This document shows, one piece after another, positions 1 through 64,000 of a DNA stretch of 64,000 nt. Source of the DNA: Pontederia crassipes (Eukaryota; Streptophyta; Magnoliopsida; Commelinales; Pontederiaceae); contig CM060198.1 of assembly GCA_030549335.1 (NCBI GenBank), forward strand, positions 56,677,995-56,741,994, in the 5' to 3' direction. A model generated the notes under the pieces. The model saw nothing but the letters and a program-made list of their open reading frames with translations. It was not told the DNA's origin and made no database searches. Made by a program: the position numbers and the translations under genes. How positions within the stretch are numbered: the first letter of the stretch is position 1; each line of letters starts with the position of its first letter.

Positions 1-1955
<1,955 letters not shown>

Positions 1956-2258
1956 AAGAAAGAAACGTGCATGCAGTTAAACGACCTTAAAAATATAATT
2001 ATTTTATTAATATAATCACATTTACTATTTAACATATACTTTAAATTAATATATATTTATTTTATTAATATAATAAGTATAATGAGTATTCTACACCCGT
2101 TCTACATCAAATGCTCTAAGTATATATTTTTCTCTTTTAAAAGTAAATACATTCTCTGTTTGGGACAATACCCACGTCAAGAGCAAAATTATTTTGTCGT
2201 TGATTCACGTTACTATGAAATATGGCTAAAAAGTATATATTGAGCACTGAATATCAAG
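1956..2258. other. Subtilase 3' flank
   Basis: AT-rich 3' untranslated and flanking sequence of the subtilase. I see no gene or clear repeat in it. Confidence 0.5.
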
Positions 2259-2263
2259 ATATG

Positions 2264-5014
2264 TGTAACACTTCAAAATTTTTCAAATTAAAAATTAATT
2301 TTTATAATTAAAATAAATTCAAAATTTAGGATTTGTTAAAGGAAAATAAAGTTTGAAAAAAAATAAAAATATAGTTAAAGAAATGATAATAAGAGGAAAA
2401 AATAAGATAAGAAAAGTTTGAGTGAGAATGAAATCGTTATTAGATAAGATGTAGGAAAAGATAATTCCAAACTAGATTATGAGTTGAAGTTATAATGAGA
2501 TTAGGGATTCAAAATTTAATTTGAATCTAATTATAAGTTTAGGGTATAAAGGGCTCATAACGAGAGTTAAGATAAAAGTTTTATGTTCAAAAATACTTAA
2601 AAGATAAAATAATATTATTTTATTACAAAAATTAAAGGATAAGAATAATAATTATTTATTTATTTACAAAATTCAGGAATAATTATAATTATGAGAGACA
2701 AAATAAAGAAAAGATAGTTAGAAGTGGATTAGGGATAAAGTTTGTTGAAGGATTGAATTATGACTCCTAATGAGGTTGAAATTAGGAATTTTAAGATAAA
2801 AATATTCGGGAAATATAATGATAATAAAATATTATTTTAATTTTGAAAATCAAGAAATAGTATTATTAATTATTTATTTAAATATGAAAAATCATGAAAA
2901 ATAAAAGACTAATTATAAATAGGAAGTATGGATAAGAGTTCTAATTAGATTAACATTTGGGAGACTTTTCCCTATAAATAGAACCCAAAAAGTCTCCTCC
3001 AACACATATTTCTCTTCTTCTCTGCTTGAAATTTTTCTTCACTCTGGGCTACGTTTTCTTCTCCCTCGGTGCGTGTGTGCGAGAGTTCAGACTGGCCATG
3101 CAATCTCGAATCTATCCTCTGTCCGACACCAACCTCATGGTTAGTCAAGTTTTGAGTTTCAGGTAGTCTAAGTTAGTGTATTTTGGATTTACTTTTGGAT
3201 ACGATTTTTTAATGAAATAGTTAAGTTATTGGATGAATTAGGATTGGTATATGTTCTCTTATGTCTCATGAATAGTTTCATATAGTTTTTATGCTGAAAG
3301 AAGTACTATAACGAAAGTTATTATAGGCCAAAGTTGACGAAAAACCACCTGAGTTCTGCTTTGGCAAAACCCGGCCCGAGTTGCCAAGAACCAGACCCAA
3401 GTTCTACGATATTTTTCAGACGCATTTTTACCAACACCGAATTCGACCCGAATTTGATGTAAACTCGGCCCGTTTTTCATGTAACTCATCTTGGGATTCA
3501 TTCGAGAGTATGAATAGATGTGTTCGGGTCTCGACCCAGCCCGCGTCAGCCCACAACTCGGCCCTAGTTCTGAAGCAGAATAGTAAAATGTATGTATGAG
3601 CATTCTGTTCGTCATTCGACCATAATGACTCGGTCTAAGTTTCATATAATCCTCGGCTTAGGTTCCATTCTAAACTATGAATAAATAATTTTGGGTTTCA
3701 ACCCCACCAACCTGACCCGCATCGGCCTACAATCGGGTCCGGGTTTCGAAGCAAAGTAAGAAAAGGAACATTTGGGCATTTCGTCGAACGTTTGATCGCG
3801 ATGATCCGGCCCGGTTTTCTAGGAAATCCGGATCGGATTTCCATGTTAGAGAAGTAAGAAAAAGAAATAGGAGTGACCCGGACCGAGCTTTTTACGTCAG
3901 CCCGAGTTCCAAGGCAGCCCATCTCGGTTTAACTATACTCGATTTGGATTCTGCACAGATTATAGATATGAGTTTGTATTTATTTGTATAGATGTCAAAT
4001 GACCTTTTTGCCCTTATATTGTCTCGTGATGAACTAAACAAATAGCTAAATAGGAAAAGATAAAAGTTGTAAAATGAAATCTTCATGTGCACTGATTGTT
4101 ATAGGCTAAAAGGTAGATATTAATAGCCTCACCATGGCAACCTCATGAGGTGGGTATTGATAGTCCCACTTTGATGAGTTTAAAAAAGCCAATAGGTGGG
4201 TATTAATAGCCCTACCATGCAACATCATGTGAGGTGAATATGGTCCATTTATGACGATTTTAAAGAAAAGATATCTTTGCGGTCTTACTTGAGTGGACAT
4301 GTGAAGCTCAAGTCTTTCGTGAGTAAGTAAATGCTTGCCTGGTTCTGATTTGATCCATCTTGACCCGATATTATAGTTACATAAAGTTGATCCATAATAA
4401 AAAAAGCCGAACTCGCATTAGGATAACTCATATAGATGTCTTAGGAATTATTTAAAGTAAAAGATATAGTGAAAAGAACAGAAAATAAGTGAATTGAAAG
4501 AATAGAAAAGAACATAACATAAAAGAGAAATAATAGAAAAAACAGAAGAGAAGAGAGTGAAAGAACATAAAGAATAGAAGTGTTTCTCATACTAAATGCT
4601 TGCCTATTTTTATTAAGTCTTCTTATCCATTTGTATTATCTTGTGTACTGAATATTTTTATACTCATGAAAATTCTATTTTCCTGTGTTGAATTCCATAG
4701 TTAGTTGAACAGAAAAATAAGGATGAATGCATGTGCAACAACAATGTTCATAGTGATGTAAAAATGCACATGAAAGTTGAATTAATTAGAACTCCTGTAA
4801 TTATATGATGTAAAGTTAAGTTATTTTTGGATGACTATTAGGAAATAATAGATAGAAAGAAAAGTCGCTTTCGCACTCTGTTAAAGAAAGATGAATAGTT
4901 ATTTAGTGTTCGTTATATATAAGAAACGTCCAAGAAGAATGAAGTGTAGGTAAATGCGGATCAAAATAAGTTCAAACATCACGTGACAGGAGGGTAAAAT
5001 TTTGAGACGTTACA
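2264..5014. mobile_element. Solo LTR (fossil of a long-LTR retrotransposon, probably Ty3/gypsy)
   Basis: The 2751-bp block begins TGTAACACTTCAAAATTTT and ends AAAATTTTGAGACGTTACA, so it has TG...CA inverted ends. It is flanked by a perfect 5-bp target duplication, ATATG (2259-2263 and 5015-5019). An LTR-type promoter is visible, with a TATAAATA box at 2973-2980 followed by a pyrimidine-rich leader. No gag or pol coding is present, so it is a solo LTR left by recombination between two LTRs. The family is inferred from length and ends only. Confidence 0.75.
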
Positions 5015-5019
5015 ATATG

Positions 5020-5337
5020 TGTATGAATTAAGTATATAATAATAAAATAAAATCTAAAATAACTATGACATTTAACGGAGCAAAAAACGAAAAGGAAAAA
5101 GAGATGGTGTTGTTTTTACATTGTATATTTGTGAATAACGTGAATAGAAGGTTAACTAGCTAAAGTGAATTCATAAGGTTATATTACAACTTCACCATCC
5201 ATGAATAGAGGGTGAATCAACTACCTTCTAAACAAACTTCTTATATAATGTGACAACCACGTCTCCATCTTGCACCCACCTCAACGTGAGGTGCAACCTA
5301 TGGAGATTACTGCTTATAATATTGGCCTCAAATTTGT
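5020..5337. other. Gene-free AT-rich spacer
   Basis: Sequence between the solo LTR and the hAT-like element. I see no coding or repeat signal in it. Confidence 0.4.
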
Positions 5338-5345
5338 ATCCTATT

Positions 5346-6026
5346 CAATGTTATAACAATCGTCAACTCATTTAATCACAAATCAAAGATTGGTCCAATC
5401 CGAATTATGTGAAAAATTGAAAATGGAAAAAAAAAATCGATTCAACAGTAAAATCAGTTCAATCGTTGAATAGGAAAAACTCATGTTCAACTTTAAAAGC
5501 GATAAAAATAAAAAAAATAAAGGCAAATAGGAAATAAAAAGTTAGAAATGAAAGTAAAAAAAGTGGGAATGTATTTAAATTAAGAATATGTGAAAATTTA
5601 AAAATAAAATAAATATGTAAACTTAATAGGGAGAGAAGAATTAATGAAAATAGAAAAAGGAAGGTATTAAAATGAAAGTAAAGAAAAAAATATAAGGAAG
5701 TAGCGTGAATATGACTAAATAAATTAATATACTATCATATTGTAGAATAAATAAAAGAATTAATATGCTATACCAATACCAAAAATTTTAAGTCTTTTTA
5801 TGTAAATTAAATTAATATATGTTTATTATATTTTATTATGAATTATAAACTATGATTTAACTTTTTTATTCATTATATAATATTGTTTATTGTTTATATA
5901 TTTAAAATTATTATAAAAATTATTATTTTAATAAAATTTGGTTGAACTCGATTGAATATGATTCAATTGATTCAACCATAATGCAATTGATCGGATCGGA
6001 TCACCTATCCGATTTTTAAAACATTG
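5346..6026 (-). mobile_element. Non-autonomous hAT-like element, copy A
   Basis: This 681-bp element has ends CAATGTT...AACATTG and a perfect 8-bp target duplication, ATCCTATT (5338-5345 and 6027-6034), as hAT insertions make. The interior is AT-rich and non-coding. It is the reverse-orientation relative of the element at 54152-55064: the two share a long identical tract, 5821-5846 here against about 54311-54337 there, and the same terminal region of GATCGGATCGGATCA type followed by a poly-T/A run. Confidence 0.7.
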
Positions 6027-6174
6027 ATCCTATTTGATTTGTTATTATAACAACAATTGAACTACGAACTTATCCTAGCCATTGATTTACTTTCTCTTCA
6101 GTGTCGGTGGATTCTCTCCGCACCAGTTCATATTTTATATTTTCTGGATATAAAACCCATAGATTTTCTAAAAG

Positions 6175-6855
6175 AATATGTAACTTCACACTATTTTTCA
6201 TTAGGGTCTTTCTATTAATGCCTACTACACGGAGACATATTCTATCTCGGATGATATTGAAATCTTTCGTAACGTATATTATTTAACTCCATGTGACTGC
6301 ATGTTTAATCATAAATATCTATATATCTAATAAATGACAGCATTGCAGAAGAAGATGTGATGAAAGTCAAGCTTTCACTGCGCCAAAGGAGTTGTTGTAT
6401 TGAGTAATAGAGGGTGGGAGTTTGGGGTGGAGTGAATAGTATCTCTTTATCGTTTAAATAAAGATATCGAATTCAAATTTTTATGAATGTAAAAAATATT
6501 TATTGGGAGTCTCACTTGTTATAGTCAAGCATGCTGTCTGGGGCGACACCAGAATAATCGGACTCCATCGTGGGTCGAGATTCCAACTCGTGATCAGTGC
6601 GCATAACTCTTAGCGCCAACTGAGTTGGATGATCGATGCCGCTTCCCAGACAAAATGATATCCATTCAATTGCTAACTATCAGCTTGACATCCAATTGTC
6701 ACCGAAAAAATAAAGAGAGGCTGTTCCTAATTATCAGCTTGACATCCATTCAATTGCTAACAAGATATATAATTCTATCATGATGAGTATGGTTACACTC
6801 CTACCCATTGCATCCTTATCTTCCAGAGGACCAAGCATGATCAGTTTATCCAGCG
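6175..6855 (+). pseudogene. Decayed duplicate of the subtilase, middle part
   Basis: The sequence follows the first subtilase copy from the end of its first intron (compare 6175-6300 with about 370-520), through the PA-domain exon, to the SSRGP region at 6820-6845. It is full of small indels and stops in all frames. A SINE-like insert sits at about 6410-6655, and a CACTA element interrupts the copy at 6856. A short stretch containing ATCAGCTTGACATCCA is present twice (about 6680 and 6738), a local duplication. This is a dead tandem copy. Confidence 0.75.
6410..6655 (-). mobile_element. tRNA-derived SINE-like element, copy 1
   Basis: On the minus strand the element starts with a tRNA-like head. 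An A-box-like CAACTCAGTTGGCGCTAAG lies near 6613-6631, and a B-box-like GTTGGAATCTCGACC lies near 6569-6583. A body and a CACCCCAAACTCCCA tail end follow near 6410. It interrupts the second subtilase copy. A diverged relative lies at about 55130-55370. I could not fix the target duplication, so the borders are approximate. Confidence 0.5.
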
Positions 6856-8187
6856 CACTACTAGAAATATGGGAATTACAGATGATTTTGACCGTCTGTA
6901 ATTTTCTCGAAAATCGTCGAAAATAACGTTTCCGATGATTTTTTCGACGGAATCGATTCCGCATCTCAAATCAATTTCTGACAATTGGGAAAGAAATGTC
7001 AGAAATTTTGACAAATTTCAACGGTCACGACCGTCGATATTTGCGGCGGTCGACGAAACTATTTACCGCCAAAAATTTCGGCGGTCATCGCGCGACCGCC
7101 AAAATTTCGACGATCAAAACCTTCACAAAGAATTTTTATAATATAAAAAAATTAGTCGGCCGACAGCCAGATTCGACCGCCAGGCGGCCAACGCTAGAGG
7201 TCGAGATCCGGCCGACAACGGTCGAGCGGCCGGATCTAGCCGCCGAGTTCGGTCGAGCGGCTGGATCGGCCGCCTGCGGCCGGATCCGACCGCCACCGGC
7301 CGAATCCGAACGCCCGCGGCCAGATCCAGCCGCTGGGGGCTGAATCCGAACGCCAACGATGGGATCCGGCTGCTAGCGGCGAGATCCGGCCGCCCGACGG
7401 TCCGGGCCGGGGAGAGAGAGAGCCGGCGGGAGAGGGTCGCCAGTGGTCGACGCTTGTCGTCCGATCAGAGGCTCGTCGGCTGAGAGAGGGAGAGGGAGAT
7501 GGAGAGAGAGAAAGAGGAGAGGAGTGAGAGAGGAGAGGAGGAAAGAAATAAGGGGTATTATATATATATAGGTGGAAAGATGAGAAAGCAGAAAAATGAA
7601 AAAAAAGTAGGATAACGAAGTTTTAATTATCGACGACTCTGGCCGTCGGAAAAGCAAATATTAATTATTTTTAAAGTTATCAAAAGTTGTGATCGTCAAA
7701 AATTATTTAATTATAAAAATAAAATACTATATATAGTTATATATAATATTTATTTTTATTTTACCGATAATTTGAACAATCGCTAATTATTACCGATAGT
7801 CGGAACCGTCAAAAATTACGACGGTTTGGACTGTCGCTAATTATATTAATAAAATACTCCTCATATTATATTATTATACACTTACCGACGGTTACGATCA
7901 TCAAAAATTACGACGGATTTTGTGACGGATGGATATCCGTCGAAAATATTGATGTTCCTAATCGTCAAAAAATAAAATAATAATATAATAAATTACATAA
8001 TTTATTATTTTTATTTAGAAAAGTCGTCGAAAATTACGACGGATGGATATCCGTCGAAAATATCGACGTTCTTAATCATCAAAAAATAAAATAATAATAT
8101 AATAAATTATATAATTTATTATTTTTATTTCTGACGATTGTAACCGTCGGAAATTGTCCGTCGAAAAATGATAATTTTCTTGTAGTG
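6856..8187. mobile_element. Non-autonomous CACTA element inside the subtilase pseudogene
   Basis: The 1332-bp element begins CACTACTAGAAA and ends TTTTCTTGTAGTG. The 3-bp flanks are GCG and ACG, a near match. Subterminal regions carry many copies of CGTCGAAAATTACGACGG-type motifs, and a roughly 110-bp unit is tandemly doubled at 7905-8130. The centre (about 7150-7450) is very GC-rich, with repeated GATCCGGCCGCC-like words. No transposase is present. Confidence 0.75.
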
Positions 8188-8525
8188 ACGATTCCATGTG
8201 AGGGTCACGCCTTTCCCAAGTTGCAACGGTGTCGTCATCAGTTTATCTAGGCTTTCTGATGATGAAATAAATTCACACGATGACAGCATTTTCAGAGAAT
8301 CTTGTCATGCGAATGTGTGTTGCGGATTCCATCTGTCCTAAAATAGTGGTGTAAAGATGTCAACTGCACAAGACTTAGAGGTTGTTGGCGTGTTGGATCA
8401 TCAGGCTCCTTGGTGTAGTTCTCTCCATATTTTCTTTGGTTTCACCGGCCCTCATGGATTCCGACCTTATGGAGTTTGTCTCCATCCTCCGGTGAGCCTT
8501 GCAGTTGGACATGCCCAATTCTGCC
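8188..8525. other. Unassigned sequence between CACTA and subtilase 3' remnant
   Basis: I could not match this stretch to the first subtilase copy or to a known element. There is no convincing open frame. Confidence 0.35.
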
Positions 8526-8960
8526 GCACTCTATGACACCGATAGGAACAGAAATGCTAAACCTAGCATGGACACCTTTTCCCAGCCTTGTGTTTGGTGC
8601 TGACATAGACGATTACATATTTATGCTATGTTGCCAAGGTTATCATAAAAAAACTATTAGGGCTACAACGCGTGGTGAGACTTTCAACTGCATAGATGAC
8701 TTTCTTGAGATATCCTTCCATAGTCATCAATATGGATGAAAAGAATAATTATAAGGAGTTCAAGAGGACGGTAACGAACATGACAATGGCATCAAGGTAT
8801 CGGTGGAGCCCAAAGCGGATTTCAAGTTTACAAAATTGGGGGAAAGAGCAAAGTTTGGTGGCTTTGGTCTCAACAACATTGCGGCTAAGACAAAATTTCT
8901 TGGCATTGGCTGTGTTGATCTTAAATGATTGGCAAACATCGAGTTAAGTTTTGAATTGTC
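8526..8960 (+). pseudogene. Decayed duplicate of the subtilase, last-exon remnant
   Basis: The sequence parallels 1470-1945 of the first copy: MLNxAxxPFPxLVF, then DDYIFMLCCQGYH, TTRGETFNC and the RTVTN segment. The frame changes near 8700 and again near 8790. It is the 3' end of the dead tandem copy, beyond the CACTA insertion. Confidence 0.75.
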
Positions 8961-9447
8961 AGTTAGAAGAAGAAAAATATGCAGATGCCGTTAAACAACC
9001 TTCACATTAATTACTTACCTAGTGCACTCCGGCTAATTACTTATTTTATGGCAGAGGATGCTTCACGCATTTCTTTTATTTTATGGCTTATGTGTATGCT
9101 TCACGCATCTCTCTCTCACACACATATGGTATCACCTCCTCCTCCCCTCTTCTTCGCACCTTCAACATGACCAACGAGTCCATGGGCGGTGAACGTTCCA
9201 CAGCCTCAAGGCCAAGACCAACTTCTCCTACTCGGACTCTGCCCCACGGGTGTCGGGACCGTCCCTTCGAACCCGAACAACAGCACGGTGGAGTCCTCCA
9301 CCCCTTCCCTGCCTCACTGTTGTCATCACCCCTCCCTCTGACTTTAGATCTCGAGCTCTCCCACCCTACCTCTCGTTTGCCCTTTTCCCACTATGACTTT
9401 TCAATCGCCGCCCCTGCTTTTCATAAAATTGTATATGCACTCTAATA
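8961..9447. other. Spacer before the copia fossil
   Basis: It contains a short CT/CA-rich stretch (about 9100-9170) and a C-rich stretch to about 9400. No gene is recognised. Confidence 0.35.
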
Positions 9448-12126
9448 TAGTCAGGATACTCCACAGCAGAATGGAATGACAGAACGAATGAACATGACAC
9501 TTCTAGAAAGGGCAAGGTGCATGCTCTCTAATGCTGGTCTGAATAGGACATTCTGGACTGAAGTTATTAACACAACTTGCTACTTGGTGAATCGAAGTCT
9601 AGCAACTGCGATTGATCTTAAGACTCCAACTGAGGTATGGTCAAGAAATCCTGCTGATTATATTAATGTAAAAGTTTTTTTGTTGTCCAGCATACAATCA
9701 CATAAGTGAAGGGAAGTTGGAGCCAAGGGCAAAAAAAGAAGTGTTCGTGAGATATGGTGTAGGAGTGAAGGGCTACAGAATCTGATCTCCTTTAGAACAC
9801 AAAGCCATCCACAGTAGAAGCGTGACTTTTGATGAAGTATCAATGCTTCAGTTGAAAATGGAGGCTGAAGAAAGTGTTAGTAAACAGATGGAGGTTGAAA
9901 TTATGCCAACTGGGGATGATGCTAAAGGATCACATCAAAAAGCAGAATCAGAACATGAATAATCTGATGAGCAACCAGAAGAGGAGTCAATTGCTATCAA
10001 ACATTCTCGTAGAGAAATGAGTCCTCCTAAGCGATATGACTTCGAGGACATGATTGCTTATGCACTGTAAGTAGCTGAAGAGGTGGAATTCTTGGAACCA
10101 TCCTCTTATAAGGATGTCATCACATGTGTCGAATCTAAACAATGGATCTCAGGAATAAAATAAAATCTAAACAATAGGTGAGAAAATAAAATATCTTCAC
10201 AAGAATCAGACTTGGGAACTGATCAAGTTGCCTAAAGGTAAAAAGATCGTTAGTTGTAAATGAATCTTCAAGAAGAAAACTAAAATTTGAGAAGTTGAAG
10301 ACACAAGATATAAAGCACGACTGATTGCTAAATGTTATAGTTAGAAAGAAAGTGTGGACTACAATAAAATATTTTTACCTATTGTCAGACATACTTTTAT
10401 TAGGGTGTTGTTTGCTCTTGTAGTATATCAGAATCTAGAGCTTGAGCAACTAGATGTGAAAACTGCTTGGAGAACTTGAAGAAGACATTCTTATGAGCCA
10501 GCCGGAGGGATTCTCCATTCCAGAAAAGGAGAATCAAGTTTGTACACTGAAGGAATTTTTGTATGGCTTGAAGCAGTCTCTCAAATAATGATACAAGAGG
10601 TTTGATAATTTCATGATCAGTAAGGGATTCTGTTGAAGTCCCGATGATTGTTGTGTATATCACAAGAAGGTGAAGGACGACTCCACCATCTATTTGCTCT
10701 TGTATGTTGATGATATAGTCATTGCTGCTAGAGACATGACAGACATTCAAAATTTGAAAAAGTTCCTCCAGTGTAGAATTTGACATGAAAGATCTTAGTG
10801 CAACACAAAAAATTTGGGGGATGAAAATTCTAAAAGATCGCGCACAGCGTAAACTCTTCTTATCTCAGAAAAGTTATATTAAGAAGATTTTATCTAGTTT
10901 TAGAATATTTGGAGTGAAGCTTTTGAATACTCCATCAGCTACAAATGTTCATCTCTCTGTTGCCTTTGTACCAAAATCAGAAGTAGAGAAGGAGTACATG
11001 TCTCGGGTTTCATATGCTAGTGCAGTTGGAAGTCTGATGTATGCCATGGTTTGCACAAGATCGGACATTGCTCATGCAGTCAGTGCTATCAGCAAGTTCA
11101 TGAGCGATCCAGAAAAAGAACATTGGCAAGCAGTGAAGCGAATCTTTTGATATCTGAGAGGAACAACTGATATTGGCCTCATCTACAGAAGTGATAAAAA
11201 GTGTTTAGTTGCAGGATACTCAAATTTAGATTATGCTGAAGATGTTGATGGAAGACGATCACATGCTATGTCTTCACTTTAGGCAGTTCGATTATTAGTT
11301 GGAAGGCCACACTTTAACCATCAATTATATTATCTACTACAGAAACTGAATACATGGCATTGACAGAAGTTGTCAAGGAAGGCATCTCATTAAAAGGTAT
11401 AGTTAGAGATCTTGGATTACATCAAGAGCAAGCTATAGTGCATTGTGACAGTCTGAGTGCAATATGTTTAGCCAAGGATCAAGTGCATCATGAAAGAACC
11501 AAATACATTGATGTCAAGTATCACTTCATCCACATTGAGAAGAGGATCAAGGTGAAGAAGATTGACACTGAAGATAATCCAACTGATATGTTCACCAAAT
11601 CTGTTTCTCATGATAAATTTCAGTATTGCTTGGGCTTCCTTAACATCAATACTTGATAATAATCCTAATATGGGACTAGCGGTAGCGTGGCATGGTATTG
11701 AATTTCTTTTTGTGTTCTGAAAATGATTCAAATCAAGGTGAAGATTTATTGATAATGCCTTGAATCTAAACCTAGTTGTAATCCTTTGTGGTACCTCTAT
11801 ATAGTCAGGCGCTTCAGTAAATTTCTCCTATGACGAAAATTTTTAGAAGTATTCTGTATGTGATTCGGAATTAATTTATTTTCTTATCACGAGATATGTG
11901 TCCTATTTGAGGGGGATTAATTTAGAGTTTTAATCAGTTTGTAATTCCTAACATCTGTAAAAAGAAGTGCCTATATAAATTTCATGATGGCTAGGTTATT
12001 TTATATCCTTGTAATTATCATTATTCCATAGCAAAGGGAGTCACCGCTTTCTGAAGACGTAACTCAACTTACGGTGAACCTCATAAATATCTGTATTCGT
12101 ACGATCTCTCTCGCCCTCTTTTCGTA

Positions 12127-12129
<3 letters not shown>
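9448..12129 (+). mobile_element. Ty1/copia retrotransposon fossil, 5'-truncated
   Basis: The order is copia-like: the C-terminal part of integrase (QQNGMTER, then FWTE and TCYLVNRS) from about 9450, reverse transcriptase with its YVDD box near 10,700, and RNase H (HCDSLSAICLAKD, KYIDVKYHFI) to about 11,656. A GAGGGGGAT polypurine tract lies near 11,910, and a probable 3' LTR of about 200 bp runs from about 11,920 to 12,129. The 5' LTR, gag and protease are missing. The coding part is broken in several places. With a single LTR the age cannot be estimated from LTR divergence, but the decay suggests an old copy. Confidence 0.8.

Positions 12130-12209
<80 letters not shown>
12127..12209. repeat. 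(AC)n-(AT)n compound microsatellite
   Basis: An AC run from about 12127 to 12147 passes directly into an AT run ending at 12209, at the outer border of the copia fossil. Confidence 0.95.
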
Positions 12210-12211
<2 letters not shown>

Positions 12212-12289
12212 CCATTGAATAAAAATCATAGCTCCTTCATTCACTACTTGTCATATTTATAACTTAAACAGTTTTATGATAAAAGCATC

Positions 12290-13560
12290 TATATCCATAT
12301 ATCATATAAAGCCATGCTTCATAACAAATTTGTAATTATAGTGAGAAGCTCTCTCTCCTTTCATTATTCATCTTTTCTTTTTTTAGAATTTTTGATATTT
12401 TTCATTAAAATATTAGCAAATTAATATTAAAGATAGCAATTAGTTAATGCAATCATTTATTAATCAACATTAAAATTGTAAGTCATCATAACATTTGACT
12501 ATTCATATTTCATAGAATTTATGTATTACAAAAGTTAAACTTTATTTAATAAAAAATAAATTGCCAATAAAAATATGTTACTTTTTAAAAATCAAATGTC
12601 ATATTAGTATCATATATTTTTACTTTATTATTTTCTTTTTTGAATTTTTTTCTAAGAAAATATTAGTAAATTAATATGAAAATTAGCAATTAGTTAATGC
12701 ACAATCATTTTGAATTTACTAGTATTTTATTTTTTGTAGAATATTTAATTTTTTCATGAAACTTTTAGCAAATTAATATTAAATATAGTAATTAGTTAAT
12801 GTAATCATTTATTATCAACATTAAAAATTTAAGTTATCATAACATTTGACTATTCATATTCCATAAAATTTATATATTACAAAAGATAAACTTTATTTAA
12901 TAAAAATATATTTCCAATAAAAATATGTTACTTTTTAAAATTCAGATGACATATTAGTAACATTTTTTTTACTTTATGATTTTCTTTTTTAATTTTTATT
13001 AAGAAAATATTAGTAAATTAATATTAAATATATCAATTAGCTAATGCAATCATTTATTAATCAACAATAAAGTTGTAAGTTAACATAAGATCTGACTAAC
13101 TTTTTAAAATTTATGATTTTACTCGTTGAATCTATATCTATATCTATATCTATATCTATGTATAATATAAAACCATGCTTCATAACAATTTGTAATTATA
13201 GTGAGGAGATCTCTCCTTTCACCATTCATGCTTGTTTTTAGAATTTTTGAACTTTTTACTAGAAAATATTAGCAAATTAATATTAAAGATAGTAATTAGT
13301 TAATGCAATCATTTATTAATTAATATTAAAATTGTAAATTATTAGCATTTGACTATTCATACTCCATAACATTTATATATTACAAAAGTTAAACTTTATT
13401 TAATAAAAAATAAATTGCTAATAAAAATATGTTACTTTTTAAAAATCAAATGTCATATTAGGATCATACTTTTCTATTTTATGATTTTCTTTTTTGAATT
13501 TTTTCTAAGAAAATATTAGTAAATTAATATGAAAAATAGCAATTAAATTGTGTAAATTGT
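12290..13560. repeat. AT-rich diverged tandem repeat array
   Basis: A core reading roughly AATTAATATTAAAGATAGCA, followed by TTAGTTAATGCAATC, recurs near 12411, 12664, 12772, 13009, 13268 and 13517, mostly 240-260 bp apart. The flanking blocks recur with it: TTACAAAAGTTAAACTTTA, then the ATATGTTACTTTTTAAAA block. A longer leader with CCATGCTTCATAACAA at about 12,300 returns at about 13,170. Confidence 0.7.
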
Positions 13561-16428
13561 GTAAATTAATATGAAAAATATTAGACCATTACATACTGTT
13601 ACCCGATATTGTAAATTGTGTATTAAATCCAATATGCCATATAATTAATTGATAATTTAGGGTCTTGAAGACACGTTATGTTTCATTGACAATTGTAATA
13701 ACTTAAAAATGATATGTATAGTGAATGTTATAAATATTTTACCGAGACTTACTCAGTCTGTTGAGATGAAACTTAGGACAGATTATGGTAGTACTTATTA
13801 AATTTATTGTGTTCAGTACATATAGATATAAATTTAAGTAATTTTATGAATTTCACCTTAGGAAATTTAAGTTTAGATAAAATTCAAAGCACCCAAATAT
13901 GAATTGTTTTGTATTTTATATAAATAGTATAACTAAGGTCACTTAGTCTATCAGAACACATAAATATCATGGAAGTTAGCTTAAATCTTGATTTTCTTGA
14001 AAACAAATCACAATGAAATCAGACTCAAAATTTTGATAGATTAAGAAAAATTGGAATGAACAAATTTGGTTATCAATGCAAGCAAATATAAATTTTCTTT
14101 TACTATGTATGCAATTTTTCATAATGATAGGTCAACTCTTGTGATAAATAGTTATTTAAGTTATAAGAGTAAATACTTAAGAGTCATGTACCTTTGCAAT
14201 TAATTATGTTTCATGTGTGATAAGCTTGTATTCATATCATAGTAGTAATGTGTTTCTTATTATTATTGTTATAGGATTAGAAGAGTATAGTGAAAAAGGA
14301 AAGAAAGTTTTTTTGTTAGTCCTTATAGATAATTTGGTTTTTCTTACTTTATGTATTCATCTATTTTGAATTCGGTGTCATTTTATATGAAAAAGTATGT
14401 TGGAATGATTGATTAAATGATGATTCAATTGAACAGCATATGTGGTATGTTATGGATCGACGTTATGAAATGCAATCCTATTTCGTTTGAATGAGTGTTT
14501 GATCTTTTGATATTTGTGTTATAAGATATGATTCATCTTTTGATGATTGATATGAAATTGTTATAAGATGAATCATGCATTTGTATCTACATGTATAATG
14601 GTTGGAGTTAAGTGTTACTCACTGGTCACAATGGGAGTCACCTCTAGAATTTAATGTATCATTTTATTCCCTAAAAATGTGATGAGATAGACTAGAGCTA
14701 AGTGTCATGCGAAGTTAAGTGCTATATCGTGGAGAGTCGCAATGTGTGCCACCTCTAGAATCCGTGGGGACCACCTATAAAATTTACCTATCGTTATATG
14801 ATATATTTCCCGAAAGGGATGAGGTAGAATGGAGTTAAGTGTTATATTGTTGGTCACGATGGTAGCCACCTCTAGAATCTACCTATCGACCACTGGCCAG
14901 TTGGTAAAATTTTTTCGTTTGAATTTTTTTATTTATATTTAATAGTTATTAAATTTTTCATTTTGATGAACTTCTTTTTTTTGAAGATATTTTGCATTTA
15001 TTGTTGTTATGTATGCCATTAGATATGTCTAACTATCCATTATCTCTCCGAATTTATTAGATGGCAACACATAGTTATAAGTTATCAACTTATTGAGCTG
15101 TTATTAGCTCACAGTGTGTTGTTGTACACTTTTCATATCAGTAGAACTTTTAGGATCGCGAGAGACCAGCCTTAGCAGGGTATGGATTCTTTTTATTGTT
15201 AAGGTATTGAAAAGTCGCCCCATCGCGCTTATTAGATAGAAGACATATAGCTTTCATATCTCTCTATTGGGATATTAAGAGAGTTTGATATGTGATGACC
15301 ACACAAAAAAAAACTTTTATCTCTTGTAAAATAAAAAAATTAGGACTATGTGACTGTGTTTATCATAGGAATTATTACATGCTATCTGAATGATTAATAT
15401 AAACTATGTGGTTTGATTATGTATGTTATCACTTTCTTGTAATGCACAATTTTAAAAAAAATGAAATTATTTGATCGTTCGTAATCAATCGTGAGATCTG
15501 ATTTAAATCACAGTTTAAATCGAAGTCGTGACATTTCTCTATTTAATTTTGTAATAAATATTAATTAAAATTTCATATTATTATTTTATACATAAAAATA
15601 AAATAGATAGTCTTAGAATAGTAAAATGTTTTACTATCTTCAAAGGATAAAAATATTTTTTCTTAAAGTTTTATACAACTTTTTTTTTATCAACTAAAAA
15701 ATATTTTCAATGACAAAAAAAATTTTGGTTTCCCAGGAGATAAAAGTAAAAAACACTTTATTGAAACATATTTTCGTCCAAGGAATAAAATACTTAATTA
15801 CATTTAGCCATGTTATATTAGAAAATTTTGTGGGCATGGAAGTTTTCTTTTTTTCCCTCCCTTTACTTATTTGAGAGGAAATTAAAACTAATGCCAAGCC
15901 ATGAAATTACATTAGGTCACAGTTTCTTCTCACTAAAAATGATGACACCAACAAACTCTTCATTGCCATTGTGTTCTAGGGGTTGGATGAATGCTCCTAA
16001 GTTCGATTCTTAAAATCATCACTTTAGTTGAGGAAATATCATTTTACTCTTTCATTCCGATTCCAAATTAATCATTCAGACATGAAGATCCCCGAGTGGG
16101 TTAAAAACATGATGACACCACATCCATCTCATAAGTTTGATCGTAATGTCCATGTGCATATGAAAAATATACAGCACATAATAGCAATAAAAGTCATGCA
16201 TAGTTCATCATAATCGTCATTATAAAAATCATTAAAAATTCAACAGTAGATTTAGGGTTCCTCAAGTTCATCATATTAACTTTATGCCATGGACACAAAT
16301 AATCTCACGCACTAGTTTCCATCTCCCAGCCACGAACACATTATAATTCATCCACGGAAGCAGGCCCACCGAGGGAGATCGACCATGCAGCAGCTGGAAG
16401 CTTAATTTCATGCACGGTGAAATGATTC
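13561..16428. other. Gene-free AT-rich region downstream of glycolate oxidase
   Basis: There is no coding signal. It contains the short tandem array at 14600-14890. A possible LTR-like right end, CGAAGTCGTGACA, lies near 15,532, but I found no matching left end. The last few hundred bases would hold the 3' untranslated region of the minus-strand glycolate oxidase gene. Confidence 0.4.
14600..14890. repeat. Three-copy tandem repeat, about 110-120 bp
   Basis: The words GAGTTAAGTGTTA, GGTCACGATGG and GCCACCTCTAGAAT recur in the same order from about 14603, 14712 and 14832, with moderate divergence. Such arrays are common inside plant LTRs, but no LTR could be bounded here. Confidence 0.65.
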
Positions 16429-19948
<3,520 letters not shown>

Positions 19949-22190
19949 GTCTAGAAAGCTTTGAACTACTCTGTGATCAGAAGCAGAGTGAACCTTAGAT
20001 CTGAAGCTTTGAACTGCTCAAGTACATACAGAATGCTTATGCTCGGAAAGAAATAAAGCACTACTTGAGCTATCAATGCAAAACCAGTTCACTGGTCACA
20101 TAGAGCTTCAACTGGCATGCATTAAGCACAAGATCTCTTGCAGAAAACAGTATGGTCATTAAGACACAGTAGACCAGAGACAGTAAAGAAGCAGAGGAAG
20201 AAAGGAGCCAACCTGACTCCCAGAGGACAGGAGAACGAATGGAGTTGGGATCGGAAGTGAGGGAGGGTGGGGGGTATGGCTTTTGTGGATTGTAGCACTG
20301 ATAAATCCGCGGAAATATGAGACCCTGGTTCATTTGTTTGTTTGCTGGAGAGACGTAGTTGGATCTGCTTGGTGACAGCAAGCGTGGGAGGGGTAATCCA
20401 TGGGACGAGTGAGCGAGCAGGGGGAAATTTCGCAAGCTATTTTTGGTTTCGGATTAGTTTTTCGAGGTTGGAATCGAGAAGTGCATCTCCAACACTGCTT
20501 TCTGATCCACAAACGTCAGCGGCCCCCCCTGGAACTTGCAGTTTCCACAGGACGAGAATAAAATAAATCAGCAACATTTTTGTTTTTCCTGTTTATCCAC
20601 TCCATTGCCATCACAAAAAAGCACTCATCACTCACATGCCATCCAACATATATTACAAACTCTTTTTTTTTTCTTTATTTGTCCTTGCACATCATCATTG
20701 CACATGACTGAATAAAATCTTAAATATGCTCCCATTTCCATAGAGTAACCCGGATTGGTAAGCATGTCCTTCTTGTCCAATTAAAGTTTCGAGTTTGAGT
20801 GTTATAAATATAAAAAATTTGAGTGTTATAAATATAAAAAATTTTCACTGAAATCTTACTTGTTAGTTGGATTCGACGGTGGATCAACTTTCCAATTTGT
20901 GCATCGTAGATGGGTTGAACGTCCGATATCATTTCTCAGATATCCGGAATTGGCAATAAAAAAAAAGACTAATCAAATATACTGGGATATATGGTAGCTA
21001 AAAACTGAAAAAAAAAAAAGAGAACAGTCTCAACTTTGCAATTATGCTAGAAAATTAAGGAGCAGCTCCTGTGAAATTAACCAATTATGGGAGCCAAGTG
21101 AATGGAAAGCGACTGTGAGATGTTTAAGATAAGTAATTGATTGGAGCATACATACAGGGCAGAGATTGTGGGTGGCAAAGAGAGACCTTCTTATCATCTT
21201 ATGTTACGTGGCGTTTGTGTCCTCTTGTTGGCCAAACAGAAAGAAAGCCCTTCCAGACATACAAACAGTAGCAGGTGCAAATTTAGCAAAGTGTGCAGAA
21301 TAATAATCATGGCGTCCTCTGTGGTGATCTGAAAACAATAATAAAAAAAACGAACTTGTGGTTGAAAGGAAAAATCCTGAAACTGCAAAGATCCAAGCAC
21401 AACCGTGGCATGTGATAAATCGAATACTTTTTTGTGAATTAAAAACTAAATGAGCACATAATAATTGATTAAAAAAATCAATCAGTCCAGTTTTTTTAAA
21501 ATAATATTGAAATCTTGACTTTTTGAAGAGTGTGATCATCGTACTGCTATCGGAGTTTGAATAATCACAAGTGGCGAAAATTGAATGGGCTGGGCCTCTA
21601 AACTAGATGGCTATCTCATGTGGGTCAACTAGGCAAAGCACCTTTGGGCTCCATTTTGTCGCACTTAATAGGCCTACTACGTTGATGTAATCCACGATAA
21701 TGGAACGTACATTTTATTTCTTTTAATGTTAATAAACATTATTTTATTAAAATTAAATTTCAGATTTACAATTTAGTTGGCCCGTATTCGCACTCTCTAA
21801 AAATGAAATATGCAAAAAATATTCTTCTTTTTATTACTATATATATATTAAGTTTACGGTTTCAACCATTTTCCAATATAATCTTAGTTTAATTCATGAT
21901 TTAAATTCTATCGTAAACATTTCGGGCTGATTTCGAACACCCGAAATTAATTTTTTTTTAATAAAGTTGTGCGAATAAAAAGTGTTCGCCAAGTGAGAAG
22001 GACACGAGAATTCCACTGGGTAGTGGGTAGGCTGACACATTTGAATCAATCCGACCAAAATCTGATTAGTGGACCAGGTACGATTCCGATTTTCTAAATC
22101 TGATCAATTCAATCCGATTGGACCTGTCAAATAATTTTCTTTTATTTATATTTTCTAAATAGGCGTGGTTTATTTATATTGAGTTTAGAC
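19949..22190. other. Glycolate oxidase 5' flank and spacer
   Basis: Leader and promoter side of the minus-strand glycolate oxidase gene, followed by AT-rich spacer. A 24-bp unit (GAGTGTTATAAATATAAAA...) is doubled at 20797-20844. No further gene is recognised. Confidence 0.45.
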
Positions 22191-22191
22191 T

Positions 22192-22194
<3 letters not shown>

Positions 22195-22226
<32 letters not shown>
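22195..22226. repeat. (AT)n microsatellite
   Basis: A pure AT run next to a hairpin-bearing repeat terminus at about 22245-22285. Confidence 0.95.
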
Positions 22227-22231
<5 letters not shown>

Positions 22232-22435
22232 GAAATAATGTATATGTGCAGTAGGGTGTGCTTCACTCCGTGTGACGTGGTTGGACAGTCGTGCAATTCG
22301 ATTCAGATCCAGCGGATATCGTTGTATTGCCCGTCCGATCACGATCCAGCGGCTGAAATCCATCTCACGAGTTTTTTGAGCCATCTTCGCCTTTTGATTT
22401 CACACCCTCGTCTGCCCCATCCAATCATTTTTACT

Positions 22436-23130
22436 TTTTCATTTCCCCGCTCTCTCTCTCTCGTTCTCCCCTCTTTCCCTCTCGGCATCCGGCGTTCTCT
22501 CGCTTTCTTTTTCTCATCTTTTCATCTCAATCCCCGGCGTTCGATCTTCGTCTATAACATTTTCTCTCTTTTCCAGTCGGTGTCTCCAACATTCAATCTC
22601 GGTCTCCGACGTCTAATAGGTGCGACGTTCTCTCTCTCTCTTTCCCCTCTTTCCCTCTCGGTCTCCGACGTTCAATCTCTCTTTCCCCTCTTTTCCGCTC
22701 GGTCTCCGGCGTTCTCTGTCTTTTCTGATCGATGTCTCTGGCGTTCGATCTCGATCTCCGGTGTCTAATAGGTGCGCATTCTCTCTCTTTCCCTTCTTTT
22801 CCTTTCGATCTCTCTTTCCCCTCTTTTCCGTTCAATCTCCGGCGTTCGATCTCTCTTCCCACCCCACCTTTTCCTCTCGGTCTCCAATGTTCAATCTCAC
22901 TCAGGTGCGTGCAGTGATACGCGTGCCTCCTTTTCATCCGGTGAGCGTAGGTCTTCTCCGACGAGAACATGGCAATTCCAGGTAAACCACCCCCCCCCCC
23001 CTCGCGCATTGATTCTCTATTTGCCCCTTACACCAACGTCTAATAGGTGTGCTTCTCATCCGGATTCTCAATCTCCAACATTCGATCTCGGTCTCTGGCG
23101 TCTAATAGGTGCGGCGTTCTCTCTCTCTTG
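22436..23130. repeat. Pyrimidine-rich minisatellite
   Basis: The words CTCTCTTTCCCCTCTTT, CGGTCTCCGACGTTC and GTCTAATAGGTGCG recur irregularly on the plus strand. Long open frames exist on both strands, but they are low-complexity Ser/Leu/Pro- or Arg/Glu-rich translations, not genes. Confidence 0.75.
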
Positions 23131-23599
23131 TTGCGTTTTCTTTGTCATGACTCCCTCCTCTCTCGCGTTCGGCTTGAAAAATTTTATGCTATACAAAGAT
23201 AAGATTATTTAATTTATATATTTTTTTCAAATTTTTAACACATCATATGACGGTTTGAAAAAATCATTTTCTAAGTAACTGGTGAGCTGCCTGCTTGAGC
23301 TTTTTGAAATCCTATTGATTGAAATGAAGGTCCAATCATATTATTTAGCTAAAAAATAGTGTTAAACCTCTAATTAATCTTAGTTAATCATAGTTAAACA
23401 TATTTATTATAATATTAACAAATATTAAAATTTATTCCTAATAGTCTTATATAATTTCTTTATAACACTTATCGATAATTTAATTATCATTATGCTTTAA
23501 CGCAAAATTTAATTGCTATATGCAACCATGACTATATAAGCATCTAAAATGATTTAATATGTTAATTAAAATCATGATTATGTTAAAATAATGATCGTG

Positions 23600-23905
23600 G
23601 AGCATGTCCGTGATAATCTCTCTCTCGGACCCATCTCTCTCTTTCTATCTCTCAAATCCGATCTCTCTCTTTCTATATCTCTCAAATCCAATCTCTCTCT
23701 CTCAATCTATCTCTCTTGGACTCCCTCTTGTGATTGATTGGGGAGCGACTTGCCTTCATCTTGCGCACGTAGGTGCGCGACTAGCCGACTCTCTCTCTCT
23801 CTCTCAATCTATCTCTCTTGGACTCCCTCTTGCAATTGCTTGGGCAGTGGCTTGCCTTCATCTAGAGAGTGTTGCCTTCATCTCTCAATCTATCTCCCTT
23901 TCTCT
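23600..23905. repeat. CT-rich tandem repeat with a doubled unit of about 100 bp
   Basis: The block TCTCAATCTATCTCTCTTGG, then ACTCCCTCTTG and CTTGCCTTCATCT, occurs at about 23700 and again at about 23800. Shorter CT-rich copies lie on both sides. Confidence 0.7.
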
Positions 23906-23959
23906 CGGACTCCGTCCGGCGAGCACTTGGGCATCCAGATTTGCCTCTGCGGGTAAGTG

Positions 23960-24131
23960 CAGGTACACTAACCACCTTGCCAAAACTACACTTCCCTGTC
24001 GAAGTGCCCCTCGTCCTCCTCCACGTCGTGTTCCGAGTCAAGGACAATCTAGAGGCTGTGACGGCTGATGTCAGAGCAAAAGGTGTCAGAGCGAAGGATG
24101 TTGACGATGTCATGGGAACGACTTGAGAGAA
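23960..24131 (+). other. Short coding-like fragment of unknown origin
   Basis: An open frame reads TTLPKLHFPVEVPLVLLHVV and goes on to DVDDVMGTT before a stop. Its composition differs from the low-complexity DNA around it. I do not recognise it. It ends directly at the CACTA insertion and could be a captured or eroded exon. Confidence 0.25.
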
Positions 24132-25019
24132 CACTACAAGAAAATTGAGGAATAGCAACCCAAGAAACGCAACGCTAGGGAGGCGCTATTGCGTCTCCGT
24201 GACATAGAGCATCACGTTAACGTCCAAGTAGTGCCGCACATATGTGACGCCGCATATCCATGGCTAATGGTGTCGCAATAGAACCAACTAAAAAGGAGAT
24301 GCTACTAGCGCCAGTTGTTGACGTTACATCGACGTTATTAAGACGTGTGGTGTCTGGTTGGGAGCAATAGAAATGCATCGCCAAGTGGACGCTCACGTGG
24401 CGCTAAAGCGCATGCACTACTTCGGCACCCAAGAGATGCTACGTTAAGCGTTCGTTGACACTACTTTGGCGCGGAAGTGACGCAAAGATGATGGTATTTG
24501 CGTCGTCAATGAGACGCTAATATGGCGCTAAGGATGATATATTTAAAATAGCGTCTACTATTTTGGCGACGCTAATATGACGCTATGAAGGCATTAATAG
24601 CAAATTTTTTTTACCCATTCCAGTCGCATTATTTCCCCTTCCCACACCATACAATTATATAATGCATATAAATGCATTAATACATTGACATTCATCACAG
24701 GCATAATATGAAAGCATCACAAGCATAATATTTAAGATAAGAATATGAAAAATAATTAACTAAACTAACAAACTATATGTATATTTAAGTCTATATGTGA
24801 CGAAAGCATAGTTTCTATCCATGTTTCTATCCTAGGATTGAGAGTTATTGTTATCGTTCCGAACGTTCAACCCATGGTCTCGCGGGGATGGATTCTATAT
24901 TAGGATCAATACCTGAATCGTCTGCAATAGCGGAGCCAACTGCTGCGACAACTGTTGCGACACCTGTCGTGATATCTGCTCCGATAGCTACTGCGATAGC
25001 TGATGTAATAGTTGTGTTA

Positions 25020-26200
25020 TATCAGGTGCAACGGATGAGCTCGGAGTAGATGGGCCACCTGCATATCCTCCGATCCTCCTAGGTACCTAAGCGGCTATGC
25101 CGAGACCACACAAGTATCCCCCTCCTGTCATGCCGACCACTTCTTTCCAAACAACAGGGTCCTCTACGAAATAAAAAAATTATACAACCATTTAATATAT
25201 AAATGATATATCAAAAAACACATAAATTTAAAACATGATAAAATAAACTAAGAAACATTACCTGGTGGCTGAGTACTCGGATCATCTTCGTACTTTTCAG
25301 CCATTTTCGTATTATACTCATCCTAAAAAAATTAAACATTGTGCATTTCAAAAATAGTGCACTAACGTCAACAACTAAATAAACATGTCATGAGATTTAC
25401 CAGAAGCCTACGAGCAATGGGCGTGACCAAGTCTTTTATCTTTCAGTTCTTATGCATGGCCTCATAGACCACGCGAAAGTCTACGGGACCGACTTCTTTC
25501 TTTTCCTACAATAAAGTTTCAAATTTTATAACATAAGTATAAGTCAAAAGTTTGATAAATTGAATTTGTATATAAATTACCATGTGTCGTCGATGCTCGT
25601 CAAATCGCATCGATCCCCCTGTGTGGATGTGGGCCTAAGGCTTCGAAAGACGGTTAACTCTTGCTTTTTCTGACTTTCTTTGTCATCGTTCATCCGTCCT
25701 TTATGAACATCAAATACTTAGACTTCCATAAACTATAAATTTAACAAAAATAATTTAAAAATAAACATATTTACCACTTCCTACATAAGGACTCCCAAAC
25801 CGAGCGCCTAATATACCTTGGACATCTTTGTATGCCCTGCTCCAAAGTGAGGTCGGCGGACGTGACGACCTTGCGAAACTTGTATAATCGATTTCGGAGG
25901 CGTTTTGCAGCAACTTCCTCTAAAGCTTTCCGAATCGTCCCTAAACTAAGATCCGGATGAAACTGATTTACCTCCTATAAAATACGTTAAAACTTAATAA
26001 ATTTAAAATAATATAAATCAAATTATGTAACCCAAATAGAAGATCGTACCGTAAAGGCTCGAAAGATGTCATTCCGCACTTGAATTGGAACATCTTTACA
26101 GGATCCTACCCCTTCCGACAAGTGGGAAAGAAAGAGAGCACTAACATCCCCCACAGTACTAGCGGTATGAAAGTAGTCCTGTCAATTACAGAGAATAATT
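25020..26200 (-). pseudogene. Second CACTA gene (TnpA/Ptta En-Spm type), eroded
   Basis: Minus-strand exon-like blocks are recognisable. About 25,790-25,975 reads NQFHPDLSLGTIRKALEEVA followed by KRLRNRLYKFRKVV. About 25,262-25,325 reads EDEYNTKMAEKYEDDP. About 25,070-25,165 reads EDPVVWKEVVGMTGGGYLCG, matching the W-xx-VVGG-xxx-GxxYGLG signature of plant Ptta/En/Spm proteins. An in-frame stop follows that signature. Borders are approximate. Confidence 0.65.
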
Positions 26201-27534
26201 AATTTTTAATGACTACCAAAACTATAACAAAATTTGTACAACTTATTTAACTTATGGTTGAGCAATATTATTCACAGTGATCACCCCATTATCGTGTAAT
26301 CCCTCTTCGTCACTCGAAGAGGAATCGTCATCCGGTACAGCTGGAGTAGGCTAAGAAGGTTCAACATCATCTACGGGCCATAATATAAAACAAATCATTA
26401 GTGTCATACCAAATTAAATGTTGTGATAATTGATATATGTACAGTAATGTTCTCACCTTGATTGATGTTTACCGTAGCATGATTCGTGACAGTCCACTCC
26501 CAAGTGCTTGTGCTATCGGCGGCGTAGCAAATGACATTATGAAAAAATAATTAATATAATTAATTGAGAAATATAATGTCAATAATAATAAATATATCAC
26601 TTGGGATAAGATGTCGCTCGCCAACGCTAGAATGTGGTAAAGCGTCTGGTATTCTTGACGGTGGTGGCGGCGTAGCAATTGTCATCATAAAAAAATACAT
26701 AAAAATTTTCTCCTATTTAAAATTATGGAATATATAGAAAATAACCTGGTGTGACATATCGATCGTCGTCGTACGACCGAGACGTCCCGACTATGTGCCC
26801 CGTCGACGGTGGAGCAACTATCATAAAAGCAAAATATTTAGAAAACTTTATCTCCTACTATATATCACCTACAATGTGACACGTACCTAGAGTGATACGT
26901 GGAGTGGACCCACCAATGGATCGCCTATTATGTGACGATCCGGCTATGTGCCTCGTCAGCGGCGGAGGAACTGATATTATTAAAAAATGAATTTAACTAT
27001 CATAATCCACTATAAATATATTACCTAGTGTTTGTGATGGCTGACTCATATGAAGTGAACGCCTAGAAGAACGAGATGACCCATATGCTCGACATCTAGT
27101 AACCATGATTTAAAAAAAATGTAACAATCTTCTCTTATTATCGGTAACCATATATAACTAAAAAAAGAAAGAAGCTTGTGTCATTAGAGAAACTACGGGA
27201 TCCATTCGCTTGTTTCGTATTCTAATTCATTTTCATCTTCTTCATCATCGTCGCTATAATCTTAGTTCGAGTCATCGTCAACGAAATTATTAAAGTTTAC
27301 TTCCAAGAGGTCATTTGAATTGAACTCTTCCATTGGCTCAGATTCATCGACCAATTAAAAATTCTCAACTCCATCGGCCACATCAATCGTCTCATTCACT
27401 CTATCTTCTTGATAGTAATCATCCATTGGTACCTCATTGTGTACGGATGATGTTTACTGCTAAGAATAGTCTACTTCTCACCTTGCATGATGCTCATCAT
27501 CCATCCTTGGTTCTTTTCGATAGATACTTAGTGT

Positions 27535-30300
27535 AGTACACTTAGTTGCGCTTGTTCCGCTAATACGAATGGATCATATGATTGAAGTATCGACCGAGGG
27601 TTAATATCCACCAATTTAAACTTTTGATCGATCCGAACTCCTTTCTCTAGATCGAACCAACAACATTTTAGCATCATGACTTTGTTAGATTTTTCAAATA
27701 AGACAATTCTATGATGTCTTATATAATACCATAGTAATCAAAGTTGTTGTCCCCGTACATACTTTCTAAAACGCATATGCCGCTATTAACAGTTGAACGT
27801 TGTCGGCTATATTTTTCTGTAACGAACTGATATCCATTGACTATGATGCCGCAGTAGCTAAAAACTTGTTTCTTCGGACCATAACCCAGATCTCGTATTT
27901 TTAAATTTATGATTGTGCCATTAATAACCTACAAGAAAAATGCTTAAAAATTTTATTAAAATTTATGAACTTAAGCAACAATTAAAAGAAAGCGAAAAGA
28001 ATTCTCACTTCATGTCTCAACCAATCGACAAAATGTTCGTCTCGTAGTTTCAATAACTCATTGTTTGAAACTAACAGATTAATTTCTCGTTGTAATTCTT
28101 CGAATTTCCTGGATTTATAGTTGTCAATTAATGAAATCATATATCAACAATTAACTATAAATTATATAACATTAAACAAATTGTCTTACTCAAAATACGG
28201 TATCACTTCGTTACAATTTGCAAGGACATACTTCTCAATGACGGTGAGATTTTTGTCATTCAAGATAACTTTACATCTGATACTAAGAATCTGGTATGGA
28301 TACTTGAAGATGGATAGAATATTCGGGTTAACTTCTCTTTCACCATCATCATCGTTTCTTGGAACTTGGGTGTGTCGTGATTGTATGTGTGGCTCGAAGT
28401 ACTTTAAAGTGAAGTTTGACACATCCTCAATGAAATATGCTTCACATATGTAGCCTTCAATTTTTGCCTTATTCTTTGCCTTCCTTTTCAAATATAATAT
28501 GCACCTTTCGAAATGATACATCCATCGATACTGAACCGGACCTGCAACTTTGTTTTATATGGTAGATGTATAATCAAGTGCTCCATCATATCAAAGAAAG
28601 AAGGTGAAAAAATCTTCTCACCATTGCACACGGTAATCACACTAGAAGCCTCTAACCGAGAGATATCTTCTTCTCGAACGATTGATGCACAAAACTCTTT
28701 GAAGAACATAGATAATTTTATTAAAACCTCCTTTTTAAACGCAATTGAAAGCAGCCTTTGCATAAAAATATGACAATCATGACTCTTCATCCCATGTATC
28801 CTCCCATTGTCCAAGTTAAACAACAAGATATGTTTGACACATATCCATCGAAGAATTTCAATTGCTTTACCCATTCAAAAATGACTTTCTTTGATCATTG
28901 CTCAAGACATAAGTAGCTTTTGACTTTTTGCATTTACCATTTAAAAAATGAATGATATTTAACTCTGATCTTTTGCATATTAATTTCATGTCTTCGCGAG
29001 CCTGTATGCTATTTTTTGCTCTTCCTTTAACATTCATAATAGTGTTGAAGATGTTGTCAAATACATTCTTCTCCATATGCATGACGTCCAAGTTATGACG
29101 TATCAAGTTTGAAGACTAATAAGGCAACTCTAAAAAATACTTCTTTTCTCCTAATTATGTTCACTTCCAAACTCAATTTATTTGTAACTACCGGCCTTCA
29201 ATCCAAATGAGACTTCACTAAACTTGTTTACTTTCTCTAGCAATTCTTGTCTTGTCAAATGAGTTGGAGATAAAGTGTTCTCTGATGTATTCTTTTTAAA
29301 TGAGTTTTGATCACGACGCATTGAATTCTCCAATGGTAAAAACATCCTACGACAATCAAATCAGCAAACTTTCCTACAATTTTTCAAATAAAATGATTTT
29401 GTATTCTTTCCACATATGGGACAAGCAAGTTTACCTTTTGTTCCAACCATTGTGTCCCTTCTTTGTGTCACCTCATAAATAATGCAGTTTTTTTAGAAAG
29501 AAATAGTCGTTGTAATTTTGGAACAATGAAAAAGTATCTAAATATTGCATTTGTCACATTTTTTTCGAACTTTGATAATTCTTTTTTGGCTTGTATTTGG
29601 GTTCGCCACAAATAGATCAACTCATAAGTGAGTTGTTTTTCTTGTAGTACAACATGCAATGATTGCGACATGTATCAATCTTCTGATATTTCAACCCTAA
29701 ATCTCTCATTAATCGTTTGGACTTGTAAAAATGTATTGATAATTTCTTTGAAGCTGAAAGTATATTCTTAATAATGGTAAGCATTCGGTCAAAATAACTT
29801 TTGCTCATATTAAATTCTAATTTCAAGTTCATCAGTTGTACACTGCAGAAAGTGTAGTTTACTTCACGCATTCATCCCATAAAGATTCATCTGCTTCTTC
29901 CAGAAGATTATAAAATTTAGAAGCCGAAGGATTCGGGTCTTCTTCAATCAATGTTTCGCCAACATTTTCTCTTAGCATTGCATCTCATATCATGTCCCTG
30001 TACAGATTGCTCGAGTCGCCCACAACGATATCTACATTAGTTGTTTCTTTAGCCCATCTTTTTTCGCCATGAAACAATCAATTTGTGTATGTCAATAAGA
30101 AACTTGTTGTAATATAAATCCTTCTGCATATCATATCTTACTTTCCAGTGATAACATTTGCACTTCTAGCATGGACATAAGATTTCGCCATATGAAGAAG
30201 CAACACCTTCATTCCACATTAATGAATTCATCAAGACCATCCTTATATTCTTCAGTTATAACGCCACGTTTATCCTTCCAACGATAAATCCAATTATGAT
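27535..30300 (-). pseudogene. CACTA transposase TnpD/Tnp2, eroded
   Basis: In transcript order on the minus strand there is first a transposase-associated domain (about 30,100-30,290; EEYKDGLDEFIN, ILCPC). Then comes the Tnp2 N-terminal segment (about 29,870-29,990; EEDPNPSASKFYNLLEEA) and the core (28,870-29,860), with KIDTCRNHCMLYYK and then RHNLDVMHMEKNVFDNI. A DUF4218-like region follows (28,190-28,870), with GMKSHDCHIFMQRLL, EKIFSPSFFDMMEHL and EKYVLANCNEVIPYF. A DUF4216-like region closes the gene (27,550-27,920; DYYGII). Several stops and frame changes interrupt it. Confidence 0.85.
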
Positions 30301-30355
30301 ATGGCTTTGTCATTTCTGTAACGAACAACATTAAGCCATATGTTAATAAATTCGT

Positions 30356-30412
30356 ATACTTGAAACATGTGATTTTGAAGTTACGAAATCCAAAATCACA
30401 TGTTTCAAGTAT
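30356..30412. repeat. Perfect 22-bp hairpin within the CACTA element
   Basis: The arms at 30356-30377 and 30391-30412 are exact reverse complements (ATACTTGAAACATGTGATTT plus TG), separated by a 13-nt loop. It lies just upstream of the transposase start region. Confidence 0.9.
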
Positions 30413-30519
30413 TTTATCGTCGTTTCATAATCTCATTTTATTAACAAAAATGCGGATTTGCATCCTTAGTAAAAGTTATGAGAACATGATCAAAAAGAGG
30501 TAATAGCAAATTAACTAGT

Positions 30520-30975
30520 AACTACCTTAACATGCACTACTAATTAACTAGTAACTACCTCAACATGCACTACTAATTAACTAGCAATTAAGCTAACATG
30601 CATTAGATTAACTTAACTAGTTACTAAGTTAACATGCATTACTATTTAACTAGTAACTAGCTTAACATGCACAAGTAATTAACTTAACATGCACTAGTTT
30701 CAAGTAATTAAGTTAACATGCATTAGATTAACTTAACTAGTTATTAAGTTCATATGCACTACTAATTAACTAGTAACTAGCTTAGCATGCACTAGTAATT
30801 AACTTAACATGCACTAGTTTCAAGTAAGTAAGTTAACATGAATTAGATTAACTTAACTAGTTATTAAGTTCACATGCACTACTAATTAACTAGTAACTAG
30901 CTTAACATGCACTAGTAATTAACTTAAAATACACTAGTTTCAAGTAATTAACTTAACATTCACTAGTAATTAACT
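30520..30975. repeat. Tandem minisatellite, higher-order unit about 120 bp
   Basis: Words such as TTAACATGCACTAGT, AATTAACTAGTAACTAG and CACTAGTTTCAAGTAA repeat in fixed order, with the last one about every 120 bp (near 30,695, 30,815 and 30,935). It lies inside the CACTA element. Confidence 0.85.
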
Positions 30976-30983
30976 TAACATGG

Positions 30984-31530
30984 ATGGTGGCGGGCTCGTA
31001 CCTCCTTAACCGGAGAAGGATGGCGGTAGGCGACGGGCAACTGCCGGCACCGGTAGGAGGAGCACAATCGGCTGTCGAACAAGGCGGAGGGTGGTGGAGG
31101 CGGATGGGCGACGGAGGAGGTGGAGGGCGGCGGAGGCGGATGGGCGACGGAGGAGGTGAAGGGCGGCGGAGGCAGATGGATGACGATGGACGAGGAGGAT
31201 GGGCAGAGGGCGGCGGAGGCGGATGGGCGGAGGGCGGCGGTGGAGGAGGATGAGGCGGAGGGCAAGGCGGATGGGCAGTAGAGGAGGTGGAGGAGTCGGA
31301 GGTGGAGGGCGGGCCGCGAAGCACAGACGGGGGGCGCGGGGTGGGCGGAGGAGTTGAAGAGGCGGAGGGCATCGTCGGAGCGGAGGACCGTCAAAGTGGA
31401 GGGCGTCGTCGGAGTGGAGGGCATCTTCGGGCGTTGTCGGAGTGGAGGACCGTCAGAGCGGAGGGCGTCGTCAGAGTGGAGGAGCGTCGGGCATCGTCAA
31501 TGACAGTAAAAATCGACAAACAGTAAAAAG
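30984..31530. repeat. GC-rich minisatellite cargo in the CACTA element
   Basis: Short units such as GGCGGAGGCGGATGGGCGA repeat through a sharply GC-rich block, while the flanks are AT-rich. Translation gives Gly/Arg- or Pro/Ser-rich low-complexity products on both strands. I do not call a gene. Confidence 0.7.
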
Positions 31531-31679
31531 TGAAAATGCAGAAGAGGGGTTAGAGATTTAAGTTAAGTATTTAGCGCCTCAACAGAAGCAACACTATTTA
31601 GACGCGACATAGGCGCCCAATTTGAGATGCTATTTTATAGCTGTCAGGACGATATATCGAATTTTCTTCCTAATTTAAC

Positions 31680-32430
31680 ATTATATGTGCAAGATTAAGT
31701 GATAATAGTATGTATATATGCATGAGTTATATATGTATATTTATGATTCAATATGTGCCCGATTAAGTGAGGGTAATAAAAAGTCGACTAATGCGACACT
31801 ATACAGAGGCTAATGTGTCACTAAGAAATATTACCGACACAATAGCATCGTAGTAGCGTCGACGCTGGCCTAGCATCTCAGAATGGAGACGCCAGGTCAA
31901 CGCTAATGGTTTTTCTATTTCTAATTTTCTGTTATGTATGTAATTTTATTTATCAAGATACCGTCTCATCGCATTGTGCTCCAGTTGTTTTGTTTCCTTC
32001 CCACAATCCAAAAATTATGGAATGCATATATAATTATTCATGTATGTATATAAAATTATAAGTCCATATGTATATGTGTATATAACAAAATTTTGTGTAT
32101 ATATATATGTAATATATGCGTATGTATATGTCTACGTGTGAGAGATTAAGTCACAACAATATGTTTATCTATATGTATTATAAGTATATACGTGTATGTA
32201 TAAGTCTATATATGTGCGAGACATATATTGATAATAATATATGTCTATATATGTGCGAGACATATAAGTATATACATATATTTATATGTATATGTATATG
32301 TATTCCAAGTATATATATGTATGTATATGTTTATATGTGCGAGATTAAGTGATAATAATATGTATATATGTACTTATTACATATAAATATAAGTATATAC
32401 GTGTATTTATATGTCTATATGTGCCCGATT
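31680..32430. repeat. TA-rich repeats with a duplicated CACTA subterminal block
   Basis: GTGCGAGATTAAGTGATAAT and TATATGTGCGAGACATAT words recur. A block of about 110 bp starting GTGCCCGATTAAG at 31755 returns at 32421 (666 bp apart), including the ACAATAGCATCG/ACAATAGCGTCG motif. Confidence 0.7.
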
Positions 32431-33486
32431 AAGCGAGTGTGATAAAAAGTCGGCTACTACGGCGCAATTCAGACGCTATTGAGTTGCTAATGTGTATTAG
32501 CGACACAATAGCGTCGAAGTAGCCTCTCACTGTTTTCGCGTCTCAGTAAGGACGCTATCGAGACGTCAATAGTGTCTATATGGTGTCGATCATGATTGCG
32601 GCTCTAGTGTGACACTAGGTAGACGCTATTAAGCCTATACGGAGACGCTAAAATGAGATAATTGCTAGCGAGCCATGTCTCTCAATTCAACCATCATAAT
32701 TTCATAATTAAGAATATAAAAATAATATATATAATTAAGATATGATATATATTGTATGGATAAATAATATATATAATATAGGTGACAAATTATATATTTA
32801 GGAACACTACTATGATGTAGACATATATAAGTAATCATGTAGAAACACATATATACGTTGAAGGTACATATATAATATAGTATATATAATATATAGGGTT
32901 GCCTCAAAATAAATAACATATAGCGATATAAATATAGATTAGCCTATATATAATTATCTATTTCTTAATTAACATATACATGTATGCTAAGTAATCACAT
33001 TCGCGTTTACTTAGCATCGTGTTATCTATTTCTTAATTAACGTATAGAGGTATGCCAAGTAATCACATTGGCATCTACATATCGTCGTCGTGGATGTGAC
33101 GCCAGTTAGCGTCATCATAGAGTCTCAATAGCGTCTCAATATTTGCGACGCTAGCTTCGCGTCGAAGGCTATCGACGCGAGAACATCGCTAGCTTCTCCC
33201 GTGCACTTTCACTTCATAGCGCGCAATAATAGCGGCTATCTGGCGTCTCAATGGAGCTTGCTTTAGCATCTACTTCTTGAAATGCTAAGATAACGCTAAT
33301 GAGACGCTATTGGGAGGCAAGTAGCGTCTCTTATGTGGGACTCAACTGAGATGCCATAATGACGCTAGTGACGTCGATTTAGCATCACCATGTTTTGAGA
33401 CACTAATTTGCGTCGCTAATCGTCAATTTTCTTGTAGTGGAAGGAGGAGAAGGAATCAGAGTAGCCTCGGCAGCCCTCGTCTCTCT

Positions 33487-33858
33487 CTCCTCATCTCATC
33501 TTCTCGTGAAATGTACGCCAACCATCATATTACACCTTGACGGTTCAGATTGTGTACCTTATTCCAAGCTGTCCGATCTCATATAGACAACTCAAATCAT
33601 GCTTCACACTCTCCCCATCTCATCTTCTCGCGAAATGTACGCCAACCATCATATTACACCTTGACGGTTCAGATCATGTACCTTATTCCGAGCTGTCCGA
33701 TCTCATATAGACAGCTCAAATCATGCTTCACACTCTCCCCATCTCATCTTCTCGCGAAATGTACGCCAACCATCATATTACATCTTGACGGTTCAGATTG
33801 TGTACCTTATTCTGAGCCATCCGATCTCGTTTGGACGGATCGAATCATGCTTCACACA
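33487..33858. repeat. 124-bp tandem repeat, three copies
   Basis: Three near-identical copies run CTCCCCATCTCATCTTCTCG ... AAATCATGCTTCACACT with a 124-bp period (33487, 33611, 33735). The last copy ends in the palindromic TTCACACAGTGTGAA. The array begins just outside the CACTA right end. Confidence 0.9.
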
Positions 33859-33891
33859 GTGTGAAGCAATAGGTGCTTCGCACTCCCACTA

Positions 33892-33915
33892 TGTGTGTGT
33901 GTGTGTGTGTGTGTG
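33892..33915. repeat. (TG)n microsatellite
   Basis: A pure TG run immediately after a hairpin-bearing repeat terminus. Confidence 0.95.
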
Positions 33916-33923
33916 GGATAAAT

Positions 33924-34606
33924 GTATATATTGAACACCTAAATTCAATATGCATGCAAGCCCTTCGATCTTAATAAGTGGCTGAGATTAAATCATAGTG
34001 GCAAATTGGACACAAATTATCTTTTTGTCTAACAAATTGTCTCCCTCTTCTGCTGAATATGAGTTCTCTCCGACGAGTGTCCATGGTTTTCACTCTAGAT
34101 GTAAACCTTTGTATTACTATTTAGATCTCAGGCAAGTGTCCATAGTTTTTATCTCATTGCATTTCACGAATGAAAATGGAGAGGAGGATAAAAAGGACCA
34201 CAAGGGAGGAGAGGAGATGGGGTGAACTATTTTGGTGGTGGAAAGAGAAGAGAGGAAGTGGAAGAGACGATTCAATGCGTTGATAAAATCATAACCATTT
34301 ATTGACATAGAAGGGAAGATATTGATGCTTTTAATCTATGAGTTTGTTGTCGTTGTCCCCTTCGCCGATTTGAAGAGATGAAAAGCGCAGACAAAAGAGA
34401 ATGGAGAGAGAAAGAGGGATTAATAGATGTAGGAATGACAATGAGAGGGACTAAATGTGCAAAAAGAGGGATCAATAGGTTGGAGAGAGAGAAAAAAGTT
34501 CTTGTCCAGCATATATTCTAAAATAAAGATCACGACCGTGGATCAATAAATGGACGACATCGTAGTGCTCCACATGCATACTAAATTTAGGTGCTCAACA
34601 TATCGA
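33924..34606. mobile_element. Non-autonomous TIR element, unclassified
   Basis: Terminal inverted repeats of about 37 bp, roughly three-quarters identical: left 33924-33960 (TTGAACACCTAAATTCAATA, then TGCATG) and right 34570-34606 (CATGCATACTAAATTTAGGT, then GCTCAA). There is no coding capacity and no confident target duplication. The superfamily is undetermined. Confidence 0.5.
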
Positions 34607-34945
34607 ATGGCTCAAATCTGATCTGATCAGATTTAATCGGATGCCATATAGAACTGATCCGACGATCGACATTCATCTCGTGAGATTGACTCTCATTCCT
34701 TACCCTCTCTCTTTGTTGTCACTCGATTGTCGACGACCTTGATCCGAACCCATAGGTCATTGTCGGAACTACAACTCGCTCGCGTCGAAGATCGAGGTAG
34801 GGAGAGAGTCACAGAGGGGGAGAGATTCGCAGAGGCCGCCAAAGGTTCAAGTTGCAGGCGATGGGTCACATTAGGGTTTCGACAAGCGGCCAAAGGTCCA
34901 TGAATTTGGACTATAGGAGATCAATAGAGGGAGGGAGGAAAGAGA

Positions 34946-35330
34946 GGGGGAGATCTAGAATGCCGATAGTCGAATCCCTTGCAATGGCCGTCGAATCCCT
35001 CGATTGTCGGTGTCCCATCCTCCATATCAGCCGCCCTTGCCATACCATCAGCACCGCAGCCTCCAAGTTCGCTGCCATCACCATCGTTGCGGCCTCCCTC
35101 GTCGTCGACGCCATCAATCAAAGAAAAAGGTTCGAATCGAGGGGGAGATCGAGAGCGCCGATCGAATCCCTTGCAATGGTCGTTGGATCCCTTGATTGCC
35201 AACACCGCAACCTCCAGATCAGTGCCCTTGTCATCGATTGTCGGCGCCACAGCCTCCAGGTTTGCCACCTCATCGTCGATGCAGCCTCCCTGGTGCCATC
35301 ACCATTGATCAGAGAGAGAAGGTTTGGATT
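34946..35330. repeat. Two-copy tandem repeat, about 192 bp
   Basis: GAGGGGGAGATC, then GAATCCCTTGCAATGG, ACCGCAGCCTCCA and CATCAATCA, occur in the same order from about 34946 and again from about 35138. The open frames across it on both strands are by-products of the repeat. Confidence 0.75.
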
Positions 35331-35436
35331 GTGGAAGAGTCATCGTGAGTTAGAGAAAAGAGTAGTGAGTGAGTGATGTCAAAATCTCTTGAGATCTCGT
35401 GAGATGATTTCTGAACAGTCGGATCTCCAACGGACG

Positions 35437-35493
35437 GATTGGATCGTGCTTCACACCGTGTGAAGCAGAGGGCGTTCAGCACGCTCATTTTAC

Positions 35494-35527
<34 letters not shown>
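35437..35527. repeat. Hairpin terminus plus (AT)n microsatellite
   Basis: The palindrome GCTTCACACCGTGTGAAGC at about 35448-35466 is followed by a short unique stretch and then a TA run to 35527. Related hairpins lie at about 33847-33865 and, inverted, at about 22257-22275. Confidence 0.6.
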
Positions 35528-35536
<9 letters not shown>

Positions 35537-35553
35537 CACGTATATACATACAT

Positions 35554-36489
35554 AACCCATCTCTATGAATCAATATCAAGTTTCTATAACAAAACCACCT
35601 CTCTCTCTCTCCACCCCTTCATTCTTCTATTCTCTACGACGGATGAGAAAAAAGCTTGACCACCGTCCATTGTCCCTGCTGCCATCCAATTAGATCCCCT
35701 TTCCATCTTGGCAAATCATCTGATTGTTCATCGCCCCTGCACCATATCTCGTCCGGTCCCCCTCAATGTGGAGATTACTTATAAGTCTCTCGCCAATGCT
35801 CTCATAGTCCTTGCTGTCAGGAATCCCCTTTAATCTCGAAATTGCAAGCCGATCATAAAATTTTAGAACAAAATATGTTTTTTTGTTCCTTTTGCCATTT
35901 CAAGAATTCTAAAATATGTTTGATACAACTAACCAAAACCCTTTAAGGTCGAGATGATTTGGATGATTTGTGGGAGGGCGGCAATGATGGCGCTCCTGAG
36001 TGAGATGGAGTTTTGCATCCTCATGTTAAGTCTCAACTCAAACTCATGGATGGGACCCCTCGTTGAATGGATGATGTCTCAAAGGAAGCCCTTGACGGAG
36101 CAAATTTTCACTCTTTGTGATGTTTTTATTTGATTCATCAATTTTCCTTCTTTCTGGTGTTGATTTGATGGCTGCATATGAAAATGATTGAGATCACTAA
36201 TGATTCATTCATATTATTTGGGGTTTTGGTTAGTTGTATCATACATATCTTAGAATTCTTGAAATGGCAAAAGGAACAAAAAAACATATTTTGTTCTAAA
36301 ATTTTATGATCGACTTGCAATTTTGACGTTAAGGGGATTATGCGGAGAGAACAATGACAGCAATGGCGTGCTTGGATGGCAAGGGGATCTAGTTGGATGG
36401 TGATAAGGAAACGGTGGTTAAATTAGAGAGAGAGAGAGAGAGAGAGGTGGCTTTGTGTTTTGTAGCCTAATTTTGATTCATATATGGGT
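35554..36489. mobile_element. Fold-back (long inverted repeat) element
   Basis: The left arm (about 35554-35945) and right arm (about 36222-36489) are inverted copies. The best-matching part reads ATCATAAAATTTTAGAACAA, then ATATGTTTTTTTGTTCC, in the left arm, and its reverse complement in the right arm. A unique spacer of about 275 bp lies between. The outer ends are AACCCAT...ATGGGTT. There is no coding and no certain target duplication. Confidence 0.65.
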
Positions 36490-36533
36490 TTCAATCTAAC
36501 GAACTAGATGAAAGCACACTAGAAGGTTTCACG

Positions 36534-39500
36534 CAGTGTTGAAATAATTGGACCAGACATCGATCCGGGAAAGTTTTCGTTTCAAGTCAAATCGATTATC
36601 GGTCGGATCGGATAAGAATAAAATATTATAATTATAGAACTATGTTAAATCAAATCACATATTGTCTATAATCATATAAAATGATATCATAAGTTAAACT
36701 TTAAAAATTAATACATATTAATTTAGTAGCTACTAAATTTATATTAATATTTAATAAATTTTTTATGTAAAATATTCATATAAAAAATAAAGTCATGATT
36801 ACAATATTTGTTGAAGTAAAATATATGTATTATATATTAAATTGCTACAAAATAAGAAAAATGCATAGATAAAATAGTTTAGTATTGATAAATAAAAAGG
36901 GAAATAATGGGTGTCCCCCCAACTTAGATGGGGGGCTTTTCACCCATTAAACGGCGCTCGTCCGATGCGAATCGGACGGGCGCGCATCTAAGCCGGCCTC
37001 ATCTAGTGTGGAGGCCGGCTTATTGATCGATCCGACGAAGTGAAGAACTGTGCCCGGTCCGGTTCGATGCGCCGCGGTACAAAAGCGGCCGGGTAAAATT
37101 TTTTTACCCATTTGTCGCCGCGCTCTCTCTCTCCTCTTCTCTCATCTCGCTCTCTCTCTCGCTCTCTTGTTTCGCCCCTCTGAGCTTCTACACACGCCGT
37201 CCAGATCTACCACTAGAGATGTCGTCCGTTCGGATCCGTCGACTGCCGTAGAGATGATCCACGCGACGGTAAGATTTTTTCACTTCTTTTACTCTCTTGC
37301 GCTCTCTCACCTCTTTTACTCTCTGAATCTCAGCGCCTCCGGCCAGATCCGGCCATATACGGCCCCTGCTGCGCTCGCACGCCGCTGGCCGCCCGCCCTA
37401 CCGCTCCCGCTGAGGACCGCGCCGCCCGCCCGCCCGCCCTGCGCTCCCGCCTAGGACCGCGCCGCCGCCCGTCCGCCAGCCCTGCCGCTACAGCCGAGGA
37501 CCGCGCCGCCGTAGAGATGATCCACGCGATGGTAAGATTTTTTCACTTCTTTTACCCTCTCGCGCTCTCTCACCTCTTTTACTCTCTGGATCTCAGCGCC
37601 ACAGCGGCGCCGCGGCGCGGTCCTCGGCGGGAGCCGCGGGGCGGGTGGGCGGCGGCGCGGTCCTCAGCGGGAGCGGCAGGGTGGGCGGGCGGCGACGCGG
37701 TCCTCGGCAGAAGCGGCAGGGCGGGCGGCGGCGCGGTCCTCAGCAGGAGCGGTAGGGCGGGCGGGCGGCGGCGTGCGAGCGCAGCAGGGGGGCGCCCCCG
37801 CCCTGCCGCTCTCACCGAGGACCGCGCCGCCACCCACCCACCAGCCCTGCCGCTCCCGCCGAGGACCGCGCCGCCCGCCCGCCGAGCGCCACCCCGCCCC
37901 GCCGCTCCGTCTCGTCATTTTTTTATGTTAATCTCCGTTAATCATGTAATAGTGATTAATAACACTTTTGTAAATTCTTCATTTTTGTGTTAAGCATGTT
38001 AATTCTTTATTTTTTGTGTTATGTTGGAAACTAGTTAAACATTCGTTATGTAAGTTGAACATGATTGTTGACGAAATGAACTTTTCATTATCATTAGCAA
38101 TGTTCTATTTTTCATCAGTGGGTGAATTCTATCTCATTTGCCTTCAAATATCATTCCACGGATGCATAAACATTAACCAATTGTAACATAAACATTTATA
38201 TCACTCGAAATTCCAACATCGTACATCATGTTACGACTTGACTCGAATTGAAATTACAACAAATTTCATCATCGACGCAGCACACATAGATAAGCATACA
38301 CATTACATTCATAATTAATGTGCTAACTTCAAGGATGCATACTACATTCATAATTAATGTGCTTACTTCAACGACGCATATTACATTCATATTACATCGC
38401 AAATCTTGAAACAACGACGCACATTCATAGATAAGCGTACACATATCACTTTACAACTCAAATAAATGGAAGGAATATCAATTCAATACAATATCGCTTT
38501 ACAATCCAATCTCAACAGGAAGAGCGGTCGGCGCTACTCAAAAGATGATATCGCTCCTCTGACGACGCTACTCACGCTTGCCTGGATGATAAAAATACTT
38601 TGCATTATGATAAAAATCAATGGCCTTGCATTGTATTTCCATTTTCTTCATACCAATGACAATCTCATTTATTTTGAAACATCATCCCATTTTTTTCATG
38701 CTCTCCACTCTAGATTGCAACACAAACATTCTTGCATTACAACTAAAAATTACAATAAAATGTACATGTTACAATTACAACATTACAACTCCAAATTGCA
38801 ATTGATTACACAAATTAGACAAAAAAATTAGGGCATTGAGAGGTGCTGAGGGTTTCCGGCGGCAGGGATGGCAAGGCGGCGACGACGAGGGGTAGCGGCG
38901 GCTGACAGAGGCGGGGTGTGCGAGGGTCGGCGGCGCTCAGGGGGGGTGTGGTGGTGTGTGTGCGAGGGATAAAGGCAGGGCGCATGAGCTCGAGGGCGGC
39001 GGGCGGGAGGGGCGACATCGCGAGGGACGAGATTGGCGGCGGAGGGCGAGGTCGGCGGCGGACAAGCTCGGTCGGCGGGCGGGAGGGACGACATTGCGAG
39101 GGATGAGATCGGCGGCGGAGCTCGACGTCGGAGGGTGAGGTTAGCAGCGGCGAAGGGCGAGGTCAGCGGCGGCGGAGGGCGAGGTCAGCGGCGGCGGAGG
39201 GCGAGGTCATCGGTGGCGGAGGGCGAGGTCATCGGCGGCGGCAGGGCGCGAGCTCGGCGGCGGAGTGCGCGAGATCGGCGGCGGAGGTGGACGGGTCATA
39301 GCGTGTTCGGGTTGGCGGAGGCGGCGGCACGTGAGATCGACGGCGGAGGGGCGCAAGGTCGAAGCGGATCTGTCGGCGGCGAGGAGCTAGGAGGTCGGCG
39401 GCGTCGCGGATCTGCGTAGATCTGTCGGCGGTGTCGCGGATTTGTGCAAATCTGACGGAAGTGGCGGAGGTCGGATCGACGTGGGTGGCCCGATCGCGCG

Positions 39501-40459
39501 TCGGCTCGGCGAGACGACTGAAGGCGAGAGGTCGAACTGTCGGCGGCGGCGGCGGTGCGCGGATCTGGCCGGGCAGCGACGCGGATCTGGCCGGTACACG
39601 GATCTGGCCGACGGACGGATCTGGCCGGGCGGCGACGCAGATATGGCCGGGATGCAGATCTGGCCGGCGGACGGATCTGGCCGGGCGGCGACGCAGATAT
39701 GGCCGGGATGCAGATCTGGCCGGCGGGCGGAACTTGGGGCGGATCTGGATGCGGATCTGCGGTCGACAGCGTCGAGGAAGGGGGAGAAGCAAGGCGGAGA
39801 GCGCGAGAGGGCAGTGGGCGAGAGAGAGAAAGGCCGGCGAAATGGTGAAAAAAAATTACCATTGACACTTTTATATCCGGCTATTTCTCGAACCGGTGCC
39901 GGTTTCGTCGTGTCGCCGAACCGCAAAAAACGCATCCGAGCCGGCCTCCACTTTCACTTGTGGAGGCCGGCTCGGATGAGCACCCGTCCGATGCCATGCG
40001 GATGGGCCGGATTTAATGGGTGGAAATTCCCCCATCTAAGTTTGGGGGACACCCATTAAACCCAATAAAAAGTAAGAACAAATTATGAATAAAAAATTGT
40101 ACAAATAAATAATCTCACATTGATATCAAAAGAGTAAAGACAAAGTTAACTATTAAATAAGGAAAACAAATAAAAAAGAGTCCCATATTGAGGATACTAA
40201 GAAAGTAAGAGAAGACAACTAATATAAAATATGATTTTGGGTTAAAGTAATTAGATTGGTGAAAAAAATAAAAAAAATTGTTTGGTCAGTTCGTCTCGAT
40301 TTTGGCCCGTTCATCCTAGTTTTGACCGGTTCTCGCGATTTTGATCAGTTCGAAGTGATTCAAAGCGGTCATCACTCTCAATTTTGGAGTGAGCATTAGT
40401 GACCGGTCGACGGTCTGACCGATCCGACCGGCCCATTCGGTCTGGTTGTGACAACAGTG
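36534..40459. mobile_element. Non-autonomous hAT-like element, split by a Mutator-like insertion
   Basis: The ends are CAGTGTTG... and ...CAACAGTG. Flanks GTTTCACG (36526-36533) and GTTTCACA (40460-40467) form an 8-bp target duplication with one mismatch. Without the nested element its own length is about 0.75 kb. Its terminal GGTCGGATCGGAT- and GACCGATCCGACCGGCC-type words resemble those of the elements at 5346-6026 and 54152-55064. Confidence 0.7.
36900..40063. mobile_element. Non-autonomous Mutator-like element (MULE) with GC-rich interior
   Basis: The 3164-bp element is flanked by a perfect 9-bp target duplication, AATAAAAAG (36891-36899 and 40064-40072), diagnostic of MULEs. Long terminal inverted repeats of about 230 bp share AATGGGTGTCCCCC, ACTTAGATGGGGG and GCCGGCCTC...GGAGGCCGGC. 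The interior has two GC-rich tandem-repeat blocks (about 37,340-37,910 and 38,840-39,800), one reading C-rich and the other G-rich, around an AT-rich centre. A segment with GTAGAGATGATCCACGCGA is doubled at about 37,250 and 37,510. A 56-bp unit is doubled at 39615 and 39671. No transposase is present. Confidence 0.88.
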
Positions 40460-40467
40460 GTTTCACA

Positions 40468-42054
40468 ATCAAGCATTTATGTACTAATAAATAAAATTAA
40501 CTAGTCCATGTTTTGAAGCTTTTGTTTGGTCATTTAGTAGTTGATGGATAAGATGGTGAAGGACCATGAGCTATTTAAATAAATATTTTAGGATTAATTC
40601 ATTTAAATCACGTACTAACCCATCTGATTCGATGATATCTTTTTTATGGTCGGGTTGGATTTTAAAATTTTTAAATCTGACTCTAGCCAATCTGATCAGA
40701 TTTGAAAATCTACTTTTTTTAGTTTCATTGACTTATAGTTTTACATTTGTTCTGCTATTTGATGAACCATCCATATGACTTTGTTTTCAAATGTTATAAA
40801 TTTTTAGCACATCTTATCATGCATGTGCTCCACAAAATATCATTTTTACACAATAGTATATTTAATTAACATATTAAGTTAATTTAGATGTTCATATAAT
40901 CATGCATGGATAGAGTAATTAACATTCAAGATTAAAACATAATGATAATTATCATCAAGTGAGAGGAATGACAATGAGATGGATGGTAGAGGGCTGCTTG
41001 TGCCCAAAAGCAAAAAAATATAACATTATTAGGAATAAATTTTAAAATTTGTGCATATTATAATTAATATGTTTATCTATTATTAAGTAAGGTTTTAAAT
41101 ATGGATTTGTAACAAAAGAAAATAATTGAACCTTCACTTTTTCAACGAGATTTTAAGCTGCTAAAGGTGCCATATGATATGGAAAAAATTATATAAATTA
41201 CCTATTATTATCCTCCAGTGGCCTAAAAATTATCAGGATAAAAAATCTAGTAGAATGGCCAAAATAAATTTGACAAGGTCGCTTGATTAAGGTGAGTACC
41301 CTAACCCGAGATTGACCTTCGACTTGAGATGATTACTTCTTCGTGGTTCATACTTCATAAATTATGAATTTTTTATGGTTTTTCTTTTGAAGTTAGCTTC
41401 CATGACCACTAAAATCGCCTCAAAAAGCTTTTATAGAGTAATTTATGAACATAGTTTTTGTTAATTGCTCGCTCTATCTCGAGTGAGAGACATGTTCGTC
41501 TTGTAAATTATGACATGGTTAGGGTAGAATGAATTAGGATTTAAAATTTATATATGTTAAATTAAACTTTATATTGGTTCTATGAAAAGTAAAATCATTT
41601 AATTTGGACTTGTATATATGAAAAAATAAATTTTTTCATCCCCTATGACTTCTTCTGTCATGTTGTGAAACATGGACAAAACTTAAACCGCATTGAGTAT
41701 TTTTGTTAGAAGAGTATACATGAAATTAAATTATAAAATTTTTATACCTAAAGTCTAGCTTTTATGAAAATTCGCAAATAGACAAAGTACTAATTAAGAT
41801 ATAAATTATTTTTTTCAATACCATATAGTCTAGTAGAACACAAACCTTAAGTTAGATTATCTACAATATTATGAATTAGCTCATGATATTTATAGGTTGC
41901 ACACCTTAGTAATCATAATTTCTATTTCATGTAGGATCATAAAATTTTGTCATTGGTTAAGAAGTTATGAATTATTTGTTAACAGACACTTAGTCTAGAG
42001 ACAACACCTAGTCAAGTTTTGAAAGATTGAAAAGTATTAAATAGTTTCAAGTAT
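40468..42054. other. Gene-free AT-rich spacer
   Basis: AT-rich sequence with stop codons in all frames. I see no gene or bounded repeat in it. Confidence 0.45.
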
Positions 42055-42065
42055 GTAATATTATG

Positions 42066-43207
42066 GGTAAATTATATAGATCGTCTCCCAACTTTAATTT
42101 ATGACTAGATTGTCGCAACTTTATTTTTCTTGTATGTTTCATCTTCTTGACCGCCAATAATCGATTATCCGATTCTAATACTGGCGGACGTAACAAAATA
42201 TAATAAAAATAATACAAAAAAGATAAAACTAAAAAAAATAGGCTACCACAGCCACCTCTTGCCGAAGGGGAGAAAGGAGGGCAGCACTCCCTCCCCCTCT
42301 CCCCTCCGGAGTCGAAGAGGAGGGGAAGGGGCACCGGCCCCATCGCATAGTGGGGGCCAATGCCTCCCTCTTCTTCTTCGCTGGCCACGAGGGAGAAAAA
42401 GGGGTGCTAACCCTTAATGCGAGCTCGCAAGGGGGGGCGATGTCCCCATTTTCTTCCTCGCTGGCTACTTCGACGAGAATGGGAACAAGAAGATATCGCC
42501 ATTGGAGCTATAAAAAGGTGCATGTTGGCTGCAGGGAATGAGCTGCCGAGGCGGTGGCCGAGGCGGTGGTGGAGTCGACAGACTCCGACGGGGACAGGCT
42601 CTTGCGATTGGAGGACTTCGTAAAGATAGTGGAGGGGAGGGGCAGAGGAGAAGGGGAGACACCTGAGGGACACCTTTCCGATGTACGCTATGGGGGAGGA
42701 GGAGGGCCGATGAGTTCACATGGGGTCATCACCCCCCTTTTCCTTCCTCACGTGTGACACAAGCGAAGGATAAAAGCACAGGGGTTGGTGCCCCCTTTCC
42801 TCCTTTGCTGGCACCATGCATGAGAGAGAAAAGGGGGGTGCACCCCCTCCCTCTCCTTAGTCCAAGCCGCACGCGAGGGAGCACCGACGAGGAAGAAAAG
42901 GGGGGAGCTGGGCCCCTTCCTCTCTCCTCTCCGACGCCGTAGGGGAGAGGGAGAGGGGGCACCCCCCCCCCCCCCCCCTTGCTCCCCTCTGGCAAGGGGC
43001 GGCAGCCTCATACTGCTTCACTTTTTTACTTTTTATTTATTTTTTATTATGCCACATCATCAACGAATTAGAGAACTAGTTATTGCCGGTCAAGAGGCAG
43101 TGCGTGCAAGAAAATCAAAGGTTGAGAACATTCTCGTTACAAATTAAAGTTGGAAGAATGAGTAGTTAGCACGCCTAAAAATTAGAGATGATCCGTGTAA
43201 TTTACTT
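42066..43207. mobile_element. Non-autonomous Mutator-like element with GC-rich cargo
   Basis: An 11-bp direct repeat, GTAATATTATG, flanks it (42055-42065 and 43208-43218), within the MULE range. The inverted ends share GTAAATTA, GGATC/AGATC, CAACTTTAATTT, TTTTCTTG and TCTTGACCG over about 170 bp. The interior, 42240-43010, is strongly GC-rich and purine-skewed in blocks, with many overlapping open frames and no recognisable protein. Confidence 0.72.
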
Positions 43208-43218
43208 GTAATATTATG

Positions 43219-45350
43219 AATATAGATAGCTGATATTGAACATTAGTATTTAGAGAAGATTACATGTACTTAAAGGTGTATAAGCATCCATGCATCATGA
43301 TTATGAATTACATATTATTAATAGCAATTTAAAAAATAAAAAGAAATTATTTCTTGTAGAAACCATCAAGTTACAAGTGAAAAAAAAAGAAAAATATAGT
43401 AAACCTCCTTGTAAAGATAAAATACAAGGTGTACATTCAAAACATAGCAAAGTGGTATAGGTTATATCTTTTATTTATAGTAATATTCCAACTAAGGTTT
43501 ATCATTATTATTATTATTGAAACATATTTTGGACTATGAAAAATACTTATGATATAGTTCAATGATTTCCTATGAGGTAAACTTATGCAAATCATTTTAT
43601 GAAAATATTTTAAGAGGACAATAGTTGTGATGTTAAAATAAAGTTTACTTAATATTGATATGTAATTATGACATGTGTATTTTGGTATTATTAAACTTCA
43701 TATGTTTATTGGTGATGTTAGTTAAAAAAGATCTTTGAGATTATATTCAATATACATGATGTTTCTAGGGCATATATCGAGTGTCTTTGTTATTTCGAAA
43801 CTGCTCTGCGTGCACATATTGATCGTGATCGCATCGACTCATGATTGTAAAGCTCTGCTTAACTGTATGATACATAATCATGAAGCTTTGCAACATGTAT
43901 TTACCCATGATGATTGATTTGTCGCATGAATTAAACCATGTGTTCCTCTACTATTCCTATTGACCCATGATTATGAAGTTTTGCTTAATTGTATATGATA
44001 TGTATTGACTCAGTTGCTTTGCATGATTGTATAGACTTATGTTGAGTATGTGCAATGACATATGTGTGGAGTTTGATCGTAAATATAATGATATTTTGAG
44101 TTATTTATGTTTATATAAAAAGTTATATGACTTGAAAATTTATATTATATTTTATAATTTAAATGTTTACTCATATGCAAGATATAATTATATAAATATT
44201 ATATGCGCTCGTATTATTTTCTTATGTTGTACTTTTATAACACTCAATGAGTAAATGATTATTGCTCACATTAATCTTTTTAAATTTTTCAGATAACTAT
44301 AAGTTCCCGAGTTGAGTTGACAATTTATGTTATATTTTATGCTTTAAATATTTATTCATATGCACGATATAGCTATATAAATGTTAAATGTGCTCGTATT
44401 ATTTTCTTATGGTGTACTTTCATGACACTCAATGAGCAAATTATTATTGCTCATTTTAAATCTTTTTTAAATATTCAAATAATTGTACATTCCCGAGTTG
44501 AGTTAATTCGAAGCTTATTTTGTTGTATATAGAAAATGTTAAGCCACCGGAACACTTTTATTTCTTCTCCAATTTTATTTTTGAAAATATACATGTATTA
44601 TATAATAAGTGTTGAAAATAGAAGAAATATTTTGTGAGGTTATATGACAGTTAACTACTCATAGTGCTATATATTAGGTAGTATGTGAAAAAACAACTAT
44701 GCGAATGATGCATATTATGTTCTTTTTACTAAATTCTGATAAATATATTTGTATAACAAACCAATAAGTAATACCAATATTAATAATGGAGAATGTTTTA
44801 TATAATTTATTATAAGATAGTTAAATAATATTAATAGTTATAATAATTAAAATTAAAATTTAGTAATCGAGTAATTGAAATCTAACATCCTCTCTTTAAA
44901 CTCATTAGTGTTCCTTCTAGCAATCCATGTAAAGGGAGAAGAGGACAATCCTAATGATGTAAGAAAAGAGTCATTGCAACTATACAGATATGACATGTCC
45001 ATATTTGATGTCCATAAATTGCTAAAAAAAAGTAAATAATGATAAAAAAATGTCCATAAATTGACATCTAATCCTCTCTCTAAAGGGAAAAGGAAATGCA
45101 AGCCAAACTACTAATATAATTCCGAAAGATACAAAGATTCCAAACTATTTTTGGAGGTGATAAGTTCCAAACTGCAATGTTGCATGCTAATATTAAATTT
45201 AAAAAATGTACAAATATCTGCCAAATGAAAATAAAAAAAAAACACTTTTTGCGTTATGCATTCGATTGCTTCCTAGAAAATTAAAGGAAAAAAATATATA
45301 TATATATATATAAATTGAAGGAAATGAAAACAGTGTCGTGTTCAAACTTC
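43219..45350. other. Gene-free AT-rich region upstream of UBP25
   Basis: No gene. It contains the doubled unit at 44122-44510. A short TA run lies near 45295-45312, just upstream of the UBP25 leader. Confidence 0.4.
44122..44510. repeat. Two-copy tandem repeat, about 190 bp
   Basis: TATGCAAGATATAATTATAT, then GCTCGTATTATTTTCTTATG and CACTCAATGAG, occur from about 44122 and again, diverged, from about 44312. Each copy ends at CCCGAGTTGAGTT. Confidence 0.75.
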
Positions 45351-45505
45351 CGAGGGGCTCCCCGTCGTCGTCCCTTCTCTCGTCTCCTCTTCCTTCTGCC
45401 TCCTCCGCGGCGCCACGCCGTCGAGCCAGTCGAACCCTCCACATCGTAATCGACGGAGACGAACGGCGGGTGGCGTGGGCGAACTCGAAGCCGTCGGAGA
45501 GGACG

Positions 45506-45794
45506 ATGCGATCTTAGGATGAGGATTCCGGCGCGCCGGTCGTCGCAATCGGAGGAGCAACGAGGAGAACCTCCGACGCCATACTTTTCTCCGGCGGACT
45601 CTTCAGCCGCCGATTATGATGGCGTCGCCGCCGTTGAAGATGATTTGGCATCCTCAGTGCCGCCGCGCCGGCCCCCCTGTTGGCCTGCGGAACCTCGGGA
45701 ACTCATGCTACCTCAACAGCGTCCTCCAGTGTCTCACGTACACACCTCCCCTTGCACAGTTTTGCCTCGCTTCGCAGCACTCCTCTATTTGTAA
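45506..45794 (+). promoter_or_regulatory. Upstream open reading frames in the UBP25 leader
   Basis: A 4-codon ORF (ATG CGA TCT TAG, 45506-45517) is followed two bases later by a 91-codon ORF starting at 45519. The longer ORF runs past the true start at 45616 in another frame. If transcription begins upstream of 45506, both would precede the main start and could lower translation. The transcription start is not known. Confidence 0.45.
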
Positions 45795-48700
45795 GTATTC
45801 GGCCCGCATGACCCTCGCTCTTCGATAAATTTCCCTCTGCCGAATTCTTCGATATTTGGAGTCAGTGAAAACTACTAGTTTTATCTGGGGTTTTGTTGAT
45901 TCGTTCCTGTTAGGTAAGTTTTCGTCTGCGAATCGAGAAAAGGAGTGCCCTTTTTGCATACTCGAGCGGCAGATCACGCGATCCCTGAGTCTCGATGGTC
46001 CACTCGACGCGCCGTCCAAGTTCCAGCGCTGCCTCGCCCTCTTCGCCGAGAACTTCCGCTGGGGTCGCCAGGAGGACGCCCACGAGTTCCTCCGCTATGT
46101 CATCGACGCCTGTCACAACGCCTGTCTCAAACTACTCAAACGCCGTGCTTCTACCCCTGTCGGTAGCGTGACCAATGGAGTTGTCTCGAATGGTGCTGCT
46201 GCAACGGCCAAGACGATTTTGAATCATGAAGCTGGCGGGCCTAGCACGGTGATGAAAGAGATATTTGGTGGGGCGTTACTCAGCCAGGTGAAGTGCCTCG
46301 CCTGCAAGGGGGATTCAAACAAAACCGATGAGATTATGGACCTCTGTCTGGACCTTTTCCAGAGCAACTCGTTGAAGGATGCTTTGTTCCGGTTTTTCCA
46401 GCCAGAGGTTTTAGACGGCGATAATAAGTACAACTGCAGCAGGTAAGAGCCAGCATTCCCAAGTTCTTTTCATGTTCTTCTGTTATGTCTATGGTTGAAA
46501 TAGTTCAATTGAATTGATCATGTTCTGCCTCAGATGTAAGAAACTCTCTGTAGCTAGGAAGCAAATGTTCATACTTGGATCCCCCAATGTGCTTGTCATC
46601 CAGCTCAAGGTGATCATCATTGTTTTCTCTTTTTATTTCTCTCATTTTGTGTGCTCTAAAAATTACTAAATGGACAAATGCACTTCTTGAATAGAGATTT
46701 GAAGGCATACATGGTGGGAAGATCAACAAGAACATTGAATTTGAGGAGGTTCTTATGCTCTCAAATTTTATGGCTAAGCCAAACCAGGTTGGTGTGTACA
46801 AAATTACTCCTTTTCTTTGGTCATTGATAGATTACACGAAATGTGAAGCAATAGGATTTTCCAATCAGGGTGACAGCTCATGCAAGCTGCATTATTTGTA
46901 TGGTTAATGGTTATGAACTCGATCATTTATGACCCTAAACTTATATCAGGTTTCACACAATAATGCAGAATTATTTGCTTCATATGATATGCTAAGTTCA
47001 ATGGTCTAAGACTTCGTCATTTTTGTATTTCTTGATTGAATTCATTCACAAAAATTTGGACGCCAAAAACTTTGAAATAAAATTGAACCACTGGCTGAAA
47101 GTTGTTCTCAACTTGCTGTGGTGCCTTCTTGATTTTATGAATTATCCTATAGCCAAATTCTTATCACAAGGAAGTTTGTATACCCAAGAACAAGCTTGTA
47201 ATATTAGAGGTAGCATAATTGAGATTGAAAAGTTTCTTGTGCAAAAGGAGAGACAGTTGGCATCTCCTGACAGGGACAGGAACAGCTTTTGAGAATTCCT
47301 GATGAATATCACTATTAAGGTTATTGCTGTTGGTGGAATTTACCCGATTTTTATTCCCCTAAAGAGGATCTAGAGCTTGGTCTTGGGTATGTGGTTAGTT
47401 CTATTAGTTGAAGAGCGATGTCAGGACATGGAGATGGTGGTTTGCGGTGTTTCTTTTATCCTTTCCTTTTTTGTGCATTTCTTGTTCAGGCAACTCCAGT
47501 CATCTTTAGTTACTTAGAGGCCCTTGCTGTGTCTGTGGTTAGTGCTATTAGCTGAAGAGTGAGCTGCATTGTGTCTTTTGTCCTTTCCTTTTGCGTGGAT
47601 TTCTTGTTTCAGGCCATTCCAGTAACCTAGTGTTCATTTGTAGGATTTAGGATAATCTTACTCGAGATTTTTATTGTAATGCTGGATTTTGGTTTTTTTG
47701 TACTTCTTTTCTTTCTGTTATTTCTTAAAGTATGACTTCTTTTTGGTCGAATATTAAAGTATGACTTGTCACCTTTCCTTTGTGGTAATTTATCATCAGT
47801 TGATTACAATGTTGTTGGTTTTTAGGATCCACGGCCTGAGTATAACCTAATTGGAAGCATTGTGCATTCAGGCTTCTCACTGGAATCTGGGCATTATTAT
47901 GCTTACATCAAGGTATTAACAAAGTCCGCTTCAGTGTTTTCCCTTTAGTATTTCCTTTCTGATGACGATGACAGTATTACATCCATTTTACATTTTCCCA
48001 AATGTACAGGATGCATCTGGACAGTGGTATTGCTGTAATGATGCTCATGTTTCCCTTTCAAGCACAGAAGAGGTTTTGTCAGAAAAAGCATATATCCTTT
48101 TTTATCTACGCCGTAATCAATGCCCAAAACCAAATAAGACCAGTGCTTGCAAGCCATTGAAGATGCTGGATGCAAATGGAGCTAACGTTATATCTGCAGA
48201 AAGTTTAAAACCAGCAATCACAAAGCCCAATGGGTTGTCATCTAAAGCTACTATTTCTATTGTGCTCAAGAATGGCAAAGTATCCTCAGGTGTACAAATT
48301 AAACAAACTGGCTTGAAAATTTCTGTGTTAAGGAGAGATTTTCCTAATAGTAATGATGTTAGTGGAGCTGAACATAGCTCTTCAGCTACAACCAAGAATG
48401 ATAAGAAAGTGTGGACATTGGCGTCAAGTGAAATTGCTGCTAACATGACCATCTCTTCTGCTGCATTACATCAGAACACACAGAAGTCATATGGCAGTGA
48501 GTTTGCTAGATCATTGGCAATAGAAGAACATGTAGATAGCATTAATCATAGAATTGCAACTACAGAAAAGGAACTTGAGAGTACTCATTCAGCAACTAAT
48601 GGGGCAAGTTGGTCCAACAGTGTTGTGCTATCTGTTAACCAAGAGTCATGCAATGATAAGCCACCTGAAAGTTCAGTTCTCCGCACTAAAGTATCGGGTG

Positions 48701-49866
48701 ACGTGTTGGCTGAAAATGGCATATGCAAAATTCTGAGGGTGAATGGCAAAAGGAAATCACAGAATGATTGTCAATGTGTTATAGAAGAGTAAGTATCTAA
48801 TGTTTTAACTACATGATGAACTTCTGTGCTTTCGGTGAACTATGATACTTTTAATGGGCAATTAATTTGCAAAGGATATCACTTATTAAAGTGCATGAAA
48901 ACATGCATATGCAGCACATTGTTAGCAATTCTTAAGATGCCATGTTTTTCTATCTTGTATTGATGGTGATGATTTTGTCAGACTTGCCAAAGAAGCCTCT
49001 TCAGGACTACAATCTTGTGGCTGGGTGGATGATGTGCAAAATTACATGTATGCTAGAAAAAAGACATTGTGCGTGCAAGCAACAGGCGGTTCAGATTTTA
49101 ATTTGATCAAGTAAGAGCAATGTACTGCTTCTGTGTAAGCAATATACTACTGAATATGCATCTCATGTCCTGAATTCGAAATGAGGCTAGTGGTATGCTT
49201 GTTTGCTCAAATTCATTGTGTGTAGTAGCAGATTGCATTTGGATATTCCTTTGCATACGTGGTTGCAGAGTAACATGTTAGGATGCTTCATTCTATAACC
49301 TTTTCTTTTATTCTCTTAAGTCTAGATTTGCTTAATATTTAAATCTGTTGTGTCTGATGGCAACTGATATGCTATTAAACATGCTAAATAGTTGTTAGAT
49401 CTCTTGTTGCACTTGGTTTTCAATTTATGCCCTTTGCTGACTTGTTTCTCTGGAAGAGTTAATGTCCTTCCCGTATGATTTTCTTATTTAAAGTTAACAA
49501 ATTCAATTGATTACAAGTTGATTTGCTGATCTGATGGAACGCTTAAACAATAGCTACCCTAATAGCTGCTTCAGCAGCTGCATTAATAAACATTGAGAAA
49601 ATGTCTCTTTTTTTTACAAGTAAATAAATATTTAGAATAGCGTTATATTTTCTTTATATATCTGCAACATAATACTTTTGTAGTCCAGGGAGGTTTATAG
49701 CATCAGAGTAGTAGCTTATTTATGAATTTTTATATGTCGTGACAGGAAACAGTTAATAATGGATGCAAAGAAGACTTTCAACTCTCAAATTCCAGTATCA
49801 CTAAAGGGACACCTCTTTCGACGGCTCATGCATCTTGCTGAAGAAAAGCTTTTGTTGGATTCTTAA
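45616..49866 (+). CDS. UBP25: Ubiquitin-specific protease, UBP25-like (deubiquitinase)
   Basis: Cysteine protease that removes ubiquitin from proteins. The exons are 45616-45790, 45914-46442, 46534-46609, 46695-46787, 47826-47912, 48010-48788, 48982-49110 and 49746-49866, giving 1989 nt, or 662 aa (Arabidopsis UBP25 is about 661). The start MMASPPLKMIWHP aligns with the UBP25 N-terminus. An in-frame TGA at 45520 with no intervening ATG excludes an earlier start. The Cys box is GLRNLGNSCYLNS (Cys31). Two CxxC pairs (C186/C189 and C233/C236) suit the zinc ribbon of the fingers region. The His box is SGHYYAYIK (His314) and the acid is CCND (Asp331). The region after about residue 360 is poorly conserved, as in the family. 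It lies head-to-head with glycolate oxidase. Confidence 0.95.
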
Positions 49867-49878
49867 ATCACCTACAGT

Positions 49879-49988
49879 GGTACTACGCTCAATTTTTTTT
49901 TATGTTTTGGTGGACAACTTTCTATGATAATTGGTACTACGCTCAATTTTTTTTTATGTTTTGGTGGACTTAACTTTCTATGATAATA
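49879..49988. repeat. 54-bp tandem duplication after the UBP25 stop
   Basis: The unit from GGTACTACGCTCAATTTT to the AACTTTCTATGATAATT block occurs at 49879 and 49933. The second copy has a short insertion. It lies in the probable 3' untranslated region, 12 bases after the stop codon. Confidence 0.9.
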
Positions 49989-50092
49989 CTTCTCCAGAAA
50001 TTTTTGAAAGATTTAGTCCTGTCGTCATCCTTAACGTATTCTTCTTTTTACATTTTGAGCCTTATAGCTATCCTGGTGTATATGCTGCGGGA

Positions 50093-50526
50093 TTATCAAG
50101 TGTTAATTTGTTTGCAGTGCAAATTGCTCTAGGTATGAACAGAATCCTGATAAATTTTTCTTGCCATAGTCAAAAAAATAAGAAAAAAAAATCTTGTTGT
50201 TTGGTTTGCAAGTTTGTGGGATTTGTCTCTCCATTTTTTAAGTTTTCACCAGGTACATGTGAGAAGCCTCATTGAGTTCCTATCCACATCTGTCCATGGA
50301 AATTTGCAATTTTGAGGCCTGAAAATTTTCCTTTGATTTGGAAAATTTATGCAGACCAAACATGTAAACCAAACAACTTAAAAAATGGAGAGACAAATCC
50401 CACAAACTTGCAAACCAAACAACAAGATTTTTTTTTCTTATTTTTTTGACTATGGCAAGAAAAATTTATCAGGATTCTGTTCATACCTAGAGCAATTTGC
50501 ACTGCAAACAAATTAACACTTGATAA
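50093..50526. repeat. Perfect 150-bp inverted repeat in the UBP25 3' flank
   Basis: The arms at 50093-50242 and 50377-50526 appear to be exact reverse complements over all 150 bp, including homopolymer lengths (9 A / 9 T and 7 A / 7 T). The spacer is 134 bp. The right arm is part of the retro-insertion at 50356-50720. The left arm begins 226 bases after the UBP25 stop. Confidence 0.93.
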
Positions 50527-50720
50527 CTCCGCCTATATTTTATAGCCGGTCCCAAGCCCGGATAAAGGAGGAGGGTTGTGTTAGGCCCCGACAGCCAGCA
50601 TAAAATCATGTCGAATCTTATGAACATGGATCAACGAATATAGGAATGGCGTCGTATGATCCATGTAGCCGACCCCACCTAGTGGGATAAGGCTTTGTTG
50701 TTGTTGTTGTTGTTGTTGTT
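50356..50720 (+). mobile_element. Chimeric retro-insertion: inverted local DNA plus SINE/LINE 3' end with (TTG)n tail
   Basis: The 365-bp insert is bounded by a 16-bp target duplication, GGAAAATTTATGCAGA (50340-50355 and 50721-50736). From left to right it holds a 21-bp filler, a 150-bp inverted copy of 50093-50242, and about 194 bp of non-LTR element ending CCACCTAGTGGGATAAGGC then (TTG)n. That tail is the one shared by plant Au-type SINEs and RTE-clade LINEs. The structure fits target-primed reverse transcription with a template jump onto nearby DNA. Confidence 0.8.
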
Positions 50721-50736
50721 GGAAAATTTATGCAGA

Positions 50737-53235
50737 ATTACATTCTGATGTAAGATATCTTTTTTACAATGGTGCCGATGCTCAATTTCTGGAGGAAGTT
50801 CTTTACCTTTTTGCAACCTATGATGATTGATGCAATCTGGAATTACTGTGAGCTATTAATTTAAATGAATTTATGTGAATTTGGCTTTCATATTTACACT
50901 TGTCTGATCTTTTTGATTACTCATCACAATATTCTGAAATTTTTGAGAGGGCACAAGATTCTGAATTAAGTGGGCAACATTTATTTGATTCATAAGTTAT
51001 ATCTTTTCTAGGCACATTTATAAGGTACTGTCATGGTTCAATCTATGAAGCATATTTTGTTCCTTTCTTTTTTTTAATTCTTGTCTTGGTTCTTTAATTT
51101 TTCCTTGATATATTTATCTTTCATATATCTTTTAGTTATAACCTATGCTCTTTGGCATTGCATGCATAGGATGACAGTGAATTTGTAATTTTCTGCTATA
51201 AAAATTTCTTAATGATGTTTCAAAAAAAAGTTTCTTAATGAACTTTTTGTTTCTGATTGATTGTGAATGTTTTTATATCGCTGGTGACAACAGAGATTTA
51301 GATGATGAATAATGTCACTAGTTTGAGATATTGGCATTTATCAGCATATGGGATATAATATAGGGATGTATCAAATTGATAATAACTTGCTACTCCTTTC
51401 CAAGACCTACTCATTGTTTATTTGTGCAGATTTCTAATTGTTCGCATTCTTTGATCCAGCACAATACTGTGTCATACTTTGTTGAATCAGACCCTTATTC
51501 TGCAAAGTCAACCTTGTAGTTATATGGTAACAGATACTGATAAACTCTCTCATTGGCTTCATTTGGATATTGTTGGTTATTCTATGAGTTATTGCTTAGC
51601 CGTCCAAACTGTTTGATGGTTACAAGATGACCTGTTATATGAAGGGAAAAAGTGGTAACTTTTTCATTGTTAAAAGTAATTCAATCTTGACAAAGAATGA
51701 CTTATTGTTGTTTGATTGCTTTCTTGTTGTTACTCCTTATAACACTAAGGTTTTTTTAGGGGAATAACACATTGAGCTATGAATAAATGATGGCCATGTC
51801 TTGCTGCTCCTTTGTCTTCTTTTGCCTTTTTTGATAGTTATCATTTTCAGAGAGTAAAACTATGACCTGTGTTATACTTAGGGGGACATCTTCTTCAACC
51901 TGCTTGGTGATTGTGAATGCCTCGTTTTTTCCCCTCCTGCAAAAGATGAGAATCAGGTATTTCGTGCATCAGATCTGCAAGCTTTCTTTGCTTTCCCAAG
52001 ATTGTCAAAACTGAATCTGTTTAACACTCTAACTTATGTCATCATCACTATTAAACATCTAACTTCAGGGAGTGTATCTCAGAAATGCTAATTTGCATTC
52101 ATTTAGGTTGTTTAATTGCTATCAGTGGATATATCTACATAAGTAAAATCTATGCTAATAGGAACATCTGTTTAGCAGAATAGAATTCAGATAAGGGTAA
52201 TTGCACTATTCAAAAACTTGAAAGACAATTGAAGGAGAGGAGTGAAACGAGTTTTACAATTTTGTGGAAGTTCTCTTGGGAAAATTAGATGGCACTAGGT
52301 TTGCAGTCAATCGGAAGGGATTGTCATGCGGCTCATGCCTTTGTGCTCCTCCGTTAAAAAGCAGACAACTTTGCTTACGATTGCCTATTATATGTTTACT
52401 ACTTTCCCATCTAACATGAAGTATTTAGTGATCCAGATCTTCTAGTTTCCAAATGTTGATACTGATTCGAGTTTGAGTTCTGATTCATGCTTTCATTTAT
52501 GTATAAGCCAATGAACAGAGAGATTGTCCCATTTTCCTTTAGCAACAGGGGGAAGTGTCTACTAAAGAGATTTTACCATGTAGTGCCTAGAACACAGATA
52601 TTGCCTCCAAAATATGTAGGACACAGCAAGTCATGCACTCGTTCTATTAAAAGGCTTATGGATGCACCCATTGAACCTTCCACGTATTTTGTGATGCTCA
52701 TTCAGCTTGTTCTCGAATAGAAGTTTCTACATCTTAGAGAGAGAGAGAGAGAGCCGGCGTGTAGTTTTGAGGACTGTATAAAAAGAAGTGTATATGCAAA
52801 GTGTGCACTGCTCATTCTTGTATTTATGTTATAGTCGTCAATTCCTTTTTATTCTGCAGTTGAATCCTCTGTTTGGCTTCTGGTTCTCCGACTGAAAAAT
52901 GTGAATCTACCACTGACAATAATGTCAGGAAATAAGAGAATAACTTTCGAGATCGGAATAGCAATTTGATTGTGATTCTGAGTTGGTCTCCAATTTTGTT
53001 ATCTTACAAATTAGTTTCTCAACTGTACAGCCAATTTATTGATGCGAGTCGTGTGGTGAGGGTGATCGCAACGCATCAGGTAATCCACATGCGAACCGTT
53101 CTAATTTGGAAAAAAATGACAATGAAAAAAAATGAACTAAAAAAGAGAAGACCTTTTCTTTGTTTTGAACAATAAATCTTTTTTAATATCCGTGGGAGCA
53201 ATTTGTCTACGTGTCATGTTTGTCACATCTAAAAT
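50737..53235. other. Gene-free region downstream of UBP25
   Basis: AT-rich, T-rich on the plus strand, with only short open frames. A (GA)n run lies at about 52738-52753. No gene or bounded transposon is recognised. Confidence 0.45.
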
Positions 53236-53243
53236 CATATGGC

Positions 53244-53719
53244 AGGAGGGGTGTAAGAAAACTCCATCGAACCGAAAAATAAAAAATTAACGAATCGAAT
53301 GCAATTTACGGTGATTTTTAAATAGAGCGGCCCGTGGAGGCACGTGGAGTTCGTTTTTATTTATTAATTTTTATTTATATAATTAATTTAGATGTAATTA
53401 TTTATTTTATTACTAGTGTAATAATTTTTTATATAGCTTAATATATTTCCATGAAATTCTAATTTAATAGTTCTAATATTGTATCATATATTTAATTATA
53501 AAATTAAATAAGTTAATATTAATTTTAATTTATTATAATTTTTTGAAAATATTATTTATCAAAATAAGGGTTCGAAAAAAATTATCCGAAAAAATTGATC
53601 CGTTGATTCTTTTTCTAAATGGTTTAGGATGACTTTTGTGATTGAAAAAATCGATTCGAAAAATAATGGATAATTTCTTTGGACCGAAAAATCGATTCGA
53701 TCCGAACCACTTTTACCTC
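53244..53719. mobile_element. Non-autonomous hAT-like element (MITE), 476 bp
   Basis: The ends GAGGGGTGTAAG... and ...CTTTTACCTCT are imperfect inverted repeats that continue inward as CGAACCGAAAAAT and AAAAATCGATTCGATCC. The flanks CATATGGC (53236-53243) and TATATGGC (53720-53727) make an 8-bp target duplication with one mismatch. Non-coding. Confidence 0.65.
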
Positions 53720-54151
53720 TATATGGCTGATATGGTAAAGAAAATTATTATGATATTAATAGATTGAAAATTGATAAATTTACTATGCATGCCATTGTGA
53801 ATAGCAAAGATGATTAAAATAAAAAATATGATTAATTCAACAATTGTAATTTATTTAGTTTAGATGATATAATTTTATTAACAAATTATTCAAATAAATA
53901 CATATTATTTTCATTATAATTATTAAATTGATTAAATTATAAAATAAGTGCTCTAGGGTAGAGCAGGATGCTTTACATAATAATTAACCTCATAAATCAT
54001 TATTCTTCCATCTTTTCAACTTACAAGTAGTCAAACTTTAGTAGTCTCTGGGATGCCTCCCATTCGAGCCGGCTCCAAAAATCCCCTTCAAAAAATATAC
54101 GAATTGTATGGGCTCTGCAGGAGAGTTGACGGGTCTTTCTAAAATGAGGTG

Positions 54152-55064
54152 AATGTTTTAATAATCGCACCGGTCACGTGATCGGACGATCAACTGAGTC
54201 ATGGTTAGATCGATTTGATCGAATTCAATCGAGTTTAACTAAATTTTATTAAATTAATATTATTTATAATAATTTTATATAGATACATAATCAATATTAT
54301 ATAATACTTATAATTCATAATAAAATATAATAAACAAATATTAATTAAATATTAATATTCATGAAAAGAGTTTGAATTTTTATTATTGATACAGTATATT
54401 AATTCTTTTATTTTATTCTTCAATATTATTTTATGGTGATAATATATTAATTAATTTTGACATATATCACTCTCATGTTTTTTTCTTTACTTTCATTTTA
54501 ATAATTTTCATTTTATATTTCCATTAATTCCTCTCTCCTCATTAATTTCCATATTTATTTACTTTTTTATAATAAAAATATATTAAAATTTCAATATTCA
54601 TAAAAAACTTTAAGTTATTATTATTGATATACTATATTAATTTTTTTATTCTTTGATACTATTTTGGGTGATAATAAATTAATTTAATTTCCATATATCA
54701 CTCTTACTTCCTTTTATTTTCTCCTTTATTTTCATTTGAATACTTTCCTATTTTATTTCCATTAATTCCTTTCCCATATTGATATCCTACATTTATTTCC
54801 TTTTTAATGTTTACCGATTATTAATTCAAATACTTTTCCACTTTTTTTACCTTCCTTCTTAACTTTTTATTTCCTATTTTTACTTTTAATTTTTAGTTTC
54901 TTTCACTTTAAATATTGAATCGGGTTTGTCCGATTTAGTGGTTGAACCGATTTTTGGCCGGTTCAACTTCACTTCTATTTTTGCAATTAATTCGGACCGA
55001 ACGAGCCACCGATTCGTGGTTGAACCTATTGAACCGGTTGATCCGATCCGATTTTAATAACTAT
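54152..55064 (+). mobile_element. Non-autonomous hAT-like element, copy B
   Basis: This 0.9-kb AT-rich element has inverted ends TGTTTTAATAATCG... and ...CGATTTTAATAAC. It is collinear with the reverse complement of 5346-6026: TCGATTTGATCGAATTCAAT, the tract at about 54311-54337, then a TATTAATTCTTTTATTT block and the closing GATCCGATCCGA. Copy B carries an internal near-duplication (about 54,310-54,540 against 54,560-54,790). The target duplication is unclear, so the borders are within a few bases only. Confidence 0.6.
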
Positions 55065-55129
55065 GGGTGAAACTTGAGGAGTCATCCTCTGCGCCATTAT
55101 CAAGACAAAACAAAAGAAATTCTTAATAT

Positions 55130-55370
55130 ATCTAACGCTCGTTGGAATCTTCCTTGTCATAGTTCGGTACTATTCGGAACGACACCAAATTAATTGAGCT
55201 TAATAGTGGACTCGTTGGAATCTTCCTTGTCATAGTTCAGTACTATTCGGAACGACATCAAATTAATTGAGCTTAATAGTGAATTGAGATTTTAATTCGC
55301 GACTAATACAAATAACTCTTAACGACAATCGAGACTGAATGATCGACGTCACTCTCCGAATATTGGGATG
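55130..55370 (-). mobile_element. SINE-like element, copy 2, with a 73-bp tandem duplication
   Basis: From about 55190 to 55360 the sequence parallels the SINE-like insert at 6530-6640 in order: CGACACCAAATTAATTGAGC, GAGATTTTAATTCGCGAC, ATAACTCTTAACGACAA and TGAATGATCGACG. A 73-bp unit starting CTCGTTGGAATCTTCC is doubled (55138 and 55211), with a few differences. Confidence 0.5.
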
Positions 55371-55887
55371 ACAACTGGAAAAAAATATCCTCTTATTTGT
55401 CAGACTTTGCCATCTCCATCTCCGATTATAAATTACCCTGTTTGAGGGAGAAAGGATTTCATTTCATGTCATAATTAGACATAATTAACGAGCAAAGGGA
55501 TAATACAAAAAAAATGATTTAAAATTATATATATATATAACGATGGAAATAGAATTTAAAGTACTATATCCTATATCTGAAATATTCTTAGATTGCAGTT
55601 CCACCTTGCCGAAGGAGGTTGGACATACTCCATACCACCAGACGAAGGGGAACGAGAATAGAATCGCTACGTTGTGTTAGACAAATGCTCCCGAGCTTAA
55701 AGAAAATGTAGAACTTGGAGACTACAGTACGTTGGCAATGCGTTAAGATAAACAAAAAGCAAGCATACTATTAAGAGAGGCTGATGCCCCAGATGAAAGT
55801 TGCAATTGCATACCATATCTTAAACGAGCCCCACCAATTTCAAGACTTGGTTACATTTTATACATGCATGAGGAATGAAGTAAACCT
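55371..55887. other. PEX13 3' flank
   Basis: Spacer and probable 3' untranslated region of the minus-strand PEX13 gene. No other feature is seen. Confidence 0.5.
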
Positions 55888-58800
55888 CTAATGATCGTCG
55901 CTCCAAACATTATCCCACTGTCCGTTGCCGGCAGATTTAGGACCCTCGAGCATGTGCTGACCACGCCCGGAAGGGCCGGGGAGGAATTCACCAGGCCCTG
56001 GTGGCACCTGTTTTCGGGATTTTGTTTTGATTCCTAGGATCCTCAGAACGAACCTTGCGAGTTCACCGTATAACAAGCCCGAACGATCGAAGAGCTGCAA
56101 GCAATAAAAATCATGCAAAACAAACTAAACTTTATGGTTCCTGTGTAGCCAAAGTTGTCGGTACAAAAAATCAAATGGGCAGGAAGGAAAAGTTAAACCT
56201 GAAGGAGAGCCGTCATGAACATGTGAAATGCCTGAGTGTTCTGGTCGATAAGGATTGAGATGCGACCAAAGAAGTTGACAACTCCTTGCATCTGCCATCA
56301 GAAGTATATACAGCAATTAAAGATTAAAAGTGGATCGAGAAAACCTAAAAGTTATAGCATATTCAGTATCTCAAATTAGATGCGGAAAAAAAATTAAAAA
56401 CCTAGTTTAAAGATGGAAAATATTTTTTAAAGATGCTAGAAAATTATAGAAACAACTACCAACAATTAAAAGATTATAGAGCAAGTAAAATACACACAGA
56501 AAAGCCTAATATTTTGAATAATTTGTTTTTTACTACAAAAAAGTGAAGTTCTCATGCACGACATAACGACAAAAGATACCGAGAAACATGTACTTGAGGC
56601 AAAGAAACATGAAGAAAGAAGTCCTACCACACGAATGAAAGATATCCAAAAGCCTGGGGGTGAGGATGGAGGACCATATGGATTATTTGGATCTTGGTCA
56701 CTGTAGGGGCCTCCCATGCCCATTCCATAACCCCCCATCGGCCCACCCAACCTGTTATTATACATACCACCACCATACATACTATTCCCATAAAGCCCAC
56801 CACCATACATGCTACTACCACCATAAAGCCCACCACCATACATGCTACTACCACCATATCCCCCATATGACCCATACATGCTTGAGCCATAGCCTGTATT
56901 GTAATTCATATTGGAACCATAACCTGCATTGAAAATTAGGTTAAGAAACTGAGGAACCAGACATGAATGACATTTACCACTAAGAAGTACCTCCATAACC
57001 AGTAGTTCCATAATTTTGTTGCCAAGGCCTTTGAGGTACAGGCCTTGAAAGAGCAGGATTTCCATTTGCAGTCAGGCTCCTGTCGGTGCTAGCGACAATT
57101 TCCCCTGGTTTTGCTGTTCCAGATGCTTCCACAACATCACTTGTGTTTCCTGCCGATGGAGGCTTAAAAGGTGTAGGACCAGATGAAGTTCCAGCTTGCT
57201 CCCAAGGTTTCCGAGGTGGATTAGTACCTGAAGTACAACAATTTGCAATAAGAAGGAAACCAATGGAACCTAGAATCAGTTTTTTCATTGAAACCCTAAT
57301 GAGCAACAATAGAAAGGAAAAATGAAGAGGAAAATGACTAGAAGATTTTTTTTAGCAGAAGAAAGTTGTGCCTCTCATGAAGGGAGCTGCCGTGGATGAA
57401 CTTTGCAAAACAGTTGGTATAGATGAACAATAATTGAAAACCACAAGTCTCTATTTTCTCACTAAAAAGGTTATATATATAATCTTAAGTGATCTCATTT
57501 TATGCTATGCATAAACATTAGAAAAAAAATTCTGTTTTTCCATATCATAGAGGAAGAACGAATAAATTCCTAATAAACAGCATGCCAAATATCAGTTCAG
57601 TGATGTGTAATGTCAAATGATAAGCTGGTTCCTGGCGAGTGATCCTTGTGGATTCAAGCATGAAAAATTCGAGCAAGCCAACCAAACCTCGAACTTGCTT
57701 GAAATCTTAATCAAGTGGCTGTTACTGGCATATAGTTTAAGCTAAGGCTAATAGCTCTATCTGATATACATCTAGTAGCTTGGCTTGACATGAAAGGTGA
57801 AGCCATAACAAGGCAAAGGATACAGATTGAAAGCAATCAGTATAACCTCTATTAAAGCTCGTAATTTAATTTAGTCAAGTAAATATCACTCATAAAAGCA
57901 ATGAACAGATAGAAACAGGTTTAATACATTCTACTTTTTTTTTAAAACCGCTAAAGTTTATCTTTTTGTGAAAAGGCACTAAAGTTGTGTTGCATGGACT
58001 TAGCTTCTCCAACTATTTTTCTCACAAGACAAAAACAAGAAAAACTTATCAAAGCATCACTACGCAGCAGAACAGCATTAGGCTTGAAAGACCAAGAAAT
58101 TTTATTAATAAACAAGCCGTTGTACTTTGAAAAGCAATCATGATATATATTACACCTTATATAGGTTTGCTCGTCGATTATGGATAAGACCTTTCACGTG
58201 AAGCCAACTTAACTTGGATCCCAAATGTTAAACATGAAATGAAGCTATATGAAGTTATGAACATAAAACTGGCAACCTCTACATTTCCTAATGTACATTA
58301 GAAAATGAATCTAGGACATGGATTATTCTAAAAGCATGCAAGTAGAAATCAACACTACCAAATCCTGGAGCAAGAATTGATTCTTGAAGTATTTCCTACA
58401 CGCCAGTAATATCATCTTCAGCACCACTATAAATCAATACCATCAGCAGCACCACTAATATGTATCAATCAATATATGAATTTTCAATCTACAAAATGAT
58501 TGTTTCCTTAATCTCTAAAGTCGATTAATTCATATCTAACAATTTGATATGAAGTATCACAAACAGGGCATCTGTCAATTCAGAACACAGCCTTGTTGCC
58601 AACCAAAAAAAAAAAAGGAACAAGTAAAGGAAATCTTTATATTCCGATACCCATCGCATACTGTTTCAATCAGATCCATCAGTGGATGTTGTCATGTGCT
58701 TTTGCCCCCGATAACTCACGACATAAAAGAAATCTCCTTGTAAGAAACATCAACAAATTTAGTAACAAAACATATGTCGAATCCCTCCTGAAATTGTATG

Positions 58801-59096
58801 CATCTGTCGCCGAATCTACAGGATCTCAATCCAAAATTACAAATTTCCAGCTAAAAGCAAGCCATCCGAAGGTGCCATCGTAGATTGATGCCACCCCCAT
58901 CCAAACCCCCTTATCGAGGACGAAACCTAATCGATCAAGACCCTTTGTCTTCAAATTCGACTAAAACCCTCTAAAAATCGGATGTAACAAAGCAAGAAAA
59001 ACGAGGTCCTCCGATCTTCGAAGACCGTAACACGATCGGAGGAGGAGGAAGAGGAGAATTCTTGCACAGACCTGGCGGCGGGGACTCCGACGTCAT
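55888..59096 (-). CDS. PEX13: Peroxin-13, peroxisomal matrix-protein import docking factor
   Basis: Membrane component of the peroxisomal docking complex (with PEX14) that receives cargo-loaded PEX5 and PEX7. The exons, in transcript order, are 59072-59096, 56991-57227, 56628-56923, 56199-56291 and 55888-56094, giving 858 nt, or 285 aa (Arabidopsis PEX13 is about 304). The 25-nt first exon encodes MTSESPPPG and is followed by a 1.84-kb intron. The order is: a Pro-rich N-terminus with NPPRKPWEQAG and SRPVPQRPW; a Gly/Tyr/Met-rich repeat region (about residues 88-160, SSMYGGGLYG repeated); DQDPNNPYGPPSSPPGFWI (163-181); then MQGVVNFFGRISILIDQNTQ, FDRSGLLYGELARFVLRILG and a C-terminal DNVW. As in other plant PEX13 proteins there is no SH3 domain. 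Confidence 0.95.
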
Positions 59097-59259
59097 CGCG
59101 GCGACCACGGCGAGAACTCTACATGAACAGGTCGCCTCGGGCCTTTTGATGGAGGAACGCGGAGCTCGACCTCGCCGCCTTCGCGTGCGTCCAGGAAAAA
59201 TAAAAGAAAATACGAACGAAATAATGGAAGATAAGTCATAAAGAAAGCATTTGTCCAAT

Positions 59260-60823
<1,564 letters not shown>

Positions 60824-61066
60824 AAGCTTGAGGCCTCCAGAAGCGCACGTTCTTCAGCTCACAAGCCGCGCGGAGCATAGAAAAAGTAAAGGGCGTTCGT
60901 ACGCAATCTATGTACGCATGCTGGGGATATAATTCAGAATCGCCATGCAGATACATTGCCCCCCCTGGTCAAAAGGATTGATGCCTGATCTTTGTACAAA
61001 ACTGACATCCAATCTCCTTTACAACATAGAACCCAAATCAGTAACCTACTGCCGTAATTATAAAGC

Positions 61067-61090
61067 TAGAGAGAGAGAGAGAGAGAGAGA
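61067..61090. repeat. (GA)n microsatellite
   Basis: A short GA run just downstream of the LRR gene stop, in its probable 3' untranslated region. Confidence 0.9.
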
Positions 61091-61104
61091 TGGAGTTTGA
61101 CCGT

Positions 61105-62574
61105 TCACTGGTAATGGATGATCAAAACAACAAGAAGCAAAAGGGAGTTTGAGAGATTGCTCCGGAGGGCGAGCAGAGAGCTGAGGCAAAATGCAGCTGA
61201 TCCCTGTGTGGCAGGACCGTCGGACCAAGACCCGTTGCTGGCTTTGAGAGAGTCCAGACAGGGCGGTGCCTCCAAGTACACTGGAAGGTTCTGGTGCATG
61301 CGGGGGCCTGCGCACAGGCCCTTGTTGTCCCTGACGTCTAGGCTCTTCCCGAGCCTGCTCACGAACTCCTCGGAGAAGACAAGCTCCCCGCTCAGCTGGT
61401 TCTGGCTCAGGTTGAGTTGGCCGAGTTTGGGGAGGCCTCCGAGGCCTGGAGGCACTGTCCCGTTCAACCTGTTCCTGTCCAAAGACAGGCTGATGAGGTT
61501 GGTCAGAGAACCGAAGGAGGCGGGTATGGGACCAAAGAGCCCGCAGCCTGAGAGAGACAGCACGACCAGCTTCCTCAGAGATCCAAGGAAGCGAGGGACG
61601 CCTGTGTCTATGGGGTTGTCCTCTGCGAGAAAGTACTGCAGCTCCACCATGTCTGACAGTGAATCCGGTATGGGACCTGTCAACGAGTTGTGGCTCAAAT
61701 CCAGCAAGACCAGCCTCCCCAACTTGCCCATGTCTGCTGGAATCCAGCCGGAGAGCTTGTTGGAGCTGAGGTCGACCTTTTGGAGGGACTGGAGTTCACC
61801 CAGCGAGCGTGGGATCTCTCCCTGCAGCACATTCCAGCTAAGGTCGAAGATGGTCAAGCTGCTCAAACCAGCGATCTCGACGGGGATCCTGCCTGTCAGA
61901 TGGTTGTAACTCAGGTCCAGTTGCTCCAGTTTTCCAAGTGTTCCGAGCTCCTTTGGCACCCCTCCGAGCAGGTTGTTCTGTGAAAGGGTGAGCACTCTCA
62001 AGCTCTGCAACCTGGCTATGGTCGACGGGATCTCTCCGGTGAGTCCTGGATTGGATTTGATCACCAGCTGCTCCAGTCTGGAAGTGCTTGTGAAGAGAGA
62101 AGGTGGCAGGAAGAGTGATCCGGGGCCAAGGAAGCAACTGAACAGCGAGAGCGCCTTGAGATAGGGAAGCTTCAGAATGGACTCCGAGAGCTTGGCAGAG
62201 GCCTTGCATGGCGGCGAGGCGACATCCGAGCCGATGTGGAGCTTGGTGACATGGAGATAAGGGTCCTGCTGCTGACCTCCTTGGAGCACCATCTCACATT
62301 GGATGCCAGGCCATGGGGTGTCAGTGCAAGGGTGCGGATGGAGCTCAGCCCAGCTCTGGTCTTCCAGGAGAGCACTCATCACCTCGAACAGACCCAGGAG
62401 CTCCTCGCTTCGCATTCCACCGCCGTCGCCATCTTCCACGGCTTCCAGTGGGGTCCCATGGAGGAGGACAAAGAGGAAGCAAGCCAGAAAGATGACCAGC
62501 TTTGCAAGGTTTCCAGGAGCAGCTGAAGCCATGAGCGAGAAGAGAGAGAAAGAGAGGTGAAATGGAAGGATCAC
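61105..62574 (-). CDS. LRR receptor-like protein, RLP29/PII-2-like, intronless
   Basis: Cell-surface leucine-rich-repeat protein without a kinase domain. The frame is 489 aa from the first Met. The second Met (residue 15, MASAAPGN, base 62532) has the better context and starts a typical signal peptide (LVIFLACFLFVLLHG), so 475 aa is likely. Next come the family-specific N-terminal cap (EELLGLFEVMSALLEDQSW, then WPGIQC at residues 88-93) and CKASAKLSESILKLPYLKAL. About nine LRRs follow (LxxLxLSxNxLxGxIPxxL) over residues 150-400, then GKSLDVRDNKGLC. The protein ends in a hydrophobic tail (LSNSLLLLVVLIIHY) that suits a GPI-anchor signal or tail anchor. The closest recalled relative is Arabidopsis RLP29. 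The ligand and partner are unknown; PII-2 relatives act in root responses to fungi. Confidence 0.92.
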   Translation of the reverse strand: MILPFHLSFSLFSLMASAAPGNLAKLVIFLACFLFVLLHGTPLEAVEDGDGGGMRSEELLGLFEVMSALLEDQSWAELHPHPCTDTPWPGIQCEMVLQGGQQQDPYLHVTKLHIGSDVASPPCKASAKLSESILKLPYLKALSLFSCFLGPGSLFLPPSLFTSTSRLEQLVIKSNPGLTGEIPSTIARLQSLRVLTLSQNNLLGGVPKELGTLGKLEQLDLSYNHLTGRIPVEIAGLSSLTIFDLSWNVLQGEIPRSLGELQSLQKVDLSSNKLSGWIPADMGKLGRLVLLDLSHNSLTGPIPDSLSDMVELQYFLAEDNPIDTGVPRFLGSLRKLVVLSLSGCGLFGPIPASFGSLTNLISLSLDRNRLNGTVPPGLGGLPKLGQLNLSQNQLSGELVFSEEFVSRLGKSLDVRDNKGLCAGPRMHQNLPVYLEAPPCLDSLKASNGSWSDGPATQGSAAFCLSSLLALRSNLSNSLLLLVVLIIHYQ

Positions 62575-64000
62575 TCGGCAGAGGTGGACAGTGGAGTTCC
62601 AAGGGCTTGTTCAAATTATTTATGCCCTGAAACAGGCAGCAATAAAGCTGATTCACCTGTCACTGTTCCGCTAATATGTCTGTTTCTTTTCTGAGCAGGT
62701 TGTTTGACATGAAATGTCTGGACAGACAACTTTGGGGCATCCGAGTCTAATCATCTCGGCATTCAACACGCCATAAAACACTTCTTACCTTCCTCAATCT
62801 AAAGTTTGGTGCCTAGTTGATGTAAAGATATGCCACACTTTCTTGATTCCATGCTCAGAGAAGGAAAGCCTCGGAACAGTGACTTTTCTATCTACTCTCT
62901 GGTCTTTTCAGAGCCCGGTGCCCAGGCGACAGGGGAGCGTGCGATGCAAAGATGCGAGCAAGGTCCAGTCACCTCACCAACTTTGTCCAATTACAATTTA
63001 CAAATATAAATAGCTTGGCAAGGTAGGGGTAACTTATTCACGCATAAATAGTGCCTTGTGCTCTTAGCCAGTTAAAGAAAAATGCCGAGCAAAGAACGTA
63101 AAATATCCCCTGGTACAATCCTGACATCGATCTGAGAAAAGAAGAAGGAAAATCATGTTCATACTTTCACTACGAGTCTCCTCTTCAACATATTTATAGC
63201 AAATTGTGTTGTACAGAAATATACATGACAGGTGTACTGCTACTGTAGATACATCTAACATGTATCCAAAAAGTTCAGTGTACGTTAGGTGCCTGCACCC
63301 TTGTCTTCCTTTGGTGAACAAGTCAGGGACCCTGCATGCCTCCAACACTTCAAAGTTCATACAGCAACACGCACAGTGCTGTGCTGATCAGCGGAGGAGG
63401 GGGGGCAGTGGAAGCAGAAGGGGGCTGACAGCAAAATAAATGAAGGCATGTGGTGTTGCTGCGACTGGGGCGCCAATGGCCACGGCCATGGGCTGTGAGC
63501 ACTGCAGAGCTTTGGATTGGGTTGGGTGCAACTGTAAATGGAGCCAAAAGGACTGTTGCCTGCGATAGATTCGAAGCTCGATTGCAGGAGATACAACGGA
63601 GAGGTGGTGGTGGGAACTGGAAACTGGGACTTTGAGAGTGATAGTTCTCTCTTTTGTTATCTTTCTGATACAGATCAGGGGAAATGCTTCAGGGAAAGAA
63701 CAGGCAAGAAGCTGAGAAGAGTGGCTTGGTCAATGAGACAAGTACAGGAGAATTTTATAGGTCAGCAAAGCAATGCAACACTGACACTTGAAAAAAAAAG
63801 TCTCAGTAAATATTTTGCCATTTAAAGTCATGCTAATTTATGAGTAACCAGAAATTGGAACCTTACGTCTAAAGATTTTATGTTGTTTATTGCTCTCTCT
63901 CCTTTTATTTTTTTATATAAAACGTTATGTATTGATATTCAGGCTATAACCATCCTCGTACAAAACATTGAAGAGGTAACGGAGGAGTTCCTCCTCATAA
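62575..64000. other. LRR gene 5' flank and unresolved right edge
   Basis: Upstream of the LRR gene a minus-strand CATAAATAATT lies near 62,614-62,624 and could be its TATA element. From 63,000 to 64,000 there are only short open frames. A minus-strand stretch at 63,350-63,600 reads Ser/Pro-rich, but the frame cannot be decided. It could be the 3' end of a gene beyond the edge or non-coding DNA. Confidence 0.35.

What the first reader, a model, noticed from the sequence alone, without database searches (positions are those of the whole stretch)
50093..50736. Retro-insertion that carries a perfect inverted copy of its own neighbourhood, making a 150-bp hairpin at the UBP25 3' end
Seen: 150-bp arms (50093-50242, 50377-50526) with no mismatch found by eye; right arm fused to a SINE/LINE 3' end with (TTG)n tail; the whole 365-bp insert flanked by the 16-bp duplication GGAAAATTTATGCAGA. 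Inference: during target-primed reverse transcription the cDNA end left its RNA and copied genomic DNA about 100-260 bp away. The 21-bp filler (50356-50376) resembles part of the arm read in reverse, suggesting a second short jump. This is unlike ordinary LINE 5' inversion, where the inverted piece belongs to the LINE. It creates a de novo inverted repeat next to a housekeeping gene; if transcribed with UBP25 it would fold into 150 bp of perfect dsRNA, a possible origin route for hairpin siRNA loci.
Basis: partly seen in the sequence, partly recalled or inferred. Interest (0 to 1): 0.8.

Follow-up and report, generated by a model that had tools for sequence, protein, structure and literature searches.

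The report
Foldback inverted repeat beside retroelement insertion
A short retroelement landed next to a ubiquitin-protease gene in what is probably a plant genome and, while its front end was being sealed, the broken chromosome end apparently folded back and copied 152 bp of neighbouring DNA in reverse, leaving a ready-made hairpin; a second case in the same genome suggests that this is rare but recurrent.

Summary
Confirmed: perfect inverted arms, 152 bp (50093-50244 / 50375-50526), lie inside a 365-bp insert with an exact 16-18 bp target-site duplication (TSD). A paralogous C15 segment is the empty site: left arm present, target once, no insert. The right arm shares the window's private variants, so it was copied from this locus after the paralogs split. 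The element is not 5'-truncated: it is a ~196-bp, apparently internally deleted form of an RTE-type LINE, and its 5' end (A50525) coincides with the expected cut of a twister-P1-like motif (just below Rfam's cut-off). Best reading: a target-primed insertion whose 5' side was sealed after the target's 3' overhang folded back, primed two short aborted copies (the filler) and one long copy of the flank. Bases 50356-50377 are fully covered by 7-mers of the inverted left flank (3 of 20,000 shuffles match this). Of 225 family copies tested, one other (L102) shows the same: 89-bp perfect arms around its TSD, with an empty sister site. Human somatic L1 shows this class at 0.3% (Nam 2023). So a known kind of event, here readable base by base, with a hairpin 226 bp past a stop codon. 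Which 3' end led synthesis, and small-RNA effects, remain open.

The parts
50093..50244 (+). Left arm: ancestral flanking DNA, template of the inverted copy
   Evidence: Collinear in the paralogous empty site L003; identical to the reverse complement of the right arm
50338..50355 (+). Left target-site duplication, (TT)GGAAAATTTATGCAGA
   Evidence: Exact repeat of 50719-50736; single in the aligned L003 site
50356..50374 (+). Filler: two short inverted copies of 50196-50210 (CCAAACA; AAACCAAACAAC, whose last AAC overlaps the arm to 50377) with TGT between
   Evidence: Pieces match only the left flank, inverted, within 49801-50355 and 50737-51300; 50356-50377 covered 22/22 by 7-mers of the inverted flank 50093-50355, 3 of 20,000 shuffles
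50375..50526 (-). Right arm: 152-bp inverted copy of 50093-50244
   Evidence: 0 mismatches
50525..50720 (+). Non-autonomous RTE-type element, complete at its 5' end (AACTCCGCC), with (TTG)n tail; bases 50525-50526 (AA) are shared with the arm
   Evidence: Other copies stop matching here; TSD abuts this base with 0 nt between in 94 of 162 full-length copies; 58-bp 3' end shared with a LINE that encodes a reverse transcriptase
50520..50579 (+). Twister-P1-like motif at the element's 5' end; expected cut U50524|A50525 (cut site recalled)
   Evidence: RF03160, 66.2 bits (gathering 67.2), E 1.6e-14; the window copy and five others, 6 of 6, scored 62.1-66.2 bits
50719..50736 (+). Right target-site duplication
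45523..49866 (+). Ubiquitin-specific protease gene (partial span; last exon ending with a stop at 49866 assumed to belong to it)
   Evidence: UCH matches in two open stretches, 45523-45828 and 45829-46446; stop codon read from the sequence

Best explanation
A non-autonomous RTE-type element inserted by target-primed reverse transcription about 0.5 kb past the stop codon of a ubiquitin-protease gene. First-strand cDNA was primed at the right side and ran to the end of the element RNA, an end that may be made by a twister ribozyme. At the left side the exposed 3' overhang of the target (...TTTATGCAGA-3') did not join the cDNA directly, as it does in more than half of the full-length copies examined. 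It folded back on its own strand, annealed to TTTGCA at 50205-50210 and copied 7 nt. It slipped, re-annealed at the same place and copied about 12 nt, then moved by an AAC microhomology to 50242-50244 and copied 149 nt outward to 50093. That end was then joined to the cDNA end with a 2-nt AA overlap. The result is a TSD-flanked insert = filler + inverted flank + element. Shown: structure, empty site, local origin, source and orientation of the filler. Inferred: the order of steps, the strand that primed, and the polymerase (Pol theta or Pol delta are candidates from general knowledge).
For: Empty site in L003. Right arm identical to the left arm, also where the left arm differs from L003 (10 mismatches and a 2-base gap in 148 aligned bases). 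The filler pieces were found only in the left flank and only inverted (searched: 49801-50355 and 50737-51300, both strands). Bases 50356-50377: 22 of 22 covered by 7-mers of the inverted flank, 0 of 22 by the direct flank, reached by 3 of 20,000 shuffles; longest exact match 12, reached by 49 of 20,000 shuffles and by 1 of 3,000 random window 22-mers. Second case L102: 89-bp perfect arms, loop = its 11-nt TSD, on the element's 5' side, and a sister locus without arm and element. 94 of 162 full-length copies have 0 nt between TSD and element, so the insert sits exactly at the normal junction. The same class is reported for 3 human somatic L1 insertions, 0.3%, with 52-220 bp of extra synthesis (PMC10191854). 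Yeast foldback insertions at breaks share the anatomy: 41-nt loop, median 2-bp overlap at the far end (PMC11724301 section 15).
Against: The TGCAGA priming site alone is weak: 144 of 5,000 shuffles of the 7 filler bases give a match as good. Sequence alone cannot tell which 3' end led the synthesis; a cDNA-led order gives the same product. Foldback to 50210 needs about 150-260 nt of single-stranded DNA, which is not shown. In L102 a third TSD copy sits between arm and element, which suggests a second cut or an extra copying step there, and its arm starts exactly at the TSD border with at most 1 nt of priming overlap. The parse of the filler is post hoc. Only two cases are known here.
Confidence: 0.6

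Rival explanations
1. cDNA-led template switch: at the end of the element RNA the cDNA 3' end annealed by TT to the bottom strand of the left flank at 50093, copied 152 bp towards the target, made short further jumps and was sealed to the left end.
For: Same product. The element RNA was copied to its end, where reverse transcriptases can jump; 10 of 162 full-length copies show an 11-26 nt re-copied element head, which I read as jumps at that end. In L102 the arm ends exactly at the TSD border, as expected if copying ran off the nicked bottom strand. GCGG plus TT similarity at the landing site.
Against: It needs a single-stranded bottom strand at the left end. One filler join would rest on a 1-nt overlap, against a 4-nt match with one wobble in the foldback order (my reading).
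Confidence: 0.24
2. Two events: an ordinary insertion first, then a later break or endonuclease re-cut at the left TSD/element border repaired by foldback.
For: L102 has three TSD copies, as expected if the regenerated target was cut again.
Against: In the window the arm lies exactly between TSD and element base 1, with only two TSD copies; a random later break would rarely hit that border.
Confidence: 0.09
3. The reverse transcriptase switched to an antisense RNA transcribed from the neighbourhood.
For: Co-insertion of a nearby precursor mRNA is reported once for L1 (PMC10191854 section 11).
Against: It needs an antisense transcript whose 3' end lies near 50093; several short steps, all within one flank, look more like local DNA synthesis.
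Confidence: 0.05
4. Assembly or library foldback artefact.
For: Perfect arms are also a signature of chimeric reads (general knowledge; no call).
Against: The arm is continuous with an element, a TSD and filler; L102 shows the same at another locus. No reads were available.
Confidence: 0.02

Closest known systems
Foldback inversion upstream of the target site in human somatic L1 insertions (Nam et al. 2023, PMC10191854; passages and the whole of section 11 seen)
   Same: TPRT insertion with TSD and an inverted duplication of 5' flanking DNA, about 52-220 bp, 0.3% (n = 3); attributed there to extra DNA synthesis in the final resolution
   Different: Human, somatic, LINE-1; here a reference genome of another (probably plant) organism and an RTE-type derivative, with a base-level multi-step filler and a paralogous empty site
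Local foldback insertions at double-strand breaks in yeast (Yu et al. 2024, PMC11724301; abstract and section 15 seen)
   Same: 3' end folds back at an imperfect inverted microhomology, copies its own flank, far end joined with a median 2-bp overlap
   Different: HO-endonuclease break, copies mostly about 5-34 bp, no retroelement
Twin-priming 5' inversion of LINEs (recalled; named in PMC10191854)
   Same: Synthesis from the overhang at the 5' side of the insertion
   Different: The inverted piece is element sequence there; here it is flanking DNA
Inverted-duplication model of plant MIRNA origin (PMC3237417; search listing and start of abstract only)
   Same: A de novo near-perfect hairpin
   Different: No small-RNA evidence here; the model as I recall it concerns inverted copies of target genes
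Truncated twister ribozymes at the 5' end of RTE retrotransposons (one sentence in PMC7761336, passages seen, as work in preparation)
   Same: Twister-P1-like motif at the element's 5' end
   Different: Here also on a short derivative in thousands of copies; activity untested

Membership tests
Target-primed (LINE-mediated) insertion | Flanking TSD and a 3' tail | tested here: met
   16-18 bp TSD, (TTG)n tail
Target-primed (LINE-mediated) insertion | Empty site with one target copy | tested here: met
   L003 on C15
Foldback inversion at the 5' side of a retro-insertion (Nam class 2) | Inverted copy of the flank upstream of the target, at the element's 5' end | tested here: met
   152 bp, 0 mismatches; second case L102, 89 bp, 0 mismatches
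Foldback inversion at the 5' side of a retro-insertion (Nam class 2) | Synthesis primed by the target overhang, by a DNA polymerase | tested here: inconclusive
   The microhomology parse favours it only moderately
Twin-priming inversion | Inverted segment belongs to the element | tested here: not met
   The inverted segment is flank, present in the empty site
MITE or palindromic DNA transposon | Arms belong to a repeated element | tested here: not met
   Arm sequence found only here and at the paralogous site among the scored matches (40 of 1,153 candidates scored)
tRNA-headed SINE | 5' tRNA-like head | tested here: not met
   No tRNA family among the Rfam matches (E up to 1) to 49800-51000; the head equals the start of a longer element. 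ARAGORN was not run
Twister-P1 ribozyme (RF03160) | Score at or above the gathering cut-off | tested here: not met
   Window 66.2 against 67.2 bits; 0 of 5 other loci reached the cut-off; 6 of 6 loci (window copy included) have E up to 3.8e-12
Twister-P1 ribozyme (RF03160) | Self-cleavage | not testable with these tools
   Indirect: the normal TSD-element junction falls on the base after the expected cut (94 of 162 at 0 nt). The base before the cut is not conserved: T in 18 of 50 TSD-adjacent copies, as in the flank background of 0.40
RTE-clade LINE partner | Reverse transcriptase ORF running into the shared 3' end | tested here: met
   L026: PF00078, E 2.9e-37, shared 58-bp 3' end. The clade name RTE is recalled; no tree was made
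MIRNA / hairpin siRNA locus | Processed small RNAs | not testable with these tools
   Only the fold and a sub-threshold MIR8007 match, 74.4 against 195 bits

The most novel reading that the evidence does not exclude
Sealing of retroelement 5' ends by overhang foldback is a standing, low-rate generator of perfect hairpins made of host flanking DNA in this genome. At the rate seen (1 of 224 other copies tested; 95% interval 0.01-2.5%) a family of about 27,000 copies would have made about a hundred (interval 3 to 660, by multiplication), some transcribed with genes and able to seed hairpin siRNA or MIRNA loci.
Probability: 0.3. Interest if true: 0.75.

Novelty: new variant of a known kind. Interest (0 to 1): 0.52.

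Why it matters
It documents at base level, with an empty site and an independent second case, a way for a retroelement insertion to make a perfect inverted repeat out of ordinary host DNA. That bears on two open matters: how the 5' end of a target-primed insertion is closed, and where new hairpin loci come from. Both become testable genome-wide in a family with thousands of copies whose RNA 5' end may be fixed by a ribozyme.

Tried and rejected
MITE or palindromic transposon: rejected, because the arm was found only here and at the paralog. Plain two-mismatch copy of 50196-50216 as the filler: possible, but it leaves one unexplained base and two errors in 21 nt against none in 152; two short copies preferred. 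Known miRNA: the MIR8007, MIR2655 and MIR538 matches are below their gathering scores. Other inverted hits of the family scan (20 bp or more, 80% or more) were dropped: L175 (two elements head to head), L176 (palindrome in the flank, TSD adjacent), L194 (CCGG-rich palindrome; its TSD is doubtful for the same reason), L015/L016 (one place, 31 bp, 84%), L119 (22 bp). The earlier, laxer scan of 138 copies also listed short or weak inverted hits (L007, L010, L023, L083, L107, L108, L110, L116; 20-51 bp, 74-90%), not pursued. 41 of 162 full-length copies had no TSD by my rule and were not classed further; L102 itself falls just under that rule (score 14.5, limit 15) and its TSD was assigned by eye. 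The survey is not random: best matches, plus the first places on C1 and C2; 94 loci had only 430 bp of upstream DNA, so longer foldbacks would be missed. In counts of copies that begin at element base 1 (77 of 147; 155 of 233) the query itself began there and 94 loci were picked by their head, so I rest the fixed 5' end and on TSD adjacency instead. Source of the extra 5' sequence in L071 and L063: searches not answered. PMC12350158 (passages) gave nothing on flank-inverted insertions. No small-RNA, RNA-seq, long-read, population or other-species data were available; the species is not identified, and 'plant' is an inference from gene and repeat types, not tested.

Full report
WHAT IS THERE. 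The window lies at C16:56677995-56741994 of a 1.13-Gb, 43-contig genome. The arms 50093-50244 and 50375-50526 are 152 bp and exactly complementary. The 365-bp insert (50356-50720) is flanked by GGAAAATTTATGCAGA, or 18 bp if the TT shared with the tail is counted. In order it holds a filler, the inverted arm, and an element with a (TTG)n tail. The upstream gene has UCH matches in two open stretches. A stop codon ends at 49866, 226 bp before the left arm.

EMPTY SITE AND ORIGIN OF THE ARM. A paralogous segment on C15 (L003; BLAST blocks 88% and 89% identical on the two sides) carries the left arm collinearly and the target once, and has neither inverted arm nor element. The left arm differs from its C15 counterpart by 10 mismatches and a 2-base gap in 148 aligned bases, while the two window arms are identical. 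So the right arm was copied from this locus, after the paralogs split. For 0 of 152 differences the 95% upper bound of divergence is 2.0%; gene conversion between arms could make the event look younger.

THE ELEMENT. Copies stop resembling the window at the base A50525 (AACTCCGCC): whose query began in the arm, most of the element matches start within a few bases of it, and five copies aligned have unrelated sequence upstream. In 94 of 162 full-length copies the TSD abuts this base with 0 nt between (48 of 83 before head-selected loci were added). Rfam finds a type-P1 twister motif over this end: window 66.2 bits, gathering cut-off 67.2, E 1.6e-14; the window copy and five others, 6 of 6, score 62.1-66.2 bits, and none of the five others reaches the cut-off. 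The expected twister cut, between U and A of the UAA at the start of the motif (recalled), falls exactly at the shared 5' end. Against a general claim of activity, the base before the cut is not conserved (T in 18 of 50 TSD-adjacent copies, flank background 0.40). The 3' 58 bp are shared with a LINE whose ORF has a reverse transcriptase domain. Of 94 loci fetched by the 56-base head, 19 lacked a full short copy, and 12 of those 19 run into one common longer body (my count). No single locus was seen with head and intact ORF together, so the reading that the short element is an internally deleted RTE-type LINE is inference; L197 joins the head to the LINE's 3' coding end. Genome-wide there are 26,821 matches to a 41-base 3' end (up to 2 mismatches) and 6,851 to the 56-base head (up to 1 mismatch). 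PMC7761336 (passages) says that truncated but competent twisters are conserved at the 5' end of RTE elements, as work in preparation.

HOW OTHER COPIES ARE JOINED. Of 162 full-length copies, 94 have 0 nt between TSD and element, 7 have 1-3 nt, 20 have more (window included), and 41 had no TSD by my rule. Ten of 162 carry a second, partial copy (11-26 nt) of the element's head directly upstream, which I read as jumping at the RNA end. Some extra 5' pieces look like read-through from a source locus: 200 of the 212 extra bases of L167 also occur at two other places (98-100%; what follows them there was not looked at), and L065 and L066, as well as L046 and L062, share upstream sequence.

A SECOND CASE. 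In 225 copies with at least 150 bp of upstream DNA, an inverted copy of flank lying between TSD and element was found in two: the window and L102. L102 has 89-bp arms without mismatch around an 11-nt loop, which is its TSD TTATTCTTTTA; another TSD copy (one T shared with the arm) precedes its truncated element and a third follows the tail. A sister locus on C2 (L233, 88-96% identical in blocks) has the target once at the site and neither arm nor element, although it differs by a 37-base gap beside the site. As the window was chosen for the feature, the unbiased count is 1 of 224 (95% interval 0.01-2.5%), from a sample that is not random.

HOW IT PROBABLY FORMED. Bases 50356-50377 (19 filler bases and the first three of the arm) are covered entirely by 7-mers or longer of the inverted left flank, and by none of the direct flank; 3 of 20,000 shuffles do as well; the longest exact match, 12, is reached by 49 of 20,000 shuffles and by 1 of 3,000 random window 22-mers. 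The pieces are found only in the left flank and only inverted. They read as follows. TSD end TGCAGA pairs with 50205-50210 with one wobble and copies CCAAACA. Then come TGT, a second start at the same place (copying AAACCAAACAAC), an AAC step to 50242-50244, 149 nt of copying to 50093, and a 2-nt AA overlap with the element end. This is what a folded-back 3' overhang would do. The first priming match alone is only suggestive (144 of 5,000 shuffles). A cDNA-led order cannot be excluded; the arm of L102 ending at its TSD border could even favour it, as run-off at the nick. The enzyme is unknown.

WHAT IS KNOWN. Nam et al. 2023 (PMC10191854; passages and section 11 seen) report foldback inversion upstream of the target in 3 human somatic L1 insertions (0.3%; about 1,200 in all, derived from their 354 = 29.5%) and together with element inversion in 1, with about 52-220 bp of extra synthesis. 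Yu et al. 2024 (PMC11724301; abstract and section 15 seen) show foldback insertions at yeast breaks with a 41-nt loop and a median 2-bp overlap at the far end. The event is therefore of a known kind. My searches for a plant or SINE report of it showed none in the titles and abstract starts listed (9 of 10 papers listed; 14 of 14; 20 of 108; 15 of 15; 10 of 24; 12 of 47). Most subscription papers are not in that library, so absence from print is not shown.

CONSEQUENCE. As RNA the locus would fold into the long stem (-288.5 kcal/mol, shuffle mean -91.55). Whether it is transcribed or diced is unknown. Any link to MIRNA birth is inference.

The fixed 5' end of the element is now rested (TSD adjacency) and not on the count of alignments that begin at base 1, because that query began there. 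'Fixed in a plant genome' was withdrawn: one assembly, species unknown.

Noticed in passing
window 50520-50579; L004-L008: Twister-P1-like motif (just below Rfam's cut-off) at the 5' end of a very abundant non-autonomous RTE-type element; the usual TSD-element junction falls at the expected cut. Possible ribozyme-processed SINE-like family.
   Followed up: partly
L024, L054, L077, L091, L177, L179, L192, L201, L213, L225: Ten of 162 full-length copies carry a partial re-copied element head (11-26 nt) directly upstream, mostly ending near head bases 17-20 or 25-26; L138, a longer copy, has one too.
   Followed up: partly
L167, L065/L066, L046/L062, L071, L063: Extra sequence upstream of the element, in part shared between loci: possible 5' transduction by uncleaved read-through transcripts.
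   Followed up: partly
L102 (C1:4823485-4824585): Second flank-inverted insertion: 89-bp perfect arms, loop equals the TSD, TSD present three times.
   Followed up: yes
window 49878-49987: A 54-base tandem duplication just after the stop codon, absent as such from the aligned C15 paralog.
   Followed up: no
L197: Twister-like head fused to the LINE's 3' coding end: another internal-deletion derivative.
   Followed up: no
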